Below are positions 1-55,221 of a DNA stretch of 55,221 nucleotides, piece by piece. The stretch is taken from the NCBI GenBank assembly GCA_944358455.1, contig CALVRE010000018.1, positions 1 to 55,221 of the forward strand, given 5' to 3'. Within the stretch, counting starts at the first letter, position 1. Each line of letters begins with the position of its first letter. The notes beneath the pieces were generated by a model. The model saw only the letters and a list, made by a program, of their open reading frames with translations. It was not told where the DNA came from and searched no databases. The stretch is from an uncultured Bacilli bacterium (lineage in GTDB: Bacteria; Bacillota_I; Bacilli_A; RF39; UBA660). The position numbers and the translations under genes are program-made.

Positions 1-225
1 GTAGGAAGTTTAGGGTTTGATTTACCGACGAACGATCAAAGGATCACGACTGAGCCAGGAGATTTGATTTTGTATCAAGGAAACCAAATTACACTTTATT
101 ATGATACAAACACTTGGAATTTTACTAAATTAGGTAAAATTAAAAATGTAAATGAAACAGAATTAAGAGAAGTATTAGGAGAGGGCGATGTTATACTCAT
201 TTTCTCTTTGAAAGAAACAAAATAG
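1..225 (+). CDS. cyclophilin-like fold protein, 3' part only
   Basis: The reading frame is open from base 1 to a TAG at 223-225 and encodes the last 74 residues of a protein whose start lies outside the window. The visible part has the pattern LPTNDQRI, then PGDLILYQGNQI, then YYDTNTWNFTKLGKI, which matches the C-terminal half of the small cyclophilin-like beta-barrel family often found beside flavodoxin or redox genes in Firmicutes. Members are about 120-200 residues long and their biochemical role is not settled. Family assignment is from pattern recognition; nothing here shows isomerase activity. Confidence 0.7.
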   Translation, partial: VGSLGFDLPTNDQRITTEPGDLILYQGNQITLYYDTNTWNFTKLGKIKNVNETELREVLGEGDVILIFSLKETK

Positions 226-299
226 GGTACTTTATTATTTGATTTAAATTTACAACATATTAAAACCTTAGAGTGTGTTAGAAATAGAAGAAGGTAATT

Positions 300-884
300 A
301 TGAAAGAAAAAATAAAATATGTGTATCATGGAAGTGTACATCGAGGACTAAAAACGATAAAAAAGAATAAAACTGCGCATGGTACATTGTGGGTATATGC
401 AACTTTATCGAAAGCTATTTCTACGATTTTTATAAGCAATAAAGGTAGTGATTTATATTATTATTTAAGTGGTGATGGAACAGAAAACAATCCAGTCATT
501 TTAGTCGAAAGAAAAGAAAATATGTTTCAGGATATTTTTAATGTTTCAGGATCACTTTATACTTTAAATGGTAAAAATTTTATATCAGGAGAAACTGGAT
601 GGTCAGCAGAGGTCGTTAGTGAGTTTGATGAAGATGTCATTCATGAAGAATATGTAAATAACGTTTTTGAAAAACTTAAAGAATTCAATGACAAAGGAGA
701 ACTAAAGCTTTATTTATATCCACAAAGGCCGTCTTTCATTCCAAACGATAATAGTGATTTAATTCCTAAAGTGATAAGATGGCAAAAACGAGGAATCAAT
801 ATTGAATCATTTTTTAAAATTTATCCAGAGTTAAAAGAAAAATATTTTGAACAATTAGCAGAAGATGAAAAAGTAGATACATAA
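300..884 (+). CDS. hypothetical protein with YHGS N-terminal motif
   Basis: A 194-residue soluble protein with no signal peptide or membrane segment. The start is supported by GAAGAAGG about 6 bases upstream. It begins KYVYHGSVHRGL, followed by HGTLWVYAT, then a hydrophobic stretch and LVERKEN. I recall similar unnamed proteins in gut Firmicutes. The YHGS...HG...VYAT order is reminiscent of ADP-ribosyltransferase-like folds, where His and Gly-Ser near the N-terminus bind NAD, but the rest does not let me confirm that. A perfect hairpin plus T-run terminates it. Function unknown. Confidence 0.7.
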   Translation: MKEKIKYVYHGSVHRGLKTIKKNKTAHGTLWVYATLSKAISTIFISNKGSDLYYYLSGDGTENNPVILVERKENMFQDIFNVSGSLYTLNGKNFISGETGWSAEVVSEFDEDVIHEEYVNNVFEKLKEFNDKGELKLYLYPQRPSFIPNDNSDLIPKVIRWQKRGINIESFFKIYPELKEKYFEQLAEDEKVDT

Positions 885-906
885 AATATGATCTACTTTT
901 ATTGTT

Positions 907-936
907 CAAATCTTATATAAGATTTGTTCTTTTTTT
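907..936 (+). terminator. intrinsic terminator after the YHGS gene
   Basis: A perfect 20-bp palindrome (907-926, arms CAAATCTTAT and ATAAGATTTG) is followed by a T-rich tract ending in seven T residues. It lies 23 bases after the preceding stop codon. Confidence 0.8.
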
Positions 937-972
937 GATATAATAAATAATAAGATGGGAAAGGAATTTTTT

Positions 973-1269
973 ATGGAAATAACAATCAATATTTATTATA
1001 CTGGGGAAAATGGGAGTGCTAGAAAATTTGTACAAGAAATGATCGAGAGTGGATTAGTCGATAAAGTTCGTGCGGAAGAGGGAAACGAAAAGTATGAATA
1101 TTATTTTCCAGTAGAAGATGAAAAGACCGTTTTATTGATTGATCGATGGAAGAGTGAAGAAGCATTAGATAGACATCATAAAACGGAAATGATGGAAGAA
1201 ATTGCTCGTTTGCGTACCAAATATCATTTAAGCATGAAAGTGGAACAATACGCGAGGATCAAAAAATAA
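973..1269 (+). CDS. antibiotic biosynthesis monooxygenase (ABM) family protein
   Basis: A small cytoplasmic protein of 98 residues with the dimeric alpha/beta barrel pattern of the ABM/YgiN quinol-monooxygenase family: an N-terminal strand (ITINIYYT), a helix, then FPVEDEKTVLLIDRWKSEEALDRHHKT, the usual W.....L..H..t signature. I chose ATG 973 rather than the in-frame ATG 955 because AAGGA at 961-965 is correctly spaced for 973, and a TATAAT at 939-944 puts the predicted transcript start close to 955. It begins a run of five closely spaced genes on the same strand. Substrate unknown. Confidence 0.8.
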   Translation: MEITINIYYTGENGSARKFVQEMIESGLVDKVRAEEGNEKYEYYFPVEDEKTVLLIDRWKSEEALDRHHKTEMMEEIARLRTKYHLSMKVEQYARIKK

Positions 1270-1289
1270 CGATAGAAAGAGGGTTTGAA

Positions 1290-1910
1290 ATGAAATATTC
1301 AGTGAATGCTCATAGTTCGATTCGTATTCAAGATACGATGATACTTTATATTGATCCATTTCAAATTTCAGCAGAAAGTCACGATGCGGATATCGTTTTT
1401 GTTACTCATAGTCATTATGATCATTTGTCCAAAGAAGATCTTTTGAAAGTAATTGATTCTAAGACAGTGATCGTATTACCGGAATCTTGTTTGGAAGAAT
1501 TTCAAAAATTAGAAATATCCAATACGCTATTTCCTGTTATCCCGAATCAAACTTATCGGCTGAAAGAACTTTCTTTTGAAACACTACCAGCTTATAATAT
1601 CAACAAGCCTTTTCATCCAAAAGAAAATGGGTGGGTTGGATATCGGATCAGTATGAATCATACGAACTATTATATTGCGGGAGATACTGATGAATTAGAG
1701 GAAAATTCATCCATCGAATGTGATGTTGCGTTTGTTCCGATTGGAGGAACTTATACGATGACAGCAGAAGAAGCTGCTCATTTTGCGAATAAAATGCATC
1801 CTAGGAAAGTGGTACCAATTCATTATGGTAGTATTGTTGGAACGAAAGAAGATGCGGACCTATTTGTATCACTTTTGAATCCTGATATCATTTATGAAAT
1901 ATTGATTTAG
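1290..1910 (+). CDS. MBL-fold metal-dependent hydrolase (UPF0173/YtkL-like)
   Basis: A metallo-beta-lactamase-fold protein of 206 residues. Visible metal ligands are the HSHYDH motif near residue 40, AGDTDE near residue 130 and the late PIHYGS near residue 177, in the normal order for a two-metal hydrolase. Length matches the short UPF0173 branch, whose substrates are mostly unassigned. RBS AGAGGG precedes the start. It sits 20 bases after the ABM gene and 12 bases before the glycosylase gene, so co-transcription is likely. Confidence 0.85.
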   Translation: MKYSVNAHSSIRIQDTMILYIDPFQISAESHDADIVFVTHSHYDHLSKEDLLKVIDSKTVIVLPESCLEEFQKLEISNTLFPVIPNQTYRLKELSFETLPAYNINKPFHPKENGWVGYRISMNHTNYYIAGDTDELEENSSIECDVAFVPIGGTYTMTAEEAAHFANKMHPRKVVPIHYGSIVGTKEDADLFVSLLNPDIIYEILI

Positions 1911-1922
1911 AGGAATCGATGC

Positions 1923-2432
1923 ATGACAAAGAAAGAACAAGTAAGCCAAGTAACGCATGAGTTTGGTCCTTATTTTAATGAAGATTCCCGTATTCTTATT
2001 TTAGGAAGTATTCCATCCGTTAAGTCACGCGAATTCGGTTTTTATTATATGCATCCTCAAAATCGTTTTTGGAAAGTATTGTCGTCTATTTATGAAGAAG
2101 ATATTCCTGATTCGATCGATTCTAAAAAAGACTTTTTAAAGCGTCATCATCTTGCTTTATGGGATGTTATTTGTAGTTGTGAGATAAAAGGATCTAGTGA
2201 TAGCACGATCAAAAAGGTAGTCGTGAATGATATCAATTATTTGTTAAGAAACAGTAAAATCGACATTATTTTTACAACTGGTAAAAAGGCACAGATGTTA
2301 TATGAAAAATATTGTTATCCAGATACTGCTGTTCATGCTGTTTATTTACCTTCTACGAGTTCTGCAAATATTGGAAATTATACGTTTGAAGAACTTAAAA
2401 TGGCGTATAATAAAATGAAAGAAATAAGATAG
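1923..2432 (+). CDS. DNA-deoxyinosine glycosylase (UDG superfamily, HDG type)
   Basis: A base-excision repair glycosylase of 169 residues. It shows the UDG-superfamily opening RILILGSIPSVKSREFGFYY followed by HPQNRFW, a second motif ALWDVI, and a late VYLPSTSSAN motif typical of the hypoxanthine-DNA glycosylase branch. Such enzymes excise deaminated adenine (hypoxanthine) from DNA. RBS AGAGGA overlaps the end of the MBL gene. It belongs to the same tight gene run; no regulatory site of its own is visible. Confidence 0.85.
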   Translation: MTKKEQVSQVTHEFGPYFNEDSRILILGSIPSVKSREFGFYYMHPQNRFWKVLSSIYEEDIPDSIDSKKDFLKRHHLALWDVICSCEIKGSSDSTIKKVVVNDINYLLRNSKIDIIFTTGKKAQMLYEKYCYPDTAVHAVYLPSTSSANIGNYTFEELKMAYNKMKEIR

Positions 2433-2441
2433 GAGAATAGA

Positions 2442-4046
2442 ATGAAGAAAATATATTTTAATGGTACGATTTTAACGATGGAAGAGGAATTATATGCAGA
2501 AGCAGTTTGTATCCAAAATGGTATTATTAAAGCGGTTGGTACTTTGGATGAAGTGATGAAAGAAAAAGATGAGGAAACCGAAATGGTGAATTTAGAGGGG
2601 AAAACGCTGTTGCCAGGTTTTATTGATGCCCATAGTCATATTACGGCAATTGCCCAGACATTGGGTTCTATTTCATTAGAAAATACACATAGTTTTCGAG
2701 AATTAAAAGAAAGAATGCGTATTTATTTGAATCAACATGATATCAAAGAAGGAGAATGGATTAGTGGATTTGGCTATGATCAAAATGAATTAGAAGAACA
2801 TGCTCATCCGACAAAAGAATTATTGGATGAATGTTTTCCTCATAATCCTGTTATCATTAGTCATAAATCGGGACATATGGGAGTGATCAATAGCCTTGGT
2901 TTAAAAATTTTAGGAATTGATGTGGATACATGTGATCCTGAGGGTGGTGTGATTGGTAGAAATCCCGATACTCATGAACCCAATGGTTATCTGGAAGAAG
3001 TTGCTTTTACGATGGCTTCTAGTAAAATACCGTCTCCTTCGTTAGAAGAGCAATTGCATCGTTTAAAAGAGGCTGAAAAAATATATTTACAAAATGGTAT
3101 TACGACTGCACAAGATGGTGTTACGAAAGAATTTGGATTAACGCAGTTGATTAAGATGTCCGAACAAGATCAATTAACATTAGATGTCGTGGGGTATCTT
3201 GATATTCATTTTCCGCAGCTATGTGAAATAGGAAAGGAATACATCAAGCATTATCACAATCATTTTAAAATTGGAGGCTACAAAACATTCTTGGATGGTT
3301 CTCCACAGGGAAGAACGGCTTGGATGAGTATTCCTTATCAGAATGATTCTGATTATTGTGGTTATCCTGTTTTAACTGATGAGGAATTGATGCGAGAAAT
3401 GAAACAAGCAATCGAAGAAGAGATGCAGATTCTGATTCATTGTAATGGTGATGCTGCTTGTGAGCAGATGATTCGTTGTTATCAGCAAGTAACGGAAGAA
3501 TTAGAAGTAAATCCAAGAAGCTATCGACCGGTGATGATTCATGCACAACTAGTCAGAAAAGATCAGTTGAAACGAATGAAAGAGTTAGGTATTATTCCAT
3601 CTTTCTTCGTTAGTCATACTTACTATTGGGGAGATGTTCATATCCAGAATTTTGGATTGGATCTTGCTTCATCCATCAGTCCAGCTCGAAGTGCATGTGA
3701 ATTAAATTTGCCATTTACTTTTCATCAAGATACACCTGTCATTTTACCTGATATGTTGGAAACGATTTGGTGTGCGGTTAATCGAACAACAAAAGAAGGA
3801 GTTGTGTTAGGAGAAGAGGAACGAATTACACCATTAGAAGCATTGAAAGCGGTTACCATTCATGCCGCATATCAATATTTTGAAGAAATGAAGAAAGGGG
3901 CGATCAAAGTTGGAAAAGATGCCGATTTCGTTATTTTAGATCAAAACCCGCTCGTGATTGATCCATCGGCAATTCGTACCATTCAAGTATTAGAAACCAT
4001 TAAAAAAGGAGTTACGGTATATGCAAGAGAAGTATCTATTCATTGA
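2442..4046 (+). CDS. amidohydrolase family protein (YtcJ-like)
   Basis: A 534-residue amidohydrolase-3 family enzyme. The N-terminal beta-sandwich contains GKTLLPGFIDAHSHI (metal-binding HxH) near residues 54-66. IHCNGDAA near residue 330 and FHQDTPV near 430 supply further His/Asp ligands, and the C-terminus returns to the sandwich with GKDADFVILDQNPL. Relatives hydrolyse amide or similar bonds of uncertain substrates and are often annotated as YtcJ-like. It overlaps the next gene by 26 bases, indicating translational coupling. Confidence 0.9.
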   Translation: MKKIYFNGTILTMEEELYAEAVCIQNGIIKAVGTLDEVMKEKDEETEMVNLEGKTLLPGFIDAHSHITAIAQTLGSISLENTHSFRELKERMRIYLNQHDIKEGEWISGFGYDQNELEEHAHPTKELLDECFPHNPVIISHKSGHMGVINSLGLKILGIDVDTCDPEGGVIGRNPDTHEPNGYLEEVAFTMASSKIPSPSLEEQLHRLKEAEKIYLQNGITTAQDGVTKEFGLTQLIKMSEQDQLTLDVVGYLDIHFPQLCEIGKEYIKHYHNHFKIGGYKTFLDGSPQGRTAWMSIPYQNDSDYCGYPVLTDEELMREMKQAIEEEMQILIHCNGDAACEQMIRCYQQVTEELEVNPRSYRPVMIHAQLVRKDQLKRMKELGIIPSFFVSHTYYWGDVHIQNFGLDLASSISPARSACELNLPFTFHQDTPVILPDMLETIWCAVNRTTKEGVVLGEEERITPLEALKAVTIHAAYQYFEEMKKGAIKVGKDADFVILDQNPLVIDPSAIRTIQVLETIKKGVTVYAREVSIH

Positions 4047-4383
4047 ATATCCCAAATGTAGTACATGCCAAAAAGCGAAAAAATGGTTAGATGATCATCA
4101 TGTTTCCTATAAGGATCGCCATATCGTCGAAGATAATCCTACCAAAGAAGAATTGAGAAGTTGGATTCGTCAAAGTGGTTATCCGATCAAGAAGTTTTTC
4201 AATACAAGTGGAAATATGTATAAAGAACAACATTTGAGTACTAAATTACCTTCGTTAACAGAAGAAGAACAGTTAGATCTTTTAGCTAGTCATGGAATGT
4301 TGGTAAAACGTCCACTACTTATTGGCAAAGATAAAATTTTAGTAGGTTTTAAGGAAGAAGAATGGAAAACAACTATGATGTGA
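4021..4383 (+). CDS. arsenate reductase (ArsC)/Spx-family protein
   Basis: A 120-residue thioredoxin-fold protein with the ArsC-family opening (FIEYPKCSTCQKAKKWL; CSTC at residues 13-16) and the C-terminal signature LLASHGMLVKRPLLIG. The family includes arsenate reductases, YusI/YffB-like proteins and the Spx regulators; the RPLLIG tail favours the YusI-like group over Spx. The start lies inside the amidohydrolase gene, but AAAGGAG upstream and the intact family N-terminus support it. It ends in TGA, showing that TGA is a stop codon here. Confidence 0.85.
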   Translation: MQEKYLFIEYPKCSTCQKAKKWLDDHHVSYKDRHIVEDNPTKEELRSWIRQSGYPIKKFFNTSGNMYKEQHLSTKLPSLTEEEQLDLLASHGMLVKRPLLIGKDKILVGFKEEEWKTTMM

Positions 4384-4393
4384 ACAAAAAAAC

Positions 4394-4422
4394 TTGTCAA
4401 AAAGGAAAGAATTTGCCAAAAT
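4394..4422 (+). promoter_or_regulatory. promoter of leader module A
   Basis: TTGTCA (4394-4399), 17-bp spacer, CAAAAT (4417-4422). The spacer ends in AATTTGC, matching the promoter of module C (33319-33347) almost exactly and that of module B (10799-10827) partly. The position before a GTGTGC hairpin is the same in all three. Confidence 0.5.
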
Positions 4423-4447
4423 AAAAATATGAAGAAATAGTAATATA

Positions 4448-4530
4448 GTGTGCAAGAAACATGAAAAAGAACGTTTTTTTCTTGGCTGCGATAAGCACAC
4501 TGGAGGGAGGATTATATACCCCTCTTTTTT
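4448..4530 (+). ncRNA. leader/small RNA module A: two hairpins ending in a terminator
   Basis: GTGTGC (4448-4453) pairs with GCACAC (4495-4500) around a longer insert than in the sister copies; inside it CAAGAAA can pair with TTTCTTG. Immediately after comes GAGGG (4503-4507) pairing with CCCTC (4520-4524) and six T residues (4525-4530). The same two-hairpin order occurs at 10854-10903 and 33372-33419, also before genes for exported pilin-like proteins. It could be a transcription attenuator or a short stand-alone RNA. I do not recognise it as a known riboswitch class. Confidence 0.55.
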
Positions 4531-4549
4531 CTTGACTCTATAATATATA

Positions 4550-4578
4550 TTGGATTAAAGAGAAAAGTATGATACAAT
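4550..4578 (+). promoter_or_regulatory. internal promoter for the BspA-type prepilin gene
   Basis: TTGGAT (4550-4555), 17-bp spacer, TACAAT (4573-4578), located after the terminator-like hairpin of module A and before the RBS AGGAGAG. If active, it would let the gene be expressed independently of read-through from module A; modules B and C leave no room for such a promoter. Confidence 0.45.
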
Positions 4579-4614
4579 CAAAATAGAGAAGAATAGAAGT
4601 AGGAGAGATGAAAA

Positions 4615-6129
4615 ATGAAAAAAAGAGGATTTACATTAATTGAATTATTGGCCGTAATCATCATATTAGCGGTAATTGCGTTAATTGCAACCCCACTAGT
4701 TATGAATATTATCGAAGAAAGTAGAAAATCAAGTTTTCGTGTTAGTGTTGAAAATATGATCCGAGCAATGGAAACAGATCAAGCAACACAAGGATTTATT
4801 CCCTTATCTTATCAATTTCCACTAGATGCTGATACAACTTTAAAATTAGATGGAAAGATAGATGATTGGCAAGGAAAGTCATCGATTGATGAGGATGGAA
4901 ACACAGCAGTTTCCATCTATAACGGAACTTATTGTGCGTATAAAAAGAAAGATGATAATTCTGTTTCTGTTGAAAAAGTAAGTAGCGAGAAAGAATGCCT
5001 TGATTTTACTAATCCTATTTTACCAGTTATGATGGAAGGCGAACTTGCATCTATAGATATGGAGACAGTAGAATTTGATCCTGGGTCTTCTAAATTTTTA
5101 AATGGACCAATTACCAGAGAAGAAATTGAAAGTATAAGGATCAATAATACGAAAGAAGTACCAGGAACAGTATTAGGAAGCTTTGATGTTTCAGAAAGTC
5201 AAAATGAAAGTGTAATTGCTTACTACAGTGATAATGATAGTGATGGATTATATGAAGTAGTAATTGGAGGAGAAGGAGGAGTTTTAGCCTCAACCAATGC
5301 TCGATTTTTATTTGGAGCGTTATATAATGTGACAACGATTGATTTAAGTAATTTCGATACATCCCAAGTAACAGATATGTATGCTATGCTTGCTGTATGT
5401 CCAAGTTTAACCGAGTTGAACATCAGTAATTTTGACACATCCCAAGTAGCAAATATGAGTTATATGTTTACTAATTGTAAAGGTTTAACCAAGCTAAATT
5501 TAAGTGATTTTAATACATCAAAAGTAACGAATATGAGTTATATGTTTGCTGATTGCAGTAGTTTAACAGAATTAGATTTGAGTAATTTCAATACATCAAA
5601 AGTAACGAATATGGGTAATATGTTTTATATGTGTCAAGGTTTAACAGAATTAGATTTGAGTAATTTCAATACATCAAAGGTAACAGATATGGCTTCTATG
5701 TTTGAGGGCTGTAGTAGTTTAACAGAGTTAAATGTAAGTAACTTTAACACATCAAAGGTAACAGATATGAATCGTATGTTTTCCTCTTGTGGAAGTTTAA
5801 CAAAATTAGATTTAAGTAGTTTTGACACATTAAAGGTAACAAATATGGGTTCTATGTTCTCTTGGTGTATCAGTTTAACAGAATTAAATGTAAGTAACTT
5901 TAACACGTCTCAAGTAACAGATATGAGAACTATGTTTTATTCTTGTGGTAGTTTAACAAGTTTAGATCTTCGTAATATGACCTTCGATAGTGTAACTAGT
6001 TATTCAAGTATGTTTTCTAATATAACCTCTGGTATTACCGTTACGGTAAAAGATAGTAGTGCCAAAACCTTCATCGAATCAAGATTAAGTGAAGCAAGTG
6101 TAACAGGAACGGTTACGATTGCCTCTTAA
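4615..6129 (+). CDS. prepilin-signal protein with BspA-type (DUF285) leucine-rich repeats
   Basis: A 504-residue surface protein candidate. Residues 1-30 are a class III (type IV prepilin) signal: MKKRG then FTLIELLAVIIIL, with the cleavage site after Gly5 and Glu at mature position 5. After a spacer of about 200 residues come about nine BspA/DUF285 repeats of 25 residues with consensus LTELDLSNFNTSKVTNMSYM, each usually ending in C plus two residues. Such repeats mediate host or matrix contact in other bacteria. The N-terminal 30 residues are nearly identical to those of the proteins at 10923 and 40363. RBS AGGAGAG. Regulated by the upstream module and probably an internal promoter. No pilus assembly genes are nearby. 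Confidence 0.85.
   Translation: MKKRGFTLIELLAVIIILAVIALIATPLVMNIIEESRKSSFRVSVENMIRAMETDQATQGFIPLSYQFPLDADTTLKLDGKIDDWQGKSSIDEDGNTAVSIYNGTYCAYKKKDDNSVSVEKVSSEKECLDFTNPILPVMMEGELASIDMETVEFDPGSSKFLNGPITREEIESIRINNTKEVPGTVLGSFDVSESQNESVIAYYSDNDSDGLYEVVIGGEGGVLASTNARFLFGALYNVTTIDLSNFDTSQVTDMYAMLAVCPSLTELNISNFDTSQVANMSYMFTNCKGLTKLNLSDFNTSKVTNMSYMFADCSSLTELDLSNFNTSKVTNMGNMFYMCQGLTELDLSNFNTSKVTDMASMFEGCSSLTELNVSNFNTSKVTDMNRMFSSCGSLTKLDLSSFDTLKVTNMGSMFSWCISLTELNVSNFNTSQVTDMRTMFYSCGSLTSLDLRNMTFDSVTSYSSMFSNITSGITVTVKDSSAKTFIESRLSEASVTGTVTIAS
5341..5965 (+). repeat. 75-bp tandem repeats encoding BspA-type LRRs
   Basis: About eight diverged in-frame units of 75 bp encode the 25-residue leucine-rich repeats. 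Several units share long near-identical blocks around codons for NFNTSKVT, so slippage or recombination between units is plausible. Confidence 0.8.
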
Positions 6130-6142
6130 TGATAAGTAATAG

Positions 6143-6171
6143 AAAGCTGCCAATATTTTTGGTAGCTTTTT
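6143..6171 (+). terminator. intrinsic terminator after the BspA-type gene
   Basis: AAAGCTGCCAA pairs with TTGGTAGCTTT (one G-T pair), followed by a T-run. It lies 14 bases after the stop codon. Confidence 0.75.
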
Positions 6172-6283
6172 GTAATATTTAGTTTTGTTTTCATAAATTA
6201 AAGTATGGATGAGAGAAAGATGAAATTTTTTTAATCATTCTATTTGTTAATGTTATATTGCTTTTCTTTTGATTAAAATATGT

Positions 6284-6289
6284 TAAAAT
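6284..6289 (+). promoter_or_regulatory. -10 box of mutY
   Basis: TAAAAT at 6284-6289. The predicted start of transcription falls at about 6296, exactly where the Shine-Dalgarno-like GAGTGAT (6296-6302) begins. That rules out the upstream ATG 6288 as the main start. No convincing -35 is visible. Confidence 0.45.
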
Positions 6290-6305
6290 GGATATGAGTG
6301 ATGTT

Positions 6306-7370
6306 ATGGAAGATTTAGAAATGATGGTAGAACCATTGTTGAAATGGTTTCAAAAAAATAAGCGTATCTTACCTTGGAGAGATGATCCTACTCCTTATCA
6401 TGTATGGATCAGTGAAATTATGCTTCAACAAACGAGAGTAGAAGCGGTAAAAGATTACTATGCTCGCTTTATGAAAGCCTTACCGGATATTCGTGATCTT
6501 GCTCAGGTATCTGATGATGATCTGATGAAATTATGGCAAGGACTTGGATATTATAATCGGGCTCGTAATTTAAAGAAAGCTGCTCAGCGTATTGTAGAGG
6601 AGTATGATGGTAAGCTTCCGAATCGTTATGAGGCATTGTTGACTCTTCCTGGAATTGGTAGTTATACAGCGGGAGCCATTGCTTCTATTGCTTATCAAAT
6701 TAAAGTGCCGGCTGTCGATGGAAATGTTCTTCGTGTCATGATGCGTGTTTTAGGAAGTGAGAAAAACATTAGTAGACCATCTACGAAAGTATGGTTGGAA
6801 GAACGTCTATCTGCTATATTACCAGATCGGGTTGGTGATTTTAATCAGGCATTGATGGAATTGGGAGCTCTTGTTTGTGTTCCCAATGGAGAACCAAAAT
6901 GTCAGGAATGTCCTCTTCGCTTTACTTGCCAAGCTTATCAAACAGGAATGACGACTGTATTACCGATAAAAGATGAGAAAAAAACGCGAAAAATTGAGGA
7001 TAAAACCGTTCTTTTGTTTTATTTTAACCATAATATTGCCTTATGGAGACGAAAGAATTCAGGTCTTTTAGCAGGACTTTTTGAATTTCCTAATGTAAGT
7101 GGCCATTTAACGACAAAAGAAGTGATTCAATATTTAAAACAAGAAGGTATCGAAGCAATTCGCATAGAGCCTCTACCTTCTGCCAAACATATTTTCTCTC
7201 ATGTCGAATGGAATATGATTGGTTATAAGATCGTACTAGACGATTTTGTGAAAGAGAGGCCATATATTTGGAGCAGTTTAGAAGAATTGCATCAGAAATA
7301 TGCCATTCCAACAGCTTTTGGCACGTATTTAGAACTTGTAATAGAGGAATTAAGCCATCGTACAATGTAG
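6306..7370 (+). CDS. mutY: A/G-specific adenine glycosylase MutY
   Basis: A 354-residue DNA repair glycosylase that removes adenine opposite 8-oxoguanine. It has the HhH-GPD core (WISEIMLQQTRVE; LPGIGSYTAGAIAS; VDGNVLRV with the catalytic Asp) and the 4Fe-4S cluster loop with cysteines spaced C-x6-C-x2-C-x5-C. A C-terminal NUDIX-like oxoG-recognition domain is present (FPNV, then HIFSHVEW). I chose ATG 6306 over 6288 or 6294 because GAGTGAT is correctly spaced and the -10 box overlaps 6288. Monocistronic, with a terminator on each side. Confidence 0.93.
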   Translation: MEDLEMMVEPLLKWFQKNKRILPWRDDPTPYHVWISEIMLQQTRVEAVKDYYARFMKALPDIRDLAQVSDDDLMKLWQGLGYYNRARNLKKAAQRIVEEYDGKLPNRYEALLTLPGIGSYTAGAIASIAYQIKVPAVDGNVLRVMMRVLGSEKNISRPSTKVWLEERLSAILPDRVGDFNQALMELGALVCVPNGEPKCQECPLRFTCQAYQTGMTTVLPIKDEKKTRKIEDKTVLLFYFNHNIALWRRKNSGLLAGLFEFPNVSGHLTTKEVIQYLKQEGIEAIRIEPLPSAKHIFSHVEWNMIGYKIVLDDFVKERPYIWSSLEELHQKYAIPTAFGTYLELVIEELSHRTM

Positions 7371-7398
7371 AAAAAAGAGTATTCTTTTTTCTTTTTTT
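7370..7398 (+). terminator. intrinsic terminator after mutY
   Basis: GAAAAAAGA (7370-7378) pairs with TCTTTTTTC (7383-7391) around a GTAT loop, followed by seven T residues. It begins at the last base of the mutY stop codon. Confidence 0.75.
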
Positions 7399-7463
7399 AT
7401 GTTTAAGGTGACAAAATATTCAACACAATAAGCATAGAATAGTGGAAGAAAGGATCGATTGAT

Positions 7464-9785
7464 ATGTTTGGAAATTTTACAGAAGAAGCTAGAAAAATCT
7501 TAGTACAAGCGAAAATAGAAATGAAAGAATTAAAACATCCTTATGTCGGTAGTGAACATTTATTGCTTGCCATCTTGCATGATCAAAATCGTATTACGGA
7601 ACGATTAAAAGAATATCACTTGGATTATCAAGTGTTTCATGATGAAATTGTCAATGTAGTAGGAATGGGATCAAATCCTAGTCCATGGTTCTTGTATACT
7701 CCTTTACTGAAACGAATCTTAGAAAATGCTATTTTGGATAGTAAAGAAAACAATCGTGGAGAGGTAACGGTGGATCACTTGTTCTCTAGTTTGTTAGAAG
7801 AGGGAGAAGGAGTTGCAATTCGCATTATGTTAGGTATGAATATCGATATCGATGAACTCTATAATGAATTTTCTTATAAATTGAATCAAGGAAGTAAGAG
7901 TAAGAAGAATAAGAAACTTCTCTTGGAAGAATTGGGAGTCGATCTTACCAAGAAAGCTTTGAATGGAGAATTAGATCCTGTGATTGGAAGGGAAAAAGAA
8001 TTGCAACGTATATTAGAAATTTTATCGCGTAGAACCAAAAATAATCCCCTTTTAATCGGAGAAGCAGGTGTTGGGAAAACGGCTATCGTAGAGGAACTTA
8101 GTCGCATGATTGCAAGCGGTGATGTTCCCATGTGTTTACGAAATAAACGCATTATTTCGCTCGATATGGCCACAACAGTGGCAGGAACGAAATATCGTGG
8201 TGAATTTGAGGAACGCATGCGTAAGATCTTAAAAGAAATTGAAGAAAATGATGATATTATTCTTTTCATCGATGAAATTCATACGTTAGTAGGAGCAGGT
8301 GGAGCTGAAGGAGCGATCGATGCTTCTAATATTTTTAAACCAGCTTTGGCTCGTGGAAAGTTAAGACTGATCGGAGCGACGACTACTGATGAATATAAAA
8401 AGTTCATTGAAAGTGATGGAGCACTAGAAAGAAGATTTCAAAAATTGATGGTAGAAGCCCCGGATCAACAATCCGTGAAAAATATTTTGATGAAATTAAA
8501 AGGAATTTATGAGAAATTTCATTTTGTAACCATCGATGAGGCTATGATCGATCTATTGATTCAACTATCAGAACGTTATATCTATGATCGCAATCAACCG
8601 GATAAAGCGATTGATCTATTAGATGAAGTATGCGCAAAAGTAAGTTTAGAAGAAAGTAAAGAAATGAAAGAGTATAATAAGCTTCATAGACAATTACAAG
8701 AAAAAATTACACTTAAAAATAAAGCGATTATCGATCATAAATTCGAAGAAGCATCTATTTATAAAGAGGAAGAAAATGCTATTATGAATGAAATGAATGA
8801 GTTAGAACTACAGATTCATCAAAATAGCAAAAAAGAAGTAACAAAGGAAGATATTGCTGAAGTAATTCATATGAAAACGGGAATTCCTGTCTATGAATTA
8901 TTACAAGACGATAAAGCAATTTTTGATTGTATGGAAAGAGATTTAAAAGATGCCATCGTTGGTCAAGATCATGCTTTGAAAGAAGTACTGCAAATTGCTA
9001 GAAGAATCAAATTAGGGTTTCGCGATGAAGATAAATGTTATTCTTGCCTATTTTGTGGACCATCGGGTGTTGGAAAGACGGAATTAGCTAAGACGTTTGG
9101 AAATGCACTAGTAGGAGAAACGAACGTGATTCGACTCGATATGAGTGAATATAAAGAACCACATACTGTTTCAAAAATTGTTGGGGCACCTCCTGGATAC
9201 GTCGGTTATTCCGATCATAAAAATATGCTGGAAGAAGTACGAAATAAACCGTATTCCGTCATTATTTTAGATGAAATCGAAAAAGCCCATACCGATGTTC
9301 TCAATTTGTTTTTACAGATACTAGAGGAAGGCAAAATTAAAGATGCAATGGGAAAAGTGGTACGTTTCGATCATACTGTGATTTTGATGACTTCCAATGT
9401 TGGTTATTTTGATTATCATGTTGGATTTACGGAACAAAAAGAGGAAGATATTCAAGTCAAATTAAAAGAATACTTCAGTATTCCATTCATTAATCGTATA
9501 GATCATATGATTTTATTTCATCCTTTATCAAGAGAACATATTCGTTTGTTAGTAAATAGACAAATGGAACAAGTAAAAGAGAAATATCGTCTAAAAAAAT
9601 TAAAGTTAGAAATCGATGAGGAAGTGATGGAACAACTTATCGATCTATCTAATTATCAAGAGTTTGGTGCTCGTCGCATCTCTAAATTAATCAAGGAAAA
9701 AATTGAAAATCCAGCAATTGAAAGCTTATTAGCAAAAAAGAAAAAACTTGTTATTCATGATGTTAAAGAAGAACCAGTCGCTTAA
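7464..9785 (+). CDS. clpC: ClpC-type AAA+ ATPase
   Basis: A 773-residue Clp/Hsp100 unfoldase that feeds substrates to ClpP. The order is: N-terminal double Clp-N repeat ([30 protein letters not shown]), AAA-1 with Walker A GEAGVGKT at 199-206 and Walker [10 protein letters not shown], a middle coiled domain with a UVR-like [14 protein letters not shown] stretch, and AAA-2 with Walker A GPSGVGKT at 532-539 and DEIEKAH. It is somewhat shorter than B. subtilis ClpC (about 810). The ctsR-mcsA-mcsB genes usually found upstream are absent here, so heat-shock control must differ or act in trans. RBS GAAAGGA. Confidence 0.92.
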
Positions 9786-9792
9786 AAATAAG

Positions 9793-9825
9793 AAACTCTG
9801 TTACATGAAGAGTAATAGAGTTTTT
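9793..9825 (+). terminator. intrinsic terminator after clpC
   Basis: AAACTCTGTTAC pairs with GTAATAGAGTTT (one G-T pair), followed by a T-run. Confidence 0.75.
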
Positions 9826-9913
9826 ATTTTGATCTTTTAACATTTTTAGAAAAAAAGGAAAAATTGTTTCAATTAGAAAATTTTATGATATAATAACTAA
9901 TAAGGTGATAAAA

Positions 9914-10453
9914 ATGATAGATCAAATCAAAGTAAGTCTAGATGAGAATCCAAACTTGAACGATGAACTTCGTAATAACATCTTTGAATTAGTCCTCATT
10001 TTTCAAAAACAATTTCCGGAAGTTCGTTTAAAAAACTTAAATGAACGATTAAAAACTTTGAAAATCGAACGTGCAAACAAATATGTACAACCATATGTAA
10101 TCAATTATTTGCCACTTGAAAATAAATTATTGTTTAATGTTGATGAATTATCAAAAGAACATGATGGAAAACATTTACTCATGTTTGCTCTACTTCAAAT
10201 TATTACGGCAAATGGTAATAATGTAGGCTTTGATGTCGATCATAAATTTGAAGCTTTAAATATTGGATATACTGAAATTTTGGCTTCTTATTTGGTAGGT
10301 AATGAAAGTGATCATTTCTATTTTCCAATTGAAAGTGCTTATGCTAACATGATTGGAATTGCCATTGGAGTAGATAAATTAAAGGAAGCATATTTTTATA
10401 ATAAACCGGCATCATTTATACAAGCGTTAGAAGAAATTGGTGTCGAATTATAA
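9914..10453 (+). CDS. hypothetical protein
   Basis: A 179-residue soluble protein that I do not recognise, with no signal peptide, membrane segment or cysteine cluster. ATG 9914 is preferred over GTG 9905 because the GTG lies within the Shine-Dalgarno AAGGTGAT (9902-9909), itself 8 bases after a TATAAT at 9889-9894. The sequence is rich in leucine and charged residues and probably helical. It is followed 16 bases later by another small unknown gene; the two probably form an operon just upstream of the large prepilin-type gene. Confidence 0.75.
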   Translation: MIDQIKVSLDENPNLNDELRNNIFELVLIFQKQFPEVRLKNLNERLKTLKIERANKYVQPYVINYLPLENKLLFNVDELSKEHDGKHLLMFALLQIITANGNNVGFDVDHKFEALNIGYTEILASYLVGNESDHFYFPIESAYANMIGIAIGVDKLKEAYFYNKPASFIQALEEIGVEL

Positions 10454-10469
10454 GAAAAGGGGAGTTTAT

Positions 10470-10778
10470 ATGGGTTTTAAAACAGTAAATGATGGATGGA
10501 ACAGTTTAAAAAAGCAAGCAGATGCATTAGGAACGGAATATGCAACGAGAGAGCTTGACTTAGGAGGAAATTTAGATTCACTCTTGAGTATATTAAAAGA
10601 TGCTGTATCACCAAGTCAAATAGAGGCGATGATAGCGCAGTTGCCAACTGTATCAGGAATTTGGCCATATGATAACATCAACTATCAAAAAGTTGAAAAT
10701 GTTTGTAATGAATATGGACATTATGCTATCGAAAGACAACAAGACTTATCTGATGTTAATGTTCGCAAATTATCATAA
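10470..10778 (+). CDS. small hypothetical protein
   Basis: A 102-residue soluble protein with no recognisable family. The start at 10470 has AAAAGGGGAG upstream; an ORF extension to 10437 would overlap the preceding gene and lacks an RBS. The N-terminus MGFKTVNDGWNSLKKQADALG looks helical and faintly like WXG100 substrates, but the WxG turn is missing. Probably co-transcribed with the gene at 9914. Confidence 0.7.
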   Translation: MGFKTVNDGWNSLKKQADALGTEYATRELDLGGNLDSLLSILKDAVSPSQIEAMIAQLPTVSGIWPYDNINYQKVENVCNEYGHYAIERQQDLSDVNVRKLS

Positions 10779-10798
10779 GATGATTTGCTTTTTTGATC

Positions 10799-10827
10799 TT
10801 GCAAATAGAAATTAAATCTGTTAAAAT
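10799..10827 (+). promoter_or_regulatory. promoter of leader module B
   Basis: TTGCAA (10799-10804), 17-bp spacer, TAAAAT (10822-10827). The predicted transcript starts near 10834, giving a leader of about 89 bases that contains the two hairpins. Spacing and -35 match the promoters of modules A and C. Confidence 0.6.
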
Positions 10828-10853
10828 AAAAACAGAAATAAATAATAAAATGA

Positions 10854-10903
10854 GTGTGCGATATGCACGCGGGGGGGGGGTAAATATTTACCCTCTCTTT
10901 TTT
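10854..10903 (+). ncRNA. leader module B: GTGTGC hairpin, G10 tract and terminator-like hairpin
   Basis: GTGTGC (10854-10859) pairs with GCACGC (10865-10870) around GATAT with one wobble pair. A G10 homopolymer follows at once (10871-10880). Its last Gs form a perfect 16-bp palindrome GGGTAAATATTTACCC (10878-10893), then CTCTC and six Ts. The T-run ends 20 bases before the start codon, so termination here would block the gene. I do not recognise the structure as a known riboswitch; see modules A and C. Confidence 0.65.
10871..10880 (+). repeat. G10 homopolymer
   Basis: Ten consecutive G residues within a very AT-rich intergenic region and inside the G-rich arm of a terminator-like hairpin. 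The sister modules have interrupted G-runs at this place (GAGGGAGG and GAGGAGGGG). Confidence 0.9.
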
Positions 10904-10922
10904 GTTGGAAAGAGGAATTGAA

Positions 10923-12935
10923 ATGAAACAAAAAGGATTTACGTTAATTGAATTGCTCGCAGTGATTGTGGTACTGGCAGTCATTGCTTTGATCGCAACC
11001 CCACTTGTGATGAATGCGATCGAAGATGCAAGAAAAGGAGCTTTAGAGAGAAGCTATGATTATATCGAAGATAGTGCCTCTAACTATGTGTATGCGAATT
11101 ATAATGAATTGAATATTCCAGATTATGTAGATTATTATTTGCCAGTACAAGAATTAACAGACAATGGTTATTTGAAAAATGCAACCGAAGAAATGAATCA
11201 AGAATATGTGATTGTGAAAAAAAGTGATGATGATATGACATTCTATTATACAGGAAGAGATCAGAATCCCTATGAAACGAATGGAACGTTAAAAGAGAAT
11301 ATCGAAAGTGATACCTCTCATATTGTTAAAAATGTGGTCATCAATGGAGTAACCGTCAATAAAGTCATTGGAACCAAAGCAGAAAAAAACACAACGATGA
11401 AAAACTATGTTTGGTATAGTGGAAACTTATGGCAAGTGTTGGAGACAACGGATGAATATGTCAAAATGGTTTTGGCTCATAGTATTACGAGTATTCCTTA
11501 TGGAGAAACAAGTGACTGGAACGCAAGTTGGGTAAGGAAATGGTTAAATGAAATGGATTCTAGTAGTACTTATGATGGAATCTTCTATCATGGTTTATCG
11601 AGAACGGATTTACTCTTAGATGGACAATTTTGTTTGGATGAACCAACGGTAACTACTCGTTTGAAGTTATCCGATGGTGGAGATTATATTGTAAGTCTAC
11701 CATCTACATCATCTAAAATTAGTAATTGTCAGAACATTTCAAAGGATAAAGTAGGACTTTTGACCTTTGAAGACTACGTATATGCGAACAATGGAACAAG
11801 TATGACATTCACAGGAGGAAGTTTCTTAGATGAAGATGAGTTTACGTGGACGATGACAAAATATACAGGTAATGGACAAAACAATTATATGTGGATCCAA
11901 TGGTACGAAAATATAGATGGAAAGAGTGGGAACATCGCAGTGGATACAGGAGGAACAGTGGATGGAACAACAAAATCTTCTCAATTCAGTAGGACCAACA
12001 ATTATGGTCATGGAGTAAGACCCGTGATATATATGAAGAGTCATGTTTTGGTATCATCAGGGACAGGGACGAAAAAAGATCCCTTTGTATTAGTAAGTGA
12101 AAAGAAAAAGGTAAGTAAATTAAATCAAGCAACGATAGGGGAATATATTTATTTAGATGAGAGCAACAGTCCGAACACCACTACTACGGAAACGGTTGTG
12201 AATGGGCTTACGTATTCTTATAACAAGAACCAAGTCAGATATCGAATCATTGATATTCTGGATGATGGAAGTATCAAAGTAGAACGAGCTGACATATTAA
12301 GAGACTTACCAAATACGATTGCGATTCAATCTGGCATATATGTACCATATTACTATGTGGGAGAAGCTTCTACTTCAACAGGATGTGCATACATCAATGG
12401 AACTTATTATTATGGAGGATGTATCAATCATAATTATTTCAAACCAACAGAAGGGAATGGAGAATATAGTTATACCAACAGTATGAATATAGCGTATTAT
12501 TTGAATAATGCAAGTAATAGTTTTTATAACTGGTTCAGTGATGATACGAAAAGTTGGATTGTGAATGCGACATGGGATTTACCAGTAACGGCTCATGGAA
12601 TGGATTACAGTATTCGAATGGACCGAAGTCAAGATATAACAGGGCAAACGAATTATTGGAACAACACGTATGATGGAAGAGTGACAGCTTATGTTGGATT
12701 ACCATCATATGGAGAGAGATATAGTGGAAATGATTTGAACGCTTCTTACTGGTATATGAATCGATGTGTAAACTCCTCTTCCTTTGTGGGACGCGTCCGC
12801 AGCGGCGGCTATGCGTCTGGTTACCATGCAGGCGATCATTGGAATGGGGTTCGCCCAGTATTGGTATTAAATTCTAATCTTTATATCATTTCTGGAAATG
12901 GAACGAGTAATCAACCATATCAAGTTAGTTTATAA
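10923..12935 (+). CDS. prepilin-signal protein with two C-terminal DUF6273-like repeats and a GC-rich variable-like end
   Basis: A 670-residue surface protein candidate. The prepilin signal is MKQKG then FTLIELLAVIVVL (cleavage after Gly5, Glu at +5). After a pilin-like segment, two related domains follow (about 150-395 and 396-670), each ending in GVRPV, a short spacer and a GTG.KKDPF or GTS.QPYQ motif, as in DUF6273/lectin-like modules of gut Firmicutes. Residues 623-645 are encoded by a 69-bp block of about 64% G+C unlike the rest of the gene. ATG 10923 is preferred over the TTG codons at 10902/10905, because AAAGAGG fits it and the prepilin signal begins there. Likely regulated by module B. 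Confidence 0.85.
   Translation: MKQKGFTLIELLAVIVVLAVIALIATPLVMNAIEDARKGALERSYDYIEDSASNYVYANYNELNIPDYVDYYLPVQELTDNGYLKNATEEMNQEYVIVKKSDDDMTFYYTGRDQNPYETNGTLKENIESDTSHIVKNVVINGVTVNKVIGTKAEKNTTMKNYVWYSGNLWQVLETTDEYVKMVLAHSITSIPYGETSDWNASWVRKWLNEMDSSSTYDGIFYHGLSRTDLLLDGQFCLDEPTVTTRLKLSDGGDYIVSLPSTSSKISNCQNISKDKVGLLTFEDYVYANNGTSMTFTGGSFLDEDEFTWTMTKYTGNGQNNYMWIQWYENIDGKSGNIAVDTGGTVDGTTKSSQFSRTNNYGHGVRPVIYMKSHVLVSSGTGTKKDPFVLVSEKKKVSKLNQATIGEYIYLDESNSPNTTTTETVVNGLTYSYNKNQVRYRIIDILDDGSIKVERADILRDLPNTIAIQSGIYVPYYYVGEASTSTGCAYINGTYYYGGCINHNYFKPTEGNGEYSYTNSMNIAYYLNNASNSFYNWFSDDTKSWIVNATWDLPVTAHGMDYSIRMDRSQDITGQTNYWNNTYDGRVTAYVGLPSYGERYSGNDLNASYWYMNRCVNSSSFVGRVRSGGYASGYHAGDHWNGVRPVLVLNSNLYIISGNGTSNQPYQVSL
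12789..12857 (+). other. GC-rich variable-region-like block
   Basis: 69 bases with 44 G/C in a roughly one-third G+C genome. It encodes residues 623-645, starts with the palindrome GGACGCGTCC, and has six consecutive codons ending in C (CGC GTC CGC AGC GGC GGC). Outside the block the gene prefers AGA, CGA and GGA. It sits 26 codons before the stop, directly over the GVRP signature that ends the lectin-like domain. Confidence 0.6.
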
Positions 12936-12958
12936 GATCGATTAAATTCGATCTTTTT
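12934..12958 (+). terminator. intrinsic terminator after the variable-end prepilin gene
   Basis: AAGATCGA pairs with TCGATCTT around TTAAAT, then a T-run; it overlaps the stop codon. It is nearly identical to the terminator at 17165-17189. Confidence 0.8.
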
Positions 12959-12979
12959 GTTTGGATGTTATGATACTTG

Positions 12980-13007
12980 TTTACAAAATAGAAAAATATG
13001 GTATAAT
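12980..13007 (+). promoter_or_regulatory. gltX promoter
   Basis: TTTACA (12980-12985), 16-bp spacer, TATAAT (13002-13007). The predicted transcript begins at about 13014, at the first base of the AGGTGAT Shine-Dalgarno, so the leader would be about 11 nt. Confidence 0.6.
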
Positions 13008-13024
13008 TTTTGAAGGTGATATAT

Positions 13025-14461
13025 ATGGAAAAACCAAGAACAAGATTTGCACCAAGTCCAACGGGATTTATGCATATTGGGAATTTAAGAAGTGCGATTT
13101 TTGGATATTTATTAGTAAAACATGATGGCGGAGATTTTTTATTGCGTATTGAAGATACCGATCAAACGAGAAAGGTAGAAGGGGCCGTTGAATTTATTTA
13201 CAATACTTGTAAATTATGTGGATTGGAATTCGATGAAGGTCCTCTTAACGGTGGACCTTATGGACCTTATACACAGAGTGAACGTTTAGATATTTATAAA
13301 AAATATGCTCATGAATTAGTGGAAAAAGGAGAGGCATATTATTGTTTTTGTACGGAAGAACGTTTGGATAAGTTACGTAAATTAGCAGAAGATAACAAAA
13401 TGGCTTTTATGTATGATGGTCATTGTAAGAGATTATCAAAAGAAGAGATCGAAGCAAAATTAAAAGCGGGAGTTCCTTATGTTATTCGTCAAAAGATGCC
13501 AAAAGAGGGAACTAGCACTTATGAAGATTTGGTTTATGGCAAGATTACGGTTGAAAATCGTATTTTGGAAGATCAGATTTTACTTAAGAGCGATGGTTAT
13601 CCTACTTATAATTTTGCGAATGTCATCGATGATCATTTGATGCATATTACTCATGTTGCTCGTGGAAACGAATATGTTATGAGTACTCCAAAATACAATT
13701 TATTATATGATGCTTTTGGTTGGGAACGTCCAATTTATGTTCATTTACCAATGGTTTTAGGAGCAGATGGGCAAAAGTTATCAAAACGTAATGGAGATGC
13801 TTCTTTTATGGATTTATATCATGATGGTTATTTGCCAGAAGCAATTGTGAATTATTTAGCGCTTCTTGGGTGGAGCCCTGAGAATAACGAAGAAATTTTT
13901 ACTTTAGAAGAATTAGTAAAAGTGTTTGATCCGAAACGTATTAGTAAGAGTCCAGCAACGTATGATGTTAAAAAATTAAATTGGGTCAATGCTCATTACA
14001 TGAAAAAGTTGGATATCGATGCATTATATAAGATTACTTATCCACATTTAAAAGAAGCGTATGATTTATCGAATAAATCAGATGAATGGATTAAAGAATT
14101 GATTCGTATTTATCAAAATCACATTAGTTATGGAAAAGAAATTGTCGATGTAACGGATCTGTTTTTTAAGGAACATATCGAAATTACTGGCGAATGTGAG
14201 GAATTTATGGAACAGGAAGGTATCACGAATACCATTCAGGTATTTGAACATGAAATGGAAGCAATTACCGATTGGACCATCGAAAATATTAATCAAGCTA
14301 TTATGAATACCAAAGAAAAAGCAAACGTAAAAGGAAAGATGCTATATATGCCAATTCGAATCCAAATTACGGGACAAATGCATGGACCAGAACTTCCTGA
14401 TACGATTCATTTACTTGGAAAAGAGACGGTTCTTGCTCGTTTACAAAAAAGAAAGGCTTAA
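13025..14461 (+). CDS. gltX: glutamate-tRNA ligase
   Basis: A 478-residue class I aminoacyl-tRNA synthetase that charges tRNA-Glu. The HIGH-type motif is HIGN at residues 17-20 within RFAPSPTGFMHIGN, and the KMSKS-type loop is KLSKR at 251-255. The C-terminal anticodon-binding helical part is present, ending with GPELPDTIHLLG. ATG 13025 fits AAGGTGAT; the TTG at 13010 would lie upstream of the predicted transcript start. Unlike valS in this window, no T-box precedes it. It may be non-discriminating if the organism lacks GlnRS, which the window cannot show. Confidence 0.95.
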   Translation: MEKPRTRFAPSPTGFMHIGNLRSAIFGYLLVKHDGGDFLLRIEDTDQTRKVEGAVEFIYNTCKLCGLEFDEGPLNGGPYGPYTQSERLDIYKKYAHELVEKGEAYYCFCTEERLDKLRKLAEDNKMAFMYDGHCKRLSKEEIEAKLKAGVPYVIRQKMPKEGTSTYEDLVYGKITVENRILEDQILLKSDGYPTYNFANVIDDHLMHITHVARGNEYVMSTPKYNLLYDAFGWERPIYVHLPMVLGADGQKLSKRNGDASFMDLYHDGYLPEAIVNYLALLGWSPENNEEIFTLEELVKVFDPKRISKSPATYDVKKLNWVNAHYMKKLDIDALYKITYPHLKEAYDLSNKSDEWIKELIRIYQNHISYGKEIVDVTDLFFKEHIEITGECEEFMEQEGITNTIQVFEHEMEAITDWTIENINQAIMNTKEKANVKGKMLYMPIRIQITGQMHGPELPDTIHLLGKETVLARLQKRKA

Positions 14462-14475
14462 TGCCTTTTTCTTTT
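14446..14475 (+). terminator. intrinsic terminator after gltX
   Basis: AAAAAGAAAGGC pairs with GCCTTTTTCTTTT around TTAAT; the stem includes the last gltX codons. Confidence 0.7.
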
Positions 14476-14510
14476 ATTAGAAATAAGTGGAAAAAGGAAT
14501 TGTTTTATTA

Positions 14511-14516
14511 TATAAT
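14511..14516 (+). promoter_or_regulatory. -10 box of the YfhO-family gene
   Basis: TATAAT lies seven bases before GGTGAT (14523-14528), the presumed Shine-Dalgarno of the gene starting at 14532. No clear -35 is visible. Confidence 0.45.
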
Positions 14517-14531
14517 GGGAATGGTGATCAT

Positions 14532-17063
14532 ATGAAAAAGAAGCTAGATAAAAATTATATTGTTTTAATTGTTGTTACTTTATTCATCATCTTTTTTTGT
14601 TTGGGTTTTGGTAATTTATATGGTTCCACCACTGATTGGCTTAGCCAACATAGTGTTTTTCCAGAATATTTTCGTACCCTTTTCTACGAAACGGTGGATT
14701 TATTTCCTGATTTTGCCCCTAATATTGGAGCCGGTCAAAATATTTTTCACTTTTCTTATTACGGACTTTTTAATCCCGTCTATATGATTTCTTATTTATT
14801 TCCATTTATAGAAATGACTGATTATTTAATGTTTATCAGCATATTGTCAATCATTGTTAGTGTTTGTCTCATGTATAAATGGTTAAAAGATCAAGCGTTT
14901 TCTAAAACAATTAGTTTTGTATCAACTTTTTGTTTTTTATGTGCGGCTCCTCTTTTATTCCATTCACATCGTCATTTGATGTTTGTCAATTATATGCCGT
15001 TTTTGCTGCTTGCTTTAATGGGTGTGGATCGTCATTTTGAAAAAGGCAGATCAGGTCTTCTTATTTTTAGTATTTTTCTTATGATTTTATCTAGTTATTA
15101 TTATAGTATTGGTGGGTTATTTGCGATTACCATTTATGGAATCTATGCCTATTTAAGAAAAACAGAAAACGTAACTTGGTCCAATTTATGGAGATCGGTT
15201 GTTCGTTTTGCTGTTCCGGTTTTATTAGGCATTGGATTATCTTGCTTTTTTCTCCTTCCTACTGCTTACGTTATTTTAAATAGTAGAACAGGTATTGTAA
15301 GTGATACTAGTGTTTTATCTGTGTTGTTTCCAAAAATTAATATGGATGCATTGTTATATAGTTCTTATTCTTTGGGGCTTACCGCTATTACGTTTGTCGC
15401 TCTTATTTTTCAATTATTAGCACATGAAAAAGAAAACAAATTTTTATCTATTTCTTTATTATTGTTATTAGTTTTACCGATTTTTTCTTATCTTTTAAAT
15501 GGTGGTTTATATGTGCGAAGTAAAGTGTTGATTCCTTTTCTTCCTGTCTTTATTTTACTCTTGGCTCAATTTTTCTGTCGTGTTAAGAAAAAAGAGATTG
15601 CTTATATTCCCTCTTTTTTATTACTTTTGATTATTACGATTCTGATCATGATTACAGGATATTCTGATCTTCGTTTTTATGGTGATTTAGGAGTTATTAT
15701 CATTGCCCTTATTCTATTTTTAATTTTTCATCGTGAAATGATTCTTTACATTCCTGTCATCATTATTTCTTTTATTGTTGTAATTGGTGCGAATTTAAAC
15801 GAAAATTATGTGAGTGAGGAAGAATATAATCGTATTTTTAGTTCTGATCGCACGACTTTAATCAAGAAAACGATCGCTCAAGATCCGGGTTTTTATCGAA
15901 TGAATCACTTATATGAAGTATCTCATACGATGAATAAGATATACGATGCAAGATATTACCAGACGAGTCTTTATTCTTCTACTTACAATGAAGATTATAA
16001 AGTGTTTTTTGATTCTGAATTTCGTAATGCTCTTCCACTTCGTAATATTTTAGATGAAGTTCAAACGAATAATGCATTGTTTCAAATGTATATGGGTGTT
16101 CGTTATATTGTGACGAGTGAAGAGGTTCCAATTGGTTATGAGAAGATAGAGGAGTTAAATGGGGTATCTGTTTATAAAAATGAGAATGTATTACCTGTTT
16201 TTTATGTATCTAGCGCGATTAGTAGCCTTAGTGAGTATCAAAATACCGTTTATCCTTATAATTTAGAAAATTTGTTTCAGACTGTTGTGGTAGATCATGA
16301 AGTGGATAGTACGGTCGATCATAATATGGAACCAACCAAGCTTTTATCTACGATCAAGGAACAAGGAAGTCATTTAACGATCGAAAAAACAGAGAATGGT
16401 TATTTTGTGAGTGCAAAGAAGAAAGATAAATTAGTGTTGGAATTAGAAACGCCAATTGTTGGGGAACTACTTTTTATCGAAATGAAGCAAGAAGAGATTC
16501 CAAGTTGCTCATCTGGTGATATTAGTATTAAAATAAATGGAATTACCAATAAGTTGACTTGTGAAAGTTGGATGTATTTTAATGAAAATACTAGTTTTGA
16601 ATATATCCTTTCTTCTAATGAACCCATTACGACCTTAGAGATTGAATTTAGCGAAGGAGAATTTCAAATTTCTGATATTCAGACATATGTACTTGATTAT
16701 GAAAGTGTTCGAGGTCGTAGTAATGAGGTGATACCGTTCGAGGTTGATTTAACGAAAACAAAGGGAGACCATATAGAAGGTACAATCGAAGTAACAGAAG
16801 ATGGATATTTCGCAACTACTTTGCCATATGATGAAGGTTTTAAGGTTTTGGTGAATGGTGAATCGCAAGAAATAGAAAAGATCGATACGGCTTTCTTAGG
16901 TTTTCCTATTGAGACCGGAACTTATACGATTACGATCGATTATGAGGCTCCATTATTTCAAGAAGGAAAGATTGTCAGTGTAGTTTTATTCGTTATGACG
17001 ATGACTTTTATTTATTGGGAAAATAGAGAAAAGAAGTTAGGAAATGTGAAAGCAAATCTTTAG
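14532..17063 (+). CDS. YfhO-family multi-pass membrane protein (GT-C-type)
   Basis: An 843-residue membrane protein. A first TM segment at about 8-28 is followed by the YfhO pattern: DWLSQH, an extracellular loop with GAGQNIFHFSYYGLFNPVY, and about twelve hydrophobic segments up to residue 440. A large extracytoplasmic C-terminal part follows, with a last TM near 815-835. YfhO proteins are GT-C-fold glycosyltransferases that move polyprenyl-phosphate-linked sugars onto wall polymers such as lipoteichoic acid. Unlike the YfhO at 41784 it has no GtrA domain and no GT2 neighbour, so it may depend on the other locus. ATG 14532 is chosen for GGTGAT spacing. Confidence 0.88.
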   Translation: MKKKLDKNYIVLIVVTLFIIFFCLGFGNLYGSTTDWLSQHSVFPEYFRTLFYETVDLFPDFAPNIGAGQNIFHFSYYGLFNPVYMISYLFPFIEMTDYLMFISILSIIVSVCLMYKWLKDQAFSKTISFVSTFCFLCAAPLLFHSHRHLMFVNYMPFLLLALMGVDRHFEKGRSGLLIFSIFLMILSSYYYSIGGLFAITIYGIYAYLRKTENVTWSNLWRSVVRFAVPVLLGIGLSCFFLLPTAYVILNSRTGIVSDTSVLSVLFPKINMDALLYSSYSLGLTAITFVALIFQLLAHEKENKFLSISLLLLLVLPIFSYLLNGGLYVRSKVLIPFLPVFILLLAQFFCRVKKKEIAYIPSFLLLLIITILIMITGYSDLRFYGDLGVIIIALILFLIFHREMILYIPVIIISFIVVIGANLNENYVSEEEYNRIFSSDRTTLIKKTIAQDPGFYRMNHLYEVSHTMNKIYDARYYQTSLYSSTYNEDYKVFFDSEFRNALPLRNILDEVQTNNALFQMYMGVRYIVTSEEVPIGYEKIEELNGVSVYKNENVLPVFYVSSAISSLSEYQNTVYPYNLENLFQTVVVDHEVDSTVDHNMEPTKLLSTIKEQGSHLTIEKTENGYFVSAKKKDKLVLELETPIVGELLFIEMKQEEIPSCSSGDISIKINGITNKLTCESWMYFNENTSFEYILSSNEPITTLEIEFSEGEFQISDIQTYVLDYESVRGRSNEVIPFEVDLTKTKGDHIEGTIEVTEDGYFATTLPYDEGFKVLVNGESQEIEKIDTAFLGFPIETGTYTITIDYEAPLFQEGKIVSVVLFVMTMTFIYWENREKKLGNVKANL

Positions 17064-17164
17064 AGGATTATGTTATCTATTGTTGATAGAATAAACGTTA
17101 ATTTTAATCCGATAACATCATAGATATCATTTGTGATTGAAATAACCTTATCTAGTCAGTTTAT
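17064..17164 (+). other. intergenic stretch with one inverted repeat
   Basis: No gene is seen. ATGTTATC (17070-17077) and GATAACAT (17111-17118) could form a long-loop stem in the 3' region of the YfhO transcript, and ATCTAT/GATAGA a smaller one inside. Otherwise nothing recognisable before the terminator. Confidence 0.35.
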
Positions 17165-17189
17165 AGATCGATTAAAATCGATCTTTTTT
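17165..17189 (+). terminator. intrinsic terminator after the YfhO-family gene
   Basis: AGATCGATT pairs perfectly with AATCGATCT, followed by a T-run. Confidence 0.85.
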
Positions 17190-17278
17190 GATCGTAAAAA
17201 ATGTTAAAGTAAGGTGACAAAATTGTAATTGTATCAATATAGAATAAGTGTTATACTTATCTTATATGGAGGTGAATT

Positions 17279-19588
17279 ATGGAGACGATAAGATTTATAC
17301 CGGATAAAGAACGTGGACTTACTTTGGAACAGGTACAGAACAGAATACAACAGGGTCTCTGTAATTATGATACATCAGTTCCTACCAAAACAATCCCTCG
17401 TATTATTCGTGACAATTTTTTTACATTGTTTAATTTTTTAAACTTATTTTTGGGAATTTTAGTATTTTGTACAGGGGCATACAAAAATCTTTTATTTTTA
17501 GGTGTTGTTGTTTGTAATACGTTTATTAGTACTTTTCAAGAAATACGTTCTAAAAAGACAATTGATCGCTTATCTGTTGTTGCAAGTACAAAAGTGCATG
17601 TTATTCGTGGTGGAAAAGAAGAAAATTTAGGAGTAAATGATTTGGTATTGGATGATTTAGTTGTTTATCATCTTGGTAATCAAGTTGTTGTGGATTCGGT
17701 TGTCTTAGAGGGAGAATGCGAAGTAAATGAAGCGTTTATTACAGGAGAAGCGGAACCTGTAGTCAAAAAACGTGGCGATATGATATTATCAGGTAGTTTT
17801 ATTGTAAGTGGGAAATGTAAGGCTTATGTAGAACATATTGGTAATGACAATTATACTTCACAGATATCGAGTGATGCTAAATATATAAAAAAAGTAGATT
17901 CGGAAATGATGAAGTCTTTAAAACAAGTAATCAAGTGGATTTCTATTTGTATCGTACCGATCGGTTTATTGTTGTTTTGGAAACAGATGTCACTGGATGA
18001 TAGTTTGTCTTTAAGTATTATTCATACGGTTGCGGCTTTGATTGGAATGATTCCAGAAGGACTCATTTTACTTACCAGTACTGTACTAGCTGTCAGTGTT
18101 TTGCGATTATCGAAAGAGAATGTTTTGGTACAGGAACTATATTGTATTGAAACGCTAGCTTATGTAGATACTTTATGTTTAGATAAAACCGGAACAATTA
18201 CAGAAGGGTGCATGGAGGTTGTCAAAGTTATTTCTGATCATTCTTCGATCGAACAAGAGATGAGTCGATTTTTGACGGCTTTAAAAGATGATAATGCGAC
18301 TTATCAGGCTTTGCGAACTTATTTTAAAAAAGAAGAGCGTGTTAATGTAGTAGCTGTATATCCTTTTTCTTCGAGTCGAAAATGGTCAGGGGTTACTTTT
18401 AAAGATAGTGGAAGTTACGTTTTGGGAGCACCGGAAATTATTTTAAAGGGCCAGAAGATTGCGGGGCTGGCGGAATATAGTAAAGATCATCGTGTTCTTG
18501 CATTAGCAAAGTCGGAAGATCGTTTTGTGGGAAAGTCGTTACCACGTAATTTGCAATTAGTGGCACTAATTTTATTACGTGATAAGATTCGTGATACGGC
18601 TCCTGAAACCATCGCCTACTTTAAGAAGCAAGGAACAGATATTAAACTGATTTCTGGTGATAATGTAAGTACGGTTAGTGGAATTGCTAAGCGGGTGGGA
18701 ATTACAGGACGTGCCATCGATGCGACGACGTTAAAGACATCAGAAGATTTATTAAATGCTTGTGAAAAATATACGATATTTGGAAGAGTTACGCCTAATC
18801 AGAAAAAAGAATTAGTTCTTGCTTTAAAAAAGAAAGGTCATAAAGTGGCTATGACGGGAGATGGAGTAAACGATGTTTTAGCATTAAAAGAAGCAGACTC
18901 GAGTATTGCGATGGCAAGTGGAAGTGATGCTGCCAGAAGTGTTTCTCAACTCGTGTTATTGGATTCTAATTTTGATGCAATGCCAAAAGTTTTGGCAGAG
19001 GGAAGAAGAACGATTAATAATATTGAGCGAAGTGCGACACTCTTCTTAGTAAAAACCATTTATTCTAGTATTTTATCTGTTCTCTTTATTTTCTTGCCGT
19101 TTTCTTATCCTTTTATGCCGATTCAGATGTCGCTCACGAGTATGTTTACAATTGGGATTCCTTCTTTTGTACTAGCCTTGGAACCTAATAAAGAACTTGT
19201 GAAAGGAAATTTTTTGACGAATGTTTTGAAAAGAGCTTTTCCAGCGGCTTTAGCCATTGTTCTTCACATTGTTTTAATTGCGTCTTTAAGCCCTGTCTTT
19301 CATTTGACGGAGGCAGAAACATCAACTCTTTGCGTGTTTACGATCGGCTATATTGGTTTCTTATTACTTTATAATATTTGTAAACCTTTTAATACGATAC
19401 GAAAGTGTTTATATGGTTTCTTAGTAATTGGTTATATTTTAGGATTTATTGTATTTCGAGATCTTTATTCACTTGCCCATTTAAATTTAAAATTATTATT
19501 TTTTATGGGTGTAATTATGTTGCTCGGATTCTGTATTTATCAATTTAATTATTATATTTATTTAAAATGGTTTTCAAAAGAAATATGA
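17279..19588 (+). CDS. cation-transporting P-type ATPase
   Basis: A 769-residue HAD-IC P-type ATPase. It has a short N-terminus (LTLEQVQNRIQQGLCNY) as in P2-type pumps, the actuator motif TGEAEPV, the M4 motif MIPEGLILL, phosphorylation loop DKTGT with Asp302, the KxxG-type nucleotide domain, hinge TGDGVND, and about six C-terminal TM segments. The PEGL motif and lack of heavy-metal domains place it with the MgtA/CaxP-like Ca2+/Mg2+/Mn2+ exporters rather than Cu/Cd pumps; the ion is not certain. RBS GGAGGTGA. Upstream, AAGGTGACAAAAT...TAGAAT resembles the sequence before clpC. Confidence 0.9.
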   Translation: METIRFIPDKERGLTLEQVQNRIQQGLCNYDTSVPTKTIPRIIRDNFFTLFNFLNLFLGILVFCTGAYKNLLFLGVVVCNTFISTFQEIRSKKTIDRLSVVASTKVHVIRGGKEENLGVNDLVLDDLVVYHLGNQVVVDSVVLEGECEVNEAFITGEAEPVVKKRGDMILSGSFIVSGKCKAYVEHIGNDNYTSQISSDAKYIKKVDSEMMKSLKQVIKWISICIVPIGLLLFWKQMSLDDSLSLSIIHTVAALIGMIPEGLILLTSTVLAVSVLRLSKENVLVQELYCIETLAYVDTLCLDKTGTITEGCMEVVKVISDHSSIEQEMSRFLTALKDDNATYQALRTYFKKEERVNVVAVYPFSSSRKWSGVTFKDSGSYVLGAPEIILKGQKIAGLAEYSKDHRVLALAKSEDRFVGKSLPRNLQLVALILLRDKIRDTAPETIAYFKKQGTDIKLISGDNVSTVSGIAKRVGITGRAIDATTLKTSEDLLNACEKYTIFGRVTPNQKKELVLALKKKGHKVAMTGDGVNDVLALKEADSSIAMASGSDAARSVSQLVLLDSNFDAMPKVLAEGRRTINNIERSATLFLVKTIYSSILSVLFIFLPFSYPFMPIQMSLTSMFTIGIPSFVLALEPNKELVKGNFLTNVLKRAFPAALAIVLHIVLIASLSPVFHLTEAETSTLCVFTIGYIGFLLLYNICKPFNTIRKCLYGFLVIGYILGFIVFRDLYSLAHLNLKLLFFMGVIMLLGFCIYQFNYYIYLKWFSKEI

Positions 19589-19602
19589 TGTATTTCTTTT
19601 TT
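19575..19602 (+). terminator. intrinsic terminator after the P-type ATPase gene
   Basis: AAAAGAAATA pairs with TATTTCTTTT around TGATG, followed by T residues; it overlaps the stop codon. Confidence 0.75.
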
Positions 19603-19604
19603 GA

Positions 19605-19633
19605 TAGACATTTTGGATTAAAACATATACAAT
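19605..19633 (+). promoter_or_regulatory. promoter of the sigma-factor gene
   Basis: TAGACA (19605-19610), 17-bp spacer, TACAAT (19628-19633). GGAGTGAT follows 16 bases later and the start codon is at 19660. Confidence 0.55.
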
Positions 19634-19659
19634 AGTGTATACATTAATGGAGTGATACG

Positions 19660-20529
19660 ATGAAAATGGAATGGGAAGAAGAGCGAGAAAATTGGTCTTT
19701 ACTTTCAAAAAAGGCAATTGATCATTTACGAATGATCAATAGAAAAAGAAAGAAAAAAGAACCGCTTTCTATCTATGAAGAACGGGATTATATTCAAATC
19801 AAAGAGCTTTTGTTATTTGCTTATGAACCGGTTATTTTTAAGGTTCAAAGTATTTATTTTGCTTTTATAGAAGAAAAGGATGATTTGTTTCAAGCTGGTT
19901 ATTTGGGATTGATGAAGGCGATTGATCAGTTTGATGGCTCTGCTTCTTTTTCTACTTATCTTTTGGGAATGGTTCGAAGAGAAATGGAACGTTTCGTTGC
20001 TCGTTCTTCTTATGCGTTGCGTCTACCAGCTAAATTGATACAAGTATATCGAGAATTAGATGAAATACAAAGCGGCATGGAAGAAAACGATTGGAATCAG
20101 TTAATGGAAGCGTATAATCGTCAACATAGAAGTGAAGATCATCTTCAAATGGCAGATTTAGTTTCTTGGTATCAATATCGAGAGATGAGTTCATTTGAAA
20201 CATTAACAGAAGAAAATGACCATATTTCATGGGAAACAATTTCTGATAACAAAAAAGCTTTTGATCGCGAGTTATATCTTCTTGTTCATCGTTATATGAA
20301 AGAAGCCGTAACGGCAAGACAATATGATGTTTTATGTAGTATTTATGGTGTCACTGAAGAAAAATCACTAGCACAGTTAGCTAGAGAACAACATGTGACG
20401 CGTGAGATGATGCGACAAGAAAAAGAAAGAGCGTTACAAAAGGTAAGAAATCGCTTACTCTCTTCAAAAGATCATTTAGTGATAAAGGACTATATACGAG
20501 ATAAGGTCTTTATGAAACGTTTATTTTGA
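19660..20529 (+). CDS. sigma-70 family RNA polymerase sigma factor
   Basis: A 289-residue alternative sigma factor. Region 2 is clear at about residues 45-115: DDLFQAGYLGLMKAIDQFD then SFSTYLLGMVRREM, the core-binding and -10 recognition helices. Region 4 is at about 215-265: RQYDVLCSIYGV then SLAQLAREQHVTREMMRQEK, a helix-turn-helix for the -35. The roughly 100-residue linker with no clear region 3 fits a group 3/4 alternative sigma rather than RpoD. No anti-sigma gene is adjacent. RBS GGAGTGAT. Regulon unknown; the neighbouring P-type ATPase and murE genes have their own transcription signals. Confidence 0.85.
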   Translation: MKMEWEEERENWSLLSKKAIDHLRMINRKRKKKEPLSIYEERDYIQIKELLLFAYEPVIFKVQSIYFAFIEEKDDLFQAGYLGLMKAIDQFDGSASFSTYLLGMVRREMERFVARSSYALRLPAKLIQVYRELDEIQSGMEENDWNQLMEAYNRQHRSEDHLQMADLVSWYQYREMSSFETLTEENDHISWETISDNKKAFDRELYLLVHRYMKEAVTARQYDVLCSIYGVTEEKSLAQLAREQHVTREMMRQEKERALQKVRNRLLSSKDHLVIKDYIRDKVFMKRLF

Positions 20530-20555
20530 AAGAAAGATATTGTCTTTCTTTTTTT
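20529..20555 (+). terminator. intrinsic terminator after the sigma-factor gene
   Basis: AAAGAAAGA pairs with TCTTTCTTT around TATTG, followed by T residues. Confidence 0.75.
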
Positions 20556-20620
20556 GTATAACAAAGATTTGATCTTCCATACTATTTATAGTAAAATAAG
20601 AAACGATGGGAAGTGTTGTT

Positions 20621-21988
20621 ATGAAACTCAAAGTGGATTCTCGTAAGGTTATTCCTGGTGATACTTTTTTAGCGTTACGAGGAGTTGATAGTGATGGACA
20701 TCAATATATTGAAAAAGCGATCGAAAATGGAGCTATAAAAATTATTGCCGAAGAGGGAAGTTATGCGGTGGAAACCGAAATTGTTCCAGATACAAGAGCT
20801 TATTTAGCTACTTATTTAAAGGATTATTACCACGACATGTTATCGAAGTTACAATTGATTGGAATTACGGGAACAAATGGTAAGACGACAAGTGCTTTCT
20901 TGCTTCATAAAGCATTCTATCAAGTGGGGATCAAAGCTGCTTATATTGGAACGGTTGGTTTCTATATGGATGAAAAGGTGCGTTCTTTAAATAATACTAC
21001 TCCTGATTTATATGAACTTTATGCATTATTTGAAGAAGCTTATAAGCAAGGATGTAAAATCATTGTTATGGAAGTCAGTAGTCAAGGTATCGCTTATGGA
21101 AGAATCGAAGGTTTAGAATTCGATCTTGCGATTTTTACGAATTTGACACAAGATCATTTGGATTTTCATAAGTCGATGGGGAACTATGCTTTGGCCAAAC
21201 AACAATTGTTTAAGCAATTAAAAAAAGATGGACTTGCTTTAATTAATGCGGATGATAGTTATAAAGAGTATTTCTTATTGGATCAAAATATTAATGTTAC
21301 ATATGGTTTTACGAATAGTGATTATCAAGTAATTGATTATCAAATGACAAATATCGACACTGTTTTTACATGTCGCTATCATGATGAATTGTATACGTTT
21401 GATATGTCACTTCTTGGAAAGTACAATGTTTATAATGCTTTGGTGACAATTGCTGCTTTACATGAATATGGTGTTTCGTTTGACAAAATTCGTTCTATTT
21501 TTCCACATCTTTCTGCTCCTGTCGGTCGTATGGATATGGTTCGATATCAGACGAATACGATTATTGTCGATTATGCTCATACGCCGGATGCAATCGAAAA
21601 AATTTTAAGGACGGTTGGGGAAGTAGAACCGGAGCACATTTATGTTGTTTTTGGTTGTACGGGAGATCGTGATCGTTTAAAAAGACCAATCATGATGGAA
21701 TTAGTAACCAATTTGGCTGATTATGCTATCATTACGAATGATGATCCTCATGATGAAGATCCAAAACAAATCGTAGCGGATATGATTGACGGTATCGAAA
21801 AAGAAAACTTTGAAGTAATCTTAGATCGTCCTAAAGCGATTGCCAAGGGAATTTCCTTGTTGAAGAGTCATGATGTATTGTTGATTTTAGGAAAAGGCCA
21901 TGAGGAATTTATGATTGTCAAAGACAAGAAGATTCCAATGAATGATAAGAAAATCGTCGAAGATTTATTAAAAGAATATCAAAGATAG
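20621..21988 (+). CDS. murE: MurE-family UDP-MurNAc-tripeptide synthetase, paralogue 1 (DDPH motif)
   Basis: A 455-residue Mur ligase that adds the third peptide residue to UDP-MurNAc-L-Ala-D-Glu. It has an N-terminal MurE domain (KLKVDSRKVIPGDTF), P-loop GITGTNGKTTSAF, the central VMEVSSQGI and the C-terminal VFGCTGDRDRLKRP. The residues that set third-residue specificity, DNPR in meso-DAP enzymes, read DDPH at 374-377, so it may not accept meso-DAP in the usual way. ATG 20621 is chosen over 20606 for GGGAAGTG spacing and alignment with paralogue 2. TAAAAT at 20592-20597 is a likely -10. Confidence 0.9.
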   Translation: MKLKVDSRKVIPGDTFLALRGVDSDGHQYIEKAIENGAIKIIAEEGSYAVETEIVPDTRAYLATYLKDYYHDMLSKLQLIGITGTNGKTTSAFLLHKAFYQVGIKAAYIGTVGFYMDEKVRSLNNTTPDLYELYALFEEAYKQGCKIIVMEVSSQGIAYGRIEGLEFDLAIFTNLTQDHLDFHKSMGNYALAKQQLFKQLKKDGLALINADDSYKEYFLLDQNINVTYGFTNSDYQVIDYQMTNIDTVFTCRYHDELYTFDMSLLGKYNVYNALVTIAALHEYGVSFDKIRSIFPHLSAPVGRMDMVRYQTNTIIVDYAHTPDAIEKILRTVGEVEPEHIYVVFGCTGDRDRLKRPIMMELVTNLADYAIITNDDPHDEDPKQIVADMIDGIEKENFEVILDRPKAIAKGISLLKSHDVLLILGKGHEEFMIVKDKKIPMNDKKIVEDLLKEYQR

Positions 21989-22041
21989 GTGAAATCACCA
22001 TTTTGTTATAGTGTCATAAACTGTAGCAAGAGGTGATTTTT
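21988..22041 (+). promoter_or_regulatory. murE-murE spacer with mutually exclusive hairpins
   Basis: GGTGA (21988-21992) can pair with TCACC (21995-21999). The segment AAATCACC (21992-21999) can instead pair perfectly with GGTGATTT (22032-22039), which contains the Shine-Dalgarno of the second murE and is followed by more T residues. The spacer could therefore attenuate transcription or hide the ribosome site. Confidence 0.4.
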
Positions 22042-23397
22042 TTGAATATTAAGTCCGACTCGAGGAAAATTAAAAAGGGAGACACCTTTGTAGCTTTGAA
22101 GACGTTACAACATGATGGACATGATTATGTTGATGATGCGATTCAAAGAGGCGCTACAAAAGTAGTTGTAGATCATGGGTTATACGATGTGGAAACGATT
22201 GTCGTCGAAGATACGAAAGAGTATTTGATTCAAATGTTAAAAGAGGAATATTATGATCAGATAAAAGATCTTAAATTGATTGGTATGACAGGTACAAATG
22301 GTAAAACGACAACTTGTTTTTGTATTCATGAAGCATTAAATAATCATGGTATGAAATGTGGATATATTGGTACGCTTGGATTTTATATAAAAGATAAGAT
22401 TTGTGATTTACCAAATACGACGCCAGAGATTACAGATATTTATGAGATGTTACTCACATGTAGAGATAAAAATTGTAAAGTAGTAGTGATGGAAGTAAGT
22501 AGTCATGCTCTATCCATGAAGAGAGTCTCTGGTTTAGAATTCAATTATGTAATTTTTAGCAATCTTACGGAAGATCATTTAGATTATCATGCTTCTATGG
22601 AAGAGTATGCTTTGGCCAAACAAAAATTATTTTATATGTTAAAAGAAAATGGAAAAGCGATCATTAATTATGATGATCCATATAAGAATTATTTTTTATT
22701 AGAACAAAATCATAATATTACTTATGGATTTCAAGGTGGTGATTACCAAGTTACCCATTTCGCATTGGGGGGGACAAGGACAGAATTTACGCTTAGTCAT
22801 GGAATGGATATTCCTTATACAACTTCTTTGCTTGGGAAACATAATATCTATAATTTAGTATGTGTGCTCATCGTTTTAGAAAAATTGGGAATCAACCAAG
22901 AAGATCGGGTGGAACTGTGTGAGAAGATGAAAGCACCAGCTGGAAGAATGGATACAATTCTTTATGATACTAATACGATTATTGTCGATTATGCACATAC
23001 ACCAGATGCTGTGGAAAAAATACTAGAAGCGATTCATGAGTTTTCAAAAGGTAATATCATTACCATCATTGGTTGTGGTGGTGATCGTGATCGTAAAAAG
23101 CGTCCGATCATGGCTCATATTGCAACAGCACTTTCTACATATGTTATTTTTACAAACGATAATCCACGTACAGAGGATCCGAAACAAATTTTTCAAGATA
23201 TGGTACAAAACCTTGACAATTCTAATTATGAAATCGTGGAAAATCGAGAAGAAGCCATTATAAAGGGTATACAAATGCTTAAGAAAAATGATATACTTAT
23301 AATATTGGGAAAAGGCCATGAAAATTATCAAGTAATTGGAACAGAAAAAATTGATTTTGATGATAAAGATATAGTAGTAAAAACAATTAGGAGTTGA
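22042..23397 (+). CDS. murE: MurE, meso-diaminopimelate type, paralogue 2 (DNPR motif)
   Basis: A 451-residue Mur ligase. P-loop GMTGTNGKTTTCF, VMEVSSHALSM, GCGGDRDRKKRP and DNPR at 373-376, the classic signature of meso-DAP-adding MurE. I choose TTG 22042 as start: AGAGGTGAT is 5-6 bases upstream, and the resulting N-terminus MNIKSDSRKIKKGDTF aligns residue for residue with paralogue 1. The GTG at 22033 lies inside the Shine-Dalgarno. The TTG start implies lower translation than its neighbour. It ends in TGA overlapping the ATG of mraY. Confidence 0.9.
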   Translation: MNIKSDSRKIKKGDTFVALKTLQHDGHDYVDDAIQRGATKVVVDHGLYDVETIVVEDTKEYLIQMLKEEYYDQIKDLKLIGMTGTNGKTTTCFCIHEALNNHGMKCGYIGTLGFYIKDKICDLPNTTPEITDIYEMLLTCRDKNCKVVVMEVSSHALSMKRVSGLEFNYVIFSNLTEDHLDYHASMEEYALAKQKLFYMLKENGKAIINYDDPYKNYFLLEQNHNITYGFQGGDYQVTHFALGGTRTEFTLSHGMDIPYTTSLLGKHNIYNLVCVLIVLEKLGINQEDRVELCEKMKAPAGRMDTILYDTNTIIVDYAHTPDAVEKILEAIHEFSKGNIITIIGCGGDRDRKKRPIMAHIATALSTYVIFTNDNPRTEDPKQIFQDMVQNLDNSNYEIVENREEAIIKGIQMLKKNDILIILGKGHENYQVIGTEKIDFDDKDIVVKTIRS

Positions 23398-24395
23398 TGA
23401 CAGTGTTAATTTTAGCAAAAGCGATACTAGCACTTATGATAGGCTTTGTAACAGCCATTATTTTTGGATTAATATTAATACCATTATTGAAAAAAATGAA
23501 AGTAAGACAAAATGTCAGCATCTTTTTAAAGGATGCGCATAAAGGAAAAGATGGGACTCCGACGATGGGGGGACTTATTTTTATCATTCCTACGATCGTC
23601 ACCGTAATCATCTTGCTTTTAATGGATAAGATTGAATTTTCAGAAAACTTATTTATTGTGATGTTTGTCTTTGTTGCTTATGGAATTCTTGGATTTATCG
23701 ATGATTTTTTAAGTATTCGAAGACACAACAATGAGGGACTTACAGAAATTCAAAAGTTGTTTGGTCAATTGTTTATAGCTTTGATCTTCTTCTTTATTTT
23801 TATGAAGAGTGGTGGACAGCCGGTATTGGATATTCATACTTTGGGGATTAAAATCGACATGGGATGGTTCTATGGAATCTTCCTCTTGTTTGTTTTAGTA
23901 GCTAGTAGTAATGCTGTCAATTTAACGGATGGATTAGATGGTTTAGCAGGTGGATTATCCCTTATTTCTTTTTTAGCGTTTGGTATTATCAGTTGGGGAT
24001 CTCATTGGGTCGTGGGAAATGAAGATATTGCGGTATTTTGTTTTGTTTTAGTAGGTTCTCTTTTAGGTTTTCTTTTCTTTAATACTCATCCTGCAAAAGT
24101 TTTTATGGGAGATACGGGATCACTTGCACTAGGAGGAACACTTGCTAGTGTTGCGATTCTTACCAATCATGAAATTACGCTTATTATTGTTGCTGGTGTT
24201 TTTGTAGTAGAAACGCTTGCATGTATTATTCAAATATTGTCCATTAAACTTTTTCATCGTAAAGTTTTCTTAATGGCACCTCTTCATCATCATTTTGAAA
24301 AATTGGGATGGAGTGAGCAAGACATCGTAAAGACTTTCTGGTGTGCAGGATTAATTCTAAGTATGGCAGCTATTGCTTTTGGTGTATGGATTTAA
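23397..24395 (+). CDS. mraY: phospho-N-acetylmuramoyl-pentapeptide-transferase MraY
   Basis: A 332-residue polytopic membrane enzyme that moves phospho-MurNAc-pentapeptide onto undecaprenyl phosphate to form lipid I. Visible signatures are DDFLSIRRHNNEGLT, NAVNLTDGLDGLAGG, MGDTGSLALGG and PLHHHFEKLGW, all catalytic or binding loops on the cytoplasmic face. About ten TM segments are present. The start could be ATG 23397, which overlaps the TGA of murE as TGATG, or GTG 23403, which is better spaced from AGGAG (23389-23393). Normally murD and other genes follow; here a terminator does, so the dcw cluster is broken. Confidence 0.93.
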   Translation: MTVLILAKAILALMIGFVTAIIFGLILIPLLKKMKVRQNVSIFLKDAHKGKDGTPTMGGLIFIIPTIVTVIILLLMDKIEFSENLFIVMFVFVAYGILGFIDDFLSIRRHNNEGLTEIQKLFGQLFIALIFFFIFMKSGGQPVLDIHTLGIKIDMGWFYGIFLLFVLVASSNAVNLTDGLDGLAGGLSLISFLAFGIISWGSHWVVGNEDIAVFCFVLVGSLLGFLFFNTHPAKVFMGDTGSLALGGTLASVAILTNHEITLIIVAGVFVVETLACIIQILSIKLFHRKVFLMAPLHHHFEKLGWSEQDIVKTFWCAGLILSMAAIAFGVWI

Positions 24396-24416
24396 GCAGA
24401 AATTTCTGCTTTTTTG
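24394..24416 (+). terminator. intrinsic terminator after mraY
   Basis: AAGCAGAA pairs with TTCTGCTT around AT, then six T residues; it overlaps the stop codon. A near copy occurs at 26251-26273. Confidence 0.8.
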
Positions 24417-24424
24417 ATGCAAAT

Positions 24425-24454
24425 AAAAAATCCAAATATGATTGGATTTTTTTT
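24425..24454. terminator. second, bidirectional-looking terminator
   Basis: AAAAAATCCAA pairs with TTGGATTTTTT around ATATGA, with A-runs and T-runs on both sides. It could back up mraY termination and stop the convergent reverse gene. The rest of 24455-24589 holds no gene that I can support. Confidence 0.6.
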
Positions 24455-24589
24455 AAGGTCTTCTTGAATTGTAATGAAAAAAGGCTTTTTTTATTTTGTC
24501 ATCATTTTGATGATAAGAAAGTGAGAAATCTCTTCCTTTTTCAATAAAATTTTACACAAAAAAGTCATTCGATAATGAAATTGTGATGT

Positions 24590-26035
24590 TTATTTTTTAA
24601 ATTTATATTTTGTTGGTTCAGAGGGCTCAATTAAATTAGCCTCTAGTAATAGTGCAATAATTTCTGATGCTCTAGATTTTTTAACATGAAATATTTCCGC
24701 AACATCTTCCCATTTAAAGTTGTATTGGTAGTTAAATTTATCAAATAATTTTTGAATTTTATCATGAGTACTTTTTGTTATATTTAACGGAAGATTTTTG
24801 TGTAGTTTAATTAAAAAATAATCTTCATCACTAACAATATTTCCACTCATAACCGGACTTTTTTTGCCCATAGCCGGACTTTTTTTGATATAATTTTTAT
24901 TTGGAAATATCACTTTAAATGATGAAACATCAGAATAAAAGGTCGGTTTGATATCATAATCATTATATGATTCTACTATCCTTGTCAAGCCACTAGCTCT
25001 ACGTTCCATAAAATGTAGTCGATTAAAGATGTCTGAAATAACTCTATTTCGTCTCATTGATGAAACTTTGGTGATATCTAGATTTTGAATAAAACTGCCA
25101 TCTATCATTCCGCCAGGTGAAGTTATTTCCAATCTGTTATCATATATATCTATATGAATTTCGGAACCAACCATTTGATAATCTCGATGAATAATAGCGT
25201 TAACTATAGCTTCACGAATTGCCCTAACTGGATAATCTTCTATTTCTATTCTTTTCATTCCTTTAATTTCCCAACTAGTTCTAGAATGATTCTTTATGAA
25301 TATTTCGGCATTTTCTAAAAGCGAAATAATACTCCCTGTATATTCTTTATCATCGATAGCATCTCCTTCAACAGCTCCTTTAACTAAACCTTTCCATCGA
25401 GTACAAAAAATTCTTGATTGAATTAATAATCCTTGATCGGATAAAAGTAGTCCTGCATTTGTTACTTTCTTACTTTTTGTCATTAACTCTAATGATATAT
25501 AATCTTTATCTTTATTTAATTCTTTAGTCGTTTCCTTTTTTAATGTTGCATTTAATAAAGTGAAACTAACATCAGATATATCATACTGACTAGGTAATTC
25601 ATCAAAAGTTGTGTTTTGTCCTTTCAAAATTAATCCGTCTAATATATGTTTAGGAGCAATTATGGATTGGTTTCCGGCTCTAATAAAAGCTTCTTTTCTT
25701 CCATCTCCATGATAATAATATGGAGTTCTTGGTCCATCTCCTACTTTCACTTCTAAAAAATCCTTATTGTTTTCCTTAAAGGTTTTTAATTCGTATCTTG
25801 GGAGTGGAGTAATTTTATCATTTATTAATTCAGATACTTTTTCTGAATCCTTAATGATATCTTCTAGCCCAACAGGTTCTCTATCCACATCTTTTATTCC
25901 AAATAATAAAATTCCACCATTTGAATTAGCAAATGCTGATACGGATTTAAGCCAACTTTTAGGTTTATTATATTCCACTTTCTCTTTAAATTCTATATTT
26001 GAGTTTTCTACTTTTTCATAATCTTTTAATTGCAT
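24590..26035 (-). CDS. AlbA_2 (Schlafen-like) domain ATP-binding transcriptional regulator
   Basis: A 481-residue COG2865-type protein. The N-terminal AlbA_2 domain has ESNIEFKE-like ENSNIEFKE, then FANSNGGILLFGIKD. A GHKL-like ATP-binding part has AIREAIVNAIIHRDY (about 275-290), and a C-terminal winged helix is near 440-475. A linker near 390-405 contains KKSPAMGKKSPVMSG, encoded by two copies of a DNA motif that also occurs twice upstream of the gene. RBS GGAGGTG precedes the start. ATA and other AT-rich codons are more frequent than in neighbours. It is the only reverse gene in this region, which suggests acquisition. Role unknown. Confidence 0.85.
   Translation of the reverse strand: MQLKDYEKVENSNIEFKEKVEYNKPKSWLKSVSAFANSNGGILLFGIKDVDREPVGLEDIIKDSEKVSELINDKITPLPRYELKTFKENNKDFLEVKVGDGPRTPYYYHGDGRKEAFIRAGNQSIIAPKHILDGLILKGQNTTFDELPSQYDISDVSFTLLNATLKKETTKELNKDKDYISLELMTKSKKVTNAGLLLSDQGLLIQSRIFCTRWKGLVKGAVEGDAIDDKEYTGSIISLLENAEIFIKNHSRTSWEIKGMKRIEIEDYPVRAIREAIVNAIIHRDYQMVGSEIHIDIYDNRLEITSPGGMIDGSFIQNLDITKVSSMRRNRVISDIFNRLHFMERRASGLTRIVESYNDYDIKPTFYSDVSSFKVIFPNKNYIKKSPAMGKKSPVMSGNIVSDEDYFLIKLHKNLPLNITKSTHDKIQKLFDKFNYQYNFKWEDVAEIFHVKKSRASEIIALLLEANLIEPSEPTKYKFKK
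24846..24888 (-). repeat. two in-gene copies of the AACCGGACTTTTT motif
   Basis: CATAACCGGACTTTTTTT and CATAGCCGGACTTTTTTT are separated by GCC. They encode the KKSPVM and KKSPAM linker repeats of the regulator. The first, with its left flank, matches the intergenic copy at 26157-26178 at all but one position. Confidence 0.7.
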
Positions 26036-26160
26036 ATAACACCTCCATCACTATTATATATTATACAGTATTTTTTTACTCCTTTTGTCATTATATGTTG
26101 TAATTAAATAAATTTCCGTTTAAAAGTGGATTTTTTATACAAGTAAAACATAAAACTCCA

Positions 26161-26200
26161 CTTATAACCGGACTTTTTAACTTATAACCGGACTTTTTAA
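26161..26200. repeat. perfect 20-bp tandem duplication (CCGGAC motif)
   Basis: CTTATAACCGGACTTTTTAA occurs twice without a gap, about 125-165 bases upstream of the reverse regulator gene. The same core is found inside that gene at 24846-24888. Confidence 0.85.
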
Positions 26201-26250
26201 TTTTGGTAAATTATAGTCAATTTAAAACAAAACGTGATTTGTTATGATTT

Positions 26251-26273
26251 TAGCAGAAATTTCTGGTTTTTTT
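26251..26273 (+). terminator. terminator-like hairpin, near copy of the mraY terminator
   Basis: AGCAGAA pairs with TTCTG(G), followed by seven T residues. It is not preceded by a forward gene. With its left flank it resembles 24382-24416, which includes the end of mraY. Confidence 0.5.
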
Positions 26274-26354
26274 GTTAAGAAAAGTAAAGTGCTTGCTTTT
26301 GGTCGTATGGGAAGAGAAAAACGTGTTATAATAAAATTGAATAAAGGAGGATAT

Positions 26355-26669
26355 ATGAAGGAAGAATTAAAAAATATTGTATTAATGGGATTAGGTGCGA
26401 TGGCACTCACCACCGATAAAGCGAAAGAGCTTAGAGAGGAATTATTAGAAAAAGGTACAAAGCTTTATCAAGAAGGAAAAGTGGCTAATGAAGAGCTGAA
26501 ACATAATATCGAACAAAAAATAAAAGAAAGTGTCACAGTCGTAGTAGAAGAAAAAGATATTACGAAGGAAGATATTATGAAGGCAGTTCAGATGATGAAT
26601 GAGGAAGAAAAAGAAGAACTGATGAATTGGTTAGGTAAAAAGGAGAAGAATAAGAAAAAAGATGAGTAG
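26355..26669 (+). CDS. phasin-family-like small helical protein
   Basis: A 104-residue, strongly charged helical protein beginning KEELKNIVLMGLGAMALTTDKAKELREELLEKG, a pattern of the short phasin-like (PHA-granule-regulator-like) proteins of Firmicutes, which often precede an AarF/UbiB gene, as here. It probably forms coiled coils; no PHA synthesis genes are visible, so a granule role is not implied. ATG 26355 has a strong AAAGGAGG. It overlaps the next gene by 8 bases, indicating coupling. Confidence 0.75.
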   Translation: MKEELKNIVLMGLGAMALTTDKAKELREELLEKGTKLYQEGKVANEELKHNIEQKIKESVTVVVEEKDITKEDIMKAVQMMNEEEKEELMNWLGKKEKNKKKDE

Positions 26670-28215
26670 TGAAGGGAATCGTTTAAAGGAAATTATCGAT
26701 GTTATTCGTGAGCATAATTTGATAAAAGATCAATCTCCTGAAAACATTCGTTCCATGATCGAAGATTTAGGTCCCACTTTTGTGAAAATGGGGCAGATTC
26801 TATCTTCTCGTGGGGATTTGATCCCTAGAGATCTTTGTGAGGAATTAAAAAAATTACGTTGTGCAGTAAAGCCGATGTCTTATGAGGAAGTAGAAGAAAT
26901 TTTGAATCGTGAATATAATGGACATGTGAATGATATTTTTGTTTCGATCGAAGAAACACCAATTGGATCGGCTTCCATTGCCCAAACACATAAAGGAATG
27001 TTAAAGACGGGAGAAACGGTCGCCATTAAAGTTCAACGAAAAGACATTTATCAGATGATGACATTAGATGCGAAATTGTTGAAGAGAACGATATCGATTT
27101 TGAAATTAGATAAATTCTTCGGTAATGTTGCCGATTTGAAGGCTATTGTCGATGAAATGTATGAAAGTGCGAAGGAAGAAATGGATTTTATCATTGAAGC
27201 GAATCATATTGAAGAGTTTAAACGCAATAATGATGATATTCTTTATATCAAACCACTTTCTGTATACAAAGAGTTTTCCACACCTTATGTGTTGGTGATG
27301 GAATATATTGATGCTCCATTTATCAACGATAAAAAGACTTTACTTGAACAAGGATATGATATGGAAGAAATCGGTAGTAAACTTGCCGATCATTATATGA
27401 AACAAGCGATCGATGATGGTTTTTATCATGCAGATCCTCATAGTGATAACATCAAAATTCAAGATGGAAAAATCGTCTATTTAGATTTTGGGATGATGGG
27501 AAGATTAAGTGCCAAAAATAAAGAGTTGTTAAATCGATGTGTGATCGCAATTATCAAGAATGATATTTCAGAAATTGCTCACTTATTGACCACTTTAGAT
27601 ACAAGTCGTAATTCGATTGATTATCGAAAATTAACTCGCGATATTAAGAAGATTTTAGATAAAAATGGAACGACTGATATCATCGATATTGATGTGAAAG
27701 AATTTGCTCTCGATATGTTTGATTTGTTAAATTCTAATAAGATAACACTTCCAAAGGATATTTCGATGCTGTTACGTGGTATTGTTGTTTTAGAAGGTGT
27801 GTTAGAAGAGATTGATCCAAATATCAATTTGATGCGAGTTTTAAAAAATCGTTTTCAAAATCAAAATTTTTTAACAAAAGAAAACTTAGAAAAATTATCA
27901 TTGCGTTTTGTTGAAAATGCTCATGATTTATTGATGATTCCTGGGGAGACACTATCTCTTTTAAAAGGGATCAATAGTGGAGAATTACGTTTTAATGTGG
28001 AACTTCATGATTCAGAAAAACGATGTAATGATACGAGACATCTCTTTTATCAAGTAATTATTGCCATTCTCGATCTTGCTCTTATTGTTGGTATTAGTAT
28101 TTTGATGATAACAGATCAAGCGAGTCAATCTTGGCTTTTCTATATTTATATTACATTTGCAATTATTTTGACTGCTTGGTTATTTTTTCAAATGATTCGT
28201 CAAAAAAGAAAATAA
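26662..28215 (+). CDS. AarF/UbiB/ABC1-family atypical kinase
   Basis: A 517-residue UbiB-family protein. The hallmark KxGQ motif appears in TFVKMGQILSSRGDLIP near residue 35. The catalytic Lys is in VAIKVQRKDIY, and the catalytic/metal motifs are HADPHSDN and YLDFGMMGRL. Two C-terminal hydrophobic segments (about 455-510) should anchor it to the membrane. Family members support quinone biosynthesis or lipid homeostasis through an unusual ATPase/kinase. No ubiquinone or menaquinone genes are nearby. Coupled to the phasin-like gene upstream; a terminator follows. Confidence 0.88.
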   Translation: MSSEGNRLKEIIDVIREHNLIKDQSPENIRSMIEDLGPTFVKMGQILSSRGDLIPRDLCEELKKLRCAVKPMSYEEVEEILNREYNGHVNDIFVSIEETPIGSASIAQTHKGMLKTGETVAIKVQRKDIYQMMTLDAKLLKRTISILKLDKFFGNVADLKAIVDEMYESAKEEMDFIIEANHIEEFKRNNDDILYIKPLSVYKEFSTPYVLVMEYIDAPFINDKKTLLEQGYDMEEIGSKLADHYMKQAIDDGFYHADPHSDNIKIQDGKIVYLDFGMMGRLSAKNKELLNRCVIAIIKNDISEIAHLLTTLDTSRNSIDYRKLTRDIKKILDKNGTTDIIDIDVKEFALDMFDLLNSNKITLPKDISMLLRGIVVLEGVLEEIDPNINLMRVLKNRFQNQNFLTKENLEKLSLRFVENAHDLLMIPGETLSLLKGINSGELRFNVELHDSEKRCNDTRHLFYQVIIAILDLALIVGISILMITDQASQSWLFYIYITFAIILTAWLFFQMIRQKRK

Positions 28216-28224
28216 GTATGTAGA

Positions 28225-28248
28225 AAAGAAACTTCGGTTTCTTTTTTT
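28225..28248 (+). terminator. intrinsic terminator after the AarF-like gene
   Basis: AAAGAAAC pairs with GTTTCTTT around a TTCG tetraloop, followed by T residues. Confidence 0.8.
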
Positions 28249-28275
28249 GTATGGATGATCAATTGTATATAGTTG

Positions 28276-28304
28276 TTGACAAACAATATTATACAACATA
28301 TAAT
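28276..28304 (+). promoter_or_regulatory. consensus promoter of the PadR operon
   Basis: TTGACA (28276-28281), 17-bp spacer, TATAAT (28299-28304): a perfect sigma-A consensus. It lies downstream of the longest possible ORF start (28251) and therefore shows that the gene starts later. Confidence 0.85.
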
Positions 28305-28310
28305 ATTGTT
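28282..28310. promoter_or_regulatory. palindromic operator overlapping the -10 box
   Basis: AACAATATTATA (28282-28293) and TATAATATTGTT (28299-28310) form perfect 12-bp inverted repeats around CAACA. The right arm contains the -10 box. Its size and position fit autoregulation by the PadR protein encoded just downstream; PadR family members bind such AT-rich dyads. Confidence 0.7.
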
Positions 28311-28325
28311 GAAAGGGTGATAAAC

Positions 28326-28646
28326 TTGAGTTTTGGAATTGGTTCTACTTTATTAGATGCTTGTGTTCTCTCGATCTTATCACGGGGGGATACATATGGT
28401 TATATTCTTACTCAGAATGTGCGAACCATTATGGATATTTCGGAATCCACTTTATATCCAGTTTTGCGAAGGTTACAGAAAAACGGATATTTGACCACTT
28501 ATGATCAACCTTATCAAGGCAGGAATAGAAGGTATTATCATATTACGGAAGATGGACAGAAACAATATGAAATGTTTAAAAAAGAATGGTTTCTTTATCA
28601 GGAAAAAGTAAATGCTTTATTGTTAGGAGGAAACGAAGATGAATAG
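28326..28646 (+). CDS. PadR-family transcriptional regulator
   Basis: A 106-residue winged-helix repressor: LLDACVLSILSRGDTYGYILTQ, then SESTLYPVLRRLQKNGYL and GRNRRYYHITEDGQKQ, the standard PadR pattern. I choose the TTG at 28326, preceded by GGGTGAT, because the consensus promoter lies at 28276-28304 and the family N-terminus begins here. It is the first gene of a three-gene operon with DUF1700 and DUF4097 proteins, a known Firmicutes arrangement for envelope-stress-like responses. The palindrome over its own -10 suggests autorepression. Confidence 0.88.
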   Translation: MSFGIGSTLLDACVLSILSRGDTYGYILTQNVRTIMDISESTLYPVLRRLQKNGYLTTYDQPYQGRNRRYYHITEDGQKQYEMFKKEWFLYQEKVNALLLGGNEDE

Positions 28647-29244
28647 GAAAGAGTTTATGAAAACTTTGGCACAAGGAATTAATACTTTGCCAGATGAAGA
28701 GTTTCATGATGCAATTAGTTATTATAATGAATACTTTGATGAAGCTGGTGCGAAAAAAGAAAAGAAAGTGATTAAAGAATTGGGTGATCCTACTAAAATT
28801 GCAGCTCAAATCATGGATGATTATCGTGAAAAGCAGGAAAACGAGAAAATAGAAACAGAACCAACGACATCTCTTCCAAAGGATCATAGTTGGATATGGA
28901 TTTTATTTATTTGCTTATCTCCTATTTTAGTTCCTCTTGCTTTTGTATTCGTTCTTTTATTATTTGTTGTTATTATTATGATATTTGCTTTTTTCTTTGC
29001 ACTTTATGTATTAGTAGTGGCACTCTTCTTGTCGGGATTATTTTCGTTGGGGATTGGAATTATTACTTTGTTCACTCATGTTCCAACGGGGATTTTTACA
29101 ATAGGAGCAGGATTTTTATTGATTTCTTTGGGGCTTCTTCTTTTCATTCCAATTAATATGCTTACGATGATCACAATGAAAGGCATTGTGAAATGTCAAC
29201 GTTCTCTTTTTAGAAAGGGGAAGAAACATGAAAAAAGGATATAA
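28639..29244 (+). CDS. DUF1700 family membrane protein
   Basis: A 201-residue protein. The cytoplasmic N-terminal region (MNRKEFMKTLAQGINTLPDEEFHDAISYYNEYFDEA, then KELGDPTKIAAQIM) is the DUF1700 signature. About four TM segments follow at about 85-185. It overlaps the PadR gene by 8 bases and the next gene by 17, so translation of all three is coupled. Function is not established; family members are presumed sensors or partners of PadR-type regulators. Confidence 0.85.
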   Translation: MNRKEFMKTLAQGINTLPDEEFHDAISYYNEYFDEAGAKKEKKVIKELGDPTKIAAQIMDDYREKQENEKIETEPTTSLPKDHSWIWILFICLSPILVPLAFVFVLLLFVVIIMIFAFFFALYVLVVALFLSGLFSLGIGIITLFTHVPTGIFTIGAGFLLISLGLLLFIPINMLTMITMKGIVKCQRSLFRKGKKHEKRI

Positions 29245-30133
29245 ACGATTAGCGATTATTGGGGGAGTTTTATTACTGGTCGGTATTTTCTTTACGGCTA
29301 TCGGGCTTGCACTTGGAGGACATCATAGACTTAGTATTGGACCTAGTGGTATTGTCGTGGGGTCTGGTGATTTCTTCGAAAAAATGCAAGAATTTACCAA
29401 CATTCAAAACCTTACTTTGGATGTTCAAGCTGCAAATATCAATTTTATCGAATCCGATACTTATCGCATTGAATATGGATACCATGAGACTGACCAAATA
29501 ACATTAAATGAAAAAGATGGACATGTGACGATTACGGGAAAGCATCAAAATCGTTTTTGGCTGTTTCATTTTTCTTGGTTTCGTTCAACTGAAACCACAA
29601 ATTATATCAATATTTACTATCCAAAAGATAGTCACTTTGAAAAAATTGAAATTACGAGCGATGTTGGGGAAATTGCTTTTGATCATACGAATATTGATAC
29701 CTTAACTTTAAATAGTGATATTGGGAGTGTTACAATAAAAAATACCTATATAGGTAGTGCCGATTTTGATCTTGATTTGGGTTCATTAGAAATGAACGAT
29801 AGTACTTTAAATCATACCGATATTGATCTTCAATTAGGAAGTTTAGAAATGCTTCACACCATTAGTAGCGATTTAGATGTTTCTTTATCGATGGGTGATG
29901 CAACCATTATTGGTACTTTATATGGTACTCATGAGATCGACTGTTCTATGGGAGACGTCGATATAACGATTGAAGGTTCAGAAGAAAATTACCGTTATGA
30001 ACTTTCTACGTCATTGGGAAGTACTTTTATCAATCAGGAATCCGTATCCAATCATACTTCTAAAAAAGATGGTCAGTATTTCATTAAAATTACGAATAGT
30101 ATGGGAGATAGTTCTTTAAATTTTAATTATTAA
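29228..30133 (+). CDS. DUF4097 family beta-strand repeat protein
   Basis: A 301-residue protein with one N-terminal TM segment (about 9-31) and an extracytoplasmic beta-helix-like region. That region has repeats of the type SDVGEIAFDHTNI, SDIGSVTIKNTYI, LDLGSLEMNDSTL and LQLGSLEMLHTI. This is the DUF4097 (YvlB-like) adhesin-like domain that closes PadR-DUF1700 operons. Function is unproven. A terminator follows immediately. Confidence 0.85.
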   Translation: MKKGYKRLAIIGGVLLLVGIFFTAIGLALGGHHRLSIGPSGIVVGSGDFFEKMQEFTNIQNLTLDVQAANINFIESDTYRIEYGYHETDQITLNEKDGHVTITGKHQNRFWLFHFSWFRSTETTNYINIYYPKDSHFEKIEITSDVGEIAFDHTNIDTLTLNSDIGSVTIKNTYIGSADFDLDLGSLEMNDSTLNHTDIDLQLGSLEMLHTISSDLDVSLSMGDATIIGTLYGTHEIDCSMGDVDITIEGSEENYRYELSTSLGSTFINQESVSNHTSKKDGQYFIKITNSMGDSSLNFNY

Positions 30134-30138
30134 AATAG

Positions 30139-30168
30139 AAAACAGTAGATCAAAAGGCTACTGTTTTT
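30139..30168 (+). terminator. intrinsic terminator of the PadR operon
   Basis: AAAACAGTAG pairs with CTACTGTTTT around ATCAAAAGG, followed by T residues. Confidence 0.85.
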
Positions 30169-30219
30169 GCGTATATATGTATCGGTGAGGTCGATACTAT
30201 TAGAAAGGAGATATGGATT

Positions 30220-31368
30220 ATGAAAAAAGTCATCTTATTCATTTTTTTAGCTATGTTTCTGTCGATTGGTTTAGGATGTTTGAATCAGAATATAAAACAA
30301 GATAACCAATCGGATGTTAGTTCGGATCCGGTGATAGAAACGAGAACGTTATCTATGGTAGCTGTAGGCGATGCTTTGATTCATGGTGCAGTTTATCTGG
30401 ATGCGAATACTCACGAAATCGGTAGTGATGGTTATTATCAATATGATTTTACGAACATGTTTACTGATATAAAAGATTTGATCGCACCATATGATTTAAA
30501 ATTTTATAATCAGGAAACTGTTATCGGTGGAAAAAGTTTAGGATTATCTCATTATCCACGCTTTAATTCGCCAGATGAAATCGGATTAGATTTAATTAAA
30601 ACTGGATTTAATGTCGTAAACTTAGCTTCTAATCATACTTTGGATAAAGGAGAGATAGGAGCGATGTATTCCGCTACCTTTTGGGAAAATCAATCAGATA
30701 TCTATGCGGTAGGTTCTTATACTTCATGGGACAACAGAAACAGGGTACGTGTGGAAGAAAAAAATGGTATTAAGTATAGTATTCTTAGTTATACTTATGG
30801 AACCAATGGATTACCAGTTCCAGCTGGCAAAGAGTATTTAGTGAATGTTTATCGTGATGAACAAGTTAAAATCGATATCGAAAAAGTACGAGATCAAGTC
30901 GATTTATTAATTGTCTCGATGCATTGGGGAACCGAATATCAACATGAACCAAATGATACTCAAAGAGAACAAGCTAAATATTTGGCTTCGCTCGGAGTTG
31001 ATGTGATCATTGGACATCATCCACATGTGATTCAACCCATTGAATTTATCGATGATACATTAGTGATCTATTCGTTAGGAAATTTTATATCTGCTCAAAA
31101 TGGAGTGAATAAAAGAATTGGTATGATGGCAGCATTTACTTTTCAAAAAGTGATGACGGATGGCATTACAACGGATTATTTTTTATCCGATGTCAAGTCA
31201 GACTTACTTTGGACTCATAGTGTATCTTCTACTCAATTTAAAGTTATTCCTTTCTCAAACGTAACTGAAGATCATTTATCTCATTCCAAGGAGATTTATG
31301 AGCGATATAAGCAAATTATCAATCCAAGTACAGATCCTCGAATTCAAGTTGGCTTTTTCGAAACATAA
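30220..31368 (+). CDS. CapA-family (PGA_cap) lipoprotein
   Basis: A 382-residue predicted lipoprotein. The signal peptide ends in the lipobox SIGLGC (Cys20). The mature part is a metallophosphatase-like CapA domain: AVGDALIHGAV, FYNQETVIGG, NLASNHTLDKGEIG, SMHWGTEYQ, GHHPHVIQP and YSLGNFI, in family order. CapA proteins were named for poly-gamma-glutamate capsule synthesis, but many stand-alone copies have other or unknown envelope roles; no capB/capC are present. RBS AGAAAGGAG. Convergent with the carboxypeptidase gene, sharing a terminator. Confidence 0.88.
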   Translation: MKKVILFIFLAMFLSIGLGCLNQNIKQDNQSDVSSDPVIETRTLSMVAVGDALIHGAVYLDANTHEIGSDGYYQYDFTNMFTDIKDLIAPYDLKFYNQETVIGGKSLGLSHYPRFNSPDEIGLDLIKTGFNVVNLASNHTLDKGEIGAMYSATFWENQSDIYAVGSYTSWDNRNRVRVEEKNGIKYSILSYTYGTNGLPVPAGKEYLVNVYRDEQVKIDIEKVRDQVDLLIVSMHWGTEYQHEPNDTQREQAKYLASLGVDVIIGHHPHVIQPIEFIDDTLVIYSLGNFISAQNGVNKRIGMMAAFTFQKVMTDGITTDYFLSDVKSDLLWTHSVSSTQFKVIPFSNVTEDHLSHSKEIYERYKQIINPSTDPRIQVGFFET

Positions 31369-31395
31369 AAAAATCCAATTACAAATTGGATTTTT
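31369..31395. terminator. bidirectional terminator between capA-like and D,D-carboxypeptidase genes
   Basis: AAAAATCCAATT pairs perfectly with AATTGGATTTTT around ACA; A- and T-runs on either side allow termination in both directions between convergent genes. Confidence 0.85.
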
Positions 31396-31396
31396 G

Positions 31397-32560
31397 TCAT
31401 AGTTTCATATCTCCCATTAAAATATCGGTTAGATATCGCCAATATAATTCCAAAATATTGGCTTTTTTAATATCTTCTTTAACCGTGATAGGGATTGTTC
31501 TTGTGACCTTATCATCTTCTTTAATCGTAAGATTACCAATGACGTCACCTTTTTGTAATGGGGCTTTCAAATTGTCGACTTCTACTTCATAAGTAGCATT
31601 TTTCTTAGTACCTGCTTTTTTATTTAAAATTGTTACTTCGCTAGCTGGTGTAATTTCAATATATTTTTGTTTTCCCATTTCAATTTCTTTTTTTCCTAGA
31701 ATACTGTTTTCAGAAAGAAGTGTTTCTACTTCGTATTGTGCAAAAGCATAATCTAACATGGCCGTTGTTTCCGCGTTTCTCGTTTTACTATCCGGTTCTC
31801 CCATGACAACCGTAATAATACGCATGTCATTTTTCTTGGCTGTCGTTGTAATACAATATCCGGCCGTTTCTGTATATCCTGTTTTTAGACCATCGACACC
31901 TTCATAGAAACGTACTAATTTGTTGGTATTGACAAGCCAAATTTTACGATCGGTATCTTCTCTTAAATAATCTTCATAGATAGAAGTATATTCTAATACC
32001 TTAGGATGTTTCACTAGTTCTTTCGCGATCATGGCCATATCATAGGCAGAAGAATAATGATTAGCTTCATCTAAACCATGTGGATTTTTAAATTCGGTAT
32101 CGGTAAGTCCTAATTCTTTTGCTCGATTGTTCATCATTTTTACGAATTCGTCTTCTGTTCCAGCAATTTTTTCTGCCATTGCAACAACAGCATCGTTTCC
32201 ACTGGCTACCGCAATACCTTTAAATAAATCATCAACACTCATTTTTTCGTTTGTCTCTAATAAAATTTGACTACCACCCATTCCAGAAGCATTTTCACTT
32301 ACTGTTACCATTTCATCCCACGAAATTAATCCTTTTTCCACGCTTTCCACAATGAGTAACATCGACATCATTTTTGTCATAGAAGCAGGTGGTAGTTTTT
32401 CATGAGCATTTTTTTCAAATAAGATTTCTCCCGTACTTACTTCTATCATAATCGCACTTTTCGCACTTTCAGCTAGCTTTAGTTCTTCTGCATTTACTTC
32501 GATAAAAGAAAAAGGAATCATTAATAAGCATGTCATCAAGATACAAATTATTTTTTTCAT
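31397..32560 (-). CDS. D-alanyl-D-alanine carboxypeptidase (DacA/DacF type)
   Basis: A 387-residue serine peptidase (PBP5 type) that trims the terminal D-Ala of peptidoglycan stem peptides. A signal peptide spans 1-24 (cleavage near VNA). Catalytic motifs are SMTK at 60-63, SGN at 120-122 and KTG at 226-228. A C-terminal PBP5-like beta domain follows, and the tail (ANILELYWRYLTDILMGD) is amphipathic as expected for membrane attachment. RBS AGAGGTGAG. Stop codon is TGA. Confidence 0.92.
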   Translation of the reverse strand: MKKIICILMTCLLMIPFSFIEVNAEELKLAESAKSAIMIEVSTGEILFEKNAHEKLPPASMTKMMSMLLIVESVEKGLISWDEMVTVSENASGMGGSQILLETNEKMSVDDLFKGIAVASGNDAVVAMAEKIAGTEDEFVKMMNNRAKELGLTDTEFKNPHGLDEANHYSSAYDMAMIAKELVKHPKVLEYTSIYEDYLREDTDRKIWLVNTNKLVRFYEGVDGLKTGYTETAGYCITTTAKKNDMRIITVVMGEPDSKTRNAETTAMLDYAFAQYEVETLLSENSILGKKEIEMGKQKYIEITPASEVTILNKKAGTKKNATYEVEVDNLKAPLQKGDVIGNLTIKEDDKVTRTIPITVKEDIKKANILELYWRYLTDILMGDMKL

Positions 32561-32591
32561 AACTCACCTCTATTAAAAAATATGAGTTTAT

Positions 32592-32620
32592 AAAAAAAAT
32601 AGTAGTCTTTTCTACTATTT
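32592..32620 (-). terminator. terminator of the cysteine-rich gene
   Basis: AAATAGTAG pairs with CTACTATTT; on the reverse strand it is followed by eight T residues. It overlaps the stop codon of the gene at 32615. Confidence 0.75.
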
Positions 32621-33244
32621 TATCGTAATTTTTTTAGCCAATTGTTTTAAATCTTCTTTATTTTTGAGCTTTGGGATACGGTCAATTTGTTCAAAATCGA
32701 GTTCAAGATGATCTAAATGATAGAATTCTTTTAGTTGGCCTACCATTTGCTTATAATAAGCAATGGCTTGACCTTTCTTCTCATCGATCAACAGATCGAC
32801 GGTTGGTTTTAAATAATTTTGATATAGTTGTTGGGCAATTCTTTCTTTATTTTGATCTTGCATTAATCGATTACTAATAATAGGTCCAATGACATAGTAT
32901 TCAAGTAATAGTGATCGATATTCGGGATTACCAATCATGTAATCATCACGAAGATTGCGCAACAATTCCATTTCAAGACAATCGTCAGGATAGTTTAAAA
33001 TATCGCATATTGCAGTTGTTACAAAACAACTACTTCGATAAGTGTAACCGTTGCGATTACAATAATTGATCCCATCTTCGTTTTCTAATTCACATTGTCT
33101 TTGAGTACGGAAACTAGAAACATATCCTGCACAAGATTGAGAATTATCAACATCAAAAAAACGATTGTATTCGGTGCAATATGCTTCATTTTCACTGCAA
33201 CGCTTATAAAAATTAATATGTCCACAAAATAAGCATTTTGGCAT
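32615..33244 (-). CDS. cysteine-rich hypothetical protein
   Basis: A 209-residue protein with about ten cysteines in the first 95 residues: CLFCGH at the N-terminus, then C..NEAYC, SCAGY, C.LEN and INYC. A SCFVTTAICDILNYPDDC segment with ELLRNLRDDYM follows, a block that recurs in unnamed gut-bacterial proteins. The CxxC pairs suggest zinc binding. The second half is helical. There is no signal peptide, so it is probably cytoplasmic. Function unknown. Confidence 0.75.
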   Translation of the reverse strand: MPKCLFCGHINFYKRCSENEAYCTEYNRFFDVDNSQSCAGYVSSFRTQRQCELENEDGINYCNRNGYTYRSSCFVTTAICDILNYPDDCLEMELLRNLRDDYMIGNPEYRSLLLEYYVIGPIISNRLMQDQNKERIAQQLYQNYLKPTVDLLIDEKKGQAIAYYKQMVGQLKEFYHLDHLELDFEQIDRIPKLKNKEDLKQLAKKITIK

Positions 33245-33318
33245 AATTTCACTTCCTTGTCTGTTATTATAGCAAAAACTTAGAAAAAAGCAAGTGAAAT
33301 AATTTATGTCAATTATTC

Positions 33319-33347
33319 TTGCAAAGATGATACAAATTTGCTAAAAG
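33319..33347 (+). promoter_or_regulatory. promoter of leader module C
   Basis: TTGCAA (33319-33324), 17-bp spacer ending AAATTTGC, TAAAAG (33342-33347). GCAAA and TTTGC form a short inverted repeat between the two boxes. Same spacing and similar sequence as modules A and B. Confidence 0.55.
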
Positions 33348-33371
33348 GAGAGCAGAATGAAATAATAATAT

Positions 33372-33419
33372 TGTGTGCATAATGCATACAGAGGAGGGGA
33401 GTACTTACCCCTTTTTTTT
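33372..33419 (+). ncRNA. leader module C: GTGTGC hairpin and terminator-like hairpin
   Basis: TGTGTGC (33372-33378) pairs with GCATACA (33384-33390, one wobble) around ATAAT. GAGGAGGGG follows, its GGGG (33396-33399) pairing with CCCC (33408-33411), then eight T residues. The T-run ends 17 bases before the start codon at 33437. Closest to module B in length and spacing. Confidence 0.6.
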
Positions 33420-33436
33420 GTTGAAAGGAGTTCAGT

Positions 33437-33766
33437 ATGAAAAAGTGGAAATTCATAGGATTGATCGTTGTTTTGATGTTGATTACAAGTACGACGACTT
33501 ATGCCGTGACAACCTTATATGATGCCGTAGAAGTAGAATACGATAATCGTAATAGTGGAACAGAAGAAATAGAAGTGCAGGGAGCGATTGATAAACTTTA
33601 TGATTTAGTGGGAAAGTGCCCAGAAGGATACATCTGTAAACCAGTTATTCGGACATGTTTTATAGTGGAATCTCTGATATTACCAATAGCAGTGCTAGCT
33701 AAAATTTTTATTGAAGTAAGACTCAGCGATGTAAATAGAATAGGAACGATTACTATTAAAAATTAA
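33437..33766 (+). CDS. small exported protein, possibly truncated or frameshifted
   Basis: A 109-residue protein. The signal peptide has a KKWK start, a hydrophobic core and a cleavage site near TYA (about residue 22). The mature part YDAVEVEYDNRNSGTEEIEV then QGAIDKLYDLV with CPEGYIC resembles the N-terminus of larger exported proteins in this bacterial group. After CKPVIR the sequence turns hydrophobic and unlike an exported domain. In another frame the same bases read SYSDMFYSGISDITNSSAS, which looks more natural, so a frameshift is possible. RBS GAAAGGAG directly follows module C. Confidence 0.55.
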   Translation: MKKWKFIGLIVVLMLITSTTTYAVTTLYDAVEVEYDNRNSGTEEIEVQGAIDKLYDLVGKCPEGYICKPVIRTCFIVESLILPIAVLAKIFIEVRLSDVNRIGTITIKN

Positions 33767-33773
33767 TGGTAAT

Positions 33774-33802
33774 AAAAACAAGAATATTTCACAATATTCC
33801 CG
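33774..33802. terminator. terminator between convergent genes
   Basis: GAATATT pairs with AATATTC around TCAC. The reverse strand reads into a T-rich stretch, the forward strand into a weaker one. It separates the small exported protein gene from the reverse DUF5698/DUF2179 gene. Confidence 0.5.
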
Positions 33803-33803
33803 T

Positions 33804-34319
33804 TTATTTGATATATCCATTTTGTATATATTTGGTTTCGTTTACGACAATGAAAGCTTTAGGATCTAATTTTTTAATGAGTTCTGTTAGATGATCAAAA
33901 TTCTTTTTGTTGATTTCGATAAACATCATATATTTTCCTTCTTCTTCGTTTTTTCCTTTTACATCAATTACGGATACGGCATATCCTTCATTGCGAATTG
34001 CTTTGATTACTTTTTGATCGTGGTCGGTGGTAACGACTTGTAGGCCTAAGTTTCCTTTGACAAAACGTTCAGAAATATACGAACCTAAAAAAGTTCCACA
34101 AGCATATCCACTTGCATACGCGATCATGATCCATAGACTGTTGTCAGTACCAGTTAGAGCATCTTTAGCGATAACAAACCAAATCGATATTTCGATAAAA
34201 GCAATGAAGAAGGCTAGAACCGATCTTCCTTTTCCAACCATAATAATTCTTACTGTTCCTAGAGATACATCACAGATACGAGCAATAAAAATCGTCAAAC
34301 ATGTTATGAATAACTCCAT
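33804..34319 (-). CDS. UPF0316/YebE-like membrane protein (DUF5698-DUF2179)
   Basis: A 171-residue protein. Three N-terminal TM segments include ARICDVSLGTVRIIMVGKG and AYASGYACGTFLGSYIS, the DUF5698 signature. They are followed by a soluble DUF2179 domain (VVTTDHDQKVIKAIRNEGYAVSVIDVKGK). DUF2179 is a small ligand-binding alpha/beta domain. Related proteins of Bacillus (YebE family) have no proven function. It runs opposite to its neighbours. Confidence 0.85.
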   Translation of the reverse strand: MELFITCLTIFIARICDVSLGTVRIIMVGKGRSVLAFFIAFIEISIWFVIAKDALTGTDNSLWIMIAYASGYACGTFLGSYISERFVKGNLGLQVVTTDHDQKVIKAIRNEGYAVSVIDVKGKNEEEGKYMMFIEINKKNFDHLTELIKKLDPKAFIVVNETKYIQNGYIK

Positions 34320-34401
34320 ACTATCACCATTGTTACAATATCATATTTTTCTTTGTTTTTAAATATAGGTTGTGACATTTTTGTAATTTTTATGCATGTG
34401 G

Positions 34402-34430
34402 TTGGTTTTTTTAGGGAAAGATAGTATAAT
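34402..34430 (+). promoter_or_regulatory. promoter of the VanY-like gene
   Basis: TTGGTT (34402-34407), 17-bp spacer, TATAAT (34425-34430). GGTGAT begins seven bases after the -10 box and the start codon is at 34446, so the predicted leader is about 9 nt. Confidence 0.6.
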
Positions 34431-34445
34431 AAAGATGGTGATGAT

Positions 34446-35396
34446 ATGAAAAAGAAGGTAAGATTAAAGAAAGAGGTCAAGTATGGCTTTATTGGAATCG
34501 TTGTATTGATCATTGCGATTGTTTTCTTAGTTCAATTCATTTCTTATCGAACTAGTACGAAATATAAATTAAAAGATCTTGGTTATACGACAGAAGAAGT
34601 TACGACGATAATCGAAAAGTTGGACCATGAGCAAGTAAAAGATATTTTGAAAATGGAATATAACCAAAACATTGTTCTTTTTTTGCAGGAAAAATATTTT
34701 ATTTATGATAATTTAGAGCGTTATCTTGATTATCAAAAGGAAAATCAGGATAAAAGCACAAGTGATGTAGTGACAATGGTCAATGTTAATCGTGATCGTG
34801 ATTTTTATACAGATACGAAAGAAACTGATTTAAGTTTAGGAGATCTTATCTTGGTGAATAAATATTATTCGCTTCCTGATGATTATGAACCTGAAAATAT
34901 TGTGAAAATGAATTTACAATATGCTTATGATGACAATTCTATTCGTGATTATGTTTATGATGCCTTTCTAGAAATGTATCGTGCAGCAATGGAAGAAGGA
35001 TATCAATTGATTACAAATTCTTCTTATCGTGATTATGATTGGCAAGATACTCTTTATAATAATTATAAAACATCACGTGGACAAGAATATGCGGATGCTT
35101 TTGCAGCAAGACCTGGATATTCGGAACATCAAACTGGACTTGCCCTCGATATTACTTGTTATAATTGTACAAATGGTACATTTGATGATTTTGCGGAATC
35201 AGAGGAGTACCAATGGTTACTCAAGAATAGTTATAAGTATGGTTTTATTTTACGTTATCCAGAAGGAAAGGAAGATATTACTGGCTATAATTTTGAAGCA
35301 TGGCATTTTCGTTATGTTGGAAAGGATATGGCAAAGAAAATCTACAATTCTGGACTTACATTTGATGAATATTATGCATATTATATTGAAAAGTAG
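34446..35396 (+). CDS. M15B D,D-carboxypeptidase (VanY/LdcB-like), membrane anchored
   Basis: A 316-residue zinc peptidase of the VanY family acting on peptidoglycan stem peptides. One N-terminal TM (about 13-36) is followed by a helical spacer, then the catalytic domain with SEHQTGLALD (S226, H228, D235) and EAWHFRY (E284, H287), the zinc ligands and catalytic Glu. It is known as D,D-carboxypeptidase or L,D-carboxypeptidase (LdcB) in relatives; no vancomycin-resistance genes are nearby, so a housekeeping wall role is likely. A strong terminator follows. Confidence 0.9.
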   Translation: MKKKVRLKKEVKYGFIGIVVLIIAIVFLVQFISYRTSTKYKLKDLGYTTEEVTTIIEKLDHEQVKDILKMEYNQNIVLFLQEKYFIYDNLERYLDYQKENQDKSTSDVVTMVNVNRDRDFYTDTKETDLSLGDLILVNKYYSLPDDYEPENIVKMNLQYAYDDNSIRDYVYDAFLEMYRAAMEEGYQLITNSSYRDYDWQDTLYNNYKTSRGQEYADAFAARPGYSEHQTGLALDITCYNCTNGTFDDFAESEEYQWLLKNSYKYGFILRYPEGKEDITGYNFEAWHFRYVGKDMAKKIYNSGLTFDEYYAYYIEK

Positions 35397-35420
35397 AGAA
35401 ATCTACTTTTCATATTTTTT
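35388..35420 (+). terminator. intrinsic terminator after the VanY-like gene
   Basis: GAAAAGTAGA pairs perfectly with TCTACTTTTC around GAAA, then a T-run after ATA; it overlaps the end of the gene. Confidence 0.8.
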
Positions 35421-35453
35421 GAATTTTCATGCATACTAGTAGTGAGGTGTAAA

Positions 35454-36692
35454 ATGAAAAAGGTTAGAATTAAGAAATGGGTTTGGTTTGTTTTCGTTTC
35501 CCTTTTGATTGGAATTATAGTTTGGTTCTTGTTTTTTCATAAAGATGAAACGGTTATGAAGGATCTTAGTTCATTTCATGAGACGGAAATAAAAAAGTAT
35601 GCAGAAGATTTAGGATTGCAATTAGAGTTATCTTATGAGTATCATGATACGATCGAAGCGGGAAAGGTGATTTCACAATCGATTGAAGCCGGTACTAAAA
35701 TAGAGGACAATATGAATTTAAAAGTAGTTTTATCGCTTGGAAAATTGGATGAAGAGGCTTTGAGAGAAGCGGGAGTGAATGAGATGGGAAAAGTTCCTAT
35801 CATGATGTATCATGGTATTCACAATTTAAAAAACGAAGATACGGATTATATTGGTGGGAATGTCGATAAGGATGGATATCAAAGAACGGCCGAAGCGTTT
35901 CGAAATGATTTGGAAATGTATTATCAAAATGGATATCGTATGATTCGTCTTAATGATTATGTCGATGGTATTGTCGATGTGCCATTTGGCAAAAGTCCAA
36001 TCGTTTTAACTTTTGATGATGGTTTAAAAAATAATATATTGGTGACTGGTGTCGATGAAAATGGAGAAATTATCATCGACCCTAATAGTGCGGTTGGAAT
36101 ATTAGAAGAATTTAAGAAGAAATATCCTGATTTTGGAGTGACTGCTACTTTCTTCATCAATGGCGGTTTATTTGAACAGCCAGAATATAATGAACAGATT
36201 TTAGAATATTTGATTGAGCATGGATACGACATTGGAAATCATACTTATACTCATCCTGATTTTACTAGGATTAGTTATGATACAGCAGTTACGGAAGTTG
36301 GTAAGATGTATGTTTTATTGGAACAATATTTAAAAGATCAGTATGTTCCGATTATTGCTTTACCGTATGGTTCCCCATATAAGAAAACACATGATAATTT
36401 TAGTGCGATATTAAGTGGTACTTATGATGAGGTTTCCTATCAAACGAAAGCTACACTACAAGTTGGGTGGGAAAGTAATGTTTCTCCTTTTAGTAAAAAC
36501 TTTGATCCTCAATTTATCAAACGTATTCGTGCATATGATAATGATGGAACGGAATTTGATATTGCGTATTGTTTTGAAGCACTAAAGAAAAATCGTTACA
36601 TTTCGGATGGTAATAAAAATCAGATTACGATACCAGAAGAGAATCTGAGTTATGTAAGTGAAAATGTTACCCTCTCCATTGTTACTTATTGA
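35454..36692 (+). CDS. PASTA-domain polysaccharide deacetylase, membrane anchored
   Basis: A 412-residue protein. One TM segment (about 9-30) is followed by a single PASTA-type domain (about 42-101, with VISQSIEAGTKIEDNMNLKVVLSLG) that usually binds muropeptides. The NodB polysaccharide deacetylase domain has TFDDG at 186-190 and HTYTHP at 263-268, the metal ligands. It probably deacetylates wall glycans. The PASTA-deacetylase fusion places the enzyme on peptidoglycan. ATG 35454 fits GAGGTG; an extension to 35442 lacks an RBS. Next to the VanY-like gene but after a terminator. Confidence 0.88.
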   Translation: MKKVRIKKWVWFVFVSLLIGIIVWFLFFHKDETVMKDLSSFHETEIKKYAEDLGLQLELSYEYHDTIEAGKVISQSIEAGTKIEDNMNLKVVLSLGKLDEEALREAGVNEMGKVPIMMYHGIHNLKNEDTDYIGGNVDKDGYQRTAEAFRNDLEMYYQNGYRMIRLNDYVDGIVDVPFGKSPIVLTFDDGLKNNILVTGVDENGEIIIDPNSAVGILEEFKKKYPDFGVTATFFINGGLFEQPEYNEQILEYLIEHGYDIGNHTYTHPDFTRISYDTAVTEVGKMYVLLEQYLKDQYVPIIALPYGSPYKKTHDNFSAILSGTYDEVSYQTKATLQVGWESNVSPFSKNFDPQFIKRIRAYDNDGTEFDIAYCFEALKKNRYISDGNKNQITIPEENLSYVSENVTLSIVTY

Positions 36693-36699
36693 TTTTTAG

Positions 36700-36728
36700 T
36701 TGACATTTTTATTTAAAATCCATATAAT
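36700..36728 (+). promoter_or_regulatory. consensus promoter of the valine T-box operon
   Basis: TTGACA (36700-36705), 17-bp spacer, TATAAT (36723-36728): a perfect match to the housekeeping consensus. Confidence 0.85.
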
Positions 36729-36734
36729 GATAGT

Positions 36735-36954
36735 ATTAAATGCGAAGAACAAGAGGAGTACCTTGTAATTATGGATAGAGAGTTCGTGGTTGGTGGAAGC
36801 GAATCGTAAGAAGAGGGAAGGTAGCTTGGGAGTTGCTTACTGAATAGTTAGGTAAAGACGTATCCTTGCGTTAAAAGGTCGAGGTAATTTCTTAGTAAAT
36901 TACGAATTAAGGTGGTACCACGTCATCACGTCCTTATAGGATGTGATTTTTTTT
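36735..36954 (+). promoter_or_regulatory. T-box riboswitch, valine specific (GUA specifier)
   Basis: A tRNA-sensing leader. Stem I base CAAG (36750-36753) pairs with CTTG (36825-36828). The loop-E AGTA lies at 36757-36760 and the apical GGTTGGTGGAAGC is present. The specifier-loop codon GTA (36821-36823) sits beside the closing AAGG/CCTT pairs and reads valine. The conserved T-box AAGGTGGTACCACG is at 36909-36922, with TGGT ready to pair with the tRNA end. The competing terminator is ATCACGTCC / GGATGTGAT plus T8 (36925-36954). It controls the HD gene and valS. Confidence 0.93.
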
Positions 36955-36964
36955 GGAGGTATTT

Positions 36965-37678
36965 ATGAAAGAAGTATTCGAACGCTATTTACAACATTTC
37001 GATTTGACGAATCCGGATATAAAGAAAAAACAGATTCATACTTACCAGGTTGCGGAGAATTGTTTGGAGATTGCAAAATCGCTTGGGTTATCTGAACAAG
37101 ATCAGATTCTTGCTTACCAAATTGGTATTTTACATGATATTGGACGTTTTCATCAGTTGGAACTAACAAATTCTTATGATGATCAAGTGTTTGATCATGC
37201 GGATTATGGTGCGCAGTTATTATTTGATCAGGGCTTGATTTCAACGTTTCCAGTACGGGTGGGAAACTATGAAGTTGTAAGAAAGGCAATCGTGAATCAT
37301 AATAAATATGAAATCGAAGATGGATTAGAGGAACGTACAAAGTTATTTTGTAAGTTGATTCGTGACGCGGATAAAATTGATATTTTAGAACTTAGTTGTG
37401 ATGGTATGATTCAAACTCGTTTAGATGGTCCAGCGAGTCCTGATATTTTAATGCAATTAGAGCGTCATCAATCGGCAAAAGTAACGCAAATTCGTTCGAA
37501 TATAGATCGTATATTGATACGCATTGGCTTTTTTTATAATCTTTATTTTCTTCCTTCGATGCAAATTGTATTCGATCGTGAGATTGTGAAACGATTGGAA
37601 GATAAGATAGAAGATGACATCGTGCATCGAGAATTGGAAAGAGCACAACGTTATTTAAAGGAGAGATTAAAATGTTAG
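36965..37678 (+). CDS. HD-domain phosphohydrolase
   Basis: A 237-residue HD-superfamily metal-dependent phosphohydrolase: H([15 protein letters not shown]), then [11 protein letters not shown] (the HD pair), then [11 protein letters not shown] and an [11 protein letters not shown] late Asp. Substrate not evident; HD proteins cleave nucleotides or cyclic dinucleotides. ATG 36965 has GGAGG upstream, just after the T-box terminator. It overlaps valS by 7 bases, so a valine-responsive leader governs this enzyme too, which is unusual. Two or three unrelated shadow frames exist. Confidence 0.88.
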
Positions 37679-40197
37679 AAAAAAAATATAATCATTTAGA
37701 AGTAGAAAAAAATAAATATGAAACCTGGAAGCAGAAGGGTTATTTTACGAGTGGAGATTTAAGTAAAAAGCCATTTTGTATTGTGATTCCTCCTCCTAAT
37801 GTTACAGGAAAGTTACATTTGGGTCATGCTTGGGATACCACTCTTCAAGATATTATTATTCGTTATAAACGTATGGATGGATTCGATGCATTATGGGTTC
37901 CCGGAATGGATCATGCAGGTATTGCAACACAGGCGAAAGTTGATAAAAAGTTGAAAGAAATGGGATATGAGCCTCGCGAAATGGATCGTGAAGAATGGTT
38001 AAAACATGCATGGGCATGGAAAGCAGAATATGCAGATAATATTCATGAACAGTGGGCTAAATTGGGACTTAGTCTCGATTATACGAAAGAACGCTTTACT
38101 TTGGATGAAGGGCTAAGTGAGGCAGTAAAACATGTATTTGTTACTCTCTATGAGAAGGGATATATATATCAAGGAGAACGTATTATCAATTGGGATCCTG
38201 AGGCAATGACCGCGTTATCTAATGAAGAAGTCATTTATAAAGATGTCGAGGGAGCGTTTTACCATATTAAGTATATGTTAGAAGGTGGCAGCGATTATCT
38301 TGAAGTTGCAACGACACGTCCTGAAACATTATTTGGAGATACGGCTGTTGCTGTTAATCCAGATGATTCTCGCTATCAAAAGTATATTGGTAAGAAGGTA
38401 GTATTACCAATTATTCATAAATTGATTCCAGTTATTGCTGATATGCATGCTGATCCTGAATTTGGAACTGGTGTCGTTAAAATTACGCCGGCTCATGATC
38501 CAAATGACTTTGAAGTGGGAAATCGTCACAATTTGGAACGTATTGTCGTTTTAAATCCAGACGGTACGATGAATGAAAATGCTGGAAAATATAATGGGAT
38601 GGATCGTTTTGAATGTCGCCATGCATTGGTGCATGATTTAGAAGAAGAGGGTCTTCTTATTTCGGTTGAAAAGATGACACATTCGGTTGGGCATTCAGAA
38701 CGTACGGATGTTATGATCGAGCCATATTTATCGAAACAATGGTTTGTCAAGATGGATGTTTTAGCAAAACAAGTACTGGATAATCAAAAAACGGATGGAA
38801 AAGTATATTTCGTTCCAGAACGTTTTGAAAAGATCTTAAATCATTGGATGGAAGATTGTCATGATTGGTGTATTTCTCGTCAATTATGGTGGGGACATCG
38901 TATTCCTGCTTGGTATCGTGGTGATGAGATTTATGTCGGTGTAGAGGCACCACAAGGAGATGGTTGGGTACAAGATGCAGATGTACTGGATACTTGGTTC
39001 AGTAGTGCATTATGGCCTTTTAGTACGCTTGGTTGGCCAAAAGATACGGACTTACTGGAACGATATTTTCCTAATGATATTTTAGTAACGGGATATGATA
39101 TCATCTTTTTCTGGGTATGTCGTATGGTTTTCCAATCATTGGAATTTACTGGTAAGAGACCTTTTAAAGAATGTTTAATTCATGGACTTATCCGTGATAA
39201 AGAAGGACGTAAGATGAGTAAATCACTTGGTAATGGAGTTGATCCAATGGATGTGATCGAAACTTATGGGTGTGACGCTCTTCGTTATTTCTTAGCGACA
39301 AGCAGTGCACCAGGTCAAGATTTGCGTTACGATGAAGAGAAAGTAAAAGCAACATGGAATTTTATCAATAAATTGTGGAATGCAAGCCGTTTTGTACTTA
39401 TGAATGTCGAAAATTCCGATTGTAATCAATTTGATCATTTGACGATATCCGATCAATGGATTTTGACAAAATTGAATAAGACGATTGAAAAAGTTCGTAA
39501 TCATATGGATAAATATGAATTCAATGTAGTAGGTAGTGAATTATATAGCTTTATTTGGGATGATTTTTGTGATTGGTATATTGAACTTGCAAAGATCAAT
39601 ATGAATGAGACAACGAAAACGGTACTTGTTTACGTATTAGAGTGTATTTTGAAGATGTTACATCCGTTCATGCCATATGTAACCGAAGAAATCTATATGA
39701 TGTTGCCACATCATGGTGAATCGATTATGATTAGTTCTTATCCAGTTTATCAACAACAACAAGTATTTATGGATAAAACACAAGAATTAGAAGAATTAAT
39801 TGCTTTTATCGTAAAAGTACGTGCATGTAAATTAGAAAATAGTATTCCAAAGGATGCGAAAGTATATTTGCATGGAAATCATGAAGATATTTTACTAAAA
39901 TTATTGAAAGTAGTTCCTGAAAATCGTCTTTTTGAAAAAATGGAAAATGGTATTGAAGTAATGAGTAACGGATACGAAATAGCTTTCTATTTTGAGATCA
40001 AAGTTGATAAAGAAGAAGAGCAAAGGAAGTTATTAGAGGAACAAAGTCGTCTTACGAATTCAATAGAACGTAGGCGTAAATTACTTTCCAATCCTGGATA
40101 TTTGGCAAAAGCTCCAGCATCGATTGTCGAGCAGGAACGAGCTAATTTAGCAAAAGAAGAGGAATCATTACGAAACATAAAAGAGAAACTTGGATAA
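37672..40197 (+). CDS. valS: valine-tRNA ligase
   Basis: An 841-residue class I synthetase. The HIGH motif is HLGH at 49-52 in [13 protein letters not shown]. The CP1 editing domain contains [18 protein letters not shown], and KMSKS is at 514-518. The anticodon-binding region follows, and the C-terminal coiled coil (about 780-841, [15 protein letters not shown]) is typical of ValRS. Slightly shorter than B. subtilis ValRS (880). It is regulated by the valine T-box through the preceding HD gene, with which it is translationally coupled. Confidence 0.96.
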
Positions 40198-40209
40198 GTT
40201 CTCTTTTTT
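40181..40209 (+). terminator. intrinsic terminator after valS
   Basis: AAGAGAAACTT pairs with AAGTTCTCTT (one bulge) around GGAT, then T residues; it overlaps the stop codon. Confidence 0.75.
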
Positions 40210-40298
40210 GTATAAATTGTTTCTTTTCGTTCACAATAATAGTAGCGAGCCATAATTTACCACATTTTACGTAAAATCGTAAAAAGTGTCGAATAGTG

Positions 40299-40328
40299 TT
40301 GACTGGGAACTCCAAAATGTGGTATATT
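40299..40328 (+). promoter_or_regulatory. promoter of the short pilin-like gene
   Basis: TTGACT (40299-40304), 18-bp spacer, TATATT (40323-40328). The leader is about 30 bases and carries AGGAGGG. It lacks the two-hairpin module found before the other prepilin-type genes. Confidence 0.6.
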
Positions 40329-40362
40329 GTAATCGTAGAAAAAAATAGAGGAGGGAAATGAA

Positions 40363-40728
40363 ATGAAGGCAAATAAAGGGTTCACCTTAATCGAATTATT
40401 AGCTGTTATTGTTATTTTAGCTGTAATTGCATTGATTGCTACTCCATTAGTAATGAATACAATTAACGATGCTAGAAAAGGTGCTGCTAGAGATGCTGCT
40501 TATAACTACATCCATGCTGTAGAAACTGAAATCGGACTTAACATGGTTTCAGATACTGCATATACTGTGCCATCTACAATCACAGATGCATCATTCGCTA
40601 CAGTTAAGGGTACTGCTCCAACATCTGTAAGTTTATCTTTAGATGCTAATGGTGTTGTTCAATCAGGATACTTAGTTATCAATGGTTATACAGTAACAAT
40701 CACCAATGGAAATGCTACAACTAAGTAA
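40363..40728 (+). CDS. short type IV pilin-like protein (candidate major pilin)
   Basis: A 121-residue protein. The prepilin signal is MKANKG then FTLIELLAVIVIL (cleavage after Gly6, Glu at +5), with the N-terminal alpha helix running to about residue 55. A compact Ala/Thr/Val-rich globular part follows (TVPSTITDASFATVK...GYLVINGYTVTITNG). Small size, strong RBS (GAGGAGGG), near-consensus promoter and a codon pattern richer in GCT, ATC and AAC than neighbours suggest high expression, as for a major pilin. Prepilin peptidase, PilB/PilC-type and other assembly genes are not in the window. Confidence 0.85.
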   Translation: MKANKGFTLIELLAVIVILAVIALIATPLVMNTINDARKGAARDAAYNYIHAVETEIGLNMVSDTAYTVPSTITDASFATVKGTAPTSVSLSLDANGVVQSGYLVINGYTVTITNGNATTK

Positions 40729-40748
40729 TTATTTCATTTAACATAAAG

Positions 40749-40769
40749 GAACGCTTGGCGTTCTTTTTG
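40749..40769 (+). terminator. intrinsic terminator after the pilin-like gene
   Basis: GAACGC pairs with GCGTTC around TTG, followed by five T residues. Confidence 0.85.
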
Positions 40770-40845
40770 TTTCCCTTAATATATCTATCTTTTTTTGGTG
40801 TTTTCCTGTATAATGGTGGTTGTAGATGAAAGAGTGATGAAATAT

Positions 40846-41778
40846 ATGAAATTAATATCAATCGTGGTACCTTGTTATAACGAAGAGGAAGCGTTACCAT
40901 ATTTTTATGATGAGATTACTAAAGTTGCCAAAACAATGAAAAAAGTAAATTTTGAATTTTTGTTTATCAACGATGGTTCGAAAGACAAAACGTTAGAGGT
41001 GTTACGTACACTAGCCAAAAAAGATAAACGAGTACGTTATGTTTCCTTTTCTAGAAATTTTGGAAAAGAAGCTGGAATGTATGCTGGATTAAAGGAGGCT
41101 CATGGTGATTACGTAGCAATTATGGATGCTGATTTGCAAGACCCACCATCTTTATTGCCAGAGATGTATCATGCTGTTACAGAAGAAGGATATGATAGTG
41201 CGGCTACACGTCGTGTGACACGTGCTGGGGAACCGCCAATTCGTAGTTTTTTTGCTAGATGTTTTTATAAATTGATTAATAGTATTTCGAAAGCCGACAT
41301 TGTTGATGGTGCGCGCGATTTTCGTCTCATGTCTCGTCAGATGGTCGATGCGATTCTTTCCATGACGGAATATAATCGTTTTTCGAAAGGTATCTTTGGT
41401 TGGGTTGGATTTGAAACCAAATGGATTGAATTTGAAAATGTTGAACGTGTAGCTGGAGAGACGAAATGGTCTTTTTGGAAATTATTCTTATATTCTTTAG
41501 AGGGAATCGTTGCCTTTTCAACGGCACCTCTTTCGATTGCTTTTATCATGGGGATTTTATTTTGTTTTATTGCGATTGCTTTTATCGTTGTCCGTACCAT
41601 CATGTTTGGAGATCCTACTAGTGGTTGGCCATCACTCGTTTGTATTATTTTTTTAGTAAGTGGTGTTCAGTTGTGTTGTTTAGGAATTATGGGGCAATAC
41701 TTATCTAAGACTTATTTAGAGACGAAGAAAAGACCTATTTATATTGTAAAAGAGACAGAACTTGATCATAAGGAGTAG
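40846..41778 (+). CDS. family 2 polyprenyl-phosphate glycosyltransferase (CsbB/GtrB-like)
   Basis: A 310-residue GT2 enzyme: ISIVVPCYNEEEALPYFY, FLFINDGSKDKTLEVL, DADLQDPPSLLPEM (metal-binding DxD) and SRNFGKEAGMYAGL. Two C-terminal TM segments follow (about 230-255 and 265-290). CsbB/GtrB proteins load a sugar onto undecaprenyl phosphate at the inner membrane face. The next gene encodes a YfhO-GtrA fusion, completing a three-component glycosylation system. I prefer ATG 40846 because AGAGTGAT (40831-40838) is correctly placed for it; ATG 40837 is within that site. TATAAT lies at 40809-40814. Confidence 0.92.
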   Translation: MKLISIVVPCYNEEEALPYFYDEITKVAKTMKKVNFEFLFINDGSKDKTLEVLRTLAKKDKRVRYVSFSRNFGKEAGMYAGLKEAHGDYVAIMDADLQDPPSLLPEMYHAVTEEGYDSAATRRVTRAGEPPIRSFFARCFYKLINSISKADIVDGARDFRLMSRQMVDAILSMTEYNRFSKGIFGWVGFETKWIEFENVERVAGETKWSFWKLFLYSLEGIVAFSTAPLSIAFIMGILFCFIAIAFIVVRTIMFGDPTSGWPSLVCIIFLVSGVQLCCLGIMGQYLSKTYLETKKRPIYIVKETELDHKE

Positions 41779-41783
41779 TTTTT

Positions 41784-44700
41784 ATGAAAAAGGTAAATAA
41801 TTTTTTAAATGAAAAAAAAGGATATTTTCTATCTTTTTTCATTCCGTTATTGATATTATTGTTCTTGTTTACTTCGATGAAAGTGTTCTTTTTTGATAAA
41901 TACAATTTGTTGATTTCTGATTTTTATGGACAGTATTATTCTCTGTTTTCTTATTTGCGAAATGCGTTAGTTGGTGATGGATCATTATGGTATTCATTTT
42001 CGAATGGTTTAGGCGGAGGAATGATTAGTACCATTGCCTATTATTTAGTAAGTCCTTTTAATCTTTTCATTGTTTTTTTCCCAGATAAGTATCTGTTATT
42101 GGCAATGGAATTAATTATCGTTTTGAAAATTGCTACTTGTGGACTTACAATGTATAGTTATTTACATTATCATTATCCGAAAAAAAGTTGGGTTCCACTT
42201 GTGATGTTTTCTTCTTGTTATGCTTTGATGGCATATGTCGCATGTTATTATTTTCATATTATGTGGTTGGATGGTGTTTATTTACTTCCACTTGTATGTT
42301 TAGGAATCGATCGTATCATTCAAAAGAAAAAACCGTTAGTATATGGCATTTCTTTGTTTGCAGCCATTTTGTGTAACTATTATATTGGTTATATGATCTG
42401 TATTTTTTCTGTTATTTATTTCTGTTATCGTCTTTTTGTTACTTATACTTGGAAATCGAATAAACGGGAAATGTTGGAGACATTTGTTCAATTTGCTATT
42501 ACTTCGCTTGTTTCTGGTTTATGTACCTTTATGTTGATGATTCCCACTTTATTTGCTATGATCGATACGAATAAAACTAGTATTATTGGTGATTTTGGCA
42601 ATTTGACGATAGATATTCCATTTGCGATTTATTTTTCTAAGTTGACGTTAGGTGCTCATAATATCAAAGATATTTTTGTCAACGAGGGTTGTCTTGTCTA
42701 TTGTGGAATTATCGTCTTTATTTTGAGTATTCTTTATTTCTTTAATCGAAAAATTAGCAAGAGAGAAAAGTGGCTTTCGTTTGGTGTAATTGCTATTTTC
42801 TTGCTTAGTTTTAGTGTCAATTATGTAAATTTAGTTTGGCATGGATTTGCTAGGCCAATGTGTTTTTATGATCGTTTTTCTTTTATCTATTGTTTCTTTT
42901 TGATCGTGCTAGCTGCTCGTTCTTTCTTTTCGATTCAAGGGCTTGAAAAAATTCATTTTTGGATAATGGCCCCTATATTACCACTTGGCTTTTTAAGTTT
43001 ATTATTCTATCAATTCGATTATGTAAAGTTTTATAGTGTTTATATCACATTAGGTTTTTATTTTCTTTATTTGTTACTTTTGTATTGTTATATTAAATAC
43101 AAGGAAAAAAAGATCCATCGTTTACTTAATGTTCTATTGTGTTATTTAGTATTAGGAGAGTTACTTTTAAATTGGCAGTTAAGTTTTGATCATAGTCAAA
43201 TAATGACGCAAAGAGAAAATTATGATTCTTATGATACTTATCAAATGATTAAAGAGCGCGTTAATAGGGAGGAAAACGAACCTTTCTATCGTATGGAAAC
43301 GGATTTATATAGTTCTCATAATGATGCTTTGCTCTATCACTATCATGGAATCAATACTTTCTTATCGACGTTTTCACTTACACAATTAAATTTTTATCAA
43401 AATCTGGGATTTTTAGAAACCTCTCATTCGATTCAATATCGTGATGGGGTAAGTCCTCTTTTTGATGCTTTAGTTGGATTACGTTATATTGTCACTAGTC
43501 AAGATATGCCTTATTATGAAGTGATTGATTCTTTTCCATATTCTGTTTTTAGTACGAACTATTATGGAATTTATTATTCCCCACGTTATATTTATCAAAA
43601 CCCATATGCCTTATCACTAGGATTTTTAGCTTCTAGTGATGTCAAAACGTTCGAACAAGATTTCTTGTTATCGAATGGAATTAATTATTTTACATATCAA
43701 AATTATTTAATGAATTCATTAGTAGAAAATAAGCAAGATATCTTTCAGCAGGCTAATGTACAATCTTTGGAAAATAATAAATATCTTATTACGATTCAAA
43801 ATGAAGATGATCTTTATCTACGATTGATTTTATCGATGGTTGGTTTAGCGGATAATGATTTTACATTCTATATCGATGGTGAAGAATATGCGAATTTGCA
43901 ATATCCGGAAGTTACCAATTTTATTTATATCAAAAATGATTATGAAATTGGCGATACCATCGAATTGGAAATTCGTAGTCATACTGGTTTAGTATTAGAG
44001 CATAGTCCACTTGTGTATTCTTTCAATTTGGATGCTTTTCAAAAACATATCGAAGAATTGAAACAACAACCAATGGAATTGATTACCTATGCGAATGGAT
44101 ATGTGCAAGGAAAAGTAAAGGTAACATCGGAAAAGAATGTATTATTTACTTCTATTCCTTATGAAAAAGGATGGCAAATTAAGGTAGATGGTAAGAAAGT
44201 AGAGGGATTAAAACTTGCCGAAGGATTATTAGGTGTCGAATTAACGGAAGGAGAATATACCGTTGAGTTTACTTACTATGTACCAGGATTGACGCTTGGA
44301 TGTTTGATTTCATTTGCAAGTCTTCTTTGTGCGATTTTCTATTATCGTCATCGCCATAAAATCGATTCTATGATTGCCAATTTATATTTGAAACATGAAG
44401 AAATTTGGAACTATTTAATTGTTGGTGCGCTTACGACGATCGTCAATGTAGTGGTATATGCAATTTTCGCCAAATTATTATCTGTTCACTATATGGTAAG
44501 TACGATAATCGCTTGGATCTTATCGGTGTTATTCGCCTATGTGGCAAATAAAAAAGCCGTTTTTAAAACCAAAGTAAAAGATCGCAAAGAGTTGTGGAAA
44601 GAAATGGGGGATTTCTTTAAGTTCCGTGTGCTTTCCTTATTCCTGGAAATGGGATCGATGTATCTTTTAGTTAGTCTCTTGTCTTTTCAAGATTTATTAT

Positions 44701-44792
44701 CTAAGATCTTGGTTAATATTATGGTAATTGTAGCTAATTATTTTTTCAGTAAACTATTCATATTTAAAAAAGAAAATAAGAAAGAAGAATAG
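41784..44792 (+). CDS. YfhO-family GT-C protein fused to a C-terminal GtrA flippase domain
   Basis: A 1002-residue membrane protein. The YfhO part (about 1-850) has an early TM, the extracellular DFYGQYYSLFSYLRNAL, SNGLGGGMISTIAYYLVSPF, about twelve TMs, then a large extracytoplasmic domain. A GtrA domain starts near residue 870 (YLIVGALTTIVNVVVYAIF, then VANKKAVFKTK and FFSKLFIFKK), giving four TMs. In Bacillus and Listeria, YfhO-type GT-C enzymes, GtcA/GtrA flippases and CsbB-type GT2 are separate proteins of one pathway that glycosylates teichoic acids. Here transferase and flippase are one chain. Five bases after the GT2 gene. Confidence 0.9.
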   Translation: MKKVNNFLNEKKGYFLSFFIPLLILLFLFTSMKVFFFDKYNLLISDFYGQYYSLFSYLRNALVGDGSLWYSFSNGLGGGMISTIAYYLVSPFNLFIVFFPDKYLLLAMELIIVLKIATCGLTMYSYLHYHYPKKSWVPLVMFSSCYALMAYVACYYFHIMWLDGVYLLPLVCLGIDRIIQKKKPLVYGISLFAAILCNYYIGYMICIFSVIYFCYRLFVTYTWKSNKREMLETFVQFAITSLVSGLCTFMLMIPTLFAMIDTNKTSIIGDFGNLTIDIPFAIYFSKLTLGAHNIKDIFVNEGCLVYCGIIVFILSILYFFNRKISKREKWLSFGVIAIFLLSFSVNYVNLVWHGFARPMCFYDRFSFIYCFFLIVLAARSFFSIQGLEKIHFWIMAPILPLGFLSLLFYQFDYVKFYSVYITLGFYFLYLLLLYCYIKYKEKKIHRLLNVLLCYLVLGELLLNWQLSFDHSQIMTQRENYDSYDTYQMIKERVNREENEPFYRMETDLYSSHNDALLYHYHGINTFLSTFSLTQLNFYQNLGFLETSHSIQYRDGVSPLFDALVGLRYIVTSQDMPYYEVIDSFPYSVFSTNYYGIYYSPRYIYQNPYALSLGFLASSDVKTFEQDFLLSNGINYFTYQNYLMNSLVENKQDIFQQANVQSLENNKYLITIQNEDDLYLRLILSMVGLADNDFTFYIDGEEYANLQYPEVTNFIYIKNDYEIGDTIELEIRSHTGLVLEHSPLVYSFNLDAFQKHIEELKQQPMELITYANGYVQGKVKVTSEKNVLFTSIPYEKGWQIKVDGKKVEGLKLAEGLLGVELTEGEYTVEFTYYVPGLTLGCLISFASLLCAIFYYRHRHKIDSMIANLYLKHEEIWNYLIVGALTTIVNVVVYAIFAKLLSVHYMVSTIIAWILSVLFAYVANKKAVFKTKVKDRKELWKEMGDFFKFRVLSLFLEMGSMYLLVSLLSFQDLLSKILVNIMVIVANYFFSKLFIFKKENKKEE

Positions 44793-44803
44793 GATGTGAA
44801 CAT

Positions 44804-45721
44804 ATGGAAGAATTAATTATTGGATCTCATGTCTCGTTTCAAAAGGATCGTCAATTGTTAGGTAGCGTGTTAGAAGCGTTATCTTATGATGCTAATACTT
44901 TTATGTTTTATACTGGTGCTCCACAAAATACAAGTCGTGTACCAATTCGTGATGATCTTACCATAGAAGCTTATCAAGTGATGAGGGAACATGATATAAA
45001 ATTAGAAAATGTCATTGTTCATGCACCATATATCATCAATTTAGCGAATAATGAAAAAATAGATTCCTATCACTTTGCAATTACTTTTTTAAAACAAGAG
45101 ATCGAACGATGCGAAGCATTGGGCATGACGAAGCTTGTCCTACATCCAGGAAGTTTTGTCAAACTTAATCGTGAAATTGGAATTAAAAATATTATCGATG
45201 GTTTAAATCAAGTGATCGATAAAAATCAAAAAGTGGATATTTTATTAGAGACGATGGCTGGGAAAGGAACTGAATTAGGTGTTAACTTTTCAGAATTAAA
45301 AAAAATTATCGATGGAGTCGAGCATTCGGAAAAAGTGAAGGTGTGTTTGGATACTTGTCATCTGCACGATGCCGGGTATGATCTTACTCATTTCGATCAA
45401 GTATTAGAAGAGTTTGATCATGTGATTGGAATCGATAAGATTGGTTGTATTCATGTCAACGATAGTAAGAATGAAAGAGCATCTCATAAAGATCGCCATG
45501 AAAATATTGGTTTAGGAACGATTGGGTTCGATACGTTATCATCGATAATTTATCATCCTCTTTTAAAAAATATTCCTAAAATTTTAGAGACACCTTATAT
45601 TACATCTAATGATGATGTGAAAGAAAAAACATTACCACCATATCGCTTTGAAATTGCGATGATTCTAGGCCGAAAAATGAATAAGAATTTATTAGAAGAT
45701 ATCAGAAACTATTATAAATAG
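44804..45721 (+). CDS. nfo: deoxyribonuclease IV (AP endonuclease)
   Basis: A 305-residue TIM-barrel endonuclease IV that incises abasic sites during base-excision repair. Zinc-ligand motifs are visible in order: IGSHVSF, VHAPY, VLHPGSF, LLETMAGKGTELG, CLDTCHLHDAGYD, HVNDSKNERASHKDRHENIG and ILETPY. In Bacillus the neighbour is a DUF2624 gene (yqfT); the same pair occurs here, but tail to tail with a 10-base overlap. Confidence 0.95.
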   Translation: MEELIIGSHVSFQKDRQLLGSVLEALSYDANTFMFYTGAPQNTSRVPIRDDLTIEAYQVMREHDIKLENVIVHAPYIINLANNEKIDSYHFAITFLKQEIERCEALGMTKLVLHPGSFVKLNREIGIKNIIDGLNQVIDKNQKVDILLETMAGKGTELGVNFSELKKIIDGVEHSEKVKVCLDTCHLHDAGYDLTHFDQVLEEFDHVIGIDKIGCIHVNDSKNERASHKDRHENIGLGTIGFDTLSSIIYHPLLKNIPKILETPYITSNDDVKEKTLPPYRFEIAMILGRKMNKNLLEDIRNYYK

Positions 45722-45975
45722 TTCTGATATTTTTCTTTGAAATAACGATATAATTCAATCATTTTTTGATAAGTAGCCGGTTCTAATTTACTTTCTACTT
45801 CATCAAATATTTTTCTCGGATTACCATGCACTAAAGTTCGCCAGTCACGTTTGATATAAGTGGAGAAAATACATATTTCTTCTTTGGTTAATGTGATGCC
45901 ATTTTGTTTGGCAAAACGGTCGATATCGTCATCTGTCATTCTTTCGACAAATTGACCAATTAAATAGTCATACAT
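45712..45975 (-). CDS. DUF2624 family protein (YqfT-like)
   Basis: An 87-residue, probably helical protein with the DUF2624 pattern ERMTDDDIDRFAKQNGITLTKEEICIFSTYI. ATG 45975 is preceded by GAGGTGAC; the GTG at 45984 is part of that site. In Bacillus yqfT lies beside the nfo homologue yqfS, which supports the assignment. It overlaps the end of nfo by 10 bases on the opposite strand. Function unknown. Confidence 0.75.
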   Translation of the reverse strand: MYDYLIGQFVERMTDDDIDRFAKQNGITLTKEEICIFSTYIKRDWRTLVHGNPRKIFDEVESKLEPATYQKMIELYRYFKEKYQNYL

Positions 45976-46060
45976 AAAAGTCACCTCATCCTATTCTATG
46001 ATGCATTTTTCTGCATAATACGTACAAAATATTTAATAGAATAGAAAAAGGAGGAAGATG

Positions 46061-48133
46061 ATGAAAAAGAAACCGAAAATTTATTATTCACATCCGAATC
46101 AATATAAAAATCAAAAGACGATTACGAAAGAACGATATCGTTTACTTTCCATTGCTATTATAGCGATTATGGCGATACTGACCTGTAACCTATTTTTTGT
46201 ACAAATTTTAAAACATGATGAATATACGAATCGAGTACTAACGCTAAGTCAAAATGTGATTGAAGGTAGTAGTGCTCCTAGAGGGAGAATTTATGATCGC
46301 AATCATCGCTTGATCGTCGACAATAAACCGGTAAAGTCGATTTATTATAAGAAGCAGAATGGAACTTCAAAGAAAGAAGAAGTGGAAATTGCTTATCAAT
46401 TAGCTGGTATGATCGAAGTTGATCATTCTAAATTATATGAAATTAACTTAAAAGAGTTTTGGTTACAAAATCATCCAGAGGAAGGAAAAGCGAAAATTAC
46501 GGAGGAAGAATGGCGAGCATTAGAGACGAGGAAACTTTCCAGTAGCGATATTGAAAATTTGAAGTTGGAACGAATTACAGAGGAAGAGTTGAGTGAATAT
46601 CAAGATATCGACTTAGAGGCTGCTTATATTTATTATTTGATGAATAAAGGATATTCTTATTCTGAAAAAACGATTAAAAATGAAGATGTAACGGATGAAG
46701 AATATGCTTTGGTAAGTGAGAATGTGGGAGTACTACGAGGTGTCAATACGAGATTAGATTGGGAACGATATTATCCTTATGGAGATGTTTTTAGAACTAT
46801 TTTAGGGAATGTTTCTACTAGTGAAAGCGGGATTCCCAAAGAGTTGAAGGATTATTATATATCGAAAGGATATACGCTAGATGATCGAGTGGGGACGAGT
46901 TATCTGGAATATCAATATGAAGATTATTTGCGAGGAGTAAAAGATCAATTCTTGGTAAATAAAAATGGAGAAAATACCTTGATAAAAGAGGGAAGTAGAG
47001 GAAATGATATTGTTCTTACCATCGATATTGAACTACAAAAAGAAGTAGAACGAATCTTAGTAGAGGAAATTACCAAGGCTAAGAGTGAACCAAATACGGA
47101 ATATTATAATCATTCGTTTGTGATTATTACAGATCCAAAAACAGGTGAAATTTTGGCTATGGCTGGTAAACAAGTGGTAAAGACTGCCGATGGATATGAA
47201 GTATATGATTATACCCCGGGAATTACAACTTCACCAGTTACCGTAGGATCGGTAGTAAAAGGGGCCTCTCATATTGTTGGATATAATACGGGAGCTCTTA
47301 CGATCGGTGAAATTAGAGATGATGCTTGTATTAAGATTGCTTCTACACCAGAGAAATGTTCTTATAAATATTGGGGGATTATCAATGATATTCAAGCTTT
47401 AAAGTATTCTTCCAATACGTATCAATTTCGTACCGCCATTAAGGTAGGGAAGGGAAACTATGTTTATGATGCACCTCTTAAAATTGATGAATCGGCTTTT
47501 GATATTTATCGCAATACATTTGCTGAATTTGGATTAGGGGTTAAAACAGGTATCGATCTACCAGTCGAGAGTTTAGGTTATAAAGGAAGCAGCACGTTAG
47601 CAGGACATTTGCTTGATTTTTCGATTGGTCAATATGATACTTATACGCCTATTCAATTATCACAGTATATTAGTACGATTGCCAATAATGGAGATCGTAT
47701 GCAACCATACTTGTTAAAAGCGGTTTATGAGCCAACCAAAGAACCACTCACGAATTTAATTTATGAAACTAAGCCCGTTTTACTCAATCATGTCAATACC
47801 GAAGATCGATATTTAGAACGAGTGAAACAAGGTTTTATCGAAGTGTTAAAGCCAGGTGGGACAGGATCGGGTTCGATCGATTTAAGCTATCAGCCGGCAG
47901 GAAAGACAGGAACAAGTCAAAGTTTTTTAGATACAGATGATGATGGTAAGATCGATACAGAAACGATTACTACAACCTTTGTTGCTTTTGCCCCAGTCGA
48001 TGATCCTATCGTCACTTTCACGGTAATTTCTCCGGATGTTTCACATTATGGTAATAAAAGTAGTTATCAAACATATGTTAATAGGAGAATAAGTAAGGAA
48101 GTTTCAAAAAAATTCTTTGAAATTTACCAATAA
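46061..48133 (+). CDS. class B penicillin-binding protein (PBP2-type transpeptidase)
   Basis: A 690-residue cell-wall transpeptidase. One N-terminal TM (about 29-50) is followed by the PBP dimerisation domain (RGRIYDRNHRLIVDN) and the transpeptidase domain with SVVK at 397-400, SSN at 450-452 and KTG at 615-617. Architecture is that of monofunctional PBP2/PbpA-type elongation enzymes; no PASTA domains, so not SpoVD/PBP2x. ATG 46061 has AGGAGG at six bases; ATG 46058 is nearly as good. No rodA or mreBCD neighbours are seen here. Confidence 0.9.
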   Translation: MKKKPKIYYSHPNQYKNQKTITKERYRLLSIAIIAIMAILTCNLFFVQILKHDEYTNRVLTLSQNVIEGSSAPRGRIYDRNHRLIVDNKPVKSIYYKKQNGTSKKEEVEIAYQLAGMIEVDHSKLYEINLKEFWLQNHPEEGKAKITEEEWRALETRKLSSSDIENLKLERITEEELSEYQDIDLEAAYIYYLMNKGYSYSEKTIKNEDVTDEEYALVSENVGVLRGVNTRLDWERYYPYGDVFRTILGNVSTSESGIPKELKDYYISKGYTLDDRVGTSYLEYQYEDYLRGVKDQFLVNKNGENTLIKEGSRGNDIVLTIDIELQKEVERILVEEITKAKSEPNTEYYNHSFVIITDPKTGEILAMAGKQVVKTADGYEVYDYTPGITTSPVTVGSVVKGASHIVGYNTGALTIGEIRDDACIKIASTPEKCSYKYWGIINDIQALKYSSNTYQFRTAIKVGKGNYVYDAPLKIDESAFDIYRNTFAEFGLGVKTGIDLPVESLGYKGSSTLAGHLLDFSIGQYDTYTPIQLSQYISTIANNGDRMQPYLLKAVYEPTKEPLTNLIYETKPVLLNHVNTEDRYLERVKQGFIEVLKPGGTGSGSIDLSYQPAGKTGTSQSFLDTDDDGKIDTETITTTFVAFAPVDDPIVTFTVISPDVSHYGNKSSYQTYVNRRISKEVSKKFFEIYQ

Positions 48134-48176
48134 TTTGCTATAATAGTAACGAACGAAGCAAAAGGAGGGAAAGATC

Positions 48177-48344
48177 ATGGCTAAAAAAGGAGAAAATCGC
48201 GAAAGAATTGATCTACAATGCACGGAATGTAAAGAAATCAATTATCGTACTGAAAAAAATAAAAAGAATACACCTGAACGTATAGAATTAAATAAATTCT
48301 GTAAGAGATGTGGAAAAACAACAACACATAAAGAAAAAAAATAA
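48177..48344 (+). CDS. rpmG: 50S ribosomal protein L33
   Basis: A 55-residue protein, [18 protein letters not shown] then [24 protein letters not shown] and [13 protein letters not shown]. It matches L33 and retains both CxxC pairs (C15/C18 and C42/C45), so it is the zinc-binding (C+) form. RBS AAAGGAGGG is eight bases upstream, and TATAAT at 48139-48144 is a likely -10. A terminator follows at once. Confidence 0.95.
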
Positions 48345-48367
48345 AATAAGGAATTTCCTTATTTTTT
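48345..48367 (+). terminator. intrinsic terminator after rpmG
   Basis: AATAAGGAA pairs with TTCCTTATT, followed by T residues, directly after the stop codon. Confidence 0.85.
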
Positions 48368-48384
48368 GATGAGAGGAGGATAGT

Positions 48385-48942
48385 ATGTTTAATATTAATG
48401 ATATTAAGAATGGTATGACTTTCACACTTGATGGACAAATTTATCAAGTATTGGAATTTTTACATGTAAAACCTGGTAAAGGGCCAGCTTTCATGAAGAC
48501 AAAAATTAAAAATTTGCGAACGGGAGCTACAATTGAACGTACTTTTAATACGAATGTAAAACTTGAAAAGGCAATCATTGAAAAACGTGAAATGCAATAC
48601 TTATATGCATCTGGTGATGTTTATAATTTCATGAATATGGAGACTTATGAACAAATTGAACTTACGAAAGAACAATTAGGTGATGCAGTCGACTATTTAA
48701 AAGAAGGAACGAATGTTCAAGTTACGTTCTATCAAGGAGAATTATTAGGAGTTGAATTGCCAGATAAGATGGAACTTACGGTTACAAGTACAGAGCCAGC
48801 TGTAAAAGGTAATACGACGAATAATGCAATGAAAGATGCGACAGTAGAAACTGGATTGCTAGTAAAAGTGCCACTTTTTATCGAACAAGGAGAAGTGATT
48901 CTCGTATCGACAAAAGATGGTAAATATGTATCAAGAGCATAA
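48385..48942 (+). CDS. efp: elongation factor P
   Basis: A 185-residue EF-P, which rescues ribosomes stalled at polyproline. Three beta-barrel domains: the KOW-like N-terminal domain with HVKPGKGPAF (Lys32, the normally modified position), the central domain (ERTFNTNVKLEKA, MQYLYASGDVYNFMNMETYEQ) and the C-terminal OB domain (GNTTNNAMKDATVETG, VPLFIEQGEVI). RBS GAGGAGG. The enzyme that would modify Lys32 is not in the window. Confidence 0.96.
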   Translation: MFNINDIKNGMTFTLDGQIYQVLEFLHVKPGKGPAFMKTKIKNLRTGATIERTFNTNVKLEKAIIEKREMQYLYASGDVYNFMNMETYEQIELTKEQLGDAVDYLKEGTNVQVTFYQGELLGVELPDKMELTVTSTEPAVKGNTTNNAMKDATVETGLLVKVPLFIEQGEVILVSTKDGKYVSRA

Positions 48943-48967
48943 AAAGAAACGAAAGTTTCTTTTTTCT
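48941..48967 (+). terminator. intrinsic terminator after efp
   Basis: AAAGAAAC pairs with GTTTCTTT around GAAA, followed by a T-run; it overlaps the stop codon. The same sequence recurs at 50477-50503. Confidence 0.85.
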
Positions 48968-49087
48968 TTGTAAGATTTATTGCTTTTATTTAAGTTAAAA
49001 TGAGCTGTCAAATGAAAATTAATATTCCGATAATTTTTGTTTGGAAGATATTAGTTGTATAATAAAGATATTGAAGGGGATATAGTT

Positions 49088-50122
49088 ATGATTGAAAAAA
49101 CAGTTTTTGAAAATAATGAAGAAATTATATTGTATGCAAAAGAAGTTTATGGTCTAGACATTTATAACGTAAGAAAGGTTGATAGGGGAAGTGCAAACAT
49201 TTATTCTTTAAATGATGATAAGTATATATTAAAAGAATTCCAATCAAAATATTCTAAGGTTGAAATTGATAAGGAAATTGAAGTAATAAATCATTTAAGA
49301 AAGTTTGATATTAAAGTTCCAGAATATGTAAAGACTTTAAATAACAGATATAATGACGTATATAAAAATAAAACTATGATAATTCAATATTTTATAGAAG
49401 GATATACACTTAATAATAATGAGGGTACTTATGATCAAACAATAGAATGTGCAGATTGTTATGGTAAAATAGTTAGTGCTTTAAAATCATTGCCAATAGA
49501 ATTACCAGATGCAGATTTATCTAGTTGGTATAGTCAAGAGAATTTTATTTTAAGTATAAAAAAACATGAAGATTTAATATCTATGCTAGATGAAAATGAA
49601 GAAACTGATCAAAAAATAAAAAAAGATATTTTAGAAAAAATTGAAATGATTAAATCAATTAGTTCTAGTACTAACTTTGAAGAAATGGCAAACTTATCTG
49701 TTTTAAATACACATGGTGATTATAATCTTTTACAATTTATCTACAAGGATGGAAAAATAAATTCTGTAATAGATTTTGTATCAGCTTGTAAAATGCCAAT
49801 TGTTTGGGAGTTAATTAGCTCATATAGTTATATTGATAAAGATGCTAAGGATGGAGAATTCAACTTGGATACGTTTGTGGATTATGTTAAAACCTTCAAT
49901 AAGTATATTAAATTAAACAAATATGATTTAAAATATATGGCACATTTATATCTAATTCAAATTTTAAATAGTAACTTTGGATATAAACAGTATATATATA
50001 ATCACAAAAATACAGAATTATTAAAGTTTGGTTATTTACGTACAAATATTTGTAGATATTTATTCAATAATGCCTCAATCATTTCTAAGCGATTAGAAGA
50101 TGAGTTAGGAAATGATGTATAA
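49088..50122 (+). CDS. aminoglycoside/choline-kinase-like phosphotransferase (APH family)
   Basis: A 344-residue protein kinase-like-fold enzyme: RGSANIYSLNDDKYILKEF (nucleotide loop and Lys), LNTHGDYNLLQFIY (catalytic HGDYN) and VIDFVSACKMPIVWEL (metal-binding D). This fits the APH/CotS/homoserine-kinase-like group; the substrate cannot be read from sequence and no resistance is implied. It uses ATA and AAT/AAA-rich codons much more than its neighbours, and is flanked by copies of the efp terminator, so recent acquisition is likely. ATG 49088 follows GAAGGGG; TATAAT lies at 49058-49063. Confidence 0.82.
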   Translation: MIEKTVFENNEEIILYAKEVYGLDIYNVRKVDRGSANIYSLNDDKYILKEFQSKYSKVEIDKEIEVINHLRKFDIKVPEYVKTLNNRYNDVYKNKTMIIQYFIEGYTLNNNEGTYDQTIECADCYGKIVSALKSLPIELPDADLSSWYSQENFILSIKKHEDLISMLDENEETDQKIKKDILEKIEMIKSISSSTNFEEMANLSVLNTHGDYNLLQFIYKDGKINSVIDFVSACKMPIVWELISSYSYIDKDAKDGEFNLDTFVDYVKTFNKYIKLNKYDLKYMAHLYLIQILNSNFGYKQYIYNHKNTELLKFGYLRTNICRYLFNNASIISKRLEDELGNDV

Positions 50123-50476
50123 TATTATAATTGTGGAACCGGTAAAGCAGAGTATTTACATTATCTACAATATAAAAAATTAGACAATAAAAATTGAACT
50201 TTTAAAGTAAAAGTGAACAGTAAAAAACTTTAATTACCCTCTAATTGAGTTTTATATTCAATTGAGGCTTTATGGTTGAAACCATAACTGGGTTTTAAGT
50301 AATTATGGTCATATATAATGACGTTTATATAATTTTCAATAACCTCATAATCTTCTTGCTTAAAATTGACATACATTTTTTTCAAACAACCATTTTTATA
50401 TTTCATTATACTATAATCAGACTTATTTCTGTTGTTTAAGTAAAAACGGACTTCCAAATAAAAATTAACGGAATAT
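50123..50476. other. AT-rich intergenic region after the phosphotransferase gene
   Basis: About 350 bases with no strong gene. A weak reverse ORF (50230-50457) is listed separately. I see no terminator directly after the phosphotransferase gene. The region ends at the duplicated efp-type terminator (50477-50503). Confidence 0.5.
50230..50457 (-). CDS. possible small reverse-strand gene or gene remnant
   Basis: A 75-codon frame starting with TTG and lacking a clear RBS. The protein (YKNGCLKKMYVNF, then KQEDYEVIENYINVIIYDH) has ordinary composition and could be the tail of a decayed gene. An internal ATG at 50406 follows a TATAAT-like AT-rich stretch but also lacks an RBS. Low confidence. Confidence 0.25.
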   Translation of the reverse strand: MEVRFYLNNRNKSDYSIMKYKNGCLKKMYVNFKQEDYEVIENYINVIIYDHNYLKPSYGFNHKASIEYKTQLEGN

Positions 50477-50503
50477 AAAAAGAAACGAAAGTTTCTTTTT
50501 TTT
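50477..50503 (+). terminator. duplicate of the efp terminator
   Basis: Same hairpin, loop and leading ATAAAAAG as at 48941-48967, followed by eight T residues, but with no forward gene directly before it. Confidence 0.7.
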
Positions 50504-50541
50504 CTTCTCAGAATCGTGTATAATAAATATAGGTGATGGAA

Positions 50542-51051
50542 ATGAACAATAAAAAAGAACTAATTGTTTTTGGTGTTTGCATTGTATTGGTTGGTCTTTT
50601 TATCTTTGTTTTACCAAGATTAAATGATGTGGTAAGAGATAAAAATAATTTAGAAGAAGAATTGAATAAACCGGAACCAATTCCCGTTTCTTATCATTGT
50701 AAGATGTCATGGGATAATGAAGACTATGGTTATGTATTGAATCAAGATGCGACTTATACGATCGATGAAAATGAAAAGGTGGTAAAAGCAGTATCGGAAC
50801 AGTCTTATCAATTTGAAACAACGGAAGGATATGAACGTTATCAAAAGGAACGTATCAACAATGAAAAAATAGAGGGAATTGAACAAAATGTTACTTATCT
50901 GGATGAAGATTTGATCATTCAAATTCATTTGACGAGGGTAATTGATCAAATACCAGAAGATAAATTAGATTCTAATTTTCCAAAAACATATGATAATCTT
51001 CTCATTTATACAAAAGATCAAGATTGTGAAGTAACTTATAAAAGTGAGTAG
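50542..51051 (+). CDS. hypothetical membrane-anchored extracytoplasmic protein
   Basis: A 169-residue protein with one N-terminal TM segment (about 6-25: LIVFGVCIVLVGLFIFVLP) and an acidic extracytoplasmic part (PVSYHCKMSWDNEDYGYVLNQDATYTID). It contains two cysteines that could pair. There is no lipobox and no family I can name. ATG 50542 suits AGGTGAT (50531-50537), which itself starts seven bases after TATAAT at 50519-50524; ATG 50536 and GTG 50533 lie inside that site. Confidence 0.7.
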   Translation: MNNKKELIVFGVCIVLVGLFIFVLPRLNDVVRDKNNLEEELNKPEPIPVSYHCKMSWDNEDYGYVLNQDATYTIDENEKVVKAVSEQSYQFETTEGYERYQKERINNEKIEGIEQNVTYLDEDLIIQIHLTRVIDQIPEDKLDSNFPKTYDNLLIYTKDQDCEVTYKSE

Positions 51052-51078
51052 TTTTTATGAAAAAACGCATAGAAATGC

Positions 51079-51107
51079 TTGACAAACATATGATTATAGA
51101 GTAGAAT
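51079..51107 (+). promoter_or_regulatory. promoter of the infC-rpmI-rplT operon
   Basis: TTGACA (51079-51084), 17-bp spacer, TAGAAT (51102-51107). Confidence 0.8.
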
Positions 51108-51112
51108 GTAAG

Positions 51113-51242
51113 AGAACTGAAAAAGGAAAGCAGGTATCCACTACCTCACCCGATGATAATAGACATGGGTAAAGAGCCATTTATAACAATTAAATTGTAT
51201 AAATAATGCTTATTAGGTGGATACGCTTGTATTCACTTTTTT
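51113..51242 (+). promoter_or_regulatory. L20-type ribosomal protein leader (attenuator)
   Basis: GTATCCAC (51134-51141) can pair with GTGGATAC (51217-51224) as antiterminator. The same GTGGATAC can instead pair with GTATTCAC (51229-51236) to form a terminator followed by T6. This matches the Firmicutes L20 leader, where excess L20 binds the RNA and favours termination. It lies upstream of infC, with rplT (L20) third in the operon. Confidence 0.85.
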
Positions 51243-51258
51243 ATTGGAGGTGTCACAT

Positions 51259-51789
51259 ATCGCAAGTAAAGAAAGAGATTTGTATATCAACGAACAAATA
51301 CGTGCGAAAGAAGTAATGGTAATTGGGCCAAATGGGGAGCAGTTGGGAATTAAGCCTTTAAAAGATGCATTGACGCTTGCTAGTTATGCTGGATTTGATT
51401 TAGTCTTAATGAACCCAGGAGCTACTCCGCCAGTTTGTAAGATTATGGATTACAACAAGTTCAAATACGAGAACAAGAAAAAACAGAAAGAAAATATGAA
51501 ACGTCAAAGAGAAAATAATTTAGAGATGAAGGAATATCGTTTTTCTGTTACGATCGATGTTCACGATTTTGATACTCGTGTTCGCAACGCTAGAAAATAT
51601 CTTGAAAAAGGGCATCGCGTTAAAGCTTCTGTCAAGTTTAAGGGAAGAGAACTCGCTTATCCTGAACATGGCCGTGATGTGTTAGTTCGTTATGCAAACG
51701 CTTTAGAGGATGTTGCTACCATAGAACAGGCTCCTCAAATGGAAGGCCGTTTTATGAACATGATACTTATGCCAAAAAAAGAGAAATAG
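51259..51789 (+). CDS. infC: translation initiation factor IF-3 (ATC start codon)
   Basis: A 176-residue IF-3: N-domain SKERDLYINEQIRAKEVMVIG and GIKPLKDALTLASYAGFDLV, a lysine-rich linker (KKKQKENMKRQREN), then the C-domain RFSVTIDVHDFDTRVRNARKYL. No ATG, GTG or TTG lies at a proper distance from GGAGGTG (51246-51252); an in-frame ATC at 51259 does, and it matches the family N-terminus. Non-canonical AUU or AUC starts are known for infC and allow IF-3 to repress its own translation. The in-frame TTG and GTG codons upstream are inside the RBS. Confidence 0.92.
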   Translation: MASKERDLYINEQIRAKEVMVIGPNGEQLGIKPLKDALTLASYAGFDLVLMNPGATPPVCKIMDYNKFKYENKKKQKENMKRQRENNLEMKEYRFSVTIDVHDFDTRVRNARKYLEKGHRVKASVKFKGRELAYPEHGRDVLVRYANALEDVATIEQAPQMEGRFMNMILMPKKEK

Positions 51790-51799
51790 GAGGAAAGTT

Positions 51800-51988
51800 A
51801 TGCCAAAGATAAAAACGCACAAAGGTACTGCTAAAGTTGCAAAAGTACGCCCAGGTGGTACGGTTAAAATTGGTCATCCTGGTACCAGACATAATACAGG
51901 AAAGAAAAATGCTGCTTCTAACAGAGTAGGAAGAAAAGCGTCTGTTATGAGTAAATCTGATATGAAGAGATTAAAATCTGTTTTATAA
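51800..51988 (+). CDS. rpmI: 50S ribosomal protein L35
   Basis: A 62-residue basic protein, MPKIKTHKGTAKVAKVRPGG then TVKIGHPGTRHNTGKKNAAS and KRLKSVL, the standard L35 pattern and length. RBS AGGAGG. Second gene of the infC operon. Confidence 0.96.
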   Translation: MPKIKTHKGTAKVAKVRPGGTVKIGHPGTRHNTGKKNAASNRVGRKASVMSKSDMKRLKSVL

Positions 51989-52008
51989 TAATTTGAAGGA
52001 GGAATAGT

Positions 52009-52548
52009 ATGCCAAGAGTAAAAGGTGGAACGATTCATCGTGCTAGACGTAAAAAAGTAATGGATCAAGCAAAAGGATATTTTGGAAGTAAACATAGATT
52101 ATATAAGACTGCAAAAGAGCAAGTAATGCATTCTTTACAATATGGTTACCGTGATAGAAAACAAAAGAAGAGAGACTTTAGAAAGTTATGGATTACGAGA
52201 ATTAACGCTGCTTGTAGACAAAATAACATTAGTTATTCTAAATTCATCAATGGACTAAAAAAAGCAGGAGTTACGATTAATCGTAAGATGTTATCAGAAA
52301 TCGCAATCGCGAATCCAGCTGCATTTACAAAATTAGTAGAAGTTGCTAATGCTGGTTTAAAGGGAGAAAAATTCGAAGTGAAAGCTTCAAAAGCTACTGC
52401 TAAGAAGGAAACTCCAAAAGCTAGTAAAAAAGAAGAAAAAGATCTTTCTACAATGACAGTTGCTGAATTAAAAGCGCTTGCAAAAGAAAAGAACATCGAA
52501 GGATATTCAACAATGAAAAAAGCTGATTTATTAGCAGTATTAAAATAA
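52009..52548 (+). CDS. rplT: 50S ribosomal protein L20 with C-terminal Rho_N/SAP-like extension
   Basis: 179 residues. The first about 118 are L20 ([21 protein letters not shown], then [31 protein letters not shown]-like [11 protein letters not shown]). L20 normally ends there; here an Ala/Lys-rich linker is followed by [18 protein letters not shown] and [17 protein letters not shown], a Rho N-terminal/SAP-like helical module often appended to nucleic-acid-binding proteins. L20 also represses this operon through the leader RNA, so the extension could affect RNA binding. Confidence 0.93.
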
Positions 52549-52569
52549 TCACTTTGTGATTATTTTTTT
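52544..52569 (+). terminator. intrinsic terminator of the infC operon
   Basis: AATAATCAC pairs with GTGATTATT around TTT, followed by T residues; it overlaps the rplT stop codon. Confidence 0.85.
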
Positions 52570-52589
52570 GACCTATGAAGGAGGACTTT

Positions 52590-53078
52590 ATGAAAAATTT
52601 AAAAGAGAAAGAAATGTTGTTAGTTTGTTTGGAAAATAGAAATAATCCTTCTGTTTCTCCTTGTTATCATGTTTATATTTACAATCAATATCATGTATTA
52701 CAAGAACAATCTTTAGTAGAAGATTTTGATCCTATTTTTTCCGGTATTCCCTTGTCACGTTTTGGGTTTTATGAACTTTTAAATCGTGGCCTCACACTAT
52801 GTTTAGAAAAAAAGGAAGGTCATTATCAAGTGAATTTTTACTTTAAAAAGAAGAATTGTGGCTTATTTCCGTTATTTGAAAACGAAATCTCTGGCCAAAC
52901 TTTAAGAGAATTGAATCACAAAGTAGGACAAGAATACAATTTGTTAAGTAGAGAATTTAATACTTATTCTGAAGATTATACTTTTGATGATTATTTGACA
53001 GAGACTAAAGAAGCAATTCAGAATGGGAAATATCTTTGCAAAGAGTTAAAACTTCCTTTTAAATTTCATAATAATTAG
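52590..53078 (+). CDS. hypothetical protein
   Basis: A 162-residue soluble protein that I do not recognise. ATG 52590 has GAAGGAGG upstream; the extension to 52575 begins at an ATG just before that site. Composition is mixed alpha/beta with aromatic residues (SPCYHVYIYNQYHVLQEQ; HYQVNFYFKKKNCGLFPLFE). No signal peptide. It lies after the infC-operon terminator and before the nucleotidase-like gene. Confidence 0.7.
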   Translation: MKNLKEKEMLLVCLENRNNPSVSPCYHVYIYNQYHVLQEQSLVEDFDPIFSGIPLSRFGFYELLNRGLTLCLEKKEGHYQVNFYFKKKNCGLFPLFENEISGQTLRELNHKVGQEYNLLSREFNTYSEDYTFDDYLTETKEAIQNGKYLCKELKLPFKFHNN

Positions 53079-53112
53079 ATAACGGTAACATATCATGAAT
53101 TAAGGTGGTAGT

Positions 53113-53616
53113 ATGCGCAATTTATATATTGATTTTGATGGTGTTATTATGGATACCATTACGACGATGAATCGTATCATGGATGCGACTAATCTCGATA
53201 AGAGTGATCCCATTGCTTGTCGTCGATTTTATGAAACTTTGGATTGGGCGAACATTTTAGCCATTACTCCAGAGATTAACGACGGAATTGAATGTATTCA
53301 AAAGATATTGGATGCAGGTGTTTTTGATACGGCTATTTTGACGCATGTTAATTCGTTGGATGAAATTGTCGAAAAAGTTAAGTTTTTACGTAAGTATTTT
53401 GGTAATATTACGATTATTCCGGTTCCTAAGAAGCTTTCTAAAACTAAGATGGTACATGCTCAAGATGCTATTTTAGTAGATGATTATAGTGGCAATTTGA
53501 GAGAATGGGAAGAAGCTGGTGGAATTGGAATTCGTTTTAATTTGAAATTAAATGGAAAAGGTTTTCGTGTGATCAATCGCTTAGATCAGCTATTGGAAAT
53601 GGATTTGGTAAAATAA
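53113..53616 (+). CDS. HAD-superfamily 5'-deoxyribonucleotidase-like protein (NT5C type)
   Basis: A 167-residue HAD phosphatase: motif I DFDGVIMDT with the nucleophile and acid Asp near residues 7 and 9, ILTHVNS as motif II, and ILVDDYSGNLREWEEAGG as the late acidic motif. This matches the NT5C-like nucleotidases, which dephosphorylate deoxynucleoside monophosphates. RBS AAGGTGGT. No clear operon partner. Confidence 0.82.
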   Translation: MRNLYIDFDGVIMDTITTMNRIMDATNLDKSDPIACRRFYETLDWANILAITPEINDGIECIQKILDAGVFDTAILTHVNSLDEIVEKVKFLRKYFGNITIIPVPKKLSKTKMVHAQDAILVDDYSGNLREWEEAGGIGIRFNLKLNGKGFRVINRLDQLLEMDLVK

Positions 53617-53730
53617 TTCCATTATGGATTGACATTATAAAATAAGGTGATATACTATTAGTACTTGAAAAATATTGTTCTTTTCTAATGACAAGATTGT
53701 TATGAATAAGAATTTGAAAGAGGAGTTTTT

Positions 53731-54375
53731 GTGGGTAATTTACATCAATTAAAAGCATTATATGGAAAATCGTACGATTCAGAAGCTTTGGTTACGGTTT
53801 ATGATATTGATGGGAATCCATTTTATATGATAGGTAGTAATGGCGATTCTGTCAGTGTTTTAGAAGGTGGTTATATTATTACTCCTGAAGGAACCTTTAT
53901 CGCGATTAAAGATCATCAAGATCATGATGCTGTTTTTTCTTATTTTATTTATCGCTATTATGCGGGAAGAATGCGTTTTCGTGAATATCAAAGTGCTGAG
54001 GCTGCAATGATGTTGAATCAATTAGGATTTATCGTTTATTTTGGTGTAAAAATGAAATATATACCAGAAATTAATCGTATGGAAACAGTTGAAAATTATT
54101 TGGATGATGATAGAGTGTCTAAAATTGCCAGGGGATATGGTTCTTTATCGTTTCCTAATGATATGGAACGTTTGACTAATATGCAACGTATTGCTTGTCA
54201 TCTATTGTTAATTACGAACAAAAAGAAAAATTACGATGGCGAGGATATGGAATATTTGAATGTTGTATGTGGCAATATTCAAAAAGGACTTGATTTCAGT
54301 AAAGAGGAAACAGAAAGTATTTTAAGTCCTGTTGTGAACCAAGAAGTGAAAACGAAAAAGATGGTATTATATTAA
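53731..54375 (+). CDS. hypothetical protein
   Basis: A 214-residue protein with no recognisable family. It begins at GTG 53731, preceded by AGAGGAG. The first half is strand-rich (ALVTVYDIDGNPFYMIG, then GGYIITPEGTFIAI) and the second half helical with a tract MNLQ-like AMMLNQLGFIVYFG. No TM or signal peptide. Surrounded by other unknown genes. Confidence 0.7.
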   Translation: MGNLHQLKALYGKSYDSEALVTVYDIDGNPFYMIGSNGDSVSVLEGGYIITPEGTFIAIKDHQDHDAVFSYFIYRYYAGRMRFREYQSAEAAMMLNQLGFIVYFGVKMKYIPEINRMETVENYLDDDRVSKIARGYGSLSFPNDMERLTNMQRIACHLLLITNKKKNYDGEDMEYLNVVCGNIQKGLDFSKEETESILSPVVNQEVKTKKMVLY

Positions 54376-54458
54376 ATTGTTTTCATATAGAAAGCATAGT
54401 TAAAATTTGACAAATGTTTAGAGAACGATTATAATAAGCCCCATCGAGGGGTGAAATT

Positions 54459-54962
54459 ATGGGATTAGAACAAATGTCAGTAGAAAGCATTTATCAAGTT
54501 TTGGATTTTTACGAATCACAAATTAAGAAAATTGATTCTGATATCGTTGTTTTTAAACAAGGAATTATGTCATCTCAAAAAGCTCTCCAAATCGTGAGAA
54601 AAAAAGAGAAATCGTTGCCGAAAGTAACGTTGAAACGTGACGATTCCAAGCGAAAATTAAAGATGTATTTTCATAAACTGTATCAAGAAATCATGAATGA
54701 TCCAAATTTGAATAAAAATAAAATATTGATTCAACAAAAGTTGATTGAATTAGCGAATCTATGTGGGGAAGATGTAACTGATTATATGATGAATGCTAGT
54801 GATGATCGTTATAAACAAAGACAAAGAGAATTACAGGCAGAGATTACAAGTTATCAAAATTCGATCGATTATTTGTATGTTCAAAGAGCTAACTTATTGA
54901 AAAATAAAGCAAGATATGAATCGTATTTAGAACAAAAAAGATTATCCAAGAAAAGAGGATAA
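54459..54962 (+). CDS. hypothetical coiled-coil protein
   Basis: A 167-residue, lysine- and glutamine-rich protein dominated by predicted helices: QVLDFYESQIKKIDSDI near the start and RQRELQAEITSYQNSIDYLY then NKARYESYLEQKR near the end. No signal or TM. RBS GAGGGGTGA lies in a small CCCC/GGGG hairpin (54439-54451). TATAAT is at 54430-54435. Function unknown. Confidence 0.7.
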   Translation: MGLEQMSVESIYQVLDFYESQIKKIDSDIVVFKQGIMSSQKALQIVRKKEKSLPKVTLKRDDSKRKLKMYFHKLYQEIMNDPNLNKNKILIQQKLIELANLCGEDVTDYMMNASDDRYKQRQRELQAEITSYQNSIDYLYVQRANLLKNKARYESYLEQKRLSKKRG

Positions 54963-54995
54963 TTTTTTTTAAAAATTATCGTAAATTTTTAGAGT

Positions 54996-55023
54996 AAAGT
55001 TCGTTTTTTTACGAACTTTTTTC
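54996..55023 (+). terminator. intrinsic terminator after the coiled-coil gene
   Basis: AAAGTTCGT pairs with ACGAACTTT around a T-rich loop, followed by T residues. The rest to 55221 shows no gene that I can support, only a recurring TTATTTCCG motif (55033, 55133, 55152). Confidence 0.75.
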
Positions 55024-55221
55024 TTTTTCAGATTTATTGCCGTTTTTTAAGTGATAAGAGGAAATAAGGTTGAGAAAAGATAATATATAAGATTAAAAAT
55101 ATGTCAATTTTCCCACGACGAAAATACGGAGGTTATTTCCGCTTTTTAGACTTATTTCCGTTTCTTTGTAGTGTCGATTTCTTATTTCAAGATCAAGATA
55201 AACTATTTACGTTTGTTTTTA

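Follow-up and report, generated by a model that had tools for sequence, protein, structure and literature searches.

The window analysed here, a 55,221-nucleotide stretch of DNA from an uncultured Bacilli bacterium, raises the question of why one and the same promoter, followed by two hairpins, stands in front of three genes for surface proteins. A preliminary description had reported this shared order and had proposed either a common switch or a family of small RNAs. The order was confirmed in all three intergenic regions, including the -35 sequences, 17-nt spacers, -10 sequences and hairpins: a promoter is followed by an A-rich stretch with a conserved box at its end, a first hairpin (P1), a G-rich/C-rich second hairpin (P2), a T-run and CTTG or GTTG. 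When aligned, the three copies also have in common CTTG(C/T)(A/C)AAA, the 17-nt spacer and a -10 that follows TTTGC or CTGT. The individual features are as follows.

4394..4422, + strand: copy 1 promoter, TTGTCA-N17-CAAAAT, conserved across 49-65 aligned copies
4434..4447, + strand: copy 1 A-rich box (AAATAGTAATATA), 5' of P1; invariant alignment columns, with AATCATAGAATAG as its equivalent in other genera
4448..4500, + strand: copy 1 hairpin P1, long-loop subtype, GTGTGC (4448-4453) with GCACAC (4495-4500); from covariation, not the single-sequence minimum-energy fold
4502..4530, + strand: copy 1 terminator-like hairpin P2, its G-arm (GGAGGGAGG) interrupted, followed by a T-run; from sequence and model match
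4550..4578, + strand: copy 1 second promoter, TTGGAT-N17-TACAAT, 3' of the terminator; seen again in prepilin-class copies of the congener G001
4615..6129, + strand: copy 1 gene, prepilin N-terminus and PARCEL/DUF285 repeats
10799..10827, + strand: copy 2 promoter, TTGCAA-N17-TAAAAT, with TG before the -10; an independent promoter prediction agrees
10854..10870, + strand: copy 2 hairpin P1, GTGTGC-GATAT-GCACGC; from folding and model match
10871..10903, + strand: copy 2 P2, with G10 tract (10871-10880), loop, 3' arm CCCTCTC and T-run; from folding, with a predicted terminator at 10871
10923..12935, + strand: copy 2 gene, 670-aa prepilin-like protein
33319..33347, + strand: copy 3 promoter, TTGCAA-N17-TAAAAG
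33373..33389, + strand: copy 3 hairpin P1, GTGTGC-ATAAT-GCATAC; from folding and model match
33390..33418, + strand: copy 3 P2, its G-arm (GAGGAGGGG) interrupted, followed by a T-run; from folding and model match
33437..33766, + strand: copy 3 ORF, 109 aa, N-terminus of the exported AVTTLYDA family

In copies 2 and 3 the predicted fold consists of two hairpins side by side, with z-scores of -4.7 and -3.8, respectively. The minimum-energy fold of copy 1, in which the P1 loop is 41 nt long, differs from P1/P2, so P1 of this copy rests on homology. The end of the T-run lies 18-19 nt from the ATG in copies 2 and 3, in agreement with the earlier report of a distance within 20 bases for two of the copies; between the copy 1 terminator and its gene lies the second promoter. 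A model search of the window matches these three copies only, and the short pilin gene at 40363 therefore lacks the leader, as had been stated. The three window genes encode a PARCEL/DUF285 prepilin, a 670-aa prepilin-like protein and a member of the exported family that is apparently truncated at 109 aa relative to paralogues of 458-490 aa. Tandem 78-nt repeats at 5263-6030 encode the PARCEL repeats of the copy 1 product. Elsewhere in the window, two adjacent Mur ligase genes (20606-23397) are about 70% alike in places and are apparently a tandem duplication, and paired 20-22-nt repeats, ATAACCGGACTTTTT, occur at 24842-26198 at a Schlafen/AlbA_2-RecG-like gene on the - strand, with one pair inside the 3' part of the gene and one just upstream of it.

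The preliminary description had not recognised the segment as any known riboswitch or attenuator, and the Rfam searches agree: the leader copies gave no match at the gathering threshold in a search of the entire window, the one search that covers copy 3, and none when 4000-12000, the part with copies 1 and 2, was searched permissively. A T-box leader (RF00230) at 36736-36938 of the window precedes an HD-domain gene and a gene for a valyl-type tRNA synthetase.

Homologues beyond the three loci, for which a covariance-model search had been suggested, are present both in the source genome and in related genomes. A pattern search found four further copies in the source assembly (1.17 Mb, 43 contigs), and a first covariance model was built from six copies of that genome. 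The source genome (G000) contains 16 confident matches (E<1e-3), two of which are parts of a single copy interrupted by an insertion sequence, and the first model gave 27 confident matches in G001, the one congener compared, and nothing convincing among 38 other relatives. When 145 genomes of the family were searched for a T-run preceded by a poly-G hairpin, the matches outside the source genus were in G153, which belongs to another genus, and at one site in G151. The G153 leader has the same architecture in other letters: TTGnnn, TATAAT, ATCATAGAATA, GTTTGT...GCAAAC, G9-11, TAATACCCTCTTTTTTT, a Shine-Dalgarno sequence and a prepilin gene. A model made from G000 alone detects the copies in the retrieved G153 stretches, with E values down to 4.5e-8. 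Given that a six-copy model finds 27 copies in the congener as well as matches in another genus, the recurrence is beyond chance.

A second covariance model, made from 49 copies, was run on 243 genomes from 148 genera of the family. G153 carries about 20 copies and G256, a genome of the same genus, 12, and the second model adds traces in two more genera (three copies in G200 and one in G078). Among 247 genomes drawn from the class, the source genome is the sole match; the 243- and 247-genome searches both used stricter filters, with which weak matches are lost. With matches in 4 of the 148 genera and none among the genomes sampled elsewhere in the class, the distribution of the leader is therefore patchy within one family. 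Matches to an 18-nt pattern in viral contigs and in genomes outside the genus carried no element, and a presence in phages or distant genomes was rejected as a candidate.

The pairing of both hairpins has been maintained by compensatory change. In an alignment of 65 copies that spans four genera, standard pairs fill 98.4% of the pair cells and 11 of the 14 pairs show two-sided changes, values that lean towards the structure because the alignment was fitted to the model; sliding the partners lowers the standard pairs to 39-70%. Covariation is also found on 49 copies, and it is present in P1 and in P2, which is the support from both stems that the preliminary description had asked for. In P1 the changes can be read directly in the sequences, from GTGTGC/GCACAC through GTTTGT/GCAAAC to ATTTTGC/GCAAAAT. 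Few parts of the leader are as well conserved between genera as the unpaired box 5' of P1. Chance repetition is ruled out by the cross-genus matches together with the slid controls, and the leader is a real and new structured family, confined to some members of a single family of uncultured Bacilli. A kissing interaction between loop and box, judged by eye, was inconsistent between genera and was rejected.

The placement of the leader is as consistent in the related genomes as had been anticipated: most copies abut the Shine-Dalgarno sequence of an exported-protein gene. The downstream products are mostly prepilin-like proteins or members of a large exported paralogue family with the N-terminus AVTTLYEAKEVGYDN, and others are a TagD-like cytidylyltransferase, LicD and a family-2 glycosyltransferase. 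Decayed or housekeeping genes (ABC-F and queA, named by eye) follow some of the weak copies. Two weak leader-like copies at orthologous sites (L043 and L068) precede a small gene that resembles YabP/YqfC by eye. A second promoter lies 3' of the terminator in about 8-10 prepilin copies, copy 1 included, and the leader is thus not the sole source of transcription for those prepilin genes.

The preliminary description overlooked this second promoter of the PARCEL/prepilin class, an insertion sequence that targets the element, and a G-homopolymer. The homopolymer, usually 8-11 nt long, forms the 5' arm of P2, and it points to phase variation rather than to a ligand switch. Runs of at least eight Gs lie inside the P2 5' arm in seven of seven cases in G000 and in 18 of 19 cases in G001, the nineteenth being in a poor contig end. 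A long homopolymer with a non-random location, as is characteristic of a contingency locus, is therefore present. Tract lengths differ among copies, mostly within 8-11 with a mode of 10 that could partly reflect assembly, in which each genome gives one length per locus, and degenerate copies exist as well. The G-arm also differs between species at orthologous loci. Interrupted G-arms, which should be stable, occur in several copies, two of the window's three among them, and count against phase variation. A 5' arm perfectly complementary to the 3' arm would mix A and G, and P2 with poly-G was less stable than P2 with such an arm in all seven tests; hence, stability does not explain the homopolymer.

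The relatives place similar tracts in two other contexts. G151 carries 13 intragenic tracts of G8-11 in surface-protein genes that have a common 5' start (L216-L230, for example L223:256). The frame is open only at n=9 or 12, multiples of three, so that two of the 13 are open and the other 11 are out of frame, meaning that most of those genes are OFF in the assembly. Tracts of G9-10 also occupy promoter spacers in G153 (L231, L236, L245) and in G151 (L227, L229), in the arrangement TTGACA-N18-20-TATAAT/TATACT. Judged by their sequences, the intragenic and spacer tracts are of the classical slipped-strand contingency design, with the spacer tracts as putative promoter-spacer phase switches and the leader as a putative third placement of the same poly-G device.

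Taken as a whole, these observations lead us to propose, with a probability of roughly 0.6, that the leader is a phase-variable transcription attenuator common to surface-protein genes. RNA polymerase would start at the leader promoter and transcribe the A-rich box, P1 and the terminator hairpin P2. Most transcripts would end at the T-run just 5' of the gene, and those that read through would express it. The P2 5' arm, with its approximately 8-11 Gs, would gain or lose Gs by slipped-strand mispairing at replication. Each G past about six would add to P2 one G-U pair that reaches into the U-tract, and with long tracts P2 would extend toward the ribosome site and Shine-Dalgarno sequence, so that tract length would set the read-through of each cell lineage. 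When the hairpin is folded in silico with n=4 to 13, the U-tract is free at n of about six or less and is then progressively G-U paired, about half of it at n=10. Since tract length fixes the end of P2 relative to the U-tract, we infer that it tunes read-through. Against the proposal, the modelled thermodynamic effect of a single G is gradual and could either raise or lower termination. The presumed instability of the run of about ten Gs probably makes each gene randomly switchable. If the proposal is true, homopolymer phase variation can work by tuning an intrinsic terminator, for which no precedent was found in the literature searched. It would also explain surface diversification in a small-genome Bacilli lineage, and one covariance model would suffice to find dozens of switchable loci.

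The insertion sequence interrupts the leader precisely within P1, at one fixed site and in one orientation. Six copies in G000/G001 (L027, L041, L059, L061, L063 and L066) are joined 3' to one of its ends, in every case at 17 or 19 nt upstream of the G-tract, and five others (L037, L045, L067, L070 and L142) are joined 5' to the opposite end, with a single orientation throughout. Because contigs break there, the insertion sequence is known from its ends, not from a complete copy. It looks IS3-like, as its OrfA and OrfB ends resemble IS3 by eye; a 69-aa OrfA fragment has no Pfam or NCBIfam match. Reading outward, the first end carries a promoter, the A-rich box and GTGTGC/GTATGC. As this end supplies a promoter and the 5' half of the leader, the hybrid regains both a promoter and P1. 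In an independent search with the first end, six of seven terminus-bearing matches lie in leaders and one, a remnant of 43 nt, lies elsewhere; the other end is known solely through leader matches. An insertion sequence that rebuilds the leader of its target is a separate curiosity. More tentatively, at slightly below even odds, we suggest that the whole constitutes a new leader family in which a contingency repeat serves as the terminator stem at dozens of surface loci per genome, together with a coevolved insertion sequence that lands in P1, supplies the promoter and the P1 5' arm, and so rebuilds the leader.

Other readings of the same evidence must be weighed against a phase-variable attenuator. 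An RNA-binding protein or signal could act in trans on the A-rich box and P1, such that the surface genes respond together and the G-tract is merely a hairpin arm. The strong conservation of the unpaired box across genera, the maintenance of P1 by compensatory changes and its restoration by the insertion sequence would all fit such a factor, as would an upstream purine tract in G200 that pairs with the U-tract in the predicted fold in the manner of an antiterminator. However, no conserved antiterminator pairing exists outside G200, a more stable complement than poly-G was available, and relatives place G10 tracts in contexts without an RNA switch, so we regard a shared trans-acting factor as rather unlikely. 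A functional small RNA, released from many loci by termination and acting in trans, would suit copy 1 and the other prepilin loci at which a separate promoter follows the terminator and leaves a self-contained upstream transcript of 110-130 nt. Most copies, though, abut a Shine-Dalgarno sequence without a second promoter, and the unpaired parts are A-rich with no obvious seed; we consider this reading very improbable. Of the two roles first proposed for the segment, a common leader of surface-protein genes was thus borne out, whereas a free-standing small RNA as the main role was not, because the T-run directly abuts the Shine-Dalgarno sequence in most copies.

It is improbable, too, that the leader is mainly a recombination handle, at which homologous exchange swaps promoters or downstream surface genes and the G-tract is prone to breakage. 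At the copy 1 locus the orthologous elements are 69% identical and the flanks 93-94%, and at a second orthologous locus the element is 83% identical and the flanks 90% and 98%. An element less conserved than its flanks at these two loci suggests local conversion between copies there; one such element is nearer to copies in its own genome than to its orthologue, and the downstream paralogues have conserved 5' ends in common. Nevertheless, other orthologous elements are about as conserved as their flanks, the elements precede unrelated genes, and recombination leaves both the covariation and the placement of the T-run unexplained. The least credence, very little indeed, goes to phase-variable attenuation through a leader peptide, as at Streptococcus gallolyticus pil1: the tract would shift the reading frame of a small ORF that is translated across the terminator. 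A repeat and a terminator do stand before pilin genes, as in that system (PMC3894217), and short ORFs can be drawn through some copies, but inspection of the copies shows that neither start codons nor stop positions are conserved, and the common G001 loops have no stop in any frame. The frame mechanism is unsupported because the distances from tract to gene start are spread over all three frames (11/10/8 and 6/5/5).

The phase-variable attenuator that we favor can be compared with several known systems. Like T-box and other Rfam leaders, it is a structured leader ending in a terminator, but it has no Rfam match and no aptamer-like conserved core. At Neisseria porA and fetA, homopolymer length in the promoter spacer tunes transcription; the leader tract instead lies 3' of the promoter, in P2, and the spacer type is found in G151 and G153 as well. 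REP or palindromic units are dispersed intergenic palindromes that are precise targets of insertion sequences (PMC1525189), whereas the palindromes described here are oriented leaders that bear a promoter, and the insertion sequence carries a replacement 5' half. The pilus clusters of Bifidobacterium breve, a gut commensal, contain poly-G contingency loci in which slippage switches pilus expression (PMC9187656); that tract is intragenic, while the leader tract is in an untranslated terminator hairpin. The S. gallolyticus pil1 and pil3 loci undergo phase-variable attenuation through GCAGA repeats in a leader-peptide ORF (PMC3894217). The likeness consists of a simple leader repeat and a premature terminator before pilus genes, with random surface expression, and for the leader, too, a premature terminator is predicted between promoter and gene. 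The S. gallolyticus repeat, however, lies in the leader-peptide ORF 5' of the terminator and acts through translation, whereas in the leader no conserved ORF was found, a mononucleotide tract is itself the terminator arm, and the arrangement recurs at dozens of loci.

Follow-up and report, generated by a model that had tools for sequence, protein, structure and literature searches.

The run of ten Gs at positions 10871-10880 of the window, the 55,221-nucleotide stretch of DNA from an uncultured member of the Bacilli analysed here, forms one arm of a predicted terminator within a two-hairpin leader that is repeated ahead of surface protein genes. The finding extends beyond what was first noted: runs of G lie before surface genes across the lineage, and in this genus they lie within a predicted attenuator. 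Judged from the sequence, this conserved predicted attenuator is real; phase variation by the tract in the window is plausible and unproven.

The letters of the run are exactly as reported in an earlier note on this DNA, and its argument that such a run is unlikely by chance held up. The GC content of the window is 32.5%, and its G-runs of at least six are one G10, one G7 and two G6. Overlapping matches to G7 were found five times, compared with 0.68 expected from dinucleotide shuffles of the window. In the whole genome (G000, 1,172,482 bases in 43 contigs) there were six G-runs of at least nine, five of them G10 and one G9, and each of the six occupies the same position within a copy of one repeated leader. 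An assembly artefact was rejected because the same element, with 8 to 11 Gs, was present in G000, G001, G153, and G200, four genomes that had been assembled separately.

The window leader is encoded on the forward strand in the order own candidate promoter, hairpin 1, terminator hairpin with the G-run as its 5' arm, and gene. A terminator-like stem following the preceding 113-aa ORF (10765-10788) would separate the leader from upstream transcription. The candidate promoter (10799-10827) reads TTGCAA-17-TAAAAT with a TG ahead of the second hexamer; it scores 9/12, and about three such sites are also found in shuffles of the region. Sister leaders have a candidate promoter in the same placement, and promoter-like sites scoring at least 10/12 were found upstream of 29 of 62 leaders versus 8% of mononucleotide shuffles. 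Next are an A-rich leader start (10836-10854), which is kept among short-type leaders, and hairpin 1 (GTGTGC-GATAT-GCACGC, 10854-10870), predicted from folding and from pairing across 11 leaders. Hairpin 2 follows directly. The G10 run is its 5' arm according to sequence, stem search and folding, the palindrome TAAATATTTA (10881-10890) is its top and sets the register in the folding, and CCCTCTCTTTTTT (10891-10903) is the 3' arm entering the U-tract, as found by stem search and folding. The arm formed by the G-run faces CCCTCTCTTT. Both methods thus place the run in a terminator-like stem (10871-10900), as had been proposed. The predicted energy of the hairpin pair is -25.1 kcal/mol (z -3.45), and 1 of 200 shuffles was equally stable. 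The ATG of the gene lies 19 nt past CCCTCTCTTTTTT. The gene itself (10923-12935, forward strand) encodes 670 aa with the N-terminus MKQKGFTLIELLAVIV, which is type IV pilin-like (N_methyl, PF07963, E 1.6e-7), in agreement with the earlier assignment as a surface protein. Its relatives in named genomes (10 loci, 38-47% identity) did not have a G-run of at least eight.

Terminator-based attenuators of Bacilli are 5' leader hairpins that end in a U-tract before the gene. The window leader resembles them in its hairpins and U-tract: a G+C-containing stem and then a T-run lie between the candidate promoter and the gene, and compensatory changes support the stem. It differs from them in its homopolymer arm, and none of the Rfam families matched over the leader at gathering score. 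It also has what characterizes poly-G loci, a long mononucleotide tract in the regulatory DNA of a surface gene.

Sixty-two leaders were collected from three genomes in two genera: 14 in G000, 29 in G001 (another species of the same genus), and 19 in G153 (another genus); C41, C43:43155 and weak R1 hits were left out of these counts, and C41 was also left out of the pair count. A covariance model built on seven copies had matches in 7 of the 193 family genomes (E<=1e-3): 14 in G000, 25 in G001, 19 in G153, and one each in four other genomes. Among these four, G200 (L205) clearly contained the same leader, with the stem ATTTTGC/GCAAAAT before a pilin-like gene, and leader features were absent from the single matches L202 and L204. 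The plain pattern of G8, C/U arm and T-run was found in 5 of the 193 genomes (reversed control 0). One of the five was G151 (C14), in which a G12 lies outside any leader, and the pattern also matched C20:17717 and C33:141 of G153, outside the 19 leaders of that genome.

Analysis of the leaders showed that the pairs of hairpin 1 were kept while the sequence varied (GTGTGC/GCACAC, GTATGC/GCATAC, ATTTTGC/GCAAAAT, and in G153 GTTTG/CAAAC). In 11 short leaders every cell of hairpin 1 was paired, with both-side changes at two of six pairs. Across the hairpins of these 11 leaders, 96.4% of cells were paired versus 92.5% in shuffles, which was above all 500 shuffles, and 12 cells were changed on both sides versus 4.6, a number that none of the 500 reached. 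Five pairs showed both-side changes, and 46 of 500 shuffles had that many. Slid registers were 48-71% paired.

Two further leaders were found on the forward strand of the window. The first (4433-4532), with the arm TGGAGGGAGG before position 4515, precedes a pilin-like gene (4615-6129), and the second (33358-33419), with the arm AGAGGAGGGGAG near 33390, precedes a 109-aa ORF with a signal peptide (33437-33766). The earlier note had described interrupted runs in the sister modules, which would be stable. The arms of these two window leaders are indeed interrupted, but pure runs are found elsewhere in the genome, a G10 in four other leaders and a G9 in one. The closest copy of the window leader in the genome (L144, minus strand of C43, G000:C43 ~26910-27120) is identical at 200 of 204 positions to window 10836-11039 and has the arm GGAGGGGGGG, of equal length with one A opposite U. 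L144 consists of the leader and the first codons, followed by a frame of only 45 aa, and could be a pseudogene or a recombination donor fragment.

Several other features were observed around these leaders. In the product of the gene at 4615-6129, the pilin-like N-terminus is joined to DUF285 and to leucine-rich repeats. The 109-aa ORF after the third window leader (33371-33766) resembles the first part of a family of longer proteins, of which the C17 copy has 461 aa, and is possibly truncated. Upstream of the run, six leaders (L009, L042, L121, L128, L133, and L137) share an insert with AGTGTCCAAAAATATGATAACATCCC or a near variant of it, and several of them lie on contigs that stop about 145 bp before the run; a stretch similar to this insert is also found in G012 (L140). 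The C8 and C27 leaders look mosaic, with an insert in common and different downstream genes. The window also contains a T-box leader (36736-36938, RF00230).

Forty-four of the 62 leaders had a pure G arm, with lengths of 8 (two leaders), 9 (nine), 10 (29), and 11 (four); the call for L003 was made after a T leading the run was stripped. The remaining 18 arms were mixed. An A in the arm was opposite U in 28 cases and opposite C in eight, compared with 16.6 expected (5 of 5,000 shuffles were as low), and since A in mixed arms is mostly opposite U, pairing is conserved. A narrower count over 52 of 60 leaders gave 25 opposite U and none opposite C, with the register chosen by pairing; the inclusive count of 62 is preferred because the narrower one is partly circular. 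At the purine positions of the arm that face U, G was found at 299 of 327 and A at 28, in DNA of about 32% GC. An A-U pair would serve the stem equally, and G is thus favoured far beyond the need for pairing. The leaders that precede queA or, in each of the two species of the genus, an ABC-F gene did not contain a pure G run, and the ABC-F leader pair of G000 and G001 keeps AGTGAGGAG/AGCGAGGAG. Against a clean split by gene type, L003 (G10) precedes a gene that does not encode a hydrophobic N-terminus; L085 (G10) precedes an ORF that is glycosyltransferase-like, a name read from its sequence.

These compositions bear on another possible reading of the leader, as an ordinary attenuator or a weak constitutive terminator, with run length under stabilising selection and without phase variation, the G-run being merely a wobble-rich arm, perhaps tuned for opening by a trans-acting factor. 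The conserved hairpins would fit this, as would copies that look functional although their arm is mixed (GAGAGGAGGGG, for example) and the equal arm length of the closest genome copy. The excess of G opposite U argues against it, and so does the absence of pure runs from the queA and ABC-F leaders.

The leader was also folded with 3 to 16 Gs. The predicted energy of hairpin 2 was -14.3 kcal/mol with G7, -15.9 with G10 and -17.9 with G13, about -0.5 kcal/mol for each G beyond G7, and the unpaired 3' tail shortened from 8 nt (G7) to 6 (G10) and 2 (G13). Slippage had been expected to alter the strength or the register of the stem; in the folding, strength does change slightly, but the register is constant because the palindrome fixes it. 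A mild rheostat is therefore predicted, and on/off switching by termination is not. Run length would be expected to have a mild, graded effect on read-through, in either direction. So small an effect on energy would also suit an ordinary attenuator.

Comparison of copies indicated that run length does differ. Counterparts in G000 and G001 carry G10 and AGGAGGGG in one case (L003, C8:33125, and L160) and G10 and GGGAGGGGG in another (C32 and L149). In G200 two near-identical leaders are one G apart (G9 and G10), and two G153 copies whose flanks disagree at 4 of 95 columns carry G10 and G9. These comparisons cover paralogues and related species, with one genome per species. Lengths in G153 are narrow: 16 of its 19 leaders have G10, and most of its close leader pairs have G10 in common, which would again be in keeping with stabilising selection in an ordinary attenuator. 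Narrow length alone is not decisive, however, and does not exclude slippage, because the poly-G of Treponema pallidum tprL is mostly 9 yet ranges from 7 to 11 in vivo (PMC7864442). Taken with the varying runs at identical promoter flanks in sister genera described below, which also count against it, we regard an ordinary attenuator as quite possible. Loss of mismatch repair was considered as a cause of the runs and rejected: mutS1 was present in all 11 genomes scanned, and repair has therefore not simply been lost.

Repeat-driven phase variation that acts through a terminator has been described for the pil1 locus of Streptococcus gallolyticus (PMC3894217). As in the window, pil1/pil3 has a repeat tract in the leader and a terminator before the genes, there at a pilus locus with stochastic surface expression (PMC3894217). 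In that system GCAGA repeats shift a translated leader peptide (PMC3894217). In the window, by contrast, one arm of the terminator consists of the mononucleotide run, and a conserved leader peptide was not found in the 62 leaders. If the run nevertheless shifted the frame of a short leader peptide, a ribosome would open or leave the terminator, as in pil1. A frame that starts with ATG passes through the run in 56 of the 62 leaders, and in the window the frame from the ATG at 10850 passes the terminator at G10 and would stop directly after the run at G9. However, a Shine-Dalgarno-like site was absent before any such start in 46 of the 62 leaders (present in 16), start and stop positions vary among leaders, and loops differ, with TAA... 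in some and TATTAT... in others. This makes a leader-peptide switch improbable.

In other genera of the family, G-runs were found in promoter spacers ahead of genes for secreted proteins. The pattern TTGACN{1,10}G8N{1,9}TATAAT matched 34 of the 193 family genomes and 33 of 148 genera, and the reversed control matched 0 in each genome. Across the class it matched 27 of 395 genomes, of which 9 belong to the own family (54 genomes) and 18 lie outside it (341 genomes). Among the 110 matches taken from listings, the spacer was 15-20 nt in 99, and run length differed in 13 of 22 groups with identical flanks. Downstream ORFs were scored at 30 loci, one per genome, of which 27 gave a scored ORF; 25 of these 27 had a strongly hydrophobic N-terminus, versus 11 of 44 other ORFs in the window. 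In G021, 20 of 20 inspected runs (L101-L120) were exactly G9, and 16 of the 20 were in a repeated TGCAACT-G9-TGCRATAC-like element ahead of secreted-like genes. In G012, TTGACAAATATGC is followed by G10, G14 and G14 and then by TATYCT, the spacer being 17 nt at G10. At one G012 locus (L138) the G-run is followed by an inverted repeat, TATCCTAGTCA...TGACTAGGATA, which reaches from the putative -10 as far as the start codon. The runs in promoter spacers, with lengths that differ at identical flanks, make slippage-driven variation of surface genes plausible for the lineage. These sequences support lineage-wide G-runs in the regulatory DNA of surface genes, with lengths differing between copies.

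Such spacers have precedents. In T. pallidum (PMC7864442), poly-G runs of about 7-11 precede several paralogous surface-protein genes (tpr and tp0126), much as the G-runs here do, and that of tp0126 occupies the -35/-10 spacer, with a best spacing of 17 nt. The Neisseria meningitidis porA gene has a G-run in its -35/-10 spacer (PMC3639595, PMC7864442), and so do promoters in the 34 family genomes. The promoter mechanism of T. pallidum matches the sister genera and not the window tract, and the window tract is also unlike porA, being downstream of its own candidate promoter, within a terminator stem and outside any -35/-10 spacer. That the run is a promoter spacer in the window too might be suggested by how common promoter-type runs are in the family, and by insert-type leaders that read TTGCRA, G-run, TATTAT. 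However, the promoter pattern had 0 matches in G000, G001 and G153, the window hexamer 17 nt before TAAATA is GCGATA, and the C/U arm and U-tract are what is conserved, all of which make a promoter spacer in the window highly improbable.

The C8 version of the promoter pattern matched 0 of the 193 family genomes, so that in promoter-type relatives the coding strand invariably carries the run as G. This orientation could point to the G-run as a recognition element (for a protein, or as a G-quadruplex or R-loop) in the transcript or the non-template strand, with length variation incidental, as could the observation that the G-run varies less in G153 than the arm it pairs with. Against it are the mixed arms in 18 of 62 leaders, and a binding factor is not known. 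LoaP-type control is unlikely because exactly one NusG-type protein was found in each of 12 genomes, with no second, LoaP-like NusG paralogue. A recognition element is quite improbable on these grounds.

Seen in the sequences are the repeated leader, conserved pairing, pure runs of G8-11, the link to surface genes and length differences between copies. The reading we prefer, which falls just short of probable, is that the G10 is the contingency-tract arm of an attenuator, and that slippage tunes read-through into the surface gene. The predicted intrinsic terminator in the repeated two-hairpin leader would sit between the promoter of each gene and its surface-protein gene. A pure G arm would pair with C and U alike, and a gain or loss of G would leave the stem intact because G pairs with both. 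Replication slippage would change the length of the run, and only the lower end of the stem would move with it, over the C/U arm and into the U-tract. The frequency of read-through by RNA polymerase into that gene would then be set by run length in small increments, the combination of surface proteins would vary from cell to cell, and the homopolymer would be kept as a contingency tract. We infer frequent slippage in the population, read-through that depends on length, and selection that maintains this effect. Evolution would favour a G homopolymer in the stem, since any length pairs and each G takes one more base of the U-tract. Because promoter spacers of the same lineage also contain G-runs, a single slippery element may have been recruited to two steps of transcription; together with a slippage-tunable attenuator that acts as a stepwise rheostat for many surface genes, this broader proposal is put forward tentatively. 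A search of the open-access PMC literature (titles and abstract starts) found no treatment of this leader or of a G-run as a terminator arm, and nothing was found there on RF39 with phase variation.

The best-known cases of phase variation by mononucleotide runs are in pathogens, among them Neisseria, Campylobacter and Treponema. The uncultured Bacilli described here, whose genomes are about 1.2 Mb in size, have many G-runs ahead of genes for pilin-like and secreted proteins, and these runs occur in two regulatory arrangements. Should their lengths vary, the terminator stem would be a new place for a slippery tract to act, and the surface diversity of these uncultured bacteria would be measurable directly from existing metagenome reads.
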